A stretch of DNA of 33,318 bases from an uncultured Alphaproteobacteria bacterium. Its GTDB lineage: Bacteria > Pseudomonadota > Alphaproteobacteria > UBA11222. Positions 1-33,318 of the stretch are shown in pieces (position 1 is the first letter of the stretch; the number at the start of each line of letters is the position of its first letter). The notes beneath the pieces were generated by a model, which was not told the origin of the DNA, did no database searches, and saw only the letters and a list, made by a program, of their open reading frames with translations. The DNA lies in NCBI GenBank assembly GCA_947258435.1, contig CAMYID010000022.1, positions 234,961 through 268,278 on the forward strand, read 5' to 3'. A program made the position numbers and the translations under genes.

Positions 1-370
1 GCTGGCGCAGATGTGCCCGGATGCGCGCCAACAGCACCCCGAACCGGAAGGGTTTGACAACATAGTCATTCGCCCCCGATTCCAGCCCCAGAATCGTGTC
101 GGCTTCCGAATCGGCGCCCGTCAGCATGATAATGGGGCATTTTACCCCCTGTTTGCGCATCATGCGGCAGGCCTCACGCCCGTCCATATCGGGCAGCCCG
201 ACATCAAGCAGCACAAGATCGGCCCGCTCCTGCCGCAACAATCCGATCCCCTCTTTCGCATTGCCCGCGATCCGGGTCGTGAACTCTTCATGCAAATTCA
301 ATTGCTCGGATAGGGACTCACCGAGCGCCTGATCATCATCTACAATCACTATGTGTTTTTCAGCCCGCAT
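1..370 (-). CDS. Response regulator, OmpR/PhoB-like receiver domain (partial)
   Basis: The gene runs off the left edge of the window; 123 residues are visible from an ATG at 370. They form a complete CheY-like receiver domain: acidic cluster Asp11-Asp12-Asp13, phospho-acceptor Asp56 in an LLLDVGLPDMDG context, conserved Thr84 in MLTGAD, and Lys106 in the VVKPF switch motif. The last visible residues (LLARIRAHLRQ) are the linker usual before an OmpR-type winged-helix DNA-binding domain, which would lie outside the window. It would therefore be the transcription-factor half of a two-component system. It is divergent from ribA. No histidine kinase is visible. The receiver assignment is secure; the OmpR subfamily is inferred from the linker. 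Confidence 0.9.
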   Translation of the reverse strand, partial: MRAEKHIVIVDDDQALGESLSEQLNLHEEFTTRIAGNAKEGIGLLRQERADLVLLDVGLPDMDGREACRMMRKQGVKCPIIMLTGADSEADTILGLESGANDYVVKPFRFGVLLARIRAHLRQ

Positions 371-440
371 CGGTATGGTCCTGATCTGATCCGCTTTCTG
401 GTTTTTGACACTGCATTTATGACGTCTGAATCATGACTCA

Positions 441-529
441 CTTTAGCATGTTACCCCTGCCGTGCCTGCCCGGACGATCCCGCCTGGCAACGTTCCGGCC
501 TGTTATGGCGCGCATAAGCCATGCTAAGG
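441..529. other. Possible multibranched RNA fold in the response regulator/ribA divergent region
   Basis: A 10-bp closing stem (441-450 with 520-529, one G-U wobble) surrounds two smaller hairpins: CCGGACG pairing with CGTTCCGG (one bulged T), and TTATG/CATAA at 503-517. This would give a three-way junction. It lies in the 273-bp divergent spacer. I see no match to the FMN riboswitch core, which might be expected ahead of a riboflavin gene. It may be a leader structure for either gene or chance. Confidence 0.3.
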
Positions 530-643
530 CATATGTATATCGGGATACCGGTCGCAAAAGACCGAAAATCGGGGGTGGTGGCTCAAATCTGCGTGAGGTT
601 GCCGGCATCAGAGCCGGTTTTGAGGGGAAAGGTAGCAAACAGC

Positions 644-1762
644 GTGTCTGACTTATCAGCATTTGTCGCGGTCGATCGTGCGATCGGCGAGTTTCGCCGC
701 GCCATACCCGTCATGATCATCGATCCCGCATTGCCCGAAACGGGCTGGATCGCACTGCCGGCGGAACTTGCGCAGGACGCCGCGCTTGCCGCGCTGAACC
801 GCTGGGGCAAGGCCGTGCCGCAGCTTGTGCTGACCCATAACCGCGCCCGGACATTGAAGATCCGTCTCTATACGCCTGAAATCGTGCTGTTGCCGCAGCC
901 GCAATGGCGCGATGCAAGGGCTGCGCGGGAAATAGCCGATCCCGCGCGTGATCTCGAGCATCCGCTGCGTGGTCCTTTCACCGCCGAACGCGATCTGCGG
1001 GGGAACGGGTGGAAGGCGGCGGTCAAACTTGCCAAGCTGGCGCAACTGTTGCCGGCGGCGCTGGTGGTGCGATTGCCAGATATGGGGCCTGCCGAGAGGC
1101 GGGCGTTTCTGCAAGCGCATGATCTGCTATGCGTCGGCGCGGATGCAATTCTTGACTATGACGTCGCGGCGGCCGGCGCGCTGGTTCAGGTGACGGGTGC
1201 GCGGGTACCGCTTGCAGGGGCGGAGAATACGCGGCTTGTCGCCTTTCGGCCGGCCGATGGCGGGATCGAGCATCTGGCGATTATCATTGGCGATCCAGAG
1301 CGCGGCGCGCCGGTTCTGGCGCGCCTGCATTCGGAATGTTTTACCGGCGATCTGATTGGTTCGCTGAAATGCGATTGCGGCGAGCAGCTGCGTGGCGCAA
1401 TCGCCCAGATCGGCGAGGAAGGCAGCGGTGTCCTGCTTTATCTTGCACAGGAAGGGCGCGGGATCGGCCTGATCAACAAGTTGCGCGCCTATGGGCTGCA
1501 GGATCAGGGATTCGATACCAATGAGGCGAATGAGCGGCTTGGTTTTGAAGTTGATGAAAGGGTGTTCCTGCCCGCTGCGCGGATGCTCCGGCTACTGGGT
1601 TTTTCGCAGGTCAGGCTGATGACAAATAATCCCGACAAGGTCGAAGGCCTCGAACGGCTTGGCATCGATGTGGTCGAACGGGTTCCCCACAAATTCCCCT
1701 CAAACGAACATAACCGTTTCTATCTCTCCACCAAGCGCGACAAGAGCGGCCATCTGCTCTGA
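644..1762 (+). CDS. ribA: GTP cyclohydrolase II with a degenerate RibB-like N-terminal domain
   Basis: The C-terminal half (from about residue 195) is a clear GTP cyclohydrolase II, the first step of riboflavin synthesis, which opens the GTP imidazole ring and releases formate and pyrophosphate. The zinc ligands are Cys232, Cys243 and Cys245, in SECFTGD and LKCDCG contexts. They are followed by the EGRGIGL and TNNPDKVEGL family motifs. The first ~190 residues resemble DHBP synthase in outline (an AIGEFRRAIPVMIID opening, then AAVKLAKLAQLLPAALV near 125-141) but lack its acidic DDEDRENEGD active site, so this is not a working RibBA fusion. I chose the GTG at 644, behind a GAGGGGAAAGG stretch, because the frame upstream shows no family similarity; it gives 372 residues. 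Confidence is high for RibA and moderate for the start. Confidence 0.9.
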   Translation: MSDLSAFVAVDRAIGEFRRAIPVMIIDPALPETGWIALPAELAQDAALAALNRWGKAVPQLVLTHNRARTLKIRLYTPEIVLLPQPQWRDARAAREIADPARDLEHPLRGPFTAERDLRGNGWKAAVKLAKLAQLLPAALVVRLPDMGPAERRAFLQAHDLLCVGADAILDYDVAAAGALVQVTGARVPLAGAENTRLVAFRPADGGIEHLAIIIGDPERGAPVLARLHSECFTGDLIGSLKCDCGEQLRGAIAQIGEEGSGVLLYLAQEGRGIGLINKLRAYGLQDQGFDTNEANERLGFEVDERVFLPAARMLRLLGFSQVRLMTNNPDKVEGLERLGIDVVERVPHKFPSNEHNRFYLSTKRDKSGHLL

Positions 1763-1791
1763 ACATTTTGTGGCGCGATCTTCCGCACACA

Positions 1792-1806
1792 GTTGCAATT
1801 TGCAAC
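1792..1806. promoter_or_regulatory. Perfect 15-bp palindrome, operator-like, upstream of the acyl-CoA synthetase
   Basis: GTTGCAA and TTGCAAC flank a single T, giving a perfect inverted repeat in the 166-bp gap between ribA and the acyl-CoA synthetase, 122 bp before that gene's ATG. The size and symmetry suit a dimeric repressor such as a TetR or GntR protein. No regulator gene lies next to it, so the binding protein is unknown. Confidence 0.35.
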
Positions 1807-1928
1807 GCGCTTCAGGCATTGGCGTCGGCGCAAATGCCGCTTATGTTGTTGCAAAAGCGGTCCGGAAAGGTCCGAAAAGGCCTGAAATGGAAAGCCGGCC
1901 AGAATATAAGCGGTGAGTGAGGAAACAA

Positions 1929-3470
1929 ATGCATGTAACGGTACAGGCGCAGAATAAACCCGAGCATATCGCCATGATCATGGCACGCAGCGGGGAGACG
2001 GTGACCTATGGCGAGCTTGAGGCGCGCTCCAATCAGGGGGCGCAGCTATTTCGTTCGCTTGGACTGAAGCGCGGTGACGGGGTCGCCATGTTCATGGAGA
2101 ATAACCGCCACTTCATGGAAATTTTCTGGGCGGCGCAACGCAGCGGCCTTTACCTCACGCCGATCAGTTCGCGTCTAACCGCGGGCGAGGTTGCCTATAT
2201 CGTGCAGGATTGCGGCGCGAAAGTGTTTGTTTCCTCGACCGAAAAGGGGTCGGTGGCCGAAGAAGTCGTGGCGCAGGTTCCCGGCGTCGAGGCCTTTTAT
2301 TCGGTCAACGGGGTGGTGCCCGGTTTCCAGTCTTATGAAGAGGCTATTGCCGCGCAGCCGGCTGAACGGATCGCAGATGAAAGCGGCGGCGATGTGATGT
2401 TGTATTCCTCGGGCACGACCGGGCGGCCCAAGGGTGTGCGGCGCAATCTGCCCGACGTATCGATTGATGCGGAAGTGCCGGTTGTCGCATTGCTGCGCGG
2501 CCTGTTCGGCTTTAACGAGGAAACCGTCTATCTGTCCCCCGCCCCGCTTTACCATGCCGCGCCGATCGCCTATTGCGGCGCTATTCAGCGGATGGGTGGC
2601 ACCATTGTGATTATGGAGGATTTCGACGCGGAACAGGCGCTTGCCAATATCGAGAAATTCAGGATTACCCACAGCCAGTGGGTGCCCACCATGTTCGTGC
2701 GTATGCTGAAGCTGCCTGAAGAGGTGCGGAGCAGATATGATCTGTCCTCGCATGTCTTCGCCATTCACGCCGCCGCACCTTGCCCCAAGAAGACAAAGGA
2801 GGATCTGCTCGAATGGTGGGGGCCCATCGTGCATGAATATTATGGCGGTTCCGAAGGTAACGGGATCACCTATGCATCGCCACAGGACTGGCTGAGCCAT
2901 AAGGGCACGGTCGGGCGCGCCTTGTTGGGCGAAATCAAGATTCTCGACGATGAAGGAAATCTGTTGCCGCAGGGTGAGGCTGGGACGATCTATTTCGCCG
3001 ACGGTCCGGAATTCACCTATCACAATGATCCCAAGAAGACCGCCGAATCGCGCAACGACAAGGGTTGGTCGACGCTTGGCGATATCGGCTATCTTGACGA
3101 GGACGGGTTCCTCTATCTCACCGACCGCAAGGCTTATATGATTATTTCGGGCGGTGTGAATATCTATCCTCAGGAGACGGAGGATATTCTGATCACCCAT
3201 CCGAAAGTCGCCGACGCGGCGGTGATCGGCGTGCCGAATGAGGATTTCGGCGAGGAGGTGAAGGCCGTTGTACAGCCCATGAATATGGCCGAGGCGGGCC
3301 CCGAGCTGGAGCATGAGCTGATCGCTTTCTGCAAGCAGAATCTGTCCGCGATCAAAGCGCCACGAAGTGTCGATTTCGAGGCCGAATTGCCGCGCCATCC
3401 GACCGGCAAGCTCTATAAGCGGCTGCTGAAAGACCGCTATTGGGGCAATAAGGATTCGCGCATCGTCTAG
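1929..3470 (+). CDS. Acyl-CoA synthetase (AMP-forming, ANL superfamily)
   Basis: It activates a carboxylic acid, probably a fatty acid, to its CoA thioester through an acyl-adenylate. The 513 residues carry the full set of family motifs: P-loop YSSGTTGRPKG at 159-169, the YYGGSEGNG adenine-site motif in the middle, GDIGYLDEDGFLYLTDR before the hinge, SGGVNIYPQE after it, and the C-terminal catalytic lysine in PTGK (about Lys494). The length is normal for the family. A GTG at 1917 is in frame, but the ATG at 1929 has AGGA seven bases upstream and is preferred. The gene stands alone on the plus strand; the purU remnant converges on it. Substrate specificity cannot be read from sequence. Confidence 0.9.
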   Translation: MHVTVQAQNKPEHIAMIMARSGETVTYGELEARSNQGAQLFRSLGLKRGDGVAMFMENNRHFMEIFWAAQRSGLYLTPISSRLTAGEVAYIVQDCGAKVFVSSTEKGSVAEEVVAQVPGVEAFYSVNGVVPGFQSYEEAIAAQPAERIADESGGDVMLYSSGTTGRPKGVRRNLPDVSIDAEVPVVALLRGLFGFNEETVYLSPAPLYHAAPIAYCGAIQRMGGTIVIMEDFDAEQALANIEKFRITHSQWVPTMFVRMLKLPEEVRSRYDLSSHVFAIHAAAPCPKKTKEDLLEWWGPIVHEYYGGSEGNGITYASPQDWLSHKGTVGRALLGEIKILDDEGNLLPQGEAGTIYFADGPEFTYHNDPKKTAESRNDKGWSTLGDIGYLDEDGFLYLTDRKAYMIISGGVNIYPQETEDILITHPKVADAAVIGVPNEDFGEEVKAVVQPMNMAEAGPELEHELIAFCKQNLSAIKAPRSVDFEAELPRHPTGKLYKRLLKDRYWGNKDSRIV

Positions 3471-3522
3471 GGTCGGTGCCCGCGGGGCTGGGGCAGGGGG
3501 CGACCGGGTATGACCACCCTTC

Positions 3523-4119
3523 CCTGCCGGCAAGCTCGGCGCATAATTCGGGCGATAAAATCTGCATATAGCGCGCCAGCACCACAAATTCCGCGCCGCT
3601 TTCGTCGATGATGTCGCGTAGCTGCGCTTCGGCCGCGGGTTTTGTCTCGGCGGTGACCGGAATATGGAAAAACGGAATATCGTGCCATTCGGCAAGCGGG
3701 GCGAGATCGGTATGGTTTGATATGATGGCGGGAATATCTATCGGCAACGTGCCGGTTCTGTAGCGATACAGCAAATCATTCAGGCAGTGGTCGAACCTTG
3801 AGACAAGCAGCAACATGGCGGGCCTGGCGGTTGCATCGTGCAATTGCCATTGCATGGCGAATCGGTCGGCAATCGCGGAAAATGCCGCGGTGAAAGCGGC
3901 GCGCGAAAATCCGTTCTTGCCGGTTTTCCTGTCCCCCATCGTCTCAAAACGCGTCCGCATGAAAAAGCGTCGGGTATCGGGATCGCCGAAATGATGTGAG
4001 TTTGTGATAAATAATCCCGCATCGGCGAGCGCTCCGGCAACTGCCGCCACAACGCCCAGCTTGTCCGGACAGGAAATCGTCAGGATATACGCGCTATTGT
4101 CCGTCGTCGTAAAACCTCG
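3523..4119 (-). pseudogene. purU: Remnant of formyltetrahydrofolate deformylase
   Basis: The reading frame matches PurU from its N-terminal ACT domain (YILTISCPDKLGVVAAVAGA, then the FGDPDTRRFFMR motif) through DIPAIISNHTDLAPLAEWHDIPFFHIPV to VVLARYMQILSPELCAELAGR. Both ends are broken. A TAG stop closes the frame at 4120-4122 and no ATG, GTG or TTG lies before the conserved N-terminus; two ACG codons sit 4 and 7 bases after a GAGG Shine-Dalgarno, as expected if the ATG mutated to ACG. Homology stops near 3523, so the NIHHSFLP segment and catalytic Asp (about 100 C-terminal residues) are missing, and the frame runs on into unrelated sequence. PurU normally releases formate for purine synthesis and balances one-carbon folates; this copy should be dead. 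Confidence 0.85.
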
Positions 4120-4158
4120 CTACAAACAAGGACGGGCCCTGTTATTCCGGTTGCTGCG

Positions 4159-4524
4159 GTGACAGATGCCACGGCCTTCATTAATCTGGATGCCATGATG
4201 AAGAAAGCAATGAAATCGCCCCCGCGTGGTCCTGGCCGGATATTGTTCGAGGATTTTCTCGCGCCGCGTGGGATCACACCGTTGCAATTCGGCGGCAAGC
4301 TGGATTTCAGCCAGCGCGAGATGGATGCGCTGTTATCGGGTGACAGGCGTGTGGATGCGGAGCTTGCGCGCAAATTCGCCGAGATTCTGGGGACCAGCGT
4401 GGATTTCTGGCTGCATCTTCAGGCACAGGCAGACAGCTATGAAGCGCGGCAGCAGAATACCGAACCGCCCCGCCTCGTGCTTGACAAGACGGGGATACCC
4501 AACCCATTTAATCTGCTCAGATAA
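4159..4524 (+). CDS. Orphan HigA-type antitoxin / XRE-family regulator
   Basis: The protein matches the HigA (VapI) family of helix-turn-helix antitoxins: an MKSPPRGPGRILFEDFLAP opening, a helix-turn-helix around residues 38-75, and the hallmark GTSVDFWLHLQAQAD. Such proteins repress their own promoter and neutralise a HigB RNase. No HigB-like frame is present on either strand beside it, so it is an orphan. It may act only as a transcription factor, or be what is left of a module. The GTG at 4159 gives 121 residues; the ATG at 4195 is an equally plausible start nearer the conserved region, and neither has a convincing ribosome binding site. It lies just before fabG, where alphaproteobacteria often have fabD. 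The family call is firm. Confidence 0.8.
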   Translation: MTDATAFINLDAMMKKAMKSPPRGPGRILFEDFLAPRGITPLQFGGKLDFSQREMDALLSGDRRVDAELARKFAEILGTSVDFWLHLQAQADSYEARQQNTEPPRLVLDKTGIPNPFNLLR

Positions 4525-4578
4525 TCGGACGGTCTGCTGAAATGGTTTTCGCCGGGCACGCTTCAGGGAGAAAGTTGT

Positions 4579-5316
4579 ATGTTTAAGCTGGACGGGAAAT
4601 CGGCGCTTGTGACCGGCGCGAGTGGTGGCATTGGCGGCGCGATCGCCCGCCAGCTGCATGGTCAGGGCGCGACCGTCGGCCTGTCGGGAACCCGCCGCGA
4701 CGCACTTGAGGAACTTGCGGCCTCGCTTGGCGAGCGCGCCCATATACTGCCTTGCGATCTGGGTGATGGGGATGCGGTTGCGGAATTGCCGAAGGCCGCG
4801 GAGGCCGCGCTCGGTCAGATCGATATTCTGGTCAATAATGCCGGTCTCACCCGCGATAATCTGTTCATGCGCATGAAGGATGAGGAATGGGACACGGTGC
4901 TGGCGGTCAATCTGACTTCTGCCTTCAAGCTGTCGCGCTCCGTGCTGCGGGGCATGATGAAGCGCCGTTTCGGTCGCATCATCGGCATCAGCTCCGTGGT
5001 GGGTGTGACAGGTAATCCGGGGCAGGGAAATTACGCCGCCTCCAAGGCAGGGATGATCGGCATGACCAAATCGCTGGCCCAGGAAGTGGCAAGCCGTGGT
5101 ATTACGGTGAATTGTGTCGCGCCGGGCATGATCAAGACGGCGATGACCGATGCCCTTGACGAGGGGCAGCAGGCGCGGTTGCTTGAGGCGATTCCGGCGG
5201 GCCGGCTTGGGGTCAGCGAAGATATCGCATCCGCAGTTCTGTATCTGGCGAGCGAGGAAGCGGCCTATGTCACCGGACAGACCCTGCATGTCAATGGCGG
5301 CATGGCGATGATTTGA
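4579..5316 (+). CDS. fabG: 3-oxoacyl-[acyl-carrier-protein] reductase
   Basis: FabG uses NADPH to reduce 3-ketoacyl-ACP in each fatty-acid elongation cycle. It is a classical short-chain dehydrogenase of 245 residues with the cofactor motif TGASGGIG at 12-19, NNAG at 86-89, and catalytic Asn111, Ser139, Tyr152 and Lys156. The C-terminal VTGQTLHVNGGMAM segment is typical of FabG rather than other SDRs. The ATG at 4579 has GGAG nine bases upstream. It leads the fatty-acid cluster: acpP follows after 170 bp and fabF after that. fabD, the usual upstream partner, is not here. Confidence 0.95.
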   Translation: MFKLDGKSALVTGASGGIGGAIARQLHGQGATVGLSGTRRDALEELAASLGERAHILPCDLGDGDAVAELPKAAEAALGQIDILVNNAGLTRDNLFMRMKDEEWDTVLAVNLTSAFKLSRSVLRGMMKRRFGRIIGISSVVGVTGNPGQGNYAASKAGMIGMTKSLAQEVASRGITVNCVAPGMIKTAMTDALDEGQQARLLEAIPAGRLGVSEDIASAVLYLASEEAAYVTGQTLHVNGGMAMI

Positions 5317-5486
5317 AATCGCTTGCAGAAATTTTAATTATATCAAATGGTTAGAGGGCTATCTGTCGAATTGTCAGCCGAACTAGCCATCGCTGCGAAA
5401 GTATGATAGGTGCTCAGCCGAGCCAATCAAAACAATGCGGTTCCCGGAATCGGGCATCGCGGGAGCCAGAAAAAGGGCAAGAAATT

Positions 5487-5720
5487 ATGAGCGAAGTCGC
5501 GGATGCCGTAAAAAAGATCGTGGTCGAGCATTTGGGGGTCGAGCCCGAAAAAGTCGTCGAAAATGCAAGCTTTATTGACGATCTGGGCGCTGACAGCCTG
5601 GATACGGTCGAGCTTGTGATGGCATTTGAAGAAGAATTCGGCGTGGAAATCCCCGATGATGCGGCCGAGGAAATTCAGACCGTCCAGGACGCGATCAAGT
5701 TCCTGGAATCCGCGAAATAA
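5487..5720 (+). CDS. acpP: Acyl carrier protein
   Basis: This small acidic protein of 77 residues carries growing acyl chains on a 4'-phosphopantetheine arm attached to Ser37, in the [20 protein letters not shown] signature. Length and charge are exactly those of type II AcpP. The ATG at 5487 is chosen because upstream in-frame codons give residues foreign to the family, and an AAAAGGG stretch precedes it. It lies between fabG and fabF, the standard order. The 170-bp gap from fabG is AT-rich near 5330-5350 and may carry its own promoter, as expected for a very abundant protein. Confidence 0.97.
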
Positions 5721-6080
5721 TTCAGACATCAAACCGGCCCGGGACAGACGTTCCGGGGGGTGAGTTCACCGATTTGCGGGGTGGCTGGCGCTACCCCGCG
5801 CCCGTCGGCCCCACTTCCGTCATCCCGCTCCCGTCTCATGGCGGCCGGTTCTTGCCGATCGTGCCCTTATGGCCGCGCAGGCGGATTTCCGGTGGAAAGA
5901 CTGGCAATTTGGCATCTGAATTGGGGAAGTAGGGTGGAAATCTGCCATAATTGCGGAATAATGTGCCCGCCAAAGTTAATGCGCCCACCGAAATTTGTAT
6001 AATTTGGGGCATTTGCGGTGCGCGATCAGTTTGCGGTGCGCACTCAGCGAGCCGCGTTGGGCCTGCCAGGAGGACATTTC
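5721..6080. other. 360-bp spacer between acpP and fabF
   Basis: I see no gene here. Just after acpP, CCCGGGA at 5738-5744 can pair with TTCCGGG at 5751-5757 (one G-T pair), but no T-run follows, so it is at best a weak terminator or an mRNA end-stabilising hairpin. The stretch around 5945-6010 is comparatively AT-rich and could hold a promoter for fabF. An 18-bp tandem repeat at 6012-6047 lies close to the fabF ribosome binding site. Confidence 0.5.
6012..6047. repeat. Two tandem 18-bp repeats in the fabF leader
   Basis: Units at 6012-6029 and 6030-6047 both begin TTTGCGGTGCGC and end TCAG, differing at 2 of 18 positions. They end 33 bp before the fabF ATG. They could be a regulator binding site or a replication-slippage duplication. 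Confidence 0.8.
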
Positions 6081-7346
6081 ATGCGACGTGTGGTTGTAAC
6101 CGGGCTCGGACTTGTAACGCCGCTGGGCGATGGTGTGGCGACGAGCTGGCAGCGTTTGCTTGCGGGGAAGAGCGGCGCCGGACCGATCACCAAATTCGAT
6201 GCATCGCCGATGGCGGCCCGGATCGCCTGCGAAGTGCCTCGCGGCGACGGGGCCGATGGAACCTTTAACGCCGACACCTATATGCCGCCCAAGGAACAGC
6301 GGCGCGTCGATGATTTCATCCTTTACGGAATGGCGGCCGCAAAGCAGGCGATTGCGGATTCCGGCTGGGAACCGCAAAGCGAGGAGGAACGTTACCGTGC
6401 CGGTGTAATGATCGGTTCGGGGATCGGCGGACTGCCCGGGATCGAGGAAGCCTCGATCGATCTGGCCGCGCGCGGTCCGCGACGGGTCAGCCCGTTTTTC
6501 ATTACCGGCCGGCTGATCAATCTGGTCTCGGGCAATGTCTCGATTGAATATGGGCTGAAAGGCCCCAACCATGCGGTGGTAACAGCCTGTTCCACCGGTG
6601 CGCATGCGATCGGCGATGCGGCGCGGCTTATCCAGTATGACGATGCCGACATTATGGTGGCAGGTGGTGCGGAAGCGACGATCTGCCCGATCGGCATTGC
6701 CGGTTTCGCCGCCTGCAAGGCGCTGAGCACCAGTTTCAACGAAACGCCGGAAAAGGCGTCGCGTCCCTATGATGTGGACCGTGACGGCTTTGTCATGGGT
6801 GAGGGCGCGGGGATCGTCGTGCTGGAAGAGCTTGAACACGCCAAAGCGCGCGGCGCGAAAATCTATGCTGAAATTGTGGGCTATGGGCTGAGCGGCGATG
6901 CCTATCATATCACCGCCCCTGAAGAGACCGGTGATGGCGGGTTCCGGGCGATGAAGATGGCGTTGAAAAAGGCCGGGATCGACCCGACGGACGTGCATTA
7001 TGTGAATGCCCATGGCACCTCCACCCCGCTTGGCGATGAGATCGAACTGGGTGCTGTGGCGCGGCTGTTCGGTAATGCGGCCGCGGATCTGACCATGTCG
7101 TCGACGAAGAGCTCGGTCGGTCATTTGCTGGGTGCCGCCGGTGCGGTTGAGGCGATTTTTTCAATTCTGGCCATGCGTGATAATGTGGCGCCGCCGACCA
7201 TCAATCTCGACAACCCGTCCGTGGAAACGCCGATCGATCTGGCGGCCAATGCACCGCGGGAGAAAACTATCGAAACGGTGCTGTCGAACAGTTTCGGCTT
7301 TGGTGGCACCAATGCCTCACTTGTGATGAGCCGCGCGCGTCTTTAG
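6081..7346 (+). CDS. fabF: 3-oxoacyl-[acyl-carrier-protein] synthase II
   Basis: FabF condenses malonyl-ACP with acyl-ACP to elongate fatty acids and shapes the unsaturated-to-saturated balance. The 421-residue thiolase-fold protein shows the Cys-His-His triad: Cys170 in VVTACSTG, His311 in NAHGTSTPLGD, and His348 in SSVGHLLGAAGAVEA, with the C-terminal NSFGFGGTNAS gate motif. The frame is open further upstream, but the ATG at 6081 has AGGAGGA seven bases before it and gives the family N-terminus RRVVVTGLG. mltG starts 13 bp after its stop, so the two are probably co-transcribed. Confidence 0.96.
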   Translation: MRRVVVTGLGLVTPLGDGVATSWQRLLAGKSGAGPITKFDASPMAARIACEVPRGDGADGTFNADTYMPPKEQRRVDDFILYGMAAAKQAIADSGWEPQSEEERYRAGVMIGSGIGGLPGIEEASIDLAARGPRRVSPFFITGRLINLVSGNVSIEYGLKGPNHAVVTACSTGAHAIGDAARLIQYDDADIMVAGGAEATICPIGIAGFAACKALSTSFNETPEKASRPYDVDRDGFVMGEGAGIVVLEELEHAKARGAKIYAEIVGYGLSGDAYHITAPEETGDGGFRAMKMALKKAGIDPTDVHYVNAHGTSTPLGDEIELGAVARLFGNAAADLTMSSTKSSVGHLLGAAGAVEAIFSILAMRDNVAPPTINLDNPSVETPIDLAANAPREKTIETVLSNSFGFGGTNASLVMSRARL

Positions 7347-7359
7347 GGCGTCTGAATTG

Positions 7360-8400
7360 ATGGCCCGGCTGCGGTGGCGCCGCCGCCTTCTGCTGTTTCT
7401 GCTGGGGGTCCTGTCGCTGGCCCTTACCGGCGCGGTTGCAGGCTATCTGTGGGCAGAGCAACGTTTTCGCGCCTCCGGCCCGCATACCCAGCCTGAAATT
7501 GTGCTGCTGCAGCCAGGCGATTCACTGGCGCAGATAACCGCAAGACTGTCAGATGCCGGCGTTCTGGAGCCGGCCTGGCTGTTTCCGGTTGCGGTGCGGG
7601 TGGCCGATCGCGCCCGTGCTCTCAAGGCCGGTGAATATGCGATCCCCGCGCGCGCCAGTATGGCAGAGATTATGGAACTGCTGGTCAGCGGTGAGGTCGT
7701 GCAGCATCAGCTCACAATTCCCGAAGGCTGGCGTGTACCCGAAATCATGGCGCGGCTTGCGGCGACGGAACCGCTGAGCGGTGAATTGCCCGACGCGCCG
7801 CCGGAAGGCAGCCTGTTACCTGAAACCTATCTGTTCACCCGGGGCGAAAGCCGGTCGGTCCTGATTGAGCGGATGCAGGCCGCGCAGAAGCGTGTATTGG
7901 CCGAATTATGGCCCGCGCGGGCGCGTGATCTGCCGTTTGCCACCCCATGGGAGGCGGTGATCCTGGCCTCGATCGTTGAGCGCGAGACGTCCATGGCCGC
8001 CGAACGGCCGCTTGTGGCCGGCGTGTTTGTAAACCGTTTGCGCAAGGGGATGCGTCTGCAGTCCGACCCGACCGTGCGTTATGCGCTTATTCATGCGCAA
8101 CAGCCGCAGACAGGCCCTCTCACGCGGCAGGATTTGCGCTTCCAAAGCCCCTATAACAGCTATCAGTCCGACGGGCTGCCACCCGGGCCCATTGCCAATC
8201 CCGGCCGCGCGGCCATCGCCGCGGTGCTGCAGCCCGAGCAAACCGATGCGTTTTATTTCGTGGCTGATGGTGCGGGCGGGCATGCCTTTGCACGGAGCCT
8301 GCGCGAGCATAATGTAAATGTCGCCCGATACCGCAAACTGCTGCGCGCGCGGCGCAAGCAGCGTAAAACGGATCAGGCGGAACCAAGCTCTGCGGAATAG
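7360..8400 (+). CDS. mltG: Endolytic murein transglycosylase (YceG family)
   Basis: MltG is an inner-membrane lytic transglycosylase that cuts nascent peptidoglycan strands and is thought to end glycan polymerisation. The 346 residues start with a basic patch and one membrane helix (about 10-30), then a LysM-like region including LQPGDSLAQITARLSDAGVL. The catalytic YceG domain follows: LLPETYLF at 152-159, ILASIVERET at 201-210 with presumed catalytic Glu207, LQSDPTVRYAL, and NSYQSDGLPPGPIANPG. A TTG at 7357 directly precedes the ATG at 7360, and AGGG at 7345-7348 serves either. The gene sits between fabF and yicC with very short gaps. Confidence 0.94.
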   Translation: MARLRWRRRLLLFLLGVLSLALTGAVAGYLWAEQRFRASGPHTQPEIVLLQPGDSLAQITARLSDAGVLEPAWLFPVAVRVADRARALKAGEYAIPARASMAEIMELLVSGEVVQHQLTIPEGWRVPEIMARLAATEPLSGELPDAPPEGSLLPETYLFTRGESRSVLIERMQAAQKRVLAELWPARARDLPFATPWEAVILASIVERETSMAAERPLVAGVFVNRLRKGMRLQSDPTVRYALIHAQQPQTGPLTRQDLRFQSPYNSYQSDGLPPGPIANPGRAAIAAVLQPEQTDAFYFVADGAGGHAFARSLREHNVNVARYRKLLRARRKQRKTDQAEPSSAE

Positions 8401-8415
8401 ACGGAAGGCAAGCAT

Positions 8416-9315
8416 ATGGCATTACAAAGCATGACGGGTTTTGGCCGCGCCGCCGGTGAATTCGCCCAGGATCAGGGCCAGGATCAGTGGGTGTGGGAAA
8501 TCAAGAGTGTCAATGGCCGGGGTCTTGATGTGCGTTACCGCCTGCCCCCTGACCTGCAATCGCTCGAGCTGAAACTGCGCGAAAAGGTCTCAGCACGTTT
8601 CAAGCGTGGCACGGTGCAGGTCAATTTGCGGCTGACCCGCAAGCAGGGTCAGACACAGATACGCATCAATGAGCCGGCGCTGACGCAGATTCTGGCCAAG
8701 CTGGAAGCGCTTGAAAACAAGGCTGGCCTTGCCCCGTCGACCGCCGATGGGGTGTTGAATATTCGTGGTGTTGTCGAACAGGTCGAACCGGAGGAAAGCG
8801 AGGCGGAAAGCAATCGCCGGATCGAGAATCTGCTGCGCGGTTTTGATGCCGCGCTGCAGGATCTGAGCGACAGCCGGATCGCGGAAGGCGAAAAACTGCA
8901 ACGGCTGATCATGGCGCAGATCGATGCGCTGGCCACGCTGACGGCGCAGGCGGCAGCACGGGCGGGCGAAGCCGTGACACTGCTGCAGGCGCGAATGCAG
9001 CAGCAGCTCGATGAACTGCTTGAGACCCGCTCGGGTCTGTCGGAAGACAGGTTGGCGCAGGAGGTGGCGGTACTGGCGACCAAAGCCGATATCCGCGAGG
9101 AACTGGACCGCCTGCGCGCGCATGTCGAAAATGCGCGCGAGCTGCTTGCCGCCAATGCGCCGGTGGGCCGTAAGCTTGATTTTCTGACGCAGGAATTCAA
9201 CCGGGAGGCAAACACGCTATGTTCAAAATCGCCCGATACGGCATTGACGCGGATCGGGCTGGATCTCAAGGCGCAGATCGATCAGCTGCGGGAACAGGTA
9301 CAGAATGTGGAATGA
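8416..9315 (+). CDS. yicC: YicC/YloC-family endoribonuclease
   Basis: The 299-residue protein begins with the family signature SMTGFGRA and has VNGRGLDVRYRLP soon after. The C-terminal DUF1732 region includes DRLAQEVAVLATKADIREELDRLRAH and ends RIGLDLKAQIDQLREQVQNVE, as in the family. E. coli YicC and Bacillus YloC have been reported as endoribonucleases; the E. coli protein was linked to turnover of the small RNA RyhB. The RNA target here is unknown. A GGAAGGC precedes the ATG. The mltG-yicC-gmk order, with 15- and 6-bp gaps, indicates one transcript. Confidence 0.93.
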   Translation: MALQSMTGFGRAAGEFAQDQGQDQWVWEIKSVNGRGLDVRYRLPPDLQSLELKLREKVSARFKRGTVQVNLRLTRKQGQTQIRINEPALTQILAKLEALENKAGLAPSTADGVLNIRGVVEQVEPEESEAESNRRIENLLRGFDAALQDLSDSRIAEGEKLQRLIMAQIDALATLTAQAAARAGEAVTLLQARMQQQLDELLETRSGLSEDRLAQEVAVLATKADIREELDRLRAHVENARELLAANAPVGRKLDFLTQEFNREANTLCSKSPDTALTRIGLDLKAQIDQLREQVQNVE

Positions 9316-9321
9316 TGTGTC

Positions 9322-9963
9322 ATGAGTGAAATCGACCTCAAAAGGCGGGGGATGATGCTGGTCCTGTCCTCCCCGTCGGGTGCGGGCAAGACCACCTTGT
9401 CGCGTCTGCTGCTGGAGTCGCAGACCGATCTCAGCATGTCCATATCTGTGACCACGCGCCCCATGCGCCCCGGTGAGGTGGATGGCAAGGACTATATCTT
9501 CGTTTCCCAGGCCGAATTTGACGCGCGGCTTAAGCGTGGTGAGTTTCTCGAGCATGCACGGGTATTTGACCATTTTTACGGAACCCCGGCGGCGCAGGTG
9601 GAGGCAAAACTCGCAAAGGGGGAGGATGTACTGTTTGATATCGACTGGCAGGGCACCCAGCAATTAAGCTCGCGCGCGCGTCAGGATCTTGTGGCGGTGT
9701 TCATCCTGCCGCCTTCGGTCGAGGAACTGGCGCAGCGGCTCAGGACGCGGGCACAGGACAGTGCGGCGGTCGTGGCGCGGCGCATGGCGAAAGCAGCCGA
9801 CGAGATGAGCCATTGGCCCGAATATGACTATGTGATCGTCAATGAGACGGTCGAGAAGGCGCATCGTGAACTCTGCGCGATTCTGACCGCTGAACGGTTG
9901 CGGCGGCAGCGGCAGACGGGCTTGCCCCAATTTGTCGGCCGGTTGCGCGGGACCGACGCCTGA
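9322..9963 (+). CDS. gmk: Guanylate kinase
   Basis: It phosphorylates GMP or dGMP to the diphosphate, an essential step in guanine nucleotide supply. The 213-residue P-loop kinase has SSPSGAGKTT at 16-25, the GMP-binding segment SVTTRPMRPGEVDGKDYIF, and FLEHARVFDHFYGTP, followed by DIDWQGTQQL and the LID region with RMAKAADEMSHWPEYDYVIVN. The Walker A first position is Ser rather than Gly (SPSGAGK), a conservative difference. It follows yicC by 6 bp and ends the plus-strand run; the Sel1 genes converge on it. Confidence 0.95.
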   Translation: MSEIDLKRRGMMLVLSSPSGAGKTTLSRLLLESQTDLSMSISVTTRPMRPGEVDGKDYIFVSQAEFDARLKRGEFLEHARVFDHFYGTPAAQVEAKLAKGEDVLFDIDWQGTQQLSSRARQDLVAVFILPPSVEELAQRLRTRAQDSAAVVARRMAKAADEMSHWPEYDYVIVNETVEKAHRELCAILTAERLRRQRQTGLPQFVGRLRGTDA

Positions 9964-9991
9964 CCGGTGCCGCAACAGTTAGCGGCCATGG

Positions 9992-10663
9992 TCAATCCGC
10001 GCTGCTTTGTGGTGCCGACACGGGTTTATGTGGTCCCGACACGGGTTTAAATGACACCGCCCGCTTCATTGCCGCACGCTTTTGTGTCTGATCCATCCGT
10101 TCCGCCAGGGACACAAGCTCCTCGGCGTCGAATTCAATCAGCCCGTTTCTGGCTGCCAGATAGTACCATTTATACGCTTCAATCGGGTCCGATACGGGGC
10201 TGTCTGTGCCGTCGAGCAGCTGTCCAAGGCCGAACTGGCAATCGGGATTGCCCCGCTCGGCGCATTGCCTGAACCAGAAAGCGGCTTTTTCATCTGATTG
10301 CGCGACACCGGCACCGGCCTGATAGAAGGCAGCCAAAGCAAATTGTGCTTTCGCATGGCCGCCCTCGGCCGCGATCAGATACCATTTCGCCGCCTCTTCG
10401 AGATTCTCGTCGACGATCGCTCCTGCTTCGTAAATGTCGCCCAGCCGGAAGGCGGCCTCCGCATCCTTGGACGTTTCCACAGCCGCGCGCCAGCGCTTCA
10501 TGGCCTCATCATAAAGTCCCCGGTCAAACAGATCGGCCGGCAGATCAGCAGGGCTTTGCGCCGTGACAGGTTCCGCGGCCGCATCAGATATCGGTATGAG
10601 CCAGAAGGGCAGCCCGACGACCAGCAGGAGACATAGTCTGTGGGTAAAATTTCTCGTCTTCAT
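9992..10663 (-). CDS. Secreted Sel1-repeat (SLR) protein, downstream paralogue
   Basis: The 223-residue protein starts with a signal peptide (basic start, hydrophobic core to about residue 25, AAA-type cleavage region). It then has Sel1-like repeats, 36-residue alpha/alpha units seen as AAFRLGDIYEAG, AAKWYLIAAEGGHAKAQFAL, AAFWFRQCAERGNPDCQFGLG and AYKWYYLAARNG. SLR proteins are binding scaffolds, often at the cell envelope; no catalytic role can be assigned. It lies 21 bp after a related SLR gene and the two share the end-repeat pattern (YKWYYLAA versus YMWYYLAA, each followed by an IEF motif), so they arose by duplication. The C-terminus carries a 7-residue repeat, KPVSGPH/KPVSAPQ, made by a 21-bp tandem duplication. 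Confidence 0.85.
   Translation of the reverse strand: MKTRNFTHRLCLLLVVGLPFWLIPISDAAAEPVTAQSPADLPADLFDRGLYDEAMKRWRAAVETSKDAEAAFRLGDIYEAGAIVDENLEEAAKWYLIAAEGGHAKAQFALAAFYQAGAGVAQSDEKAAFWFRQCAERGNPDCQFGLGQLLDGTDSPVSDPIEAYKWYYLAARNGLIEFDAEELVSLAERMDQTQKRAAMKRAVSFKPVSGPHKPVSAPQSSAD
10008..10049. repeat. 21-bp tandem repeat within the end of the Sel1-protein gene
   Basis: Two adjacent 21-bp units (10008-10028 and 10029-10049) differ at one position. Being a multiple of three, they keep the frame and duplicate seven residues at the C-terminus of the minus-strand SLR protein. Confidence 0.9.
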
Positions 10664-10684
10664 GGGTGGTTGTCACCAGCCGTT

Positions 10685-11326
10685 TCAGCGCACAGGTTCC
10701 TTGAATGCGAAATTCTTCGCCATCAGAATTGCCTCGCGAACCTGTCTGGGTTCCATCTGACCGGCCAGCCCCTCAAGTGCGGGGCCGCCAAATTCGATGA
10801 AATCCTGCTGCGCGGCCAGATAATACCACATATAGGCGGCGACCAGATCCTTCTCCACCCCGACGCCTGTTTCATACATGGTGGCGATATTGTACTGACA
10901 GGCCATCTGTCCCCGCTCAGCGCCGGCCAGATACCATTTGGCGGCCAGCTCGGCGGATTTCGGTACTCCCTGGCCATTATCGTAAAGCGAGCCGAGGTCA
11001 AATTGCGCCCGCTCATCGCCGAGCTCGGCAGCCATGGTGTACCATTTGGCCGCTTCGGTGAAATCGCGCTGAACGATAATGCGGGTGTCGCTGGCAAGCC
11101 CGTCATTATGGGCGACGCCCAGCCGGTAGGCGGCATTGGCGCTGCCTGAACTGGCTGCATCCTTCCACCAGGCCAGCGCTTCTTCATAATGGCCGCGCTG
11201 ATAAAGCTCGTCGCCCTTATCGATGAATTCCATGGCCTGTGCTGTAAGGGGTGACATCAAACCGAGGATCAGCAGGATTGCTGCGATAAAGGATATTGAC
11301 CGGGCGGAAACGGGTAAGTCGCGCAT
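10685..11326 (-). CDS. Secreted Sel1-repeat (SLR) protein, upstream paralogue
   Basis: From the ATG at 11326, behind an AGGTGA in the right place, the protein has 213 residues. The frame extends further upstream but gives charged sequence with no family character, so the longer version is rejected. A signal peptide occupies about residues 1-31, ending TAQA. Sel1-like repeats follow, including GHYEEALAWWKDAASSGSANAAYRLG, AAKWYTMAAELGDERAQFDLGSLYDNGQGV and AAKWYLAGAERGQMACQYNIATMYETGVGV. The final unit has YMWYYLAA and IEF as in its downstream paralogue. The two genes form a minus-strand operon diverging from the 11751 gene. A role as a periplasmic adaptor or protein-binding scaffold is likely; no partner can be named. 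Confidence 0.84.
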   Translation of the reverse strand: MRDLPVSARSISFIAAILLILGLMSPLTAQAMEFIDKGDELYQRGHYEEALAWWKDAASSGSANAAYRLGVAHNDGLASDTRIIVQRDFTEAAKWYTMAAELGDERAQFDLGSLYDNGQGVPKSAELAAKWYLAGAERGQMACQYNIATMYETGVGVEKDLVAAYMWYYLAAQQDFIEFGGPALEGLAGQMEPRQVREAILMAKNFAFKEPVR

Positions 11327-11750
11327 TGCTTCACCTTCTGAAATTTTTTGTGCCAAAGCAGGCGGGCGACCGCATGATGAAATGTCATTTTGGCTGGAAT
11401 ATGACCAGTGACAGGCCGAACGGCGTTTTTCCTGAGCGTTCATCGGATCATGCTGCTTTGTTTTTGTTTCGCATGATGCGGATCGGCGGATGCTGAGTTT
11501 TTCCTCGGATCGCATCACGCGATACTACAGGATCGTCGCCCGGTTGGGCAACTGACCGGGCGGGCCGGACAACTCACCTCACAGGTTCTTGATGTCTGCG
11601 GGTGGAGCGGGGCGGTGTTTGGCGATCACATTTGCCCCTGTTTACCCATCCGCCAGCTTGCTGTTGACTAGGGGGGGTGAAAAATTGACCGCTGTCACGC
11701 GGTCTCTGCGCCTGAGGCCGGGCGACAAAATCAGAACGGGGAGAGAGCAT
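11327..11750. other. 424-bp divergent spacer with inverted repeats
   Basis: No convincing gene is present. ATCATGC at 11447-11453 and GCATGAT at 11471-11477 form a perfect 7-bp inverted repeat around a T-rich centre. GCCCGGT at 11538-11544 and ACCGGGC at 11555-11561 form a second 7-bp hairpin. Promoters for the Sel1 operon and for the 11751 gene must lie here, but I cannot point to clear -35/-10 boxes. Confidence 0.45.
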
Positions 11751-12359
11751 ATGACACGTTTGGCAGCTGTTGCACCGGCGGGGATGACGGCGGCGCAAGG
11801 CAAAATATTCGATGCGGTGACGCAGGGACCGCGCGGCAGTGCCGCCGGACGCGGGGGTATCGATCTGTCGGCCTCGGGCGGCGGGTTGCCCGGGCCGTTC
11901 AATGCCTGGATGTACAGTCCCGATATCGGCAATCTGGCGCAGGAACTGGGTGCCGCCTTGCGGTTCAGGAACTCGCTGCCTGAAAATCTGCTGGAACTGG
12001 CGGTCATTACGGTGGGGCAATATTGGTCTGCGCAGTTCGAATTCTGGGCGCATGCGCGGCTGGCGCGTCAGGCGGGGGTGTCAGCCGACGTGATCGAGGC
12101 GATCCGGATCGGTAAAAGGCCTGACTTCAACAAGGCCGAAGAAGCGCAAATCTATGATTTCGTTCGTGAAATGCTCGACAATAAAAGGGTGTGCAGCGCG
12201 ACCTATGAGGCGACGCGCGCGCTTGTCAGCGAGCAGGGGCTGGTCGATCTGGTGACCTTGATGGGCTATTATACGATCATATCCTTCACCCTGAATTGTT
12301 TCGCGGTGCCGGTGCCGGCCGGGCAAACCGCCCCGTTTAACGAGCCGACCAGCAATTGA
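11751..12359 (+). CDS. Carboxymuconolactone decarboxylase / AhpD-like protein lacking the CxxC pair
   Basis: The 202-residue protein has the all-helical CMD/AhpD fold pattern: LPENLLELAVITVGQYW followed by SAQFEFWAHARLARQAGVSADVIEAIRIG. AhpD peroxidases have CxxC about here, three residues before a histidine; this protein keeps the histidine (His101 in EFWAH) but has Gln, Phe and Trp where cysteines would be. It is therefore not a thiol peroxidase and more likely resembles decarboxylase-type or uncharacterised members. The ATG at 11751 is preceded by GGGGAGAGAG and is clearly preferred over the longer frame. Its stop overlaps the TTG start of the PfkB gene, implying translational coupling. 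No aromatic-degradation genes are nearby. Confidence 0.8.
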   Translation: MTRLAAVAPAGMTAAQGKIFDAVTQGPRGSAAGRGGIDLSASGGGLPGPFNAWMYSPDIGNLAQELGAALRFRNSLPENLLELAVITVGQYWSAQFEFWAHARLARQAGVSADVIEAIRIGKRPDFNKAEEAQIYDFVREMLDNKRVCSATYEATRALVSEQGLVDLVTLMGYYTIISFTLNCFAVPVPAGQTAPFNEPTSN

Positions 12360-13294
12360 CAGACACGTTATTTCCGCCCGTCGGCGCGGCGCATATTCTG
12401 CTGATCGGCCATGTGACCCGGGATATTATTCGCGCGCCCGGCCAGCCTGACCGGGTGCAGCCGGGCGGGTCTGTTTACTATGCCGCGATGGCGCTGCGCG
12501 GGCTTGGCCATAACGTGACAATCGTGACCCGGGTTGCGCCGCAGGATGAAGCGCCGCTGCTTGGGCCGCTCAGCCAGGCGGGGGCGCAAATCCATAATCT
12601 GCCAGCTACCCAAACCAGCTGTTTTGTGAATGCCCGGGGTCCGGGCGGTATTGATGACCGGGTGCAGGAATTACGCGCCAATGCCGATGCATTCGACGAT
12701 GCGATCATGCCGCTGCTGCACGGCCTTGGCTGCGATGCGGTCTATTTCGGTTCGCTGATTGCAGGCGATCTCAGCGCGCCGCTCATTATGCAGCTTGCGG
12801 ATTGTTTCCCCCATGCCATCAAATTAATCGATGCCCAGGGTCCGTTGCGGACGCGCACGGGCAATCGCGTCATACCCTGTATGTGGCCCGATAGCGGCCG
12901 GGTTCTGCCGATCTGCGATATTGTGAAGGTCGATGAGGCAGAAAGCCTGCGGCTTACCGGTGCGCCGACGCTCGCGGCGGCGGCAACCAGACTGGCGGAT
13001 CTCGGGGTCGGACAATTGCTGATTACCCGCGGCGGTCAGGGAGCGTTGCTGCAGACGCGTGAGGGGGTGCACCGGCTGGCCGCCTGGCGGCCGCAATCGG
13101 GTCTGCGCGGGATTATCGACACGACAGGGTGCGGCGATACTTTTCTGGCGGCATATCTGCATGCTGTACTGCATGGTCGCGCGCCGCGGGCGGCGGCGCA
13201 TTTCGCTGCCATCGCCGCGACCATGAAGCTCACCCAATTCGGTCCGCTTTGCTGTGGCGAGGATGCAATCTTGGCATTTGAGGGACAACCCTGA
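12356..13294 (+). CDS. PfkB-family carbohydrate/nucleoside kinase
   Basis: This 312-residue ribokinase-fold protein has both PfkB signatures: GGSVYYAAMALRGLG at 38-52 near the N-terminus, and IDTTGCGDTFLAAYL at 254-268 with the catalytic base Asp261. The anion-hole motif reads TTGCGD instead of the common TGAGD. Its phosphoryl acceptor could be a sugar, nucleoside or other alcohol and cannot be told from sequence. The start is inferred to be TTG at 12356, overlapping the TGA of the preceding gene (TTGA). No ATG occurs until residue 45, which would delete the first signature. Coupling to the CMD-like gene suggests a shared pathway, but no further neighbour identifies it. Confidence 0.85.
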   Translation: MTDTLFPPVGAAHILLIGHVTRDIIRAPGQPDRVQPGGSVYYAAMALRGLGHNVTIVTRVAPQDEAPLLGPLSQAGAQIHNLPATQTSCFVNARGPGGIDDRVQELRANADAFDDAIMPLLHGLGCDAVYFGSLIAGDLSAPLIMQLADCFPHAIKLIDAQGPLRTRTGNRVIPCMWPDSGRVLPICDIVKVDEAESLRLTGAPTLAAAATRLADLGVGQLLITRGGQGALLQTREGVHRLAAWRPQSGLRGIIDTTGCGDTFLAAYLHAVLHGRAPRAAAHFAAIAATMKLTQFGPLCCGEDAILAFEGQP

Positions 13295-13346
13295 GCAAAG
13301 ATTGCAGGGCAGATTTTGCCGAAGCGGAAATATCTGCCGTCCGGTT

Positions 13347-13372
13347 CCGGGCGCAACACCGGGCGCGCAACG
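13347..13372. repeat. Direct repeat upstream of the flagellin promoter, possible enhancer site
   Basis: CCGGGCGCAAC at 13347 and CCGGGCGCGCAAC at 13359 are adjacent near-copies. They lie about 95-120 bp before the expected flagellin transcription start, the usual distance for a sigma-54 activator (FlbD/NtrC type). The role is inferred. Confidence 0.3.
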
Positions 13373-13438
13373 TTCCGGTATCTCATAATTGATAATAAAC
13401 TCAGTGAGTTAAAAGTTTTTTTGCGATTCTTCGCGGGC

Positions 13439-13454
13439 TGGTATGCCGGTTGCT
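13439..13454 (+). promoter_or_regulatory. Sigma-54 (RpoN) promoter of the flagellin gene
   Basis: TGGTATGCCGGTTGCT matches the RpoN -24/-12 consensus TGGCACGNNNNTTGCW at the invariant GG and GC, with the exact spacing. Transcription should start near 13465, leaving a leader of about 58 nt. Class IV flagellin genes of many alphaproteobacteria use sigma-54. Confidence 0.75.
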
Positions 13455-13480
13455 TTTAGTGCTCTCGGCAAAAAAGCCAT

Positions 13481-13497
13481 CCGAGCAAAAGGCTCGG
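13481..13497 (+). promoter_or_regulatory. Hairpin in the flagellin 5' leader
   Basis: CCGAGC (13481-13486) and GCTCGG (13492-13497) form a perfect 6-bp stem with a 5-nt AAAAG loop, ending 13 bases before the AAGGAGAG ribosome binding site. In Caulobacter, FlbT controls flagellin mRNA through its 5' leader; a comparable role here is inference. Confidence 0.5.
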
Positions 13498-13523
13498 CTT
13501 ATTTCCCAGAAAAGGAGAGCAAA

Positions 13524-14348
13524 ATGACAACGATTCATACTAATCCCGGTGCGCTTGTAGCTCAGGCGACCCTGCGTAATGTGACGAGCCAGTTGGATAC
13601 AGTGTCAAAACAGGTGCAGACAGGTTTCAAAGTGGCGGATGCCAAGGACGATGCGTCGACCTTCTCCGTTGCCCAGGGCCTGCGTGCGGATGTGAAGTCA
13701 CTCGGCGCGGTGCAGCAGGGTCTGAATGGCGCGGTCGGTCTGGCGGAAGTCGGTCTGGCGGGTGCGACAGCGGTGTCAAACTTGTTTGAAGATATTCAGG
13801 CCAAGCTGACCCAGCTGGCGGATTCGTCGATCACGGCGACCCAGAGAACGACCTATAATGCCGATTTGCAGGCGCTTGCCAACCAGGCCAAAGACCTTGT
13901 TTCGCAAGCATCCTTCAACGGTACCAACATTCTTGACAACACAACGGCGGTAAATTTCATCGCCGATGTGAATGGCGGCACGATCAGCGTGACCGGCGTC
14001 GACGTGTTCACGACGGCATCGGTTTTCGCGGCGTCTGTAGGTGCGCTGACTGATGCGCTGGCACGCCAGTTCCTCAACAGCAGCTCGAATACGCTCGATA
14101 ACTTTGTGACAGCCACCAATAATGCGCTCAGCGGCGTTGCCGCCGACCTGCGCGCGGTCGAGTCCCAGAACGACTTCGTATCCGCAATCTCGGATGCGAC
14201 GGAAAAGGGTCTTGGCGCTTTGGTGGATGCCGATCTGGCGAAAGCGAGCAGCAAGTTGCAGGCCCTGCAGGCCCAGCAGCAGCTGTCGACCCAGGCGATC
14301 ACGATTGCCAATCAGGCACCGTCCGTCCTGCTCAGCCTGTTCGGCTAG
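13524..14348 (+). CDS. Flagellin (short)
   Basis: Flagellin polymerises into the flagellar filament. The 274-residue protein has the conserved N-terminal D0/D1 segment (LRNVTSQLDTVSKQVQTGFKV, then DDASTFSVAQGLR) and the C-terminal coiled segment (KASSKLQALQAQQQLSTQAI, ending QAPSVLLSLFG). The central variable region is short, about 100 residues, with a small beta-rich piece near NFIADVNGGTISVTGVDVFTT. The ATG at 13524 sits behind AAGGAGAG; the in-frame ATG at 13443 lies inside the promoter and cannot be used. It contains no cysteine. No other flagellar genes (flaF, flbT, hooks, motor) are in the window, so this is an isolated filament gene with its own promoter and terminator. It could be one of several flagellins in the genome. 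Confidence 0.93.
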   Translation: MTTIHTNPGALVAQATLRNVTSQLDTVSKQVQTGFKVADAKDDASTFSVAQGLRADVKSLGAVQQGLNGAVGLAEVGLAGATAVSNLFEDIQAKLTQLADSSITATQRTTYNADLQALANQAKDLVSQASFNGTNILDNTTAVNFIADVNGGTISVTGVDVFTTASVFAASVGALTDALARQFLNSSSNTLDNFVTATNNALSGVAADLRAVESQNDFVSAISDATEKGLGALVDADLAKASSKLQALQAQQQLSTQAITIANQAPSVLLSLFG

Positions 14349-14374
14349 GCAACCCGGGACACGCCAACTTTTGC

Positions 14375-14408
14375 GGGAGCCGGTGTCAAACCGGCTCCCT
14401 AATTTTTT
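14375..14408 (+). terminator. Rho-independent terminator of the flagellin gene
   Basis: GGGAGCCGG (14375-14383) pairs perfectly with CCGGCTCCC (14391-14399) around a 7-nt loop, followed by TAATTTTTT. It begins 26 bp after the flagellin stop. Confidence 0.92.
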
Positions 14409-14524
14409 GTGAAAATCGCTGCATTTTTCAGTAAGCTTGCGGGCGTCTGCCGGCTTTTACTTGATTGCGGGGCTTGTGGGCCTTAGTTTCGCAGGCAATC
14501 AACCATTAGACAGAAGATAAAAAA

Positions 14525-15367
14525 ATGAAGTTTGAAGGCACATCCTCATACATCGCGACCGATGATCTGATGGTCGCTGTGAATGCATGCATCACTCTGG
14601 AACGACCGCTGCTGGTGAAGGGTGAGCCGGGCACCGGTAAAACGGTTCTGGCGCATGAGGTGGCTGCCGCGCTTGGCAAACCGATGATCGAATGGCACAT
14701 CAAATCCACGACCAAGGCGCAGCAGGGCTTGTATGAATATGACGCGGTGACCCGGCTGCGCGATTCCCAGCTTGGCGATGAGCGGGTCAAGGATATCCGC
14801 AACTACATCGAAAAAGGCAAATTGTGGCAGGCGTTCACCCAGGACAGCCCGGTTCTGCTGATTGACGAGATCGACAAGGCGGATATCGAGTTTCCGAACG
14901 ATCTGCTGCAAGAGCTCGATCGCATGGAATTCTTCGTCTATGAAACCGGCGAAACGATCCGCGCGACCAACCGGCCGGTGGTGATCATTACCTCGAACAA
15001 CGAAAAGGAACTGCCCGATGCGTTCCTGCGTCGTTGCTTCTTCCACTATATCAAGTTCCCCGAAAAGGACACGATGGAAGAAATCATTCAGGTCCATTAT
15101 CCCGACATCAAGCGCGAACTGGTCGGCGAGGCGATGAATGTATTCTACGAAATCCGCGAGGTACCGGGGCTGAAGAAAAAGCCGTCCACCTCGGAACTGC
15201 TCGATTGGCTGAAGCTGCTGATGGCAGAAGATGTCTCGCCCGAGACCCTGCGTGAGCGTGATCCCAACAAACTTATTCCGCCGCTGCACGGTGCGCTGCT
15301 GAAGAATGAGCAGGATGTGCATCTGTTCGAGCGCCTGGCGTTCCTGGCGCGTCGCGAGCGTACCTGA
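14525..15367 (+). CDS. MoxR-family AAA+ ATPase
   Basis: The 280-residue AAA+ protein has Walker A GEPGTGKT at 33-40, Walker B VLLIDEIDKAD at 110-120, sensor 1 in VVIITSNNEKELPDAF, and the LRRCFFHY arginine region. MoxR ATPases act as chaperones that insert cofactors or assemble complexes together with a von Willebrand factor A (VWA) partner; here that partner is the next gene. The pair resembles CoxD/CoxE of carbon monoxide dehydrogenase maturation, but no Cox structural genes are present, and such pairs are common outside that pathway. A 98-bp gap separates the two genes. The start is preceded only by a weak AGAAG. Confidence 0.92.
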   Translation: MKFEGTSSYIATDDLMVAVNACITLERPLLVKGEPGTGKTVLAHEVAAALGKPMIEWHIKSTTKAQQGLYEYDAVTRLRDSQLGDERVKDIRNYIEKGKLWQAFTQDSPVLLIDEIDKADIEFPNDLLQELDRMEFFVYETGETIRATNRPVVIITSNNEKELPDAFLRRCFFHYIKFPEKDTMEEIIQVHYPDIKRELVGEAMNVFYEIREVPGLKKKPSTSELLDWLKLLMAEDVSPETLRERDPNKLIPPLHGALLKNEQDVHLFERLAFLARRERT

Positions 15368-15465
15368 CCGGCCGGCTTGCGGTGGCGATGGGTCTGACGC
15401 ATTGCCACCGCATAATGGTCCGGAACCGGGCCGGCAGCCCGCAATGACAAGACGGGGAAATTAAA

Positions 15466-16641
15466 ATGTTCATCAATTTCTTCTATGAGCTGAAACAGGC
15501 AAAGGTGCCCGTCACCCTGCGCGAATATCTTACGCTCATGGAGGCGATGCAGAAGCATGTCGCCATGTTCAGCGTCGATGAATTCTATTATCTGGCGCGT
15601 TCGGCGCTGGTGAAGGATGAGCGTAATCTCGACAAGTTTGACCGCGTGTTTGCAACCCATTTCAAGGGGCTCGATTTCCTGTCCGATGTTGAGAGCAAGG
15701 AAATCCCCGAGGAATGGCTCCGCTCGATCGGTGAGCGTTTCCTGACCGACGAGGAAAAGGAGCTGATCGAAAGCCTGGGTGGTTTCGAAAAGCTGATGGA
15801 GCGGCTGAAAAAGCAGCTTGAGGAACAGAAAAAGAAGCATCAGGGCGGGAACAAGGCGATCGGCACCGGCGGCACTTCGCCATTCGGTGCGGATGGTTAT
15901 AATCCTGAAGGCGTCCGGATGGGCCAGAAGCAGGGCCGGCACGGCAAGGCGGTCAAGGTCTGGGACAAGCGCGAATATAAAAATCTCGACGATTCGGTCG
16001 AGCTTGGTACCCGTAACATCAAGGTCGCGCTGCGGCGGTTGCGCCGGTTCGCCCGCGAGGGGGCGGCCGATCAGCTCGATCTGGGCGGTACGATCCGCGA
16101 AACCGCGCGCAATGGCTATCTCGACATTCAGATGCGGCCCGAGCGGCGCAACAAGATCAAGGTGTTGATCTTCTTTGATATTGGCGGCTCGATGGATGCC
16201 CATATCAAGACCTGCGAGGAGCTGTTCTCCGCCGCGCGGACCGAGTTCAAGCATATGGAATATTTCTATTTCCATAACTGCCTGTACGAACATCTGTGGA
16301 AGGATAATCGCCGGCGTCAGACCGAAAAAATGCCCACCTGGGATGTGCTGCATAAATTCGGCTCCGATTATAAGGTGATTTTCGTCGGTGATGCGACGAT
16401 GAGCCCCTATGAGATTACCTATCCCGGCGGCAGTGTCGAACATTGGAACGAGGAAGCCGGCGAAGTCTGGTATCAACGGGTGCAGGACGTTTATGAAAGC
16501 GTCGTCTGGCTCAATCCGGTCGCCAAAAAGCATTGGGAATACACCCCCTCGATCCAGCTGGTGGAACAGCTTTTCTCCAATCGTATGTATCCGCTGACCC
16601 TGGGTGGGCTGGATGATGCGATGCGCGAGCTTAATCGCTGA
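15466..16641 (+). CDS. VWA-domain CoxE-like protein, partner of the MoxR ATPase
   Basis: The 391-residue protein opens with FFYELKQAKVPVTLREYLTL and has a charged, glutamine- and lysine-rich linker near 105-125. It ends in a VWA domain containing IFFDIGGSMDAHIKT. The metal-ion site reads DxGGS instead of canonical DxSxS, a change common in CoxE-type proteins, so metal binding may be altered. FVGDATMSPYEI and the EHWNEE segment follow in the second half of the domain. VWA partners are thought to link the MoxR ATPase to its substrate. The gene is followed by a tandem repeat and a strong terminator, so the pair forms a complete transcription unit. Confidence 0.9.
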   Translation: MFINFFYELKQAKVPVTLREYLTLMEAMQKHVAMFSVDEFYYLARSALVKDERNLDKFDRVFATHFKGLDFLSDVESKEIPEEWLRSIGERFLTDEEKELIESLGGFEKLMERLKKQLEEQKKKHQGGNKAIGTGGTSPFGADGYNPEGVRMGQKQGRHGKAVKVWDKREYKNLDDSVELGTRNIKVALRRLRRFAREGAADQLDLGGTIRETARNGYLDIQMRPERRNKIKVLIFFDIGGSMDAHIKTCEELFSAARTEFKHMEYFYFHNCLYEHLWKDNRRRQTEKMPTWDVLHKFGSDYKVIFVGDATMSPYEITYPGGSVEHWNEEAGEVWYQRVQDVYESVVWLNPVAKKHWEYTPSIQLVEQLFSNRMYPLTLGGLDDAMRELNR

Positions 16642-16666
16642 TACAGCCGAGCTGCGCTGTTTTTTC

Positions 16667-16710
16667 AGCCAGGCAGCCCTTGGAGCCAGGTAGCCCTTGG
16701 AGCCAGGCAG
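16667..16710. repeat. 17-bp tandem repeat, 2.6 copies, before the terminator
   Basis: Units at 16667-16683 and 16684-16700 (AGCCAGGCAGCCCTTGG and one variant) differ at one base; the third copy is cut after ten bases at 16710. It lies between the VWA gene and its terminator. Confidence 0.9.
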
Positions 16711-16719
16711 AATGAGTGC

Positions 16720-16752
16720 AAAGCCCCGCATATTCATGTGCGGGGCTTTTTT
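16720..16752 (+). terminator. Rho-independent terminator of the MoxR-VWA operon
   Basis: AAAGCCCCGCA (16720-16730) pairs perfectly with TGCGGGGCTTT (16739-16749) around an 8-nt loop, and a run of six T begins at 16747. It is a textbook intrinsic terminator. Confidence 0.95.
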
Positions 16753-16859
16753 GCGCGGTTTGTCGCATCATTGCCGTCGCGCATAAAACCCGTCGCATCC
16801 GGTCGCACACCGTGATTTAGTAGTCAGGGCGTGGTTTCAGTCAGCTTGAACGGGGACAG

Positions 16860-17576
16860 ATGGTGAGCGATCCCACAACTGCATTTGCCGCAGCCTGGCA
16901 TCTTGTGGCGACCGGCGACCGCGAGCTTTATGCGGTGGTCGCCCTTTCGCTGCGGGTCAGCCTGACAGCGCTGCTGATCGCGACCGTAATCGGCCTGCCC
17001 TTGGGGGGCGCGCTGGCGGTGTATCGCTTCCCCGGGCGCGGTGCGATGATCGCCCTGTTCGATACGCTGATGGGTCTGCCGCCAGTGGTTGCCGGGCTTG
17101 CCGTTTATCTGTTGTTGTCGCGCGCCGGTCCGCTTGGCGATTACGGCCTGCTCTTCACCCCCGCCGCGATGATTATCGCACAGACGATCCTGATCACCCC
17201 GATCATCGCCGCGCTTACGCGTCAGTTTGTCGAGGATGACTGGCATGCCTATCGCGAACAGCTGACCTCGCTTGGTTCGGGGCGCGGGCGGGCGGTGCCC
17301 ACCCTGCTGTGGAATTGCCGTTACAGCCTGATGACAGCGGTTCTGGCCGGGTTGGGCCGCGCCATGGCCGAGGTCGGGGCGATCCTTATCGTCGGCGGTA
17401 ATATCGCCGGGGTTACCCGTACCATGACCACAGCCATCGCACTGGAAACGAGCAAGGGCGATCTGCCCTTCGCATTGGGGCTTGGCCTTGTGCTGATGGT
17501 GCTTATTCTGACGGTCAACGGCATCGCCCGGCTAGGCGGCCTGATGATACAGCGTGCGGGGGCGGGCTATGCGTGA
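16860..17576 (+). CDS. tupB: Tungstate-type ABC transporter permease
   Basis: The 238-residue integral membrane protein has about five to six hydrophobic helices. The EAA-like coupling loop reads EQLTSLGSGRGRAVPTLLWN, and GRAMAEVGAILIVGGNI is a stretch strongly conserved in TupB-type permeases. It forms the membrane channel for oxyanion uptake. TupC overlaps its end by eight bases and TupA follows, in the order B-C-A rather than the common A-B-C. The ATG at 16860 has GGGGACAG just upstream. Tungstate is the best guess because of TupA; molybdate or a related anion is possible. Confidence 0.87.
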   Translation: MVSDPTTAFAAAWHLVATGDRELYAVVALSLRVSLTALLIATVIGLPLGGALAVYRFPGRGAMIALFDTLMGLPPVVAGLAVYLLLSRAGPLGDYGLLFTPAAMIIAQTILITPIIAALTRQFVEDDWHAYREQLTSLGSGRGRAVPTLLWNCRYSLMTAVLAGLGRAMAEVGAILIVGGNIAGVTRTMTTAIALETSKGDLPFALGLGLVLMVLILTVNGIARLGGLMIQRAGAGYA

Positions 17577-18282
17577 CTATGCCTCGATCCTGCCCTTGCA
17601 GCTTGAGGCGGTGTCCTACCGGGCGGATGATTGTCTCTTGCTTGATCGTATCGATGCCCGCTTCCGGGCCGGTCCGCGCAGCCTCATTCTGGGCCCCAAC
17701 GGGGCGGGGAAAAGCCTGTTGCTGCGCATATGCCATGGTCTGGTGAAACCGACCGGCGGCACATTATGCTGGGCGGTTGCGCGGCCGCATGCACAGGCCA
17801 TGGTGTTTCAGAACCCGGTTTTGCTGCGCCGTTCGGTGCGGGCGAATATCACCTATGCGCTGGCGCTTGCCGGTTACTCGCGGCGCGATCGTCGGCGGCG
17901 TGCGGAACAGGTGCTGGAGGAGGCGGGACTTGCGCCCCGCGCGCGGCATCCCGCAGCGGTCCTTTCGGCGGGCGAGAAGCAGAAACTGGTACTGGCACGT
18001 GCCTGGGCCTTGCGGCCCGAAGTTCTGTTTCTGGACGAACCCACCGCAAATCTCGATCCCGGCGCCACAAAAGTGATCGAGCAAACCATCACCGCCATGC
18101 ATGCGGCGGGGGTTAAGATCATCATGACGACCCATGATCTGGGCCAGGCGCGGCGGCTGGCCGATGAAATATTTTTTCTGCATCGGGGAAAGCTCCGCGA
18201 AGCGGGCGCGGCGGAAACATTTTTCACACAACCCGGAACCGCTGAAGCAGCAGCATTTCTGCGCGGCGAGCTCGTCATCTGA
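17569..18282 (+). CDS. tupC: Tungstate-type ABC transporter ATP-binding protein
   Basis: This 237-residue ATPase powers the importer. Walker A is GPNGAGKS at 42-49, the Q-loop glutamine is Gln81 in VFQNP, the signature is LSAGEKQ at 132-138, Walker B is VLFLDEP at 152-158, and the switch histidine is His189 in TTHD. The signature has Ala and Glu where LSGGQ is usual; such variants occur in this subfamily. The ATG at 17569 overlaps the tupB stop and lies behind GGGGGCGGG. An upstream GTG at 17554 would add five residues. No C-terminal TOBE-type oxyanion-sensing domain is present, consistent with TupC. Confidence 0.9.
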   Translation: MRDYASILPLQLEAVSYRADDCLLLDRIDARFRAGPRSLILGPNGAGKSLLLRICHGLVKPTGGTLCWAVARPHAQAMVFQNPVLLRRSVRANITYALALAGYSRRDRRRRAEQVLEEAGLAPRARHPAAVLSAGEKQKLVLARAWALRPEVLFLDEPTANLDPGATKVIEQTITAMHAAGVKIIMTTHDLGQARRLADEIFFLHRGKLREAGAAETFFTQPGTAEAAAFLRGELVI

Positions 18283-18293
18283 AAAAAGGCCAT

Positions 18294-19178
18294 ATGCGGA
18301 TGATAGATATTGCCCGAAGATTTGACCCGTTAGCCGGGCTTTGTCTGTTGCTGTTGCTGTCTTTGGCAATAGCGGTGCCGCGCGCCCAGGCAGGGCCGGC
18401 CGGGCAGCAGGCGAGGGAGGATTTCATCCTTATTGCCTCCACCACCTCGACCGAACAGTCGGGATTGTTTGCCCATATATTGCCCCGGTTCGAGGCGGCG
18501 ACCGGGATCGGTGTGCGGGTTGTCGCGGTGGGTACCGGACAGGCGCTGCGGCTCGGTCAGCGCGGTGATGCCGATCTTCTGTTCGTGCATGACAAGAGCG
18601 CGGAGGAACGTTTCATCGCCGATGGCTACGGGGTCGGGCGGCGAGATGTGATGTATAATGATTTCATTATCCTTGGGCCGCGCAGCGATCCTGCGGGTAT
18701 TGCGCAGATGCGGGATGCGCCCGCGGCGCTGCGTGCCATTGCCGCGGCGCGGGCGCATTTTGTATCGCGCGGCGATCAAAGCGGAACCCACAAGGCGGAA
18801 TTGCGGCTTTGGGCGGCGGCCGGGATTGATGTCGCGGCCCTCTCTGTGAACCCGGCAGGCGCACGCTGGTATTTCGAGACCGGATCGGGCATGGGCGCTG
18901 CGTTGAACAGCGCGGCCGAGCTTGATGCCTATCTGTTGTCGGACCGGGCGAGCTGGCTCAATTTTGCCAACCGTCGCGATCTGACGATTCTGGCGCAAGG
19001 CGATCCGCGGCTTTATAATCAGTATGGCGTTATGCTGGTCGATCCCGCCCGCCATCCGCATGTGAAGCAAGCATCGGCCCAGGCGTTCATCGACTGGGTC
19101 ACCGGCCCCGAAGGGCAGGCCGCCATCGCCGCCTATCGGATTGGCAATGATCAGCTGTTCTTCCCAAATGCCCGGTAA
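18294..19178 (+). CDS. tupA: Tungstate-type substrate-binding protein
   Basis: The 294-residue periplasmic protein has a signal peptide (hydrophobic core about 14-28, RAQA before the cleavage site). The mature part has the TupA hallmarks: ASTTSTEQSGLFAHILPRFE near the N-terminus, GTGQALRLGQRGDADLLFVHD, and VSRGDQSGTHKAELRLW. The TTST stretch forms the oxyanion-binding turn in the family. It captures the anion and hands it to TupB. Two in-frame ATGs occur (18294 and 18300); AAGG at 18286-18289 is better spaced for the second. As the third gene of the operon it is placed unusually. Tungstate serves enzymes such as certain formate dehydrogenases, none of which is visible here. Confidence 0.88.
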   Translation: MRMIDIARRFDPLAGLCLLLLLSLAIAVPRAQAGPAGQQAREDFILIASTTSTEQSGLFAHILPRFEAATGIGVRVVAVGTGQALRLGQRGDADLLFVHDKSAEERFIADGYGVGRRDVMYNDFIILGPRSDPAGIAQMRDAPAALRAIAAARAHFVSRGDQSGTHKAELRLWAAAGIDVAALSVNPAGARWYFETGSGMGAALNSAAELDAYLLSDRASWLNFANRRDLTILAQGDPRLYNQYGVMLVDPARHPHVKQASAQAFIDWVTGPEGQAAIAAYRIGNDQLFFPNAR

Positions 19179-19242
19179 GACGTTTTTTGACAAACTTCGA
19201 AAAAGGGTGTGATACTCATCAATAAAAGTGTGGAAAATGCCC

Positions 19243-19300
19243 CCCGATTTCTTGTTGCCTGGATCATTTTATTTTGCGCGCGGTAAAATCGGGTTATTTT
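19243..19300 (+). terminator. Possible terminator after the tup operon
   Basis: CCCGATTT (19243-19250) and AAATCGGG (19286-19293) are perfect inverted copies followed by TTATTTT. The 35-nt loop contains a smaller ATTTTA/TAAAAT pair that competes with it. The long loop makes the call uncertain. Confidence 0.35.
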
Positions 19301-19443
19301 GATTGCGATTTAAACACGGTCGATCCCGCAGCTTTTTTGACGGATCCGGCAAACCAGCAAGTTTATTATGTGCCAGGCTGATACTGAATAATTGATCAGT
19401 GGCCTGAAAAATAATATGCAGTCGATATATTTAAGGGCATTGT

Positions 19444-20667
19444 ATGATGAAGTGGAATTCCACCGGGGTTTTCCTGGTTGTGGCCTTTCTGATTCTTGCG
19501 ACGGGGGCCTATTTCCGGGCTGAATTGCAGCGTGGATATTTCGCGCTGACCTTGTTTTCAGGCAAGGAGCAGTTTGAAAACTTTGCCCGCCTGCCGGAAA
19601 TCTTCCCGACAAAAATCATGGCGGCATCCGCCACGCCTTATCATTTTCCGGCCTATCGCGCGGCGAAGACCGATCTGCCGGAATATTTTTCTTTCGCTGG
19701 CCGTCCTGTGTCCCGGGACAGTTTTCTCGCGGAAACCGATACATCGGCCCTGATTGTCCTCAAGGATGGGGCGATAGCCTATGAAAATTACTGGCTGAGC
19801 GGCGGGCCGGAGGTGCCCTGGTTGTCCATGTCGGTTGCCAAAAGCTTCCTGTCGGCCGCCATCGGTATCGCGATCGCTGAAGGACATATCAAATCCATTG
19901 ACCAGCCAATCACCGACTATGTGCCGGAACTGTCTCAATCAGCTTACGTGGGTGTACCGATAAAGGATGTCCTGCAAATGTCCTCAGGCGCCCGCTGGAA
20001 CGAGGATTATTCCGATATCGATTCCGACATCAACCGGCTGGGCCGCATCATCGCGCTTGGCGGGGCGCTTGACGATTTTGTGGCAGGTATAGAACGCGCG
20101 CAGCCACCGGGCACGCAGCTGCGGTACAATTCCGCCGATACCCAGGTGCTTGGCATGCTGCTGACCCGCGCCACCGGCCGCTCTGTTTCCGACTATATGG
20201 CGCAAAAGCTGTGGCAGCCGCTTGGTATGCAGTCCGATGGTTACTGGCTGACCGATGATCGGGATATGGAGATGGTGTTTTTCGGGCTGAACGCCACCGC
20301 CCGGGATTACGCAAAATTTGGCGAGCTGTACCGTCAGGAAGGTATGTGGCAGGGGCGGCAGCTTTTGCCGCGCGACTGGGTGCGCGCATCTGTGACCCCC
20401 GACGCGCCGCATCTGCAATATGGTGCGTCCGAAAATCCGCTGTTCCCGCTTGGCTATGGCTATCAGTGGTGGGTGCTGGATGGTGCGGCAGGCGAATACT
20501 CCGCGGTCGGTGTCTATAATCAGTTCATCTATGTCAATCCGGCGGCCCGGCTTGTCATCGTCAAACTGTCAGCCTTCAGCGACTATGCCACCTCCGACGA
20601 TATTTCCGCCTATCGCGAGCTTGAAACCTTTGCCTTTTTCCGCGCTATCGGGGCGGCATTGCGCTGA
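19444..20667 (+). CDS. Membrane-anchored serine hydrolase, class C beta-lactamase/esterase family
   Basis: The 407-residue protein has an N-terminal hydrophobic helix (about 8-22) that is a membrane anchor or uncleaved signal. The beta-lactamase-related domain follows: nucleophile Ser130 with Lys133 in SMSVAKSF, the second-site tyrosine Tyr228 in RYNSADTQ, and VGVYNQFIYVNP where the third (KTG/HxG) motif would sit. Members include DD-peptidases, esterases and amide hydrolases; most do not give antibiotic resistance, and the atypical third motif argues against a true AmpC. AAGGG at 19434 precedes the start. It is a single gene, convergent with yajQ, so its substrate cannot be inferred from context. 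Confidence 0.85.
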   Translation: MMKWNSTGVFLVVAFLILATGAYFRAELQRGYFALTLFSGKEQFENFARLPEIFPTKIMAASATPYHFPAYRAAKTDLPEYFSFAGRPVSRDSFLAETDTSALIVLKDGAIAYENYWLSGGPEVPWLSMSVAKSFLSAAIGIAIAEGHIKSIDQPITDYVPELSQSAYVGVPIKDVLQMSSGARWNEDYSDIDSDINRLGRIIALGGALDDFVAGIERAQPPGTQLRYNSADTQVLGMLLTRATGRSVSDYMAQKLWQPLGMQSDGYWLTDDRDMEMVFFGLNATARDYAKFGELYRQEGMWQGRQLLPRDWVRASVTPDAPHLQYGASENPLFPLGYGYQWWVLDGAAGEYSAVGVYNQFIYVNPAARLVIVKLSAFSDYATSDDISAYRELETFAFFRAIGAALR

Positions 20668-20728
20668 GCTGCGGCGCATAGGGGAGCGGTGCTGGTTAGC
20701 GCTGCGCTGGACCGTGCCGGGCAAGGGC

Positions 20729-21214
20729 CTAATCGCGGAAATTGATGAATTGCAGCGGCAGTTCCTGCTTGAGCTCCTTGATCGCGGTGATGGCGGCTTG
20801 CAGATCGTCGCGTTTTTTGCCGCTGACGCGCACCTCGTCGCCCTGAATGGCGGCCTGCACTTTGAGCTTTGATTGCTTGAGATGCTTTGTCAGTTTTTTG
20901 GCAAGCTCCTTGTCGATGCCCTGGCGGACAATCACCGTCTGGCGCACCGCCTGCCCGGCCGCCTGCTCGGGCGTCTGATAGTCGAGCACCCCCGCATCGA
21001 GTTTGCGCCGGGTCAGATGGCCCTGCAGCAATTCATGCATCTGGCGCAGTTTCAGATCGTCATCGGCATGCAGGGTGATGACGCCCTCCGCATGCGCGAT
21101 GGTGCAGTTTGCGCCTTTGAAGTCATAGCGCTGCGCCATCTCCCGTTCCATGTTCCGGACCGCGTTATCCACTTCGGCCGGTTCGGTTTTCGAGACGATG
21201 TCAAAGGATGGCAT
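20729..21214 (-). CDS. yajQ: YajQ-family nucleotide-binding protein (UPF0234)
   Basis: The 161-residue protein has the family N-terminus MPSFDIVSKTEPAEVDNAVR, then QRYDFKG, and the C-terminal VSGKKRDDLQAAITAIKE followed by PLQFINFRD. YajQ proteins have two RNP-like domains and bind nucleotides; in Xanthomonas a YajQ protein is a cyclic-di-GMP effector. A GGAGGG lies upstream of the ATG at 21214. The gene is divergent from the aminotransferase and convergent with the serine hydrolase. Function in this organism is unknown, but the family call is certain. Confidence 0.95.
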   Translation of the reverse strand: MPSFDIVSKTEPAEVDNAVRNMEREMAQRYDFKGANCTIAHAEGVITLHADDDLKLRQMHELLQGHLTRRKLDAGVLDYQTPEQAAGQAVRQTVIVRQGIDKELAKKLTKHLKQSKLKVQAAIQGDEVRVSGKKRDDLQAAITAIKELKQELPLQFINFRD

Positions 21215-21309
21215 GACACTCCCTCCGCTTGTCTGTTCGCTGTTATTTTACCTTATTGCTTTCATATAATGTTACGCCTTGTCAGCAAAGCTTGGGAGAC
21301 GTATCGCCG

Positions 21310-22689
21310 ATGAGCAACCGTAATGACCGCACGGCGCGCTGGCAGGCTGCGGATGCGCGCCATCACATTCATCCCTTCACCGATGCGGCGGCACTGGCCG
21401 GGCGCGGTGCCAGGGTGATTACCCGCGCCGAAGGGGTATGGCTTGAGGACTCCCAGGGGGAGCGGTTGCTTGATGCGATGGCGGGGCTGTGGTGCGTCAA
21501 TCTGGGCTATGGCAATGTCGAGCTTGCGGATGCCGGCTATCAGGCGCTGAAAGAATTGCCCTATTACAATGCCTTTTTTCAGACAACCCACCCCTATGCG
21601 GCAGAGCTGTCGCAAAAGCTGGCTGATATTACGCCCGACGGACTTGAGCGGGTGCTGTTTGCCAATTCCGGGTCTGAGGCCAATGACACAATCGTCAAGC
21701 TTGTGCGCTATTTCTGGAATTTGCAGGGCAAACCCGCCAAGAAGACGATTATTTCACGCGACTATGCCTATCACGGTACCACCCTGGCGGCTGCGTCGCT
21801 CTCGGGTCTGACTGCGATGCATCCGCAATGGGATCTGCCCCTGCCCGGGTTTGTGCATATCGCCGCCCCCTACTGGTACGGGGAAGGGGGCGATCTTTCA
21901 CCGCGTGAATTCGGCCTGCGTGCCGCGCGCGCGCTTGAAGAAAAGATCCTTGAGCTCGGTCCCGATACCGTTGCGGCCTTTATCGGCGAGCCGGTGCAGG
22001 GGGCGGGCGGTCTGATCATTCCGCCTGACAGCTATTGGCCGGAAATCCAGCGCATCTGTACCGAGTACGACATTCTGTTGATTGCGGATGAGGTTATTTG
22101 CGGTTTCGGCCGGACCGGCAAATGGTTCGGGTGCGACAGCTTCGATATCAAGCCTGATTTCATGACCCTCGCCAAGGGGCTGTCTTCGGGCTATGTGCCC
22201 ATTTCGGCCGTCATGCTCGGTCATCGCGTCGGGGATGCCATCGCCAACGCCAATGAGGAGCTTGTGCATGGTTTTACCTATTCCGGGCATCCGGTGGCTT
22301 GTGCTGTGGCGCTGAAGAATATCGCGATCATGCAGCGCGACGGGTTTGTTGACCGGGTCGGTGGTGACACCGCCCCGTACCTTCAGGCCGCGCTGCAAGG
22401 GCTGGCCGACCATCCGCTGGTGGGCGAGGTGCGCGGCATCGGTATGCTGGGCGCGGTAGAGCTTGTTGCCGACAAGGCGACGCGCCGGCATTTTCCCCCC
22501 GGGCGCGGTGTCGGCACCCTGTGTCGCGATCTCTGTTTCGAGAACGGGCTCGTCATGCGGGCGGTCCGCGATACCATGGTGCTCAGCCCACCCCTTACGA
22601 TCGGTAAGGACGAAATCGATCTGCTCGTCAGCCGGGCGCGCCACTGTATCGACCTGACGGCGGAAAAACTGGGTATCGCTGTTGCGTGA
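21310..22689 (+). CDS. Class III PLP-dependent aminotransferase (omega-transaminase type)
   Basis: The 459-residue protein matches the omega-amino acid/putrescine-pyruvate aminotransferases. The PLP lysine is Lys289 in TLAKGLSSGYVP, Asp260 in LLIADEVICGFGRTG binds the pyridine nitrogen, and NSGSEANDTIVK at 119-130 forms the phosphate site. The opening HIHPFTD and DAMAGLWCVNLGYGN are typical of this group. It would move an amino group from an omega-amino acid, diamine or amine to pyruvate. Substrate is not deducible: SpuC-like and beta-alanine-pyruvate activities are both possible. The ATG at 21310 has GGGAG upstream and begins the conserved region; the longer frame is discarded. A short CCGTT/AACGG hairpin follows the stop. 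Confidence 0.9.
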   Translation: MSNRNDRTARWQAADARHHIHPFTDAAALAGRGARVITRAEGVWLEDSQGERLLDAMAGLWCVNLGYGNVELADAGYQALKELPYYNAFFQTTHPYAAELSQKLADITPDGLERVLFANSGSEANDTIVKLVRYFWNLQGKPAKKTIISRDYAYHGTTLAAASLSGLTAMHPQWDLPLPGFVHIAAPYWYGEGGDLSPREFGLRAARALEEKILELGPDTVAAFIGEPVQGAGGLIIPPDSYWPEIQRICTEYDILLIADEVICGFGRTGKWFGCDSFDIKPDFMTLAKGLSSGYVPISAVMLGHRVGDAIANANEELVHGFTYSGHPVACAVALKNIAIMQRDGFVDRVGGDTAPYLQAALQGLADHPLVGEVRGIGMLGAVELVADKATRRHFPPGRGVGTLCRDLCFENGLVMRAVRDTMVLSPPLTIGKDEIDLLVSRARHCIDLTAEKLGIAVA

Positions 22690-23080
22690 CCCCTATAACC
22701 GTTCCCTAACGGATTGAATTTTGGTGCGATATTTACAAAAAACCGTGATTAACTTTTTTTGTGCCGCGCCATTGAACAGCGCTATTTGCTACCCATCTAT
22801 CGCTCATAGGCGGTTCATCAAAAATTCCAAACCGGCGTTGCCCCCCCGCTAGCAGGTTTGGAACGAATCGCCGGGCATCGGTATACCCCTCCCGATGCCA
22901 AATGCGCACAGCGCAGGACGCCCAGCCGGCCCGCACCGGTTGGGCGTCGTCTTGATTCCGTCATACCGGCGACAGATTTACGGGTCGAAAGATAACGGCT
23001 TTGATACTGGTTGATGGTGGCGGGGGACGCTATATTGCGCATCCGATCTTTTCCGGTCCTCATCTTGTCTCGCAGGTGAC
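22690..23080. other. 391-bp spacer rich in hairpins
   Basis: No protein-coding gene is credible here. A weak terminator-like CCGTT/AACGG hairpin (22699-22712) follows the aminotransferase. Three larger perfect or near-perfect stem-loops lie in tandem between 22825 and 22948, described separately as a possible small RNA. A TTGAAC at 22772 with a loose ATCTAT downstream could be its promoter. Confidence 0.6.
22825..22948 (+). ncRNA. Candidate small RNA with three tandem stem-loops and C-rich loops
   Basis: Hairpin 1 pairs TTCCAAACC (22825-22833) with GGTTTGGAA (22855-22863), a perfect 9-bp stem whose loop holds seven consecutive C. Hairpin 2 pairs GGCATCGG (22874-22881) with CCGATGCC (22892-22899), 8 bp, with CCCCTC in the loop. 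Hairpin 3 is a 13-bp stem (22917-22929 with 22936-22948, one G-T pair), followed by the modestly T-rich GTCTTGATT. Alphaproteobacteria have small RNAs built from consecutive hairpins with C-rich, anti-Shine-Dalgarno loops, and this resembles them in layout. There is no strong T-run at the end and I recognise no family. The plus strand is inferred from the loop sequences. Confidence 0.4.
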
Positions 23081-23761
23081 ATGTCAGATAACGATTCCGA
23101 TAATCAAAGGGGCGGCTGGGCCGTCTCCGGCCACCGTGAGGGGTTTCACCTGCAACGGTCAGTGCCCGATCCGGCAGATGAGGAAAACGGCGACCTCGAT
23201 GAGTTGCTGGAGCAGGTGCCCGGTATCCTGCTTGTGCAGCGTTTTGCCCGCGCGGTTTCACGTGTGGGCTGGTTCTCCCGTCTGGGGGAACAGCTCGGCC
23301 GGCAGCATGAGGGGCTTGCGCGTGAGTATCTTGCCGCATTGGGGTTTCCCGATGCCCGAACCGCGCTGATCGAAGGCTGGGAAGACGCCGCCATCGCCGC
23401 TGAAAGCCTTGATTGGGATGCGGCGGGCTGGGAAGCCGAGGAACAGCTCCGCGCTGCCCTGATGCACCGGGCGCTGGAACTTGTTTCAGAACAGGATCTT
23501 GAGCTGCTGCTGGCGCAGGTAAATGCACAGGCATTCGAGGGCATCGAGATGGGGGCGCATGAGGCGGCGGCGCTGTTTGACAGTGACGATCCGGCGCTCA
23601 TCGATCTTGCGATCGGTTCGGCGGCACAGATTTGTCATCTGGCCGCGCTTGCCCTGCTTGTGGCCGATGAGCCGGATCATCCCTTCCTGCTGAAATTCCG
23701 GCTGTTCGAAGCCGGACGCTGGCCTGTCGGGCTTGTCGGGAACAGCTTCAATATCTTCTGA
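23081..23761 (+). CDS. Conserved-looking hypothetical protein upstream of xthA
   Basis: I do not recognise this family. The 226-residue protein has a polar, acidic N-terminus of about 40 residues. A mostly alpha-helical body follows, very rich in Ala, Leu and Glu, with few basic residues and no signal peptide or clear membrane helix (the most hydrophobic stretch is AAQICHLAALALLV near 185-198). The end is distinctive and aromatic: FRLFEAGRWPVGLVGNSFNIF. Composition, codon use like its neighbours, and an AGGTGAC just before the ATG support a real gene. It lies 26 bp before xthA and is probably co-transcribed with it. A soluble cytoplasmic role is likely; nothing more can be said. Confidence 0.7.
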   Translation: MSDNDSDNQRGGWAVSGHREGFHLQRSVPDPADEENGDLDELLEQVPGILLVQRFARAVSRVGWFSRLGEQLGRQHEGLAREYLAALGFPDARTALIEGWEDAAIAAESLDWDAAGWEAEEQLRAALMHRALELVSEQDLELLLAQVNAQAFEGIEMGAHEAAALFDSDDPALIDLAIGSAAQICHLAALALLVADEPDHPFLLKFRLFEAGRWPVGLVGNSFNIF

Positions 23762-23787
23762 CAACAAAAAGAAAAAAGGGGGGCTCC

Positions 23788-24591
23788 GTGCCGCAGATCA
23801 AGGTCGCTTGCTGGAATATCAACTCTGTCCGCTTACGGATAAACCAGGCAACTGATTTTATTGAGCACCATAATCCTGACATTCTGTGCCTGCAGGAGAC
23901 GAAAGTCGTCAATGACCAGTTTCCCGAAAAGCCCTTCCGTAATCTGGGATATCAGGCTTTGGCGATCCACGGGCAGAAGGCCTATAACGGCGTTGCGATC
24001 CTGTCGCGTATTCCATTCAACAACGTTGCGACACGCAACTTCTGCGGCAAGGGCGATGCGCGCCATGTTGCGGCAACGCTTGAAGGCGGACTTGAGTTGC
24101 ATAATTTTTATGTGCCGGCGGGCGGCGACGAACCAGATCCGGCTGTCAATGAGAAGTTTGCCCATAAGCTTGCGTTCCTCGATGAAATGGAAGGCTGGTT
24201 TGCAGACTGGCAGGGGGATGAGCGGTCGCACCGGTTGCTTGTGGGCGATCTCAATATCGCACCGCTGGAAAATGATGTCTGGTCCCACAAGCAGCTTCTC
24301 AAAGTTGTCAGCCATACGCCGGTGGAGGTTGAGCGGCTCAATCGCGTGCAGGCTGCTTATGGCTGGGTGGATATAGCACGCCAGTTCATTCCGCCATCCG
24401 AGAAGCATTTCACATGGTGGAGCTATCGTGCCCGCGACTGGCGTGCATCCAATCGTGGCCGCCGGCTCGATCATATCTGGGCCTCGCCCGGGCTGGCGTG
24501 TTGCGCGACAGGCTTTGAAGTGGCCGAAACCATGCGCGATCTGCCGCAACCATCCGATCATGCACCGATCCTTGCAAGTTTTGATGTCTGA
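23788..24591 (+). CDS. xthA: Exodeoxyribonuclease III (AP endonuclease)
   Basis: XthA cuts DNA at abasic sites and removes 3' blocking groups in base-excision repair. The 267-residue protein carries the exonuclease-endonuclease-phosphatase motifs: Asn10 in CWNINSVR, metal-binding Glu37 in CLQETK, Tyr108 in NFYVPAGG, Asp154 and Asn156 in VGDLNIAP, Asp228 in RRLDHIWAS, and Asp257-His258 in PSDHAPI. Length is normal. The start is GTG at 23788, placed by the conserved N-terminus and the GGGGGG upstream. It is convergent with the FemAB-like gene. Confidence 0.95.
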   Translation: MPQIKVACWNINSVRLRINQATDFIEHHNPDILCLQETKVVNDQFPEKPFRNLGYQALAIHGQKAYNGVAILSRIPFNNVATRNFCGKGDARHVAATLEGGLELHNFYVPAGGDEPDPAVNEKFAHKLAFLDEMEGWFADWQGDERSHRLLVGDLNIAPLENDVWSHKQLLKVVSHTPVEVERLNRVQAAYGWVDIARQFIPPSEKHFTWWSYRARDWRASNRGRRLDHIWASPGLACCATGFEVAETMRDLPQPSDHAPILASFDV

Positions 24592-24636
24592 ACCGCAAGG
24601 GGCGGGACGGGGTGCTTGAACAGTTTCTCCGGGGAG

Positions 24637-25590
24637 TTAGCGGTAAGCGCCGACAGTCTGATAGGGCATACCGCCAAGCCCGCGTTTGAAATGGGTCAGA
24701 CCCGGCGCGGCGGCAGGGTGAATGCCCCCCAGATCGAACCAGGCAATGCCGCGTGACCTGAGCGTTTCAACCGCCTGCCAGAGCAGGAAGTTCGTCGCTG
24801 CCACCTTGCGGCCTTCGTTACTGCTCCAGCCGATCTGATAGGTTGCCGCGCGTCCGTGCAGCAGCAGCATGATTGCGGCGATGATCGTGCCATCGCCCGC
24901 ACATGCGCGCAGCAGCAGCATCTCATTCTGCGTACTGAATGACCGGGCCATGGCGGTTACCATCGCGGCGGACGGGCCGCGATAACGTTTTGTCTTTCTG
25001 TCGGCCAGATAGCGTGGCAGCAACCAGTCGAGCGCCGCGCTGTCTGTGCGGGTATCGCAGCGCAGGCCCAACGCCTCCCCGCGACGCAGACGGTTGCGCC
25101 ATTTCTGGTGCAGCCCGGCGCGCAGATCCGCGAGCGGGGGGCGCAGATCAAGCCACAGCGTATGATAGCCCTCGCCCTGCCGTCTGAAACCGCATTCGAT
25201 CAGCATGTCATGATTGGCGGTCGAGGCGGCGAGTTCGGGCAGGATGCGCCTGAAGCGCCCCAGTTTTGGTGGATAGCGGGCGGCAAATTCAGCGAAAAAC
25301 GCCGCCGCAGGCGGCGGATCGGATGGCGCGTCAAACCAAAGCGGGCCGCGATGCAGACCGACATAGTGAATGCCGGCCAGGCGCAGTTCCTGCACCTGGC
25401 AAAAACCCGTTGGCCGGCCTGCAAGGTGGATCAGCCCGAACCGCGTATGCCGTTGCGCGGTGTTTCTGATCGCCTGGGCATAGGGCCATGTCTGAATGAG
25501 GTTGGAGCGGCCGACCCGCATCAGATAGCCGCGCCAGCTTTCGCTGTCATGGCTGTCCCAATCGATTTGCAGCTCGCTGCCTGCTGCCAT
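24637..25590 (-). CDS. FemAB/GNAT-fold acyltransferase-like protein
   Basis: The 317-residue protein resembles the FemAB-like (BioF2 acetyltransferase, PEP-CTERM FemAB) proteins. It has LHQKWRNRLRRGEALGLRCD in the middle, then a GNAT-type half with AAIMLLLHGRAATYQIGWSS, AATNFLLWQAVETLRSRGIAWFDLGG and a LTHFKRGLGG ending. The GNAT fold would transfer an aminoacyl or acyl group; relatives act in peptidoglycan bridge building or surface-polymer modification. It is the last gene of a minus-strand group with the thioesterase, the cyclic-nucleotide-binding protein and the ABC exporter. Close to glycosyltransferases, a role in modifying an envelope polymer is plausible but inferred. Confidence 0.75.
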   Translation of the reverse strand: MAAGSELQIDWDSHDSESWRGYLMRVGRSNLIQTWPYAQAIRNTAQRHTRFGLIHLAGRPTGFCQVQELRLAGIHYVGLHRGPLWFDAPSDPPPAAAFFAEFAARYPPKLGRFRRILPELAASTANHDMLIECGFRRQGEGYHTLWLDLRPPLADLRAGLHQKWRNRLRRGEALGLRCDTRTDSAALDWLLPRYLADRKTKRYRGPSAAMVTAMARSFSTQNEMLLLRACAGDGTIIAAIMLLLHGRAATYQIGWSSNEGRKVAATNFLLWQAVETLRSRGIAWFDLGGIHPAAAPGLTHFKRGLGGMPYQTVGAYR

Positions 25591-25643
25591 TTCTGTCCGC
25601 TTTCTGGCTGTCTTGCCGGCGTTTGCGGCGCGTGCTTTGTCGG

Positions 25644-26096
25644 CTATTTCGCGCGTTTCAGCGTGACCACACTTGCTGTTGTGCTTGCTGTGGCAAGGAC
25701 TGCCCCTTCCGCATCGCTCAAGGTGGCTTCGGCAAAGCTGATCGATCTGCCGCGTCGGATCACCCGGGCCTGTGCGGTCAGTCGGCCGGGCCGGGCTGCC
25801 TGCAGAAAGCTTGTCTTGAGCTCAAGGGTGGGGGTGATCTGTCCCCAGTCGATCGTCAGACCCAGCGCCAGGCTCAGCACATCGTCCATCATGGCCGATA
25901 CCATGCCGCCATGAATACCGCCCCACAGATTGCACAAGTTCTCGCCCGCATTATAGGCAACGGTCACGGTCCCTGCCTGCGGGTCACATGCAATAAATTC
26001 AAGACCAAGACAGGCGCTGGCCGGTGATGGCTTGCGTAGAATTGCCTGAATATTGGGAGGCAGTGTTTCGGGGTCTGTTTTCTGGCTATCGCTCAC
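25644..26096 (-). CDS. PaaI-type hotdog-fold thioesterase
   Basis: The 150-residue protein has a single hotdog domain with the family motif NLWGGIHGGMVSAMMDDVLSLA (helix and HGG segment), then TLELKTSFLQAARPGRLTAQARVIRRGRSISF. Such enzymes hydrolyse acyl-CoA thioesters; PaaI acts on phenylacetyl-CoA intermediates, but many relatives have other substrates, and no phenylacetate genes are near. The start is GTG at 26096, supported by an AAAGGTG upstream and the absence of an earlier ATG. It is 53 bp ahead of the FemAB-like gene and 106 bp after the cyclic-nucleotide-binding gene. Confidence 0.85.
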   Translation of the reverse strand: MSDSQKTDPETLPPNIQAILRKPSPASACLGLEFIACDPQAGTVTVAYNAGENLCNLWGGIHGGMVSAMMDDVLSLALGLTIDWGQITPTLELKTSFLQAARPGRLTAQARVIRRGRSISFAEATLSDAEGAVLATASTTASVVTLKRAK

Positions 26097-26202
26097 GCCG
26101 CTGCACCTTTCATCTGGGATCAGTTATGGTTCGGACCCGGATCTGATTGCGGGTCAATGGGCAATGGGGCCCAAAGTCATGTATTTGTCCGGCCCGCTTG
26201 CG

Positions 26203-26670
26203 TTAATTACCGGCTGCCGGAGTGTCTATGCTGCGGGCACGGATCAGGTCCGCCGTGGTTGTTTCAAGCCGCTGCGCCAGCACGCGCATCAGCTCGATAG
26301 CGATGCGCGGAAAATCGTCGATCAACTGGAAAAAGCAGTCCTTGGTAATCTTCAGTGTGCAGAGCTGGCTTTTTGCGCAAACGGTGGCCGAGCGTGGCTG
26401 ATCCATCAGAATGGCCATCTCGCCGACGAAGTTATTGGCGCCAAGGGCTGCCACAAAAACAGACTGACCATTGATCTCGCGGGTGATTTCCGCTTCCCCC
26501 TCAATGATCAGATAGGCGCAGCTGGCATCTTCCCCCTGCCGCATCAGATACTGCCCTGCCTCGAAAGTGGTGCGTTCGCTTGTAAAGGCGAGCAGCTTGA
26601 GTTTGGCGGGCTCAATCCCCCGAAACAGCGGTACTTTCCGTAATGTTTCCACTTCGTCGTTCAGTGACAT
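26203..26670 (-). CDS. Stand-alone cyclic nucleotide-binding domain protein
   Basis: The 155-residue protein is one Crp-type beta-roll: LFRGIEPAKLKLLAF, GQYLMRQGEDASCAYLIIEGEAEI, and the phosphate-binding cassette NFVGEMAILMDQPRSATV, which keeps the Glu and Arg that hold cAMP or cGMP. No DNA-binding helix-turn-helix follows; the C-terminus is a short helix (LMRVLAQRLETTTADLI). It is therefore a sensor that must act through a protein partner. The ABC exporter, whose stop lies 26 bp upstream, is the obvious candidate. A clear AGGAGAC precedes its ATG. Ligand choice is not readable. Confidence 0.87.
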   Translation of the reverse strand: MSLNDEVETLRKVPLFRGIEPAKLKLLAFTSERTTFEAGQYLMRQGEDASCAYLIIEGEAEITREINGQSVFVAALGANNFVGEMAILMDQPRSATVCAKSQLCTLKITKDCFFQLIDDFPRIAIELMRVLAQRLETTTADLIRARSIDTPAAGN

Positions 26671-26696
26671 GTCCGTCTCCTGTTCGGGCGCCGATA

Positions 26697-29429
26697 TCAG
26701 GCCCGGCCTGTGTGCGCCATGGTTGCGGGGCCCGGGGAATCATGATCGGATGCGCTGTCCTGCGGTACGCATAGTCTGCCATCCTCCACACGCAATATAT
26801 GGTCAAACTCGCGGGCCTCGTCTTCATGGGCGGCAACCCAGATCAACCCTTTGCCGCGATAATCGGCCCGGATATTGTCACGGATGATCGCCTGGCTTGC
26901 GGGGTCGATCGCGCTTAGTGCCTCATTGACGATGAGGATATCGGATTGCCGCAGCAAAGCGCGCGCAAGCGCCAGTTTCTGTCGCTGTCCAGCCGCCAGC
27001 AACTTACCGCCCAGCCCTGTCTGGAAATCAAGGCCGACGCGGAAAATTTCACCGCGCAAGGCCAGCTCGTCAAGGACTTCGGAAACCAGCTGCCCGATGC
27101 GGGACTGGGCTTCCGCCTGCCCGTAGACCGGCCGCCCGAACAGGATATTATCCATCAGGCTGGCGGCGCTGTTATAGCGTTCAGGGTCATAGAATTCGAT
27201 GGCCGCGAGGTAATCGGGCGGCAGGTCCCTTGTGAGCTGGCGGCGCGCCGACAGGATCATATCCTCCATGTCCGCATCGATCAGACCAAGCCTGTGTCGC
27301 GCCTCGATATAGCCGACCGGCAGATTGCCAAGCGCCAGTCTGTCATCTTCGGGCAGATTGCCCAGATCGAGCTTGCGAATCCGGCCGACGATTTCGGCGA
27401 AAACCGGCAGATCGTCTGCCGCGATAAAGCTGTATTGTTCAAAGAAGGGGTGGCCGGGATTCAGATCGGCGAACAGTTCAACCATGGTTTGCGCGATGAC
27501 CGCTCCCATCTCGATCAGCGTGTCCCAAAGGCCCGCCCGATGCAGAAAGTCGCGCATAATCGGGTCTTCGGTAAGGTGGCGCGGATCGAGCTTTGCGCCG
27601 GTCGGTGTTCCGAATAAAAGGTTCTCGCCCAATGTGGCATTGTGATTATAGGCATCAGGGTCAAAGGGTTCGATCAGGCTGTCATAGCCGGGTTCACGCA
27701 GCATCTTTGCCAGTAATTGCCGGGCGATCAGCAGGTTGCCGGTAAGCTGGGGCTGTTCATGGGGGTTGATCGTCCCGCGTAGTCCGAACTGGTAAATATC
27801 TTCATCTAGGGTGACGCGCGTTATGACCGCGCGCAGCCGGCTGTCAATATCGTAGGGGCCGACGGCGCCGGCTGCGGCATAATCCACCCAATCGGCAAAG
27901 ATATTAAAATCCGGATTGCCGGCGCGCGCGGTTTCCATACGCGCAAGCTCGGCTGTCTTCGGGTCGTCAAGCTCTGTATCGAGCTTGTCGAGGGGGCGGT
28001 GTTTCAGCCCGTACAGCAAATTGTCGCGGATACTGAGAGGGAAAAAATTGCTGTCCCCCGCGACATAGGAAATACGCCGGCCGGTCACCGCCTCGGGCAG
28101 TTCGGCGATATCCTGATCGCCGACCGTCAGCTTGCCGCTGCTTGGAAACAGCAGCCGTGCCAGCAGCAGCGCAAGCGTTTCCTTGCCACCGCCGGCGGGC
28201 CCCGCGATCGCCACATGCGCGCGGGCATCGAACCGGAAAGAAATGCTGTCGATGATCTTAACGCCGCAATCATCCTCCCATGTCAAATTGGCGGCAACAA
28301 TGTCACCGCTAAAGGGATCCGCGCGGTGTCGGCCGGGATCCTGCATGTTGCTTGCCAGCATTTGCGGCGGATGAAACTGCTCGATCACCTGATCATATTT
28401 GATTTGCACATCGAGCCGCTGCTGATCCCAGTCGATCAGTTCCTTCACCGGGCCGGGTAATTCCTTGTAGGCGACAAGGGCGGCGACCAGCTGGCCGATA
28501 TCCATGCTGCCTGTTATCGCCAGATAACCGCCCCCCGCATAGAAGATGAAGGGTGTAACCTGTGCCAGGAAGTTATTGAGGAACTTGACGAAAAACTTGC
28601 GCCGGTAAAGCTCGAAGCGGATCAGAAAGATATTGCCGAGCCGGCGTGTGATCTCCGCACGTTCGAAATTCGATGTGTCATGGGCATGAATTTCGACCGC
28701 GCCATCGACAATTTCGCCAATGCGGCCCGACAGGGCGCGGGCCGCAAGCTGCCGCTGCCGCCCCAGTTCCAGAATGCGTTTGCGCAGCTTGGGGATCAGA
28801 AAGGCCTGTACAAGCACGACAGCCGCCGCGACAAGCCCCAGCCAGAAATTCTGCAACATGATGAAAATCAATGCCGTCAGCGCCAGCCCGCCCAAAAAGG
28901 CCGGCTGCACGAAGGCGTCACCGATAAAACCGCCAAGCGGTTCCACCTCATCCTTTATCATGGTGGCGATTTCGGCCTGTTTGACCCGGCGCACAAAGGG
29001 GGTAGGAAACCGCAAGACCCGGTCAAACAGCTGATAGCGCAGCCGGCGCAGCATCCGCTCCCCCATCCGCCCCTTCAGCGTATTGATCTGGAACTTGAAC
29101 AGGCCGTTGATCGCGACAAGCCCCAGCAAGGTGCAGCTCAAGGCCAGCAGATAGGGAATGCGTTCCAGCGTAAACCCTTCAAACAAAACCCATTGTCCGG
29201 CTCCGAACAGGCCCTGCAGGAAATCGGGAATCGCGACACTGAAGTCAAGGAAATGGCGGGTTGCATCCGGCCCGTCAAACCCCTCGCCCCGGATCGGCTG
29301 GTTGACGATGAGGCGGGGCAGATCGAGCGACAGATAATAAAAAGGCAGGGATGCCAGCACGAGGCCCAGCACCACCAACTGTTCGCGGCGGCTATAGCGC
29401 CAGATATATCTGAACAGTTTCGGTTCCAT
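26697..29429 (-). CDS. ABC exporter (TMD-NBD) with degenerate ATPase motifs and a large NBD insertion
   Basis: The 910-residue protein has an exporter membrane domain (about 15-330, with helices near 18-35, 92-112, 180-212 and 290-320) fused to a nucleotide-binding domain. Walker A reads GPAGGGKET (410-418), with Glu417 where Ser/Thr coordinates magnesium. The Q-loop is YVAGD, with Gly458 for Gln. The signature is LAAGQ (811-815) and Walker B is ILIVNEALSAID, with Asn835 for Asp; Glu836 and His869 remain. About 340 residues separate the Q-loop from the signature; exporters usually have about 60. Segments at 589-607 and 747-765 repeat the post-Q-loop pattern seen at 461-475 (NLLYG, NLLFG, NILFG). 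The frame is intact and codon use normal, so it is a real gene. Substrate unknown; context suggests a glycan or glycolipid. Confidence 0.85.
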   Translation of the reverse strand: MEPKLFRYIWRYSRREQLVVLGLVLASLPFYYLSLDLPRLIVNQPIRGEGFDGPDATRHFLDFSVAIPDFLQGLFGAGQWVLFEGFTLERIPYLLALSCTLLGLVAINGLFKFQINTLKGRMGERMLRRLRYQLFDRVLRFPTPFVRRVKQAEIATMIKDEVEPLGGFIGDAFVQPAFLGGLALTALIFIMLQNFWLGLVAAAVVLVQAFLIPKLRKRILELGRQRQLAARALSGRIGEIVDGAVEIHAHDTSNFERAEITRRLGNIFLIRFELYRRKFFVKFLNNFLAQVTPFIFYAGGGYLAITGSMDIGQLVAALVAYKELPGPVKELIDWDQQRLDVQIKYDQVIEQFHPPQMLASNMQDPGRHRADPFSGDIVAANLTWEDDCGVKIIDSISFRFDARAHVAIAGPAGGGKETLALLLARLLFPSSGKLTVGDQDIAELPEAVTGRRISYVAGDSNFFPLSIRDNLLYGLKHRPLDKLDTELDDPKTAELARMETARAGNPDFNIFADWVDYAAAGAVGPYDIDSRLRAVITRVTLDEDIYQFGLRGTINPHEQPQLTGNLLIARQLLAKMLREPGYDSLIEPFDPDAYNHNATLGENLLFGTPTGAKLDPRHLTEDPIMRDFLHRAGLWDTLIEMGAVIAQTMVELFADLNPGHPFFEQYSFIAADDLPVFAEIVGRIRKLDLGNLPEDDRLALGNLPVGYIEARHRLGLIDADMEDMILSARRQLTRDLPPDYLAAIEFYDPERYNSAASLMDNILFGRPVYGQAEAQSRIGQLVSEVLDELALRGEIFRVGLDFQTGLGGKLLAAGQRQKLALARALLRQSDILIVNEALSAIDPASQAIIRDNIRADYRGKGLIWVAAHEDEAREFDHILRVEDGRLCVPQDSASDHDSPGPATMAHTGRA

Positions 29430-29455
29430 TTGGCGGTGCCCCTGTTAACCCGGCT

Positions 29456-29468
29456 ATCTTATTAAGAT
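29456..29468. promoter_or_regulatory. 13-bp palindrome between the exporter and glycosyltransferase operons
   Basis: ATCTTA and TAAGAT flank a single T, a perfect inverted repeat 27 bp upstream of the exporter ATG in the 214-bp divergent spacer. It is AT-rich against GC-rich surroundings and could be an operator for one or both operons. Confidence 0.3.
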
Positions 29469-29643
29469 GGCCGTGCGCCAAGCTCAAGCCCTGGCTGGTT
29501 GGCAAACGCCCCTGTGTGCGCAATGAACATGCCGCTGACACGCTGGTACTTGCGGCACTGTTTCGCTACCATGGCTGCGCTTGCGTCCATCGCTTTTGCC
29601 CGGCGCAGGATCGCGATGGTCGTGAGAATCATGGGTCGATAAT

Positions 29644-30906
29644 GTGAAGAAATCCGGTGCGCGGATACTGATTTACAGTCACGATACCTTCGGGCTTGGG
29701 CATTTGCGGCGCTGCCGGACCATTGCCCACAGTCTTGTCGAGAATTTTTCAAACCTGTCTGTGCTGATCATTTCCGGCTCTCCGATCATTGGCAGTTTTG
29801 ACTTCCGCGCGCGGGTCGATTTTGTGCGGGTGCCCGGGGTAATCAAGCTGCGCAATGGCGAATATACATCCCTCAATCTGCATCTCGATATTGAGGAAAC
29901 GCTCGAATTACGCCAGTCCATCATTCAGCATACGGCGGACAAATTCGCCCCGGATCTGTTTCTGGTGGATAAGGAGCCGCTGGGCCTGCGCGGCGAGGTG
30001 GCGCCAACCCTGTCCCTGTTGCGCGCGCGCGGTACACGGCTGGTCGTGGGATTTCGTGATATCCTCGATGCACCCGAGGCGCTGGCGCGCGAATGGGCGC
30101 GAAAGAAAGCGGTCCCCGCGCTCGACACGCTTTACGACGATATATGGGTCTATGGTCTGCCGGAAATCCACGCACCGCTCGACGGGCTGGGGCTTGCCTC
30201 CGCGACGCATGCGAAAATTCGTTATACCGGCTATTTGTGTGCGCCTGCCCCGGCGGAGCCCGCGGGCATGCGCCGGCCGGCCATCACCCACAGCCCCTAT
30301 CTGCTGGTGATGACAGGCGGCGGCGGCGACGGGGCGGGCCTCATCGACTGGGTATTGTCAGCATATGAGTTATGCATGAGGGAAAGTCTGCCGCCGCCCC
30401 TGCCCGCCCTGCTGGTTCTCGGGCCGTTTATGAATGGCGATGCGCAGGAAGCCTTTCTGCGCCGGGCCGATGCGCTTGAAACGGTCGAGGCCCTGCGGTT
30501 TGAAAGTCATATCGAGCAGTTGGAGCGTCACGCGACCGCATTCGTGACGATGGGCGGCTATAATACTTTTTGTGACATCCTGTCCCATGACAAACCCGCG
30601 CTTATCGTGCCGCGCATGACACCGCGTATGGAGCAGGCGATCCGTGCCGAACAGGCACAAGAGCTTGGATTGGCCGATTTGCTTTACGATCCGGTTGAAA
30701 CGGGGGCCGCCGCCCGCGATCCGCGTGACATGCTGGCGGCCTTGCACCGGCTGGCGGGGCGGCAACCCCCTTCGGGACAGGCCTTGCCGGGGCTGGGTGA
30801 GGGGCGGGCACAGCTTGCGGAACTTGCCGCCCCCTGGATTGTGCCACATGGCGCGCGCCGCGTGTCACCGCGCCCCGGCATTGCGACCGGCCGAAAGTAT
30901 GGATGA
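29644..30906 (+). CDS. Glycosyltransferase, COG4671 type (GT-B, GT28-like)
   Basis: The 420-residue protein opens with ILIYSHDTFGLGHLRRCRTI, the signature of COG4671 predicted glycosyltransferases, equivalent to the glycine-rich acceptor loop of MurG. The C-terminal donor-binding half has LLVMTGGGGDG, then FVTMGGYNTFCDILSHDKPA and LIVPRMTPRMEQAIRAEQA, typical of GT28. It would transfer a sugar from a nucleotide donor in the cytoplasm; the sugar is unknown. The start is GTG at 29644, fixed by the conserved N-terminus, with only a weak ribosome binding site. The next glycosyltransferase overlaps its stop, so they are translated together. It heads the operon divergent from the ABC exporter. Confidence 0.85.
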   Translation: MKKSGARILIYSHDTFGLGHLRRCRTIAHSLVENFSNLSVLIISGSPIIGSFDFRARVDFVRVPGVIKLRNGEYTSLNLHLDIEETLELRQSIIQHTADKFAPDLFLVDKEPLGLRGEVAPTLSLLRARGTRLVVGFRDILDAPEALAREWARKKAVPALDTLYDDIWVYGLPEIHAPLDGLGLASATHAKIRYTGYLCAPAPAEPAGMRRPAITHSPYLLVMTGGGGDGAGLIDWVLSAYELCMRESLPPPLPALLVLGPFMNGDAQEAFLRRADALETVEALRFESHIEQLERHATAFVTMGGYNTFCDILSHDKPALIVPRMTPRMEQAIRAEQAQELGLADLLYDPVETGAAARDPRDMLAALHRLAGRQPPSGQALPGLGEGRAQLAELAAPWIVPHGARRVSPRPGIATGRKYG

Positions 30907-32254
30907 TGCGGCATTAACATCTGCAGGCGGAAGAATGGATGCTGAATGGGCGTTTGTTCTCAAGGGGTATCCACGCCTTTCGGAAACCTTTATCGCGGAG
31001 GAAATTGCCGCTCTCGAACGCGCGGGACTGAGGCTTCAGATCTGGTCTTTGCGTCATCCCACCGATCCCGTGACCCACCCGGTGCATCGCGATATCCGGG
31101 CACCCGTCTTTTATTTGCCCGAATATCTCCATCACGCGCCATGGCGGGTTCTGCGTGGGGTGTGGGCGGGGGTGCGGCGGACCGGTTTCCGGCGCGCATT
31201 AGGGCAATGGGGGCGTGATCTGCTGCGTGAACCGACGCGCAACCGCATTCGCCGGTTCGGACAGGCGCTTGTGCTGGCGCGTGAATTGCCACCTCATATA
31301 ACCGGGCTGCATGCGCATTTTCTGCATACGCCGTCATCGGTCGCGCGCTATGCGGCGTTGCTGCGCGGCACCGGCTGGAGTTTTTCAGCCCATGCCAAGG
31401 ATATCTGGACAAGCCCGGAATGGGAGCTGGGGGAAAAGCTCGCCGACTGTAGCTGGGGGGTAAGCTGCACCGCGGCGGGCACAGATTACCTGAATGAGAT
31501 CGCTGCCCGTTTCGGTCGCACCACACCGGTGCAACTGATTTATCATGGTTTGCCGCTGGCACGCTTTCGCGCTCCCTCATCCGGCGATATGGCGGGTGCG
31601 GTGCGCCGTGACGGGGGCGATCGGGCGCAGCCGGTTCGGCTGGTCAGTGTCGGCCGGCTTGTCGATAAGAAGGGATATGACATATTGCTGCGCGCCCTGG
31701 CCCTGCTGCCGCAAGATTGTCACTGGCGATTGACCCATATCGGCGCGGGCCCGCTTGCCGCGCAGTTGCGCGATCAGGCATCGGAGCTTGGGCTTGCCGG
31801 CCGGATCGACTGGCGCGGCGCAACCGGCCAGGCGGGCGTTCTGGCTGCCCTGCGCATGGCCGATCTTTTCGTGCTCGCCTGCCGGGTATCGGGCGATGGC
31901 GATCGCGACGGCATTCCCAATGTGCTGATGGAAGCGCAGAGCCAGATGCTGGCTTGTGTGACGACGGCGGTTTCCGCCATTCCCGAACTGATCATCGACG
32001 GAAAGACAGGTATCCTTGTTGCGCCAGAGGATCCCGAAGCCATGGCGCGTGTCCTGTCGCAACTTATCGCATCGCCCGACAAGCGCTATGCGATAGGGCA
32101 GGCAGCCCGGGCGCGGATCGAGGCAGACTTTGCGATGGATCGCTGTATCGCGCCCCTTTGCCGCCGCTTTGGACTTGCGCCTTCGCGGGCGGCAGGTGAA
32201 AAGAAACAAATCAAGGCCATGCGTTCCGGACCGGAAGCGGGGATTGCTGATTGA
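30899..32254 (+). CDS. Glycosyltransferase family 4 protein, exopolysaccharide type
   Basis: The 451-residue GT-B protein has YPRLSETFIAEEIAALERAG near the start, as in WcaL/colanic-acid-type GT4 enzymes. HAHFLHTPSSVARYAAL and FSAHAKDIW follow, and the donor half has VSVGRLVDKKGYDILLRAL, then DGDRDGIPNVLMEAQSQM with the conserved final Glu, and the segment AIPELIIDGKTGILV. It would extend a surface polysaccharide or glycolipid. Starts are uncertain: ATG at 30899 overlaps the previous stop by eight bases; ATG at 30935 has a better AGGCGG upstream and leaves 439 residues. The frame is open far upstream inside the previous gene, which I ignore. It lies mid-operon between two other glycosyltransferases. 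Confidence 0.88.
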   Translation: MDDAALTSAGGRMDAEWAFVLKGYPRLSETFIAEEIAALERAGLRLQIWSLRHPTDPVTHPVHRDIRAPVFYLPEYLHHAPWRVLRGVWAGVRRTGFRRALGQWGRDLLREPTRNRIRRFGQALVLARELPPHITGLHAHFLHTPSSVARYAALLRGTGWSFSAHAKDIWTSPEWELGEKLADCSWGVSCTAAGTDYLNEIAARFGRTTPVQLIYHGLPLARFRAPSSGDMAGAVRRDGGDRAQPVRLVSVGRLVDKKGYDILLRALALLPQDCHWRLTHIGAGPLAAQLRDQASELGLAGRIDWRGATGQAGVLAALRMADLFVLACRVSGDGDRDGIPNVLMEAQSQMLACVTTAVSAIPELIIDGKTGILVAPEDPEAMARVLSQLIASPDKRYAIGQAARARIEADFAMDRCIAPLCRRFGLAPSRAAGEKKQIKAMRSGPEAGIAD

Positions 32255-32268
32255 ATCTGGACTGAGCT

Positions 32269-33318
32269 ATGCGGATTGCATTTTACGCGCCGATGAAACC
32301 GCCCGATCATGCGGTTCCGTCCGGGGATCGCCGGATGGGGCAATTGCTTGTCCGCGCGCTCGGGCGGGGTGGTCATGCCGTCGATCTTGCCTCGCATTTC
32401 CGCAGCTATGAGGGAACCGGCGATCCGGCGCGCCAGGCCGGTTTGCGTGCACGGGCGTTGGACGAAGCGCGCGCCCTGACGGCCCGTTATCGGACCCTGC
32501 CACCCACCGATCGCCCCGATCTCTGGTTTACCTATCATGTCTATTACAAGGCACCCGACTGGATCGGGCCCGAGGTCGCGCGCGCACTCGGCATTCCTTA
32601 TGTGATTGCCGAAGCATCCCATGCGGGCAAGCGTGATGTGCCGGCCTGGCGGCTTGGCCATCGCGGGGCGATGCTTGCGATCTGTTCTGCCGATCTCATC
32701 TTCTCGATGACGGCGGTCGACCGGGCGGGGATCGCATCCCTGCTGGCTGCCCGGCAGCAGCATTGCGATCTGCCGCCCTTTCTCGATACGGACGGGTTTG
32801 CAGCGCCCACCGCAGGCCCGCCGGATGCAGCGGCGCCGACCCGTCTGCTGACGGTTGCGATGATGCGTCAGGGTGCGAAGCTTGAAAGCTACCGGCGGCT
32901 GGCGGCTGCCCTTGCGCGGCTTGGGGGTCTTGACTGGCATCTCACGATTGTCGGCGATGGGCCGGCCCGCGAGCAGGTTGCGGCAGCCTTTGCTGAGTTT
33001 CCGGCCGGGCGGGTGCGATTCACCGGTGCCTTGCCCCCTGAACAGGTTGCGCAATGTTATGGCGCGGCCGACCTGTTCCTCTGGCCCGCTGCGGAAGAAG
33101 CCTATGGCATGGCGCTGCTTGAGGCGCAGGCCTGCGGTTTACCCGTCATTGCCGCCCGGGTACGCGGTGTGCCCGATGTGGTGCAGGATGGGCAGTGCGG
33201 TTTCCTGACCCCCGATGGGGATATCGCAGCCTTTGCCGATACCGCAGCTTTTCTGATCGCCGATTGCGCCGCGCGCCGGGAGATGGGGGCAGCCGCCCGC
33301 GCGCATGTGTGCAAGATG
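32269..33318 (+). CDS. Glycosyltransferase family 4 protein (partial at window end)
   Basis: 350 residues are visible and the frame is open at the right edge. The N-terminal half starts MRIAFYAPMKPPDHAVPSGD and includes DLWFTYHVYYKAPDWIGP and GIPYVIAEASHAGKR. The donor half has LLTVAMMRQGAKLESYRRLA, LTIVGDGPAREQV and VRFTGALPPEQVAQCY. The GT4 E-x7-E motif lies in AAEEAYGMALLEAQACGLPV, followed by VRGVPDVVQDGQCGFL. It follows the previous glycosyltransferase by 14 bp and is the third in a row, so the operon probably assembles one oligosaccharide. The retaining GT4 assignment is secure; donor and acceptor are unknown. Confidence 0.88.
   Translation, partial: MRIAFYAPMKPPDHAVPSGDRRMGQLLVRALGRGGHAVDLASHFRSYEGTGDPARQAGLRARALDEARALTARYRTLPPTDRPDLWFTYHVYYKAPDWIGPEVARALGIPYVIAEASHAGKRDVPAWRLGHRGAMLAICSADLIFSMTAVDRAGIASLLAARQQHCDLPPFLDTDGFAAPTAGPPDAAAPTRLLTVAMMRQGAKLESYRRLAAALARLGGLDWHLTIVGDGPAREQVAAAFAEFPAGRVRFTGALPPEQVAQCYGAADLFLWPAAEEAYGMALLEAQACGLPVIAARVRGVPDVVQDGQCGFLTPDGDIAAFADTAAFLIADCAARREMGAAARAHVCKM

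Follow-up and report, generated by a model that had tools for sequence, protein, structure and literature searches.

The 910-residue protein described here belongs to a maintained alphaproteobacterial family of ABC exporter-fold proteins. None of the homologues keeps the complete set of residues used for ATP hydrolysis, and the nucleotide-binding domain (NBD) contains three versions of the segment that normally follows the Q-loop. The gene lies in a stretch of 33,318 nucleotides (the window), between a gene for a cyclic-nucleotide-binding (CNB) protein and a group of glycosyltransferase genes. Our preferred explanation, to which we give a probability of about 0.5, is that the protein forms a pseudo-ATPase homodimer whose NBDs act as a CNB-regulated coupling platform, and that it serves as a gate or flippase for a glycan produced by the glycosyltransferases encoded nearby. 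On this view the family is one of pseudo-ATPase ABC exporters, in which selection on the residues for ATP hydrolysis has been lifted but remains strong on the transmembrane domain (TMD) and the overall NBD fold. Neither the family nor the combined CNB-ABC-glycosyltransferase locus is described in the open-access papers searched.

An exporter-fold protein conserved in Alphaproteobacteria

The gene and its membrane domain occupy the following positions in the window:

26697..29429, reverse strand: ABC exporter-like protein with a degenerate NBD, 910 residues (open reading frame; PF00664 and PF00005)
28365..29159, reverse strand: TMD, residues 91-355 (PF00664 match at residues 93-319)

The reading frame is uninterrupted, and both Pfam domains score above their gathering thresholds (PF00664, 63.5 bits against a cut-off of 28; PF00005, 56.6 bits against 25). 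ABC_membrane is followed by ABC_tran in a single chain, as an earlier reading made from the sequence alone (the sequence-only reading) had proposed, and by these sequence matches the protein is by descent a TMD-NBD protein of the type IV ABC exporter fold. Its best NCBIfam match is MsbA (TIGR02203), at 156.9 bits against an equivalog cut-off of 602. Among the long parts of the family proteins, the TMD is the best conserved, with a mean column entropy of 1.40 bits.

The gene is present once in its own genome (E<=1e-80), and at the same threshold strong relatives occur in 97 of 289 alphaproteobacterial genomes, normally as one copy, nearly all of them full length and sharing the NBD insertion described below. 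A wider sample of 398 Pseudomonadota genomes yielded relatives in 31, all of them Alphaproteobacteria; neither the gene search nor a profile of the insertion found a family member outside this class in that sample. A profile built from the insertion alone recovers the same genomes as the whole-gene search. Plasmids and chromids contribute 262 records with a family gene, mostly from Rhizobium and Sinorhizobium.

Comparison with the nearest relative (L044, 88% identity) gives dN 0.073 and dS 0.806, a dN/dS of ~0.09, and the TMD, core NBD and insert each show a similar picture (~0.09 for the insert). The sequence-only reading had noted that canonical, insertion-free homologues would mark this gene as a decaying copy. 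Since relatives are widespread and nearly all full length, and dN/dS is ~0.09, the gene instead belongs to a maintained family, and decay into a pseudogene is ruled out.

Loss of the catalytic residues

The ATPase motifs of the NBD lie at these positions:

28179..28202, reverse strand: Walker A, GPAGGGKE, residues 410-417, with Glu417 in the place of Ser/Thr (family alignment)
26985..26999, reverse strand: degenerate signature, LAAGQ, residues 811-815 (family alignment)
26922..26939, reverse strand: Walker B, ILIVNE, residues 831-836, with Asp replaced by Asn835 and Glu836 kept (family alignment)
26826..26831, reverse strand: H-loop, with Ala867 in the aligned position and His868 displaced by one (homologue alignment)

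The Q-loop position is occupied by Gly458 and there is no Gln. The window protein thus keeps two of the six classical catalytic positions (Lys416 and Glu836) and lacks Ser/Thr417, Gln458, Asp835 and the switch His; with its LAAGQ signature, it does not have the motif set expected of a working ABC ATPase. As controls we took two ordinary exporters encoded in the same genome, which carry GPSGAGKS, the Q-loop Gln, LSGGQ, DEATSALD and AHR. Our alignments reproduce the GGGKE, Q-loop Gly, LAAGQ and Walker B Asn of the sequence-only reading, as well as the catalytic Glu it described as retained. The switch His it also considered retained is not in register. In the homologues this His follows W-x-L, nine residues ahead of the Asp in the following FD, within a W-V/A-L-H-R motif, whereas the window has W-V-A-A-H-E, which puts Ala867 in the aligned column and leaves His868 one position late.

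Residue counts were taken over 102 homologues, or 106 once four divergent members (L152-L155) were added. The Walker A Ser/Thr position (417) is Glu in 43 and Asp in 37 of the 102, with Ser or Thr in only seven; over the larger set an acidic residue stands there in 80 of 106. At the preceding Walker A Lys position (416), Lys (59) or Arg (31) accounts for 90 of 102. The Q-loop Gln is kept in 20/102 and the switch His in 30/102; the Walker B Asp position (835) is Asn in 52, Ser in 21 and Asp in 18, and the Glu836 position is Glu in 48. The signature is degenerate in most members, with Q815 and the adjoining R816-Q817 highly conserved, and the D-loop Asp842 is present in 91 of 102. The complete six-residue set occurs in none of the 106, and 48 have none or one of its residues. 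A single member (L130), the best preserved, has five of the six. The residues rarely survive as pairs: Asp-Glu in Walker B is found in only 4/106 and Lys-Ser/Thr in Walker A in only 5/106, with a basic-acidic combination at the latter positions in 71/106.

Mapping onto the family tree gives a minimum of 6-15 state changes for each catalytic position, and 1, 0 and 0 changes for three Asn residues of the repeats described below (N470, N603 and N761). Entropy ranks give the same ordering, with the catalytic positions middling to poor and these Asn residues among the best in the protein. The question of whether the four substitutions seen in the window are conserved therefore has a divided answer: the exact changes are not, but the lack of a full catalytic set and the insertion are, and an acidic Walker A is found in most members. 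We infer, with good support from these alignments, that ATP hydrolysis has been lost, although ATP binding and slow turnover may persist in some members. Of the possibilities raised by the sequence-only reading, operation without normal hydrolysis fits best.

The four divergent proteins form a branch with frames of 863-1016 residues (e.g. L152:5473-8025, forward strand) in which every ATPase motif is erased. Their Walker A reads GERGSGARAL, with the Lys gone, and Walker B, signature and H-loop are missing; the three repeats are intact. The L152 gene lies a few kb from genes resembling an S41 peptidase and an EnvC-like M23 protein.

Triplication of the post-Q-loop segment

The distance from Walker A to signature is 401 residues in the window protein and 104 in both control exporters, giving a net insertion of ~297 residues, rather than the ~340 previously estimated. 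The Q-loop-to-signature distance is 353, which is also the family median (range 326-425). Sequence comparison shows that the insertion consists of the NBD's own post-Q-loop segment, repeated twice more in degenerate form and arranged as follows:

28008..28070, reverse strand: repeat 1, residues 454-474, the Q-loop strand plus SIRDNLLYG, with Gln replaced by Gly458 (Asn470 in 101/102 homologues)
27609..28007, reverse strand: inserted unit 1, residues 475-607, ending in repeat 2, IEPFDPDAYNHNATLGENLLFG (586-607; hhalign; Asn603 in 102/102)
27135..27608, reverse strand: inserted unit 2, residues 608-765, ending in repeat 3, IEFYDPERYNSAASLMDNILFG (744-765; hhalign; Asn761 in 102/102)

Each repeat consists of a Q-loop strand followed by S/T-[LIV]-x-[ED]-N-[LI]-L-[FY]-G. 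Alignment of unit 1 with unit 2 by hhalign gives a probability of 98.3 (E 1.8e-14), and each unit matches the original Q-loop segment with a probability of about 70%; similarity to the helices ahead of the signature is weaker (probabilities of 22% and 7%). Column-shuffled controls never reached the observed score in any repeat comparison, and the insert profile finds a second match within the protein at residues 741-801 (E 2.2e-7). The control exporters have an Asn twelve residues past the Q-loop Gln, the same spacing as from Gly458 to Asn470. The central Asn of all three repeats is present together in 105 of 106 homologues.

Two other origins for the insertion were considered and rejected. 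Searches of Pfam, NCBIfam and the PDB with the insert, alone or as a profile, returned no match, and the profile finds only the family itself, which rules out a foreign domain. A second complete NBD is likewise ruled out, as the insert has no P-loop and no Pfam match.

A full-length AlphaFold model built from six sequences was too poor to place the repeats against the TMD (pLDDT 54, pTM 0.32) and was discarded. The model of residues 370-895 has a mean pLDDT of 73, with most of the core at 76-93 and inserted unit 2 at about 62-87. Its predicted core matches the TAP1 and HlyB NBDs in the PDB, with a TMt of up to 0.73 (TAP1 NBD, 2ixf), and so retains the NBD core fold in prediction; because of this match, we expect the fold to close around the insertion, which is modelled mainly as helices.

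A cyclic-nucleotide-binding partner and a glycosyltransferase locus

The sequence-only reading overlooked the internal repeats and also the genes on either side:

26203..26670, reverse strand: CNB-domain protein, 155 residues, the next gene downstream (PF00027, 6e-21)
29644..30906, forward strand: glycosyltransferase GTa, a divergent neighbour with a GT28/MJ1255-like C-terminal half (weak family matches; conserved neighbour)
30644..32254, forward strand: glycosyltransferase GTb, GT4-type (PF00534, 5.6e-29; conserved neighbour)
32266..33318, forward strand: third glycosyltransferase, start only, the cluster running beyond the window end

A CNB gene lies directly downstream in 82 of 102 homologues and a CNB domain is fused to the C-terminus of the ABC protein in nine more, giving an adjacent or fused CNB domain in 91/102. 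In 83 of 100 CNB sequences the phosphate-binding cassette retains its Glu and Arg. The partner appears built to sense a cyclic nucleotide. It may in turn control or gate the ABC protein.

The longest GTb frame overlaps GTa; since GTb homologues are about 415 residues long, the true start is probably near 31000. Of 20 neighbourhoods, 15 have a GTa-type gene, nearly always with GTb, beside the ABC gene; in two of the remaining five the sequence is cut off by a contig end. A glycan is a plausible, if conjectural, substrate. The link to glycans is not universal, because some lineages (Ruegeria, L150) have no glycosyltransferases and carry the fused form alone. One such protein, from Ruegeria sp. 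B32 (L150:10001-13081), combines ABC and CNB parts, lacks the glycosyltransferase cluster and is annotated only as 'cyclic nucleotide-binding domain-containing protein'; this form could be either ancestral or repurposed.

Proposed function and alternatives

ABC exporters are the textbook example of ATP-driven pumps. In ordinary members, the helical subdomain begins with the post-Q-loop segment, which faces the coupling helices of the TMD. Because the Q-loop region lies at this NBD-TMD interface, we regard a docking and coupling platform with CNB input as the likeliest role for the NBD. The protein would form a homodimer in which the NBDs dock and couple but do not act as the motor, and the extra repeat copies would provide binding sites for the membrane domain or for another protein that acts as partner. 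Regulatory input would come from the CNB protein, whether adjacent or fused to the C-terminus. The complex would then gate or flip the product of the neighbouring glycosyltransferases, a glycan or glycolipid, with the driving force supplied by the substrate gradient or the synthesis machinery. The most specific version of this proposal, a homodimeric, ATP-independent, second-messenger-gated ABC protein for glycans that has abandoned hydrolysis in both sites and triplicated its coupling segment, we put forward only tentatively.

The chief alternative is that the protein is a genuine but slow ATPase, or an ATP switch, in which ATP-bound NBDs dimerise and either slow hydrolysis by Glu836 or binding and release alone drives transport, tuned by the CNB protein. 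It takes this place because most members have a basic residue at the Walker A Lys position and about half, including the window protein, retain Glu836; the conserved D-loop Asp842, Q815 and R816-Q817 and the predicted retention of the NBD core fold are also in its favour, and the degenerate sites of known heterodimers can retain ATP for minutes (PMC7756269). Against it, the acid that replaces the Mg-ligating Ser/Thr in 80/106 should repel phosphate, the Walker B Asp remains in only 18/102, no member has the full catalytic set, and one branch (L152-L155) has lost everything, the Walker A Lys included. On balance we judge this rival unlikely, although it deserves to be taken seriously.

Type IV exporters commonly include heterodimers in which one site is degenerate (PMC7756269), and ordinary exporters are present in the same genome, so the protein might instead be the degenerate half of a heterodimer whose one working site is provided by an ordinary half-transporter encoded elsewhere. 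That working site would need the signature of the present protein, which is degenerate in most members. Furthermore, no second exporter half (a TMD-NBD gene) lies near the ABC gene in the neighbourhoods examined, whereas the CNB gene does; a distant partner may exist, but we consider the arrangement improbable. Slightly less likely still is that the protein transports nothing and is a regulatory or scaffold membrane protein recruiting the glycosyltransferases and the CNB protein to the membrane. The loss of motor residues, the strongest constraint falling on the repeat cores and the partner-rich locus would all suit such a role, but the conservation of the TMD suggests that something is bound by it or passes through it. 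We favour transport as the probable activity of the proposed pseudo-ATPase homodimer.

If the preferred explanation is correct, an exporter fold without hydrolysis machinery in both halves, and with its membrane-facing part multiplied, would mean that the coupling role of the NBD is separable from its role as motor. About a third of the sampled alphaproteobacterial genomes carry a family member, among them the genetically tractable Rhizobium and Sinorhizobium, which makes the proposal directly testable. The family also suggests a function for a conserved glycosyltransferase locus whose current annotation is only generic.

Relation to known systems

The family shares the order of PF00664 and PF00005, and the fold, with the type IV (formerly type I) exporters MsbA, BmrA, TAP1 and ABCB1, but differs in lacking a complete catalytic set and in having the ~297 extra NBD residues, three post-Q-loop segments and a CNB partner. 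TM287/288, TmrAB, TAP1/2 and CFTR have likewise lost consensus ATPase residues under selection at one ATP site. These proteins keep one canonical site, whereas in the presumed homodimer both would be degenerate, with signature and Walker motifs altered together.

The closest precedent found is HetC of Nostoc, an ABC exporter with a CNB-type domain needed for its function (PMC10986499). HetC has an essential ATPase catalytic residue and a cysteine peptidase domain; its CNB domain is N-terminal, and this cNMP domain bound ppGpp and not cAMP (PMC10986499). In the present family, the CNB domain is either encoded separately downstream or fused at the C-terminus, no peptidase was seen and the NBD is degenerate. 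The msbA2 operon on pSymB of S. meliloti resembles our locus in placing an MsbA-like gene among glycosyltransferases, but its make-up differs, with an acyltransferase, two glycosyltransferases and msbA2 (PMC3687685). It is unlikely that msbA2 (SMb21191 of S. meliloti 1021) is the present gene, and SMb21265 was not identified with it either.

Further features of the locus

Past the window end, the cluster continues with genes for a histidine phosphatase, a further glycosyltransferase (GTd), a 306-residue protein without a Pfam family and a four-gene SBP_5/Opp-type importer, comprising a fused DppD/F-type ATPase, an SBP_5 protein and two permeases (L142:156-9082; G000:C22:268155-277081). This order is found in the source genome and is co-linear across several families, and related arrangements occur in R. 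leguminosarum, S. meliloti and Azospirillum. The presence of an importer beside glycan-making genes is an unexplained pairing in a conserved cluster. Upstream of the importer in S. meliloti RCAM1750 (L149:1-1068) are an annotated adenylate/guanylate cyclase gene and a PF14099 polysaccharide lyase; the two, seen in this one genome only, would be consistent with signalling by a cyclic nucleotide and with a glycan. On the other side of the locus, the region 24637-26096 of the window (reverse strand) holds a hotdog thioesterase gene, which follows the CNB gene here, in its close relatives and in L056, and also a gene for a FemAB/GNAT-type protein.
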